From Burkholderiales bacterium (GTDB lineage: Bacteria > Pseudomonadota > Gammaproteobacteria > Burkholderiales > Burkholderiaceae), in contig CAHJWV010000178.1 of the NCBI GenBank assembly GCA_903643055.1, forward strand, positions 1 to 15,387: a stretch of DNA of 15,387 bases. The letters are read 5' to 3'. Positions 1 through 15,387 of the stretch are shown here, in pieces (position 1 is the first letter of the stretch; the number at the start of each line of letters is the position of its first letter). Below the pieces are notes generated by a model that saw nothing but the letters and a program-made list of their open reading frames with translations, was not told the DNA's origin and did not search any database. Both the position numbers and the translations under genes were made by a program.

Positions 1-1100
1 CCCTGCTCCCAGGCCTGCAAGCTCTCGGCGTAATAAGGATCGGACGGCGCCTGCGCCACCAGTGCCACCAGCGCGGTGGCGGCCACCAGCCCGAGGCCGG
101 CCGCGCCGCGCCGCGGAATGCCCACCATCAGCAAAGCCACCGCGACCGCAGCGATCACGGCCGGCAAAGTGGGCGGCGTGATCCATGCCAATGCATGCTG
201 CGGCCCGAAGTTCAATGCCGTCGACAAGGTGGTGGCCGCGAACCCCAGACCAGTCGCCAGCCCCACCAGCACGGCGCGCCGCCAACCCGGCCGCACGATG
301 CTGTAAGCCACCAGACACGGCGCCAGCAAGCCCAGCATCGTGGCCAGCCATTCGCCGCCGCGTGACAGCGGCGTCATGCCCAATTGCGCGTCGAGCCAGC
401 CTTCGACCCAGGCGGACCATGGCGTGTCGAGCAGCAGATCGGCGGCCAGCTCCTGCAAGCGCCCGAGCACCTGGCCCAAGGCCAGAGGCACCGGCGTCGG
501 GAACAAAAGCCCGAGCGGCCACAGCAGCAACAAGGCGATGCCACCTGCGCTGCGGGTGATGAACCAGCGATCGCGAATCACCTGCCAGCGGTCGAGCCCG
601 CCGAGCAAGTGAACCGTCAGCGCCACCAGCATGCCGAGCAGGCTACCCGCAGTGTTCAAGACCCAATCGAGGCTGGAGGGCACGCGCTGCGGCAAATAGT
701 TCTGCAAGCTCTCCATGAACAAAGACAGCAGCGTGCCGGCGATGGCCGTGCGCCATGCCGCGGGCAGGACACGCTGGCCGCTGCGCACCTGCGCGCCGAA
801 GAGCAGCGCTCCGAGCGGCATGTAGCCCAACAGATTCGACACCACGTCGAAGCCCGTCCACCAATGCGGCCAGGGCATGTTGCCGAAGCCGAAGAAGCGC
901 ACCGCCACCGGCAACTTCCAACCGGTGAAAGGCGACAGGCTGGCGTAGACGATCAGTGTGGCGTACAGCAAGGCCAGCGGCGCCGCCGAGCTGCGGTGCC
1001 GCACATCGGGCCGCGGCGACGACGCGGTCAGTGGCGCCGCTGCCGGCGCCGCATCAGAACGGCCCGTCTCGTCGGTAGATTGCTCGACCGGCTCGCTCAT
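1..1100 (-). CDS. VanZ-family multi-pass membrane protein (3' end cut by window edge)
   Basis: Reading leftward from the ATG at 1098-1100, the frame stays open to the window edge, giving at least 366 residues with no stop. The first ~38 residues are a polar Ala/Ser/Pro-rich cytoplasmic leader. After that comes a VanZ-like block: a hydrophobic helix around 40-56, then YASLSPFTGW, GFDVVSNLLGYMPLGALLFG and SLDWVLNTAGSLLGM, the Asn/Gly-containing helices typical of the family. Further membrane helices follow (about 185-200, 255-270, 275-295 and 310-350). VanZ proteins are linked to teicoplanin resistance in Gram-positives, but in proteobacteria their role is unknown, so no function is asserted. 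Only 12 bases separate it from the hemJ stop on the same strand, so the two are probably co-transcribed. The ribosome site is weak (GGATG). The family call is fairly firm; the role is open. Confidence 0.8.
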   Translation of the reverse strand, partial: MSEPVEQSTDETGRSDAAPAAAPLTASSPRPDVRHRSSAAPLALLYATLIVYASLSPFTGWKLPVAVRFFGFGNMPWPHWWTGFDVVSNLLGYMPLGALLFGAQVRSGQRVLPAAWRTAIAGTLLSLFMESLQNYLPQRVPSSLDWVLNTAGSLLGMLVALTVHLLGGLDRWQVIRDRWFITRSAGGIALLLLWPLGLLFPTPVPLALGQVLGRLQELAADLLLDTPWSAWVEGWLDAQLGMTPLSRGGEWLATMLGLLAPCLVAYSIVRPGWRRAVLVGLATGLGFAATTLSTALNFGPQHALAWITPPTLPAVIAAVAVALLMVGIPRRGAAGLGLVAATALVALVAQAPSDPYYAESLQAWEQ

Positions 1101-1112
1101 GCCACATCCGGA

Positions 1113-1553
1113 TCAAAAAGGTTTGACCACAACCAGTATCACGATCAGCAGGAACAGCACTACCGCCGTTTCATTGAAAAAGCGGAACCAGCGTTCGCTG
1201 CGCTTATTGGTGAATTGCTCAAATTTTCGCAGCAGCGAGCGGCAGGCATGGTGATAGCCGATCGCCATCACGACCAACAGTAATTTGGCATGCAGCCAGC
1301 CGTTGCCCGGGCCGCGCCCGACACCCAAGCCCAGCCAAAGCCACAAGCCCAACAGCAAGGCGGGCACCATCAACAAGCTGGCAAAGCGATAGAGCTTGCG
1401 GGCCATCAGCAACAGCCGCTCGCGCTCGGCATGGCTGTCGGCCGGCACCATGGCCAGGTTGACGAACAGGCGCGGCAGATAGAACAGGCCGGCAAACCAA
1501 CTCGCGACGAAGACGATGTGAAGGGCCTTGACCCACAGATACAAGCTGCTCAT
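1113..1553 (-). CDS. hemJ: Protoporphyrinogen oxidase HemJ-like (UPF0093/CopD-type) membrane protein
   Basis: This 146-aa protein has about four membrane helices (roughly 10-30, 57-78, 86-103 and 126-145). Family marks visible are KALHIVFVASWFAGLFYLPR (conserved His12, Arg28) and GWLHAK (His88, Lys90). HemJ oxidises protoporphyrinogen IX to protoporphyrin IX in the inner membrane, the penultimate step of heme synthesis. Small Burkholderiales members are often labelled only 'CopD family protein', and a copper role cannot be excluded from sequence. The divergent neighbour is hemB from the same pathway, which favours HemJ. The ATG is preceded by TGGGCG and, seven bases upstream, by CATAAT (1561-1566 on the minus strand), a good -10 element. 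That spacing would make the transcript leaderless or nearly so. No convincing -35 is seen. Confidence 0.82.
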   Translation of the reverse strand: MSSLYLWVKALHIVFVASWFAGLFYLPRLFVNLAMVPADSHAERERLLLMARKLYRFASLLMVPALLLGLWLWLGLGVGRGPGNGWLHAKLLLVVMAIGYHHACRSLLRKFEQFTNKRSERWFRFFNETAVVLFLLIVILVVVKPF

Positions 1554-1597
1554 CGCCCAGATTATGGGCGGTCGCCTCAGGGCCTAGCCTTCAGGCG

Positions 1598-1626
1598 AAA
1601 AAAAGCCCCGGCCATCAGGCCGGGGC
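1598..1626 (-). terminator. Rho-independent terminator, leftward
   Basis: The stem is a perfect 9-bp GCCCCGGCC/GGCCGGGGC pair (1605-1613 and 1618-1626) with a 4-base loop. On the minus strand it is followed at once by seven T (1598-1604). No minus-strand protein gene precedes it, because hemB is on the plus strand. It therefore ends either a small RNA from 1627-1716 or a hemJ leader. It also insulates hemJ, whose ATG is 45 bases further on. Confidence 0.85.
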
Positions 1627-1716
1627 GGGAAAGCCTCATCGCTGTCATCACGGTAAGGCTCCTGCTCAGGGAGGAAAAGCAGGGAACAACAGCCTTGCGG
1701 CTATCATCCACCGTGA
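1598..1716 (-). ncRNA. Candidate structured small RNA or hemJ leader
   Basis: On the minus strand, three blocks pair with one uninterrupted arm. The 19-nt arm 1648-1666 pairs with 1678-1683 (6 bp), 1691-1696 (6 bp) and 1710-1716 (7 bp), leaving one-sided bulges of 7 and 13 nt and an 11-nt apical loop. Read on the minus strand, that loop is UUUCCUCCCUG, which contains an anti-Shine-Dalgarno-like CCUCC. A strong terminator (1598-1626) follows. An alternative small hairpin AGCC-GCAA-GGCU (1691-1702) would compete with the middle block. I could not match this to a known family: it lacks the sequence marks of 4.5S, 6S, tmRNA or RNase P RNA. The promoter is not clear; TAAAGT with an upstream TGC (1717-1725) lies too close to the 5' arm to be certain. 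Structure and terminator are seen directly; the RNA itself is inferred. Confidence 0.5.
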
Positions 1717-1723
1717 ACTTTAG

Positions 1724-2848
<1,125 letters not shown>

Positions 2849-2853
2849 CACGC

Positions 2854-3972
2854 ATGCGGATCTTTCACGTCACCAGCGAGCAATTCACCGAGCTGGAGGA
2901 GCTGCCAGCGCAGCTGCCCGCTACCGGCTATCTGTGGATTGGCAGTGCGCGGCGCGAATTCGAAGTCCAGGTGGCGGCGCTGCAAGGCGCGCTGCAACGC
3001 TGGACCGGCGCGCAGCTGGTCGACCTGCACATCTCGGATCTGCTGAACAACCAGCTGCCCTCGCACTTCGACTACACCTCGTGGTACGACGTGCTGGTGT
3101 TCCGACGGCTAGCGGCCGGCAGCGGCAGCAGCCAGATGTTCATCGATGACGAGCGAGGCACGCTGTCATCGGCCAGGCGCGCGTTGGAAACCATCGATAC
3201 CAGCCCGGTGGGCTTCGCGCTGTTCGACCGGGTGTTGCTGACCGTGCACCCCACCGATTGCCAGGTGCGCGACTTCTTCGCTGCCAAGCTGCAACAGATG
3301 AGCCAAAGCGGTGAACAACGCAGCGAGCAGCGTGGCGGTGCTTCGCGCCTGCCGCCCAGCCCGGCCGACCTGATGCTGCGCATGGTCAACCACATGGTCG
3401 ACAGCTACCTCGAGTTGCGGCGCCTGCTGACCAAACAGCTTGGCTATCTGCAGCAGGAACTCTTCAACCCGCGCAGCCATTTCGACAACTGGCAGTTGCT
3501 GCTGGAGTCGCGCAATGCGCTGCATCTGCTCGAAGACACCTGCGAAGACCAGCGCAGCGCGATCGTCGAATGGATCGATGCCCTGGACGAGTGGCCGACA
3601 CCCGCCGACCCGCAAGCCTTTCGTGAACGCGAGCTGCTGAGGGTGCGGTCGCGCGACGTGCTGGAGCACATCGAACGCGTGCTCGGCCATGTGCGCCGGC
3701 TGGAGTCATCGGCCGAAACGGCAGTACAGATGCACTTCTCGGCCCAAAGCAATCGCACCAACGACATCATGCGCACGCTGACGGTATTGACCGCGATCTT
3801 CATGCCGCTGAATCTGATCACTGGTTTCTTCGGCATGAACTTCGACGGCCTGCCGCTGATCCATGCCCGCACCGGCGTCTGGATCGCCAGCATCTTCATG
3901 GTCACAATGGGCCTCGGGCTCGGCGTGTTCTTCTGGCGCAAGCGTTACCTCAGTACCTCGCCCCATCGTTGA
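2854..3972 (+). CDS. corA: CorA-family divalent cation transporter
   Basis: This 372-aa inner-membrane protein has the CorA layout: a long N-terminal cytoplasmic region (about 1-305) rich in acidic helices, then two C-terminal membrane helices. The signature GMN sits at residues 327-329 (LITGFFGMNFDGLP), at the end of the first helix (about 306-326). The second helix is about 341-362, with a basic tail (WRKRY). CorA proteins form pentameric channels for Mg2+ (also Co2+ and Ni2+), and some relatives export Zn2+ (ZntB). The substrate cannot be read from this sequence. ATG starts five bases after hemB, so it is probably translated from the hemB transcript; this is notable because this HemB appears Mg-dependent. 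It converges on ybeY with a 16-base gap and no visible terminator. Confidence 0.92.
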   Translation: MRIFHVTSEQFTELEELPAQLPATGYLWIGSARREFEVQVAALQGALQRWTGAQLVDLHISDLLNNQLPSHFDYTSWYDVLVFRRLAAGSGSSQMFIDDERGTLSSARRALETIDTSPVGFALFDRVLLTVHPTDCQVRDFFAAKLQQMSQSGEQRSEQRGGASRLPPSPADLMLRMVNHMVDSYLELRRLLTKQLGYLQQELFNPRSHFDNWQLLLESRNALHLLEDTCEDQRSAIVEWIDALDEWPTPADPQAFRERELLRVRSRDVLEHIERVLGHVRRLESSAETAVQMHFSAQSNRTNDIMRTLTVLTAIFMPLNLITGFFGMNFDGLPLIHARTGVWIASIFMVTMGLGLGVFFWRKRYLSTSPHR

Positions 3973-3988
3973 TGGAGCCACCTGGCGA

Positions 3989-4432
3989 TCAGCGCCGATA
4001 AGGATCGGCCATGCCCAAGCTCGCCAGAATCTCCGTCTCGCGAGCTTCCATCTCCTCGGCCTCGGCTTCGTCTTCGTGGTCATAACCCTGCGCATGCAGG
4101 GTGCCGTGGACCAGCAGGTGCGCGTAATGCGCTTCGATGTCGATCGCCTGCTCAAGAGCTTCTGTCTCGACCACCGGCGCGCAAAGAATCAAGTCTGCCG
4201 ACACGACCGGCTCATGGCTGTAATCGAAGGTCAGCACATTGGTCGCGTAATCCTTGCTGCGAAAATCGCGGTTCAGCGCCTGGCCTTCTTCGGCGTCGAC
4301 GATGCGCACCGTGATTTCACCGGGCAACGCCAATGCCGAGCGAATCCAGCGCGCCACCTTGTGCCGCGGCAGGTGGGCGCGGTGGCGTGCGTCGGCGAAC
4401 TGCAGCGACAAGGTCAATTCAGGCTGGGCCAT
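3989..4432 (-). CDS. ybeY: Endoribonuclease YbeY (rRNA maturation)
   Basis: This 147-aa zinc-dependent RNase acts in 16S rRNA 3' maturation and 70S quality control. The zinc-binding signature [11 protein letters not shown] is complete, with ligands His109, His113 and His119. The conserved [16 protein letters not shown] segment (about 54-69) supplies the family arginine, Arg59. Length is close to the E. coli protein. Its ATG overlaps the upstream phoH stop by one base (TGATG), so it is probably translationally coupled to phoH. The phoH-ybeY pair is classic and often continues into corC and lnt. Here it ends at a convergent corA-type gene instead. Confidence 0.96.
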
Positions 4433-5406
4433 CAGCTGCGCTCCGAACTGTCGGCGTCATAGGCTTCAACGATGCGGGCCACCAGCGGGTGGCGAACCAC
4501 GTCGCCGGAATTGAAGCGCGTCATGGCAATGCCGTTGACCCGGCGCAGCACCCGTTCGGCATCGATCAATCCGCTGTCGGTGCCACGCGGCAAGTCGATC
4601 TGGCTGACATCGCCGGTCACGACGCACTTGCTGCAAAAGCCGATGCGCGTCAAAAACATCTTCATCTGTTCGCGCGTGGTGTTTTGCGCCTCATCGAGGA
4701 TCACGAACGCGTGATTCAGCGTGCGCCCGCGCATGAAGGCCAGCGGCGCGATCTCGATGCTGCCTTTCTCGAAAGCCTTAGCGACCTTGTCGGAGCCCAT
4801 CAAGTCATGCAGCGCGTCATACAAGGGCCGCAGATAAGGGTCGACCTTCTGCGCCAGATCGCCGGGCAAAAAACCCAGGCGCTCGCCCGCTTCGACGGCC
4901 GGGCGGGTCAGGATGATGCGCTGCACCGAACTGCGCTCCAGCGCGTCGACCGCACAAGCCACGGCGAGAAAGGTCTTGCCGGTGCCGGCAGGTCCGATAC
5001 CGAAAGTGATGTCGTGGCTCTGGATGTTTTGCAGATAGCGCTGTTGATTCGTCGTGCGGCCGCTCAGGTCAGCGCGGCGGGTGCGCAGCACGATCTCGCC
5101 ATCGTCGGCTTCTTCGCTGCCTGCGGGGCGCGGCAGCGCACGGCGGTGATCAGAACGGGCTTCGACCAGCGCCAGCTGAAAGGCCTCGGGCGAAATCGGC
5201 TTGCGCGCCAAGTCATAGAGCGTTTGCAGCATCGAAAGCGCACGATCCACCGAAGCCTTCGGCCCCCCGATGGCAAAGGTCTCGTTGCGGCGCGAAATGC
5301 TGACGTCGAAGTTCGTCTCGATTTCCCGCAGGTGTTCGTCGAGGCTGCCGCAAAGGCGTGACAGGCGTGCGTTGTCTAACGGGGTGAATGCGTGGTTCAG
5401 GATCAC
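4432..5406 (-). CDS. phoH: PhoH-family ATPase (YbeZ)
   Basis: YbeZ/PhoH is a cytoplasmic P-loop NTPase that partners YbeY in RNA handling. I chose the GTG at 5404-5406, which begins [18 protein letters not shown] lies nine bases upstream and the product is 324 aa, normal for the family. The frame stays open back to 5508, but the extra 34 residues look non-family and would run into the divergent kinase gene. Walker A is GPAGTGKT (138-145) and Walker B is VILDEAQN (Asp238, Glu239). The N-terminal ~90 residues resemble the KH-like domain of YbeZ (FDVSISRR). It overlaps ybeY by one base. Confidence 0.94.
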
Positions 5407-5477
5407 GGGTGGGGGCTTTCCAAAAGCAGATTGTCGCGCCAATGCCGGCTCGCTTTCATCCTGCACAATCGGCGCCC

Positions 5478-7388
5478 ATGCAACGCCTGCGCCGCCTCGT
5501 TCCCGCATCTATTCATCCGGGCCTGCCAGCGCGGGCCTTCGGGCTGCTGTTGCTGGCCTGCCTGCTCGCCCTCGGTTTTCGGCTGATCGCCGGCGCCACG
5601 GTCACGACCGTGGGCCCGAACAGCTTGCAGATCATCACGTCGGCGCAAGCCGTCAAGTCCGACAGCCCGGAGTTCCCCGAGGGCCGCGCCGACGCACAGC
5701 AGGTCAGCCTGCCCGACGACTGGTGGAGCAGCCGCCCGAGGGACGACGGGCCGGTGTGGTACCGAATCCAGTTCAACGCCGTGCCCGCGAGCGATCAACT
5801 GCTCGCGGTCTACATCGAACGGGCCTGCACCAATGCCGAGTTGCATCTGAACGGCGCGGTGCTCTACATCGGCCGGCATCTGAAAGCACCGGTGACTCGC
5901 AATTGCTTTTACCCCCAACTAGTATCACTGCCGTCTGCGCTGCTGAAGGCCGATGGCAATGTGCTCGACATCAAGGTGCACGGCGTGGCGCTGCAACAGG
6001 TCGGCGCACGGCAACGCTCGGGTGGCCTGTCAGAGATACGCATCGGGCCGCAGCAATTGCTGGGGGAAGACTTCGACACGCAGTTCTTCTGGAACATCAC
6101 GGTGGTCCAGCTCGTGTCGGTCGGCGTGCTAGTGCTGGGCATCTTCATCGTCGGCCTGGGCTGGATCAATCGCCGCGAGACCCATTTGTTGTACTTCGGC
6201 TTGCTGACGATTGGCTGGGTGTTGTTGTCATCGCGCTTGTGGCTGCAAAGCCTGCCGTTCGATAACGGCACGACCGAATTCATCGTTGTCGTCGGCTTTG
6301 CTGCGCTGACGGGGCTGGGCGTTCAATTCCTGCTGAGCTACGCGACGCTGCGCTCGCGCACGCTGGAGTTGTGCCTGCTGGTCCAGTGCCTGGCGGTGCC
6401 GGCCACCATCGCGCTGGCCGGGCCGAACCGGCTCTTCGTGGTCAGCTGTGCCTGGTCGCTGTTGATGGCCTTCGAAATCATCGGCACCATTTTTCTCTTC
6501 ATGCGCACCAGCCGGCATGATCGGCGCCGCGAGTTCTGGCCGATGGCGTTGATCCTCGTCGTCGCCTGCCTGCTGGGCTCGACCGAGCTGGCCATTCAGT
6601 ACGGCCTGATCGGCATCCCGCGCATCCACGTCGCGCATTTCGCGATCCCGCTGGTGTTCGCAGTGATCGGGGCCCAGCAGCTGCGCTCGTTCGGCAATGC
6701 GCTGAAGTCGGCCGAAGCCAGCCGCAATTCGCTGGAAAGCCGCGTGGCCGCGGCCACCGCCGAAATGGAGCGCAACTATGCGCAGATGGCGGAACTGCGG
6801 GTTGAGCAAGTCACCGAGAAAGAGCGCAAGCGCATTGCGGGTGACCTGCATGACGACCTGGGCGCCAAGCTGCTGACCATCGTGCACACCAGCGAATCGG
6901 AACGCATCTCCACCTTGGCGCGCGAAGCGTTGGAAGAGATGCGCTTGTCGGTACGCGGGTTGACCGGCAAACCGCTGCCCGCCGCCGACGCGTTGGCCGA
7001 TTGGCGCGCCGAGACCGTGTCGAGGCTCGGCCAGGCGGGCATCGAAGCCGATTGGCGCAGCCCGGCCGAGGAAGTGACACAGTTGCTGTCGGCCCGCGCC
7101 TTCGTGCAAACCACCCGCATCCTGCGCGAGGCGATCAGCAACGTCATCAAACACAGCGGCGCCTCGCACTGCAAGGTGCGCTGCACCATGGGCGACCAGG
7201 ATTTCATTCTGGTTGTGCAAGACAACGGCAAAGGCATTCCGATGGAGTTGGATGGCAAGCTCGATCGCGGTCACGGCATGGCCAGCATGAAGCACCGCGC
7301 CAAGCAGATGCAGGGCCAATGCCTCGTTGAGTCGGGCCCCGGCTACGGCACGGTGATTCGACTGACTTTGCCGCTCGGCACGGCTTGA
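5478..7388 (+). CDS. Sensor histidine kinase with 7TM-DISM-like input region
   Basis: With the ATG at 5478 the protein is 636 aa (an in-frame ATG at 5442 would add 12 residues). Order of parts: membrane helix ~20-40; periplasmic domain ~41-215 with the beta-rich PVWYRIQF, ELHLNGAVLYIG and NVLDIKVHG segments expected of a 7TMR-DISM extracellular jelly-roll; about seven membrane helices ~215-410; helical linker ~420-450; HisKA_3 box RKRIAGDLHDDLGAKL with phospho-acceptor His458; and HATPase_c with N-box Asn555, DNGKG 582-586 and GHGM at ~598. This is the NarX/DesK class, which pairs with LuxR-type regulators such as the next gene. The sensed ligand is unknown; DISM domains usually bind carbohydrates or other small molecules. 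The 71-base gap to divergent phoH must hold both promoters. Confidence 0.9.
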   Translation: MQRLRRLVPASIHPGLPARAFGLLLLACLLALGFRLIAGATVTTVGPNSLQIITSAQAVKSDSPEFPEGRADAQQVSLPDDWWSSRPRDDGPVWYRIQFNAVPASDQLLAVYIERACTNAELHLNGAVLYIGRHLKAPVTRNCFYPQLVSLPSALLKADGNVLDIKVHGVALQQVGARQRSGGLSEIRIGPQQLLGEDFDTQFFWNITVVQLVSVGVLVLGIFIVGLGWINRRETHLLYFGLLTIGWVLLSSRLWLQSLPFDNGTTEFIVVVGFAALTGLGVQFLLSYATLRSRTLELCLLVQCLAVPATIALAGPNRLFVVSCAWSLLMAFEIIGTIFLFMRTSRHDRRREFWPMALILVVACLLGSTELAIQYGLIGIPRIHVAHFAIPLVFAVIGAQQLRSFGNALKSAEASRNSLESRVAAATAEMERNYAQMAELRVEQVTEKERKRIAGDLHDDLGAKLLTIVHTSESERISTLAREALEEMRLSVRGLTGKPLPAADALADWRAETVSRLGQAGIEADWRSPAEEVTQLLSARAFVQTTRILREAISNVIKHSGASHCKVRCTMGDQDFILVVQDNGKGIPMELDGKLDRGHGMASMKHRAKQMQGQCLVESGPGYGTVIRLTLPLGTA

Positions 7389-7411
7389 GCGCTCATTCGT
7401 GCACGCGAGCG

Positions 7412-7440
7412 TTCGCATCCGGCGTGGAGGCTGTTACGAT
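7412..7440 (+). promoter_or_regulatory. Possible sigma-70 promoter before the response regulator
   Basis: TTCGCA (7412-7417) and TACGAT (7435-7440) each match four of six consensus bases and are 17 bases apart. A start near 7447 would leave a ~34-nt leader that includes the GGGGGAG ribosome site. If real, it would let the regulator and ruvA be transcribed apart from the kinase. This is a weak, by-eye match. Confidence 0.3.
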
Positions 7441-7480
7441 GTTTTTCAGAACTTTTTGACTTCACTTTTGGGGGAGCCCC

Positions 7481-8134
7481 ATGAACAAGATCCTGCTGCT
7501 TGAAGACCTTCCGGAGATTCGCGCCTGGTTGAAATCCTTGGCGTTGCAGGTCTTCCCCCATGCCCAGGTTTTTGAGGCTGCACGCGTTCACGATGCCTTG
7601 GCATTGATCACCGCGGAACGCTTCGAGGTGGCATTGGTCGATCTGGGCCTTCCCGATGGTTCGGGCGTCGATGTCGTCGCCGCACTGCGTGAAGCGCAGC
7701 CGGAAGCGCAATCGGTCGTCGTGACGATCCACGATGACGACGATCACCTTTTCCCCGCATTGCAGGCCGGTGCCTTCGGTTACCTGCTCAAAGAACAGCC
7801 GCGCGAGCATTTCGTCGAGCAATTGCAGCGCATCAGCCAGGGCGAGCCGCCGCTGTCGCCGTCGATCGCCCGACGCGTGATCGCGTATTTCGCGAAGCAG
7901 AACAAGCCGCACGAGCGGCCGCAGAACCTGCCTCATGTCTCGCTCACCGATCGCGAGAATGAAGTGCTGCTGTGGGTCGCCAAAGGCTTCACGCTGCCGG
8001 AAATCGGCGTGCAACTGAATCTTTCGCGCCACACGATTGCAGACTATGTGAAACAGATCTACCGCAAGCTGAACGTCAGTTCGCGCGCGGAAGCGGCGCT
8101 GGAAGCCCAGCGATTGGGTCTCTTCCGCCGATGA
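7481..8134 (+). CDS. NarL/LuxR-family response regulator
   Basis: This 217-aa DNA-binding regulator is probably phosphorylated by the kinase just upstream. The receiver domain (1-~120) has the acidic pocket Glu8/Asp9, phospho-acceptor Asp54 ([13 protein letters not shown]), Thr82 and Lys104. The LuxR-type helix-turn-helix spans ~150-210 ([22 protein letters not shown], then [16 protein letters not shown]). A strong ribosome site (GGGGGAG) precedes the ATG. The stop TGA is embedded in the start of ruvA (ATGA, 8131-8134), so the regulator is translationally coupled to a DNA-recombination gene. Its target genes cannot be told; the secreted peptidase or the kinase's own locus are possible but unsupported. 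Confidence 0.93.
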
Positions 8135-8703
8135 TCGGGCGGCTGAACGGGCTGTTGGTCGAGAAGAACCCACCTCAACTGCTGATCGATGTCGGCGGCG
8201 TCGGCTACGAAGTCGATGTGCCGATGAGCACCTTCTACAACCTCCCATCTCTCGGCGAACGCGTCACGCTGCTGACGCACTTCGTCGTGCGCGAAGACGC
8301 TCAGCTGCTGTTCGGTTTTCTAACCACGGAGGAACGCGCCACCTTTCGCCAATTGGTGAAGATCTCCGGCGTCGGCCCGCGCATGGCGCTGTCCATTCTG
8401 TCGGGCCTGAGCGTGTCCGAACTGGCCCAGGCCATCACGCTCCAGGAGAGCGGCAGGCTGGTCAAAGTACCAGGCATCGGCAAGAAAACCGCCGAACGCC
8501 TGTTGCTCGAATTGAAGGGCAAGCTGGGTGCCGACATGGCCTTGCCGGCAAGCGTTGCCAACGATGCGCAAGCCGATATCCTGCAGGCGCTGGTTGCGCT
8601 GGGCTACAGCGACAGGGAAGCGGCGCTGGCGCTGAAAGGTCTGCCGCAGGACATCGGCGTTAGCGATGGAATCAAACGGGCGCTCAAATCTCTGGCGAAA
8701 TAG
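8131..8703 (+). CDS. ruvA: Holliday junction branch migration protein RuvA
   Basis: RuvA binds four-way DNA junctions as a tetramer and loads the RuvB helicase. The 190-aa length is normal. The N-terminal OB-fold starts [12 protein letters not shown]; two helix-hairpin-helix motifs are visible at [16 protein letters not shown] (~80-95) and [20 protein letters not shown] (~111-130). The C-terminal UBA-like RuvB-binding domain (~145-190) contains [16 protein letters not shown]. The ATG overlaps the response-regulator stop by four bases. ruvB, normally the next gene, begins only at 15350, so ruvA has been separated from its partner by the accessory block. Confidence 0.97.
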
Positions 8704-8712
8704 CCGACACTT

Positions 8713-8734
8713 GTGCGCCAAGCGCACTTTGCTT
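8713..8734 (+). terminator. Weak terminator-like hairpin after ruvA
   Basis: A perfect 6-bp stem GTGCGC/GCGCAC with a CAA loop (8713-8727) starts nine bases after the ruvA stop and is followed by TTTGCTTG. The U-tract is poor, so termination may be partial or may not occur. Confidence 0.35.
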
Positions 8735-8868
8735 GTGGGAATCGCGCAACCACGATGCGTTGTTTTCGGTAAAACTCGCTTACAGGTTCACTCCGGTGAA
8801 CGCTCACCCTCCTGGCATGGTGCGCTACCGGACAGCGCATTAAATGAAACTTCATCAGCCAACGAACG

Positions 8869-9387
8869 ATGACTGATCTGATCAACCCCAGCCTCCTCGC
8901 TCGCGTAGAACGCTCTTTGCGTAAGCGCGTGAAAAGCGACGTCCACCCTCATCTGCTTCGCTGCGCGGCGCACGCCCACAGCGACGATGAGTTCGTAGCT
9001 TCCGCAGCCCGCTTGCTGCTGGATCCAAAGGAGCGACAGCAATGGCTGGCGGTCTGGACTTGGCGCCTGCAGCACCCTCAAAGCGCAGACACAATGCCCG
9101 CCGACTTCGAGATCACGAGTTCGGACACCTTGGAGTCTTTGCATCACGCGGCCAATTCAGCACCTCGCCAAAATTTCCAATCCGCCATTGCCACGCCTGT
9201 GCAGATCCAGAACTTGCGTGAAGCCTTGTCGCGCGAACTTGGAGAGTCTGCCAGTGACGTGTTGGAGCGTGAGCTGCGCGCGGCCGAATCGCCGGTCGAT
9301 CTGATGGAACGCATCGAGACCCATCTTGTCGGTGAGAACCAGCGCGTGCGTTTCCGCGATGCCGCTGCCGTGGCCTTCAGCGCCTGA
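8869..9387 (+). CDS. Hypothetical protein, 172 aa
   Basis: I do not recognise this protein. It is predicted soluble and mostly helical, with no signal peptide, membrane helix or known catalytic motif. The basic N-terminus (ARVERSLRKRVKSD), His/Cys-containing HPHLLRCAAHAHSDDEF segment (~46-60), acidic C-terminal half (LSRELGESASDVLERELRAAE) and tail ending AVAFSA are its visible features. Codon use looks like that of its neighbours, which favours a real gene. The start ATG has no clear ribosome site. It opens the block inserted between ruvA and ruvB and is followed by two small stem-loops and a long non-coding stretch. It may be a lineage-specific gene; that is inference only. Confidence 0.6.
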   Translation: MTDLINPSLLARVERSLRKRVKSDVHPHLLRCAAHAHSDDEFVASAARLLLDPKERQQWLAVWTWRLQHPQSADTMPADFEITSSDTLESLHHAANSAPRQNFQSAIATPVQIQNLREALSRELGESASDVLERELRAAESPVDLMERIETHLVGENQRVRFRDAAAVAFSA

Positions 9388-9417
9388 ACATTTCCCACTC
9401 AACTCGCTGAGTTCGAC

Positions 9418-9438
9418 CTCCAACGACAAGCGTTGGAG
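9418..9438. repeat. Perfect 8-bp stem-loop
   Basis: CTCCAACG (9418-9425) and CGTTGGAG (9431-9438) flank a 5-base loop, 30 bases after the stop of the 172-aa gene. There is no T-run on either side, so it is a possible 3'-end stabiliser rather than a canonical terminator. Confidence 0.4.
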
Positions 9439-9722
9439 AGAGATGCACAGATGCGGGAGGCGCCATCGAGCCATTCATCAACTTGGCGAGCCACGCCCCT
9501 CAATTCACCTCGATGCCAAGTGCCGTTCGGCACCACAGCCAGATCGTTCAAATGCTGACGGTATGGCAGGCTTCGTGCGGCAATTGGTAACCACGCCCCT
9601 ACGCGTCACAACACACTGATTCGACATGCCTAGACAAGTTGCTCGCCCCAACCTGGCCTCCTTTTGCCCCATTAGGGCTTATCCGCTCCCTGTCATTGTG
9701 CAGAACGAAATCTCAGGCTCGT

Positions 9723-9750
9723 ACCTTTAAATTCTTAAAACATTAAAGGT
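9723..9750. promoter_or_regulatory. AT-rich inverted repeat upstream of the peptidase gene
   Basis: ACCTTTAA (9723-9730) and TTAAAGGT (9743-9750) are perfect 8-base inverted arms around a 12-base AT-rich spacer, in an otherwise GC-rich region. They lie 120 bases upstream of the peptidase ATG. The geometry fits an operator for a dimeric regulator overlapping a promoter. Neither the regulator nor exact -35/-10 elements can be named. Confidence 0.4.
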
Positions 9751-9870
9751 CGTAACGGTGAACTGAGAAGTCTTGTGGTGGCCCGAAGCGCCCCATAGAC
9801 TGGCTTCGCCGCTCTAACCCGCCGGGCTCAGGGCAGGCTTCAACCTCTATCACTAACTGGAGCTTCATCA

Positions 9871-10902
9871 ATGCTTGGTTTCAAACAATGGGCGTCTGTT
9901 GTTGTCTTAACAGCTACTGCGGGTGTGCACGCCGCATCTCGCGATCTGATCGACGTCCAGCTCACCGCCCCCACGCCAGTCATCAAGGGTGATGTCGACG
10001 TGGTGGTCGGTGTCACGGTGACCAATCGCAATAACCATCCCGTCACGCTGCTGAAATCTCAACTGCCCGAGAGCGCGGACGCAGCCCAGTTCAAGATCAC
10101 GCGCAATGATGAACGCGTCACCTATCAAGGCCGCGTCATCAAGCGGAACACGCCGCAGGCCAAAGAGTATGTGAAGCTTGAGCCGGGTGCATCGCTTCAC
10201 TACGACGTGGAGCTGACCACCAACTACGACCTGTCGCAAAACGGCCGTTACGCGATCGAGTACCTCAGCCGCGGTCGCCATGGCGATGCAGCGACGCTGA
10301 ACTCGCAGCCGCTGTACCTGTGGCTGGAAGAGCGCACGCCGCAGCCCCAAATGTCAATCGCCTTCGAACCGCAGGCCACGGTTGCCGCCGCGGGCACGCT
10401 GAGCTTCGCCAGCTGCTCTTCATCGCAGAAAACAGCCATCCGCACCGCGGTCACCAACGCCACAAACTACGCTGCAGCTGCGGCCGACTATCTCAGCGAC
10501 AGCGCGACGCTGACACAGCGCTACAAGAAGTGGTTTGGTACGCCCCTGTCAGGCTGGAACACCGCGTACTCTCATTTCGTTGCGGTTCAGAGTGCATTCC
10601 AGAGCAAGGCCATCACGGTGGACTGCGGCTGCAGTGACGACGTCTACGCCTATGTCTATCCAACACGTCCTTATCGCATCTACGTTTGCAACGATTTCTG
10701 GAATGCGCCGGCCACCGGCAAAGACTCGAAAGCCGGCACATTGGTCCATGAGATGACGCATTTCAACGTCGTCGCCGGAACCGATGACTGGGCCTATAGT
10801 CAATCCGGAGCGGCTTCGCTTGCCATCTCCAACCCGACCCGGGCCTTGGACAATGCGGACAGCCACGAATACTTTGCAGAGAACGCGCCTTTCCTGCCTT
10901 GA
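9871..10902 (+). CDS. Secreted M35 aspzincin metallopeptidase, peptidyl-Lys (Lys-N) type
   Basis: This 343-aa preproprotein is a zinc endopeptidase. Parts: signal peptide ~1-22; Ig-like beta propeptide ~24-155; linker; catalytic domain ~176-343, whose ~168 aa match the length of mature Grifola frondosa peptidyl-Lys peptidase. Zinc site and catalysis: HEMTH (His293, Glu294, His297), then GTDDWAY with Asp306 as third ligand and Tyr309. Four cysteines (182, 252, 254, 273) follow the family disulfide pattern. The segment NADSHEYFAEN carries Asp330 and Glu333 at the offsets from the first zinc histidine of the acidic residues that bind P1' lysine in the fungal enzyme. The M35 family includes the Aeromonas AsaP1 exotoxin, made with a propeptide. 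A GGAG ribosome site lies eight bases before ATG. The next gene overlaps its stop and encodes a propeptide-like protein. Confidence 0.93.
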   Translation: MLGFKQWASVVVLTATAGVHAASRDLIDVQLTAPTPVIKGDVDVVVGVTVTNRNNHPVTLLKSQLPESADAAQFKITRNDERVTYQGRVIKRNTPQAKEYVKLEPGASLHYDVELTTNYDLSQNGRYAIEYLSRGRHGDAATLNSQPLYLWLEERTPQPQMSIAFEPQATVAAAGTLSFASCSSSQKTAIRTAVTNATNYAAAAADYLSDSATLTQRYKKWFGTPLSGWNTAYSHFVAVQSAFQSKAITVDCGCSDDVYAYVYPTRPYRIYVCNDFWNAPATGKDSKAGTLVHEMTHFNVVAGTDDWAYSQSGAASLAISNPTRALDNADSHEYFAENAPFLP

Positions 10903-11519
10903 TGCCCGTTGACTCATCAACGTTCTTGAAAATCGGCCCGCGCACGGTTCAATCGGTGCGCGGGCCGTGGTCACGTCGGCAGCAAGGCTGCGGGCGCACA
11001 TGGCGTTATCTCGCGCTGCTCGCCTTTGCAGGAGTTGGCTTGCCCGCCATGGCCGCTGAAACCCAGCCTTTGCGCTGCACGCTGAAAGCGCCCGCGCGCG
11101 TGCCTCTCGGTGAGCCGGTGCTGCTGGAGTTTTCGCTGCACAACGACAGCAACGCGGCCCTTCAGGTGCTTACCTGGAAGACACCGTTTGAAGGCTGGTT
11201 CGGAAGCTACGTTCGTGTGCTGCGCGATGGCATTGAGCTGACCTACCAAGGCCCGAGCGCCAAACGCAGCAAGCCGGCGCGCAATGCTTACATTGCAATC
11301 GCTGCTCACCAATCCAGCCGCGCGCAGGTCGATCTGAGCCTGCCATTCGAACTCAATCACATCGGGCGCTACCGCGTCGAGCCGCAGCTGATCCTGTTCG
11401 ATGTGACCACCGCTGCGCCGAAGTCGCTGCCGCGCTCCCCCGATCAACTGAGTTCGCATCCGCTGGAATGCAATCCGGTCGACATCGAGATCATCAGCGC
11501 ACCAGCATCGAAGCCTTGA
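10902..11519 (+). CDS. Secreted protein homologous to the M35 peptidase propeptide domain
   Basis: This 205-aa product has a likely signal peptide (RTWRYLALLAFAGVGLPAMA, cleaved near 51), then a single beta-rich domain. It aligns without gaps to the upstream peptidase's propeptide at a constant offset of 30: L31/L61, AP33-34/AP63-64, G40/G70, TYQG 84-87/114-117, KR 91-92/121-122, P95/P125, Y100/Y130, GRY 125-127/155-157. By eye there are about 25 identities in 100 positions. No catalytic domain follows. Cys59 and Cys190, on the first and last predicted strands, may form a disulfide absent from the propeptide. The ATG overlaps the peptidase stop (TGATG); a later GTG at 10956 is an alternative start with a shorter leader. 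Likely roles are inhibitor or folding helper of the peptidase; a decayed duplicate is the main alternative. Confidence 0.78.
   Translation: MPVDSSTFLKIGPRTVQSVRGPWSRRQQGCGRTWRYLALLAFAGVGLPAMAAETQPLRCTLKAPARVPLGEPVLLEFSLHNDSNAALQVLTWKTPFEGWFGSYVRVLRDGIELTYQGPSAKRSKPARNAYIAIAAHQSSRAQVDLSLPFELNHIGRYRVEPQLILFDVTTAAPKSLPRSPDQLSSHPLECNPVDIEIISAPASKP
10934..10967. repeat. Perfect 12-bp GC-rich hairpin just after the peptidase gene
   Basis: CGGCCCGCGCAC (10934-10945) and GTGCGCGGGCCG (10956-10967) pair perfectly around a 10-base loop, 31 bases after the peptidase stop and inside the 5' part of the next reading frame. No T-run follows on the plus strand; ATTTTC follows on the minus strand. It could attenuate or stabilise the transcript between the two genes. 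It also makes the start of the second gene less certain. Confidence 0.6.
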
Positions 11520-11632
11520 ACGTCCCAACGGGCCTGCGAAGCCTTATCGCCAGACAGGTCCGGTTCCGCCAAGCCCGACTCATTCAGGTCTGACCGGCAC
11601 CCGCGCGGGCTGTGCGCTGATGCCATCCCTCC

Positions 11633-12085
11633 TCAATGCGAGGCACTCGGTCCTTCGACCGCCACCTGAACCGTGACATCGCCCGCCTTTTCAAAGCGCA
11701 GCTTCAGCGGGAACTTGTCGCCGGTTTTCAACGGCGCCTTCAGGCCGATCAGCATGATGTGAAAACCACCCGGCGCCAGCTTCGTCGTGGCACCGCCCGG
11801 CACGGGGACGCCATCGACCTGCCGCATCCGCATCACATCGCCCTCGAGCTTCATCGTGTGCAGTTCGACAGAGGCGGACACCTCGCTGCTGGCGCTGACC
11901 AAGCGATCGTCGGCGCCCTTGTTGTCGACCGACAAAAACGCACCGCCGGCGGTCTGGCCGGTCACGGTCGAACGTGAATAGGGATGCCCGATTTCCAGTG
12001 CACCGAAGGTGAACGAATGGGCTTGCGCCGCGACGGACGATGCGGCGATGGTGACAGCGGTCAACCAGGTGGAGATCAGTTTCAT
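11633..12085 (-). CDS. Periplasmic copper chaperone, PCuAC family
   Basis: The protein is 150 aa with a signal peptide (~1-22, cleaved after SVAAQAHA-type sequence near QAHS). The copper motif H-X10-M-X21-H-X-M is exact: His76, Met87, His109, Met111, with extra Met78 and Met85. PCuAC proteins bind Cu(I) in the periplasm and hand it to cytochrome oxidase assembly factors such as Sco. The ATG at 12083-12085 has AGGGAA seven bases upstream. The frame continues upstream through the CT tract to 12379, but that extension is a low-complexity and shadow reading without a signal peptide. It is the last gene of a leftward cassette after the TonB-dependent receptor and DUF2946-like genes. Confidence 0.93.
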   Translation of the reverse strand: MKLISTWLTAVTIAASSVAAQAHSFTFGALEIGHPYSRSTVTGQTAGGAFLSVDNKGADDRLVSASSEVSASVELHTMKLEGDVMRMRQVDGVPVPGGATTKLAPGGFHIMLIGLKAPLKTGDKFPLKLRFEKAGDVTVQVAVEGPSASH

Positions 12086-12129
12086 GGCGTGTTCCCTGAG
12101 GTAAGAGATGGGTTGAAAGATGGAAGAAG

Positions 12130-12189
12130 CAGAGAGAGAGAGAGAGACAGAGAGAAAGAGAAAGAGAAAGAGAAAGAGAAAGAGAAAGA
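12130..12189. repeat. Simple-sequence tract (AG)n and (AAAGAG)5.8
   Basis: AG repeats run 12131-12147, a C interrupts at 12148, AGAGAG follows, then five full AAAGAG hexamers plus five bases (12155-12189). On the mRNA (minus) strand this is an almost pure C/U tract. It lies between the receptor stop (12204) and the ribosome site of the copper-chaperone gene. It is prone to slippage and, as a C-containing G-free RNA, could act as a Rho-loading or ribosomal S1-binding site. Confidence 0.9.
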
Positions 12190-12203
12190 TTCGGCCAGGG
12201 GCG

Positions 12204-14600
12204 CTATTGATCGAAGCGCAACTCGACGTGCAGCGTGCGCTGCGTGTACGGATGAAAGGCCCAGTAGCTGGCGTTGTTGAGGTTGTCGACGCCCAACGCG
12301 GCCGACCAGTTCGCATTGATGCGGTACTGCACACGCACGTCAGCCACCAGGAAGCGGCTGACACCGGTGTAGGTGTCACCGTGAGCGTCGCTGTTGTCGA
12401 GGCTGCCGTATTGCCGGCCGCTGTAGCGCAGCCCGAGCGTCATGGCCCAGGCGTCGCCGGCGCGGTAGGTTGCACTGGCCGTCGATCGCCATGAAGGCAC
12501 TCGCGGCTGGCGCTTGCCGACGCTGGCCGGGAACACGTCGTTGCGCACGATTTTCGAGTCGGCATAGGTCAGGCTTGCGTCGAAATCCAGCCCGCGAAGC
12601 CAGACGCCCTCTTCACTCAACGCGACTTCGACACCCGTTGTGTGAACGGCATCGATGTTTTGCACGCTGGTAACGTTGGGCGTGATCGTCATATTGGTCT
12701 GCGAATACAGCGCGTCGCGGGTGCGCTCATGAAACAGAGTGGCCCGCAGATGGCCCTGGCTCAGCGCGCGCTCGGCGGTCCATTCGCTGGTCCAGGAGAC
12801 CTCCGGCTTCAGGTTCGGGTCATAGACGGTGGTGATGTTGCTCGTCGTGCCCTGGTACAGCTCGGCCACCGTGGGCATGCGCACCGCGCGGCCCAGCGAG
12901 GCCTTCAAGGTCCAGTCCGCGTCGGGCGAGAACGACAGCGCGGCCTTTGGCGAGAAATAGTTTTCTTGTCGGTCATCGAAGGGCAATGTTTTCAGCGCAT
13001 CGGATACCGCGCCATCGAATGCACGCCAATGCTCCCATCGCCCGCCCAGCACAGCTCGCCAACCATGCGCCAGACGCCAGGCATCCTGCGCCCACAGGCT
13101 GTACAAGCTGCTGTCGCCCTGGAAAGATGAATTTCTCATGCCGCTCACGATTGAGGTTACCTCATCGGTGCGCGAAACCTGGGTGCGCAGCTGGAAAGCA
13201 TCTCGCTGCAGGCCGGCTTCCACGACATGGGTGCCTTGTGGGCCGGCAGGCCGCCAGGTGCCCTTGAAGGCCAGCGTGTTCCAGCCGGTGCCAGCCATGT
13301 CGGTCAAGCCGGCCCCATACAGCGGCGCCGTTTCGCCAGGCAAGGCTTGATAAGCGATCGCCGAGCTGCCACTGCGGTCGCGCTGATAGTCATAAAGGCT
13401 GGCCGTGGCTTCCCAATCCCAAAGGCCGCGTGTATTGCTCTTCACCGTCAAGCCATGCGCCAGGTGCGTGAGCTCGCCATGTCCGGTCGCGAAATCGGTG
13501 GGCAAAAGCCGGTACTGGCGGCCGTTGATGATCACCGAGCCCTGTGTCACGGGGCGCCCTGTAGCGTCACGCAGATAGCTCTCCACCGTGCGATCAACGG
13601 TGTTGGTCCAGAGGCCTAACGTGTAGGTCGCGCGCAGTGTGGCGGACAAGTCGTAGGCGAGCTTGATCTTCGCGTGATCCTGCACCGTGTGATTGCGGTT
13701 GGTGGCACCCAAGATCCACCAATCGGCTCCCGCTGGGTTGGTGTCCGATACCGCCCCGCTGACCGCGATGCCCGATGCCGTATCGGTGACCTCCGTTGAG
13801 GCCGACTTCAAGCGGTTGGCAAAGGCAATCGGCTGGCCCCGGCTGGCGAGCCGGTTGAAATTGACCCACCAGCTCCAATCGCCCTCGCGGCTGCCGAGCG
13901 ACGCACTGCCCGCGCCGCCGCTCTCGCGCTCATGAGTGCCATACAGCCGGAAGATTTGCGTGAAGGCTTGCAGCTTCAAATGGGCCTCGAAGCGCTGCGG
14001 CATGCGGGTGACATAGTCAACCACCGCCCCGGCCGAGTTGCCGGGGTAAGCGGCTGAGAACGGCCCGTACATCACGTCGACCCGCTCGATCTCTTCGGGC
14101 GTGATCAAGCCCCAGCGCGGCGTGTAGCTGGCGCCATTGCCCAGCAGGTTCGACAACAGAACGCCATCGGCATAGACAAGCGATCGCGCGCTGTTGCCCG
14201 TGCCCGAGGCGCGGGTGGCCAGCACCGCATGGTCGTAGTCACCGATGTAGCGCTTGCGCACGTTCAGGCTCGGAAAGTACTTCAACGCGTCTTCGGCGTC
14301 GGTCGCGTTCAGGCGTTGCGCAATGCGCTCGGCGCCAATGCTTTCGGTGGTCGTCGGGATTTCCAGCGGCAAGGTCGATGGCCGACCGCCGGTGACGTTG
14401 ACGCGGTCCAGCGCCTGCGCATGGCTGGACGGCTTGTCGGTGGGCACCTCGTCTACGGCAACCGTCACCGCCGTTTGCGCGTCGCAAAGCAACGGTGACG
14501 TGATCAAGGCGGCAAAGCAGGCACCGCGCTTAATGGAAGTTAGCAAGCGATGCAGGCCCACGTGTGACGACACGCCAGCCGATGAAGAAACAGTACTCAC
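12204..14600 (-). CDS. TonB-dependent outer-membrane receptor, probably for copper
   Basis: From the GTG at 14598-14600 (GAGG eight bases upstream) the protein is 798 aa; the frame extends to a GTG at 14645 with no ribosome site. A signal peptide ends near LLCDAQT. The TonB box-like ALDRVNVTGG lies at ~63-72. The plug domain follows (~75-195: ALKYFPSLNVRKRYIGD, RSLVYADGVLLSN, ITPEEIERVDVMYGPFSAAYPGNSAG), then a 22-strand-type barrel ending in LHVELRFDQ, an outer-membrane C-terminal strand. SKIVRNDVFPASVGKRQPRVP and VDNLNN are typical late-barrel motifs. TonB receptors import metal complexes using energy from TonB-ExbBD. Copper as substrate is inferred from the flanking PCuAC and DUF2946-like genes, resembling OprC/NosA-type loci; a siderophore or other metal cannot be excluded. 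Confidence 0.9.
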   Translation of the reverse strand: MSTVSSSAGVSSHVGLHRLLTSIKRGACFAALITSPLLCDAQTAVTVAVDEVPTDKPSSHAQALDRVNVTGGRPSTLPLEIPTTTESIGAERIAQRLNATDAEDALKYFPSLNVRKRYIGDYDHAVLATRASGTGNSARSLVYADGVLLSNLLGNGASYTPRWGLITPEEIERVDVMYGPFSAAYPGNSAGAVVDYVTRMPQRFEAHLKLQAFTQIFRLYGTHERESGGAGSASLGSREGDWSWWVNFNRLASRGQPIAFANRLKSASTEVTDTASGIAVSGAVSDTNPAGADWWILGATNRNHTVQDHAKIKLAYDLSATLRATYTLGLWTNTVDRTVESYLRDATGRPVTQGSVIINGRQYRLLPTDFATGHGELTHLAHGLTVKSNTRGLWDWEATASLYDYQRDRSGSSAIAYQALPGETAPLYGAGLTDMAGTGWNTLAFKGTWRPAGPQGTHVVEAGLQRDAFQLRTQVSRTDEVTSIVSGMRNSSFQGDSSLYSLWAQDAWRLAHGWRAVLGGRWEHWRAFDGAVSDALKTLPFDDRQENYFSPKAALSFSPDADWTLKASLGRAVRMPTVAELYQGTTSNITTVYDPNLKPEVSWTSEWTAERALSQGHLRATLFHERTRDALYSQTNMTITPNVTSVQNIDAVHTTGVEVALSEEGVWLRGLDFDASLTYADSKIVRNDVFPASVGKRQPRVPSWRSTASATYRAGDAWAMTLGLRYSGRQYGSLDNSDAHGDTYTGVSRFLVADVRVQYRINANWSAALGVDNLNNASYWAFHPYTQRTLHVELRFDQ

Positions 14601-14701
14601 GGAATTCGCCTCGAACAGGCCACGCACAAGGGCGCAGCGATTCACGGAGGTCGAACGAATCGCCCAGCGTCAGGGCGACGCGTCAACCAGCGGCAGACAG
14701 T

Positions 14702-15097
14702 TCAGGCGAAAAAGGGCGGCCCGTGCTTGAGCCGCGCAACCCAAGTCGCGCAGGCATCGGGGGCATTGGAAGAAGCACGCGAGTGGCCGGGCGGCGCGCG
14801 CGCGGGCGCAAGCAATACAAACAGTTCGGTGTAATCTGGCGCGCTCACCGACAGCACCATCAACGCGGTCAGTGCGCAATGTTCATCGCCGTGGCCGGCC
14901 TGATGATCAGGTGTGGGCTGCGATTGGCCATCTTCCAGGGCCACCGTCGCCACGCCGTAAACGGTGCAGACTTCCACCAGCGTCTTGCCCTGCACATGGG
15001 CCGAGGCCGTAGCGAGCATCGGCACCGCCGCCTTCAACAGCAACGCGCACACCATCACCCAAAGGGCAAAGCGTGGGGTCCAGCGGCGGGTCGACAT
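14702..15097 (-). CDS. DUF2946-like membrane-anchored protein
   Basis: Start taken at the ATG 15095-15097 (MSTRRWTPRF); the frame opens 15 residues earlier. The product is 131 aa. A signal-anchor or signal peptide spans ~10-33 (ALWVMVCALLLKAAVPMLATA). After it come a conserved-looking VCTVYG and the metal-ligand-rich DHQAGHGDEHC segment. Many family members end this with a second cysteine (HCxxC-like); here it reads HCALT. DUF2946 proteins often sit beside TonB-dependent copper receptors, which fits the two downstream genes. A role in periplasmic copper binding is a guess. The receptor follows on the same strand after about 100 bases. No strong ribosome site is seen. Confidence 0.75.
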   Translation of the reverse strand: MSTRRWTPRFALWVMVCALLLKAAVPMLATASAHVQGKTLVEVCTVYGVATVALEDGQSQPTPDHQAGHGDEHCALTALMVLSVSAPDYTELFVLLAPARAPPGHSRASSNAPDACATWVARLKHGPPFFA

Positions 15098-15349
15098 GGG
15101 CACGATTGTGCCAAAGCCCACGGCAGGCGCTGTGCGGTGCAAATAGCAGACCTTGCCGACCCGCTTGCCGCAGCCCGTCCACCCTCGGCCGATAATGCAG
15201 CGTCACTGCTGCACCTTGCGATCACCGCACTTAGTGATGACAGCCCCGCCTCGGCCCCGCGTGGTCACGGCAAAACTGAAGCGGGTGTCTGCAGAAGCTT
15301 TTCTTTCTTACCGCTGCGCCTTGCACGATCAACCGCAGGACACTGCCCG
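15098..15349. other. Divergent intergenic region, copper cassette / ruvB
   Basis: This must hold the promoters of both the leftward cassette and ruvB. Visible items are a GATAAT (15191-15196, plus strand), which could be a -10 for ruvB but has no well-spaced -35, and a dyad TGCAGC/GCTGCA (15196-15201 and 15208-15213) next to it. No gene is supported; the short plus-strand frame here has no family resemblance. Confidence 0.35.
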
Positions 15350-15387
15350 ATGAGCATCCAGACCGATGATTTCGCTGCCCCGCCTCG
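15350..15387 (+). CDS. ruvB: RuvB Holliday junction helicase, N-terminal fragment
   Basis: Only 12 complete codons plus two bases are inside the window. They read MSIQTDDFAAPP and then CG, consistent with an Arg next. This matches the usual Burkholderiales RuvB N-terminus (MSIQTDDF-). AGGA lies nine bases upstream of the ATG. RuvB is the AAA+ motor that drives branch migration with RuvA, encoded on the same strand 6.6 kb upstream. The call depends on a short stretch, but the context with ruvA makes it strong. Confidence 0.8.
   Translation, partial: MSIQTDDFAAPP

Follow-up and report, generated by a model that had tools for sequence, protein, structure and literature searches.

The gene at positions 10902-11519 of the window, the 15,387-nucleotide Burkholderiales stretch that was analyzed here, encodes a free homologue of an M35 propeptide. 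We think it probable that the product is a dedicated, trans-acting inhibitor of the M35 protease encoded by the preceding gene and serves in self-protection. We infer this role of a putative inhibitor from homology, predicted fold, a conserved loop, a leader and the gene neighborhood; the reading of the locus as a protease/inhibitor system, given in the initial annotation, is supported at that level. The features of the two genes are as follows.

9871-10902, plus strand: M35 (aspzincin) metallopeptidase pro-enzyme of 343 aa with an N-terminal leader (matches to PF14521 and AsaP1)
9934-10350, plus strand: propeptide domain of the protease, about residues 22-160 (approximate limits, from alignment to the N-terminal part of AsaP1 and to the free protein)
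10123-10155, plus strand: propeptide loop Y-x-G-x-x-x-K-R-x-x-P, residues 85-95 (read from the sequence and the alignment)
10495-10881, plus strand: catalytic domain, residues 209-337 (Pfam limits, PF14521)
10747-10761, plus strand: HEMTH (HExxH) of the protease (from the sequence)
10900-10904, plus strand: TGATG, in which the protease TGA and the ATG of the free gene have one base in common (from the sequence)
10902-11519, plus strand: free propeptide-like protein of 205 aa, proposed inhibitor of the adjoining protease (ATG at 10902, stop ending at 11519)
11001-11057, plus strand: leader peptide of the free protein, hydrophobic, roughly residues 34-52 (by eye), with AMA at its end and no lipobox
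11067-11510, plus strand: Ig-like propeptide-fold domain, model residues 56-203 (AlphaFold2 and VIA-align)
11244-11276, plus strand: loop Y-x-G-x-x-x-K-R-x-x-P of the free protein, residues 115-125 (conservation assessed over 35 propeptides and 37 copies that are free or at a C-end)

The protease matched PF14521 in Pfam (E=2.9e-41) and, over its full length, the AsaP1 pro-enzyme entries of the PDB (2x3a and 2x3c at E=4e-76, 2x3b at E=1e-75); its HEMTH is the zinc-binding motif. The overlap of the second gene with the protease stop, noted in the initial annotation, is the single common base of TGATG. The relatives P0002, P0004 and P0005 begin with MP... at the same place and so support ATG 10902 as the start. 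The version of the free protein in the protein database (P0001) has 156 aa and a later start, which would cost it the hydrophobic leader. In agreement with the initial annotation, we found no catalytic domain in 10902-11519, and no family in Pfam and NCBIfam matched the protein at E values up to 10. Since it is not joined to a catalytic domain, the product is a free homologue rather than a propeptide. An annotation split of one longer protease was ruled out by the different reading frame and the separate leader, as well as by relatives that carry a full protease and a free gene. A scan of 9600-11700 for sigma-70-like promoters returned no site at all, which says little on co-transcription. Further along the window, a 6-base repeat AGAGAA (9.5 copies, 12133-12189) lies just upstream of a minus-strand gene, whose product we take to resemble a PCu(A)C-type copper chaperone.

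The free protein and the propeptide of the neighboring protease are diverged homologues. BLASTP aligned the two proteins at 43.5 bits (E=1e-9) with 28% identity over 125 aa. The homology had been described as gap-free at an offset of 30 residues; this is accurate for the 64 residues that pair protease 67-130 with free protein 97-160, whereas upstream of this stretch the alignment requires gaps. Among PDB sequences, AsaP1 was the sole match of the free protein below E=0.001, with 4.7e-4 for the single sequence and 4e-9 for an eight-sequence profile, and the match was confined to AsaP1 residues 16-127, the propeptide part. The predicted fold (AlphaFold2, VIA-align) is the same as that of the AsaP1 propeptide, so the proposed similarity of the two domains is significant by sequence, by profile and in predicted fold. 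In AsaP1, the M35 protease of Aeromonas salmonicida, this domain is part of the pro-enzyme, whereas in the window it is a separate protein and the protease retains its own copy. The title of Bogdanovic et al. 2016, as cited in PMC9229710, calls the AsaP1 propeptide an intramolecular inhibitor.

A first protein search returned eight proteins, including the window's own. The profile search, in which the best 7994 candidates were scored, gave at least 72 proteins at E<=1, of which P0072 was not significant; 69 of the 72 have no more than 201 aa, and 62 and 22 of them entered alignments A3 and A2, respectively. The source names included Piscinibacter, Ideonella, Albitalea and Burkholderiales, as well as one Thermoanaerobaculia and one Aeromonas diversa. 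The Aeromonas diversa protein (P0070) is a free propeptide-like protein of 137 aa without a catalytic domain; its database name 'protease' is probably a misannotation. By eye, P0035 and P0071 contain two tandem copies of the domain; the start of P0035 is lipobox-like, and P0071 looks eukaryotic, which is a guess.

A genome scan yielded eight loci, six of which (L001-L006) have a free copy beside an M35 frame, broken in L005; L007 is one of the C-end copies described below, and L008 is a protease's own propeptide. We then counted free copies in six genome surveys, in which the genomes with a match include those matched by propeptides of M35 genes: the family of G002 (15 of 399 genomes with a match; 11 of 11 free copies adjoining M35), the class of G006 (12 of 369; 7 of 7), the phylum of G002 (10 of 398; 2 of 3), the order of G755 (15 of 109; 6 of 7), the order of G661 (25 of 48; 21 of 21), and the phylum of G008, a genome of Saprospiraceae in Bacteroidota (3 of 198; 0 of 3). 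The surveys are not independent random samples, because some genomes occur in more than one of them, the orders of G755 and G661 were picked as already holding a pair, and for large genomes only the best candidates were scored. With each free copy counted once, 47 of 52 assessable copies have an M35 gene as neighbor, in 46 cases on the same strand. Thus both the occurrence of stand-alone domains beside M35 genes and a neighborhood conserved in relatives, on which the initial annotation had made its proposal depend, were found. The free copy is downstream in 36 of the 47 cases, upstream in 10 and convergent on the other strand in one (L040), and the open frames of the pairs either overlap or are separated by no more than 264 bases.

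The count of 52 leaves out L059, L078 and L079, which are at contig ends, L022, whose apparent free copy is another M35 gene interrupted by a run of N, and places in the orders of G755 and G661 that resemble single M35 frames (for example G1141, G1146, G1155, G1187 and G1188). The broken locus L005, from a MAG, was counted as adjacent in the survey of the G002 family and dropped from the tree. Outside the surveys, the copies of the window, L001, L003, L004, L037 and L038 are adjacent too. In Aeromonas caviae (L037) the free copy directly follows an AsaP1-like M35 gene, and in Pseudoalteromonas xiamenensis (L038) a 'hypothetical protein' follows an 'M35 family metallo-endopeptidase'. Taken over the whole set, general synteny was rejected as the source of adjacency, since it is mainly close kin (L011/L013/L014/L015, L019-L021 and L025/L026/L030) that have flanking genes in common. 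Judging by coordinates only, we took the three largest flank clusters to be out-of-frame shadows of the pair.

At four loci a second propeptide-like copy forms the C-end of the M35 frame itself. These single frames of protease and second copy are:

L007: 3784-6342
L029: 4445-7150
L032: 3924-6239
L033: 4198-6561

In each, the protease ends in a hydrophobic tail that contains Gly; another hydrophobic stretch, bearing a lipobox-like Cys, leads into the second copy. The frames read like a neighboring lipoprotein gene set in frame with the protease. They are possibly two-product polyproteins, giving a secreted protease and an anchored partner, but the second part could equally well begin at an internal start. 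An NCBIfam search for GlyGly-CTERM in these frames gave one sub-threshold match (P0076), so the name describes a likeness only. By eye, several of the M35 proteins of L024, L025, L026 and L030 end in a similar short hydrophobic tail with acidic residues after it (...LLLFDD, ...LLLDD), perhaps a sorting signal.

Five of the 52 free copies have no M35 neighbor (L041, L051, L046, L047 and L048). The genome of L051 has an M35 gene elsewhere. The other four, in three genomes, have no M35 in their genome by PF14521: a search of the assemblies G1369, G1427 and G1110 found none, and the same search found at least one in each of five other genomes. L041, in G1110, is a 268-aa protein with the domain and a weak PQQ-like part. 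The remaining three are orphan lipoprotein-like copies in two Bacteroidota genomes (L046:4826-5362, L047:5017-5535 and L048:4646-5140) that have the same loop. The five copies without an M35 neighbor count against an inhibitor, and so do the 14 loci, L022 aside, at which an M35 gene has no free copy. The orphans either guard against foreign M35 enzymes or have another partner. They would suit a family with a different role altogether, such as an envelope protein that happens to accompany M35 genes and has no action on the protease, and both the loop-bearing Bacteroidota copies and the 268-aa protein speak for it. We regard such a role as improbable for the window's protein, given the 47 of 52 copies beside M35 and the second copies in frame with M35 at four loci, and the orphans could also guard against the M35 enzymes of other species.

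Many free copies outside Burkholderiales look like lipoproteins from their sequences. Lipoboxes were scored by a PROSITE-type pattern with loose start codons. The pattern was present in 2 of 15 Burkholderiales-type copies, 22 of 27 from the G661 order (three of these 27 being contig-end pieces), 7 of 10 from the G755 order, 1 of 6 from other Pseudomonadota and 3 of 3 from Bacteroidota. The window's free protein does not match it and is of the plain secreted type.

The main rival to the inhibitor is a folding helper, in which the free copy would act in the periplasm to help the protease fold or be exported. Propeptides often are intramolecular chaperones, and membrane-anchored lipase foldases offer a comparison. 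The coupling of the genes and the membrane anchoring in many lineages would suit a folding helper too, and genomic data alone do not decide between the two. We nevertheless judge a helper rather unlikely on two counts. Of 40 M35 frames at the scanned loci, 37 retain their own propeptide, and the exceptions are one split gene, one broken frame and one frame at a contig end; the free copy is therefore not required as a replacement. Furthermore, M35-only loci (L018-L021) exist in the same family of genomes, and folding there needs no free copy. Altogether, no free copy was detected at E<=5 in the fetched stretches of 14 M35-only loci (15 with L022); this set includes L023, which is cut off by the end of its contig, as well as L027, L031 and L036, whose genomes have a pair elsewhere. 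Against the inhibitor reading, a secreted M35 enzyme that already carries a propeptide may not need a further antidote.

Conservation was compared between two sets, both of which retain near-copies: 35 propeptides, and 37 copies that are free or at a C-end. The loop Y-x-G-x-x-x-K-R-x-x-P is near-invariant and common to both sets. In the numbering of the free protein, N81, G117 and R122 are present in all 37 free copies and all 35 propeptides, K121 in 36 of 37 and 32 of 35, Y115 in 33 of 37 and 35 of 35, and P125 in 35 of 37 and 29 of 35, respectively. In the AlphaFold2 model of the free protein the loop sits between strands, and it is therefore more likely a contact site than part of the fold core. 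The free copies have extra cysteines, C59 (26 of 37) and C190 (25 of 37), where propeptides mostly have V and S; a C59-C190 disulphide in the free copies is a guess. These two cysteines and a WNTPFEG stretch set the free clade apart from the neighboring propeptides, and together with the faster change of the free copies they suggest that the mode of binding may differ, a point against the inhibitor reading.

The loop also bears on a timer or decoy, that is, a sacrificial substrate or competitor that would delay activation of the protease without protecting the cell. M35 relatives cleave before lysine according to PMC11985622, and a conserved K-R loop would suit a peptidase with such relatives, lysine specificity being putative for the window's enzyme. 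In our judgement the near-invariant loop and the two cysteines of the Burkholderiales copies point to a stable binder instead, and a timer or decoy is highly unlikely.

The tree was built from 72 of 76 rows, leaving out the free copies of L022 and L005 and the partial propeptides of L032 and L033. Free copies and propeptides mostly form separate clades. The window's free copy is in a starred free clade of 26 rows (99/94) made up of Burkholderiales-type copies, P0068 and P0070, apart from the propeptide clade of 19 rows (100/96) to which the window's protease belongs. On the tree the free label needs five changes, three of them forced by starred branches, so more than one origin of free copies is possible. 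The free copy of L024 groups with propeptides, including that of its own neighbor. Free copies diverge faster than the proteases, with amino-acid identities of 54% and 82%, respectively, between L012 and L016. In seven pairs dN/dS is below 1, at 0.43-0.70 for the free gene and 0.27-0.67 for the protease, these being rough Nei-Gojobori values with approximate starts. In view of the 26-copy free clade and these ratios we rejected a degraded duplicate or pseudogene.

Propeptide domains are also found as free proteins among the PepSY and I9 inhibitors, which have other folds and belong with M4 and S8 peptidases. IPI/BsuPI of Bacillus subtilis (PF12690, 3isy) differs in being intracellular and in acting on subtilisins rather than metallopeptidases, and PF12690 matched none of 63 family members at E values up to 10. 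The nearest parallel is Spi, described in passages of PMC2873492 as a propeptide analogue encoded beside SpeB of Streptococcus pyogenes, co-transcribed with it and inhibiting it specifically. Like Spi, the free protein is a propeptide homologue encoded next to a protease, and its gene adjoins the protease in relatives as well. In contrast to the window's M35 partner (PF14521), SpeB is a cysteine protease (C10) that differs in family and fold; its inhibition by Spi is experimental, whereas that in the M35 pair is inferred, and lipoprotein, upstream and in-frame forms are found in the M35 system. Producer protection is also proposed, in the same passages (PMC2873492), for staphostatins beside staphopains and Bfi beside Bacteroides C10 proteases; these are likewise small proteins encoded next to secreted proteases, but lipocalin-like and unrelated to a propeptide. 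Our search of open-licence papers found no description of an M35 propeptide-like inhibitor. The propeptide-analogue kind of inhibitor is known for C10 proteases. The best reading of the pair is a putative M35 counterpart of SpeB-Spi.

A trans-acting inhibitor is the best explanation because the free copy is conserved, exported, linked to the protease, additional to the cis propeptide and often probably anchored. In the mechanism we propose, the protease would shed its own propeptide after export and become active. Through the TGATG overlap the free copy would be produced along with the protease. In the periplasm or on the cell surface this copy would bind the mature enzyme in the manner of the propeptide, and so keep prematurely active or returning protease from cutting the envelope proteins of the producer. 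In many other lineages the free protein has a lipobox and would stay tethered to the membrane after release of the protease, in keeping with protection of the producer.

M35 enzymes serve as proteomics tools (PMC11985622) and are virulence factors (PMC12924839). The literature we searched contained no description of how producers tolerate their own M35 enzymes. As a tentative generalization, the free copies may constitute a widespread family of propeptide-derived M35 immunity proteins, secreted or lipid-anchored, linked to proteases in Pseudomonadota and occurring in Bacteroidota as orphans that protect non-producers. If so, the family would include the copy behind the AsaP1-like gene of Aeromonas caviae, and the orphans would be immunity proteins that outlive their toxins and act against the M35 enzymes of neighbors. 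A genetically encoded inhibitor would provide specific inhibitors for the M35 class, explain a set of 'hypothetical proteins', and show once more, now for an unrelated protease family, how a propeptide can become a free antidote.
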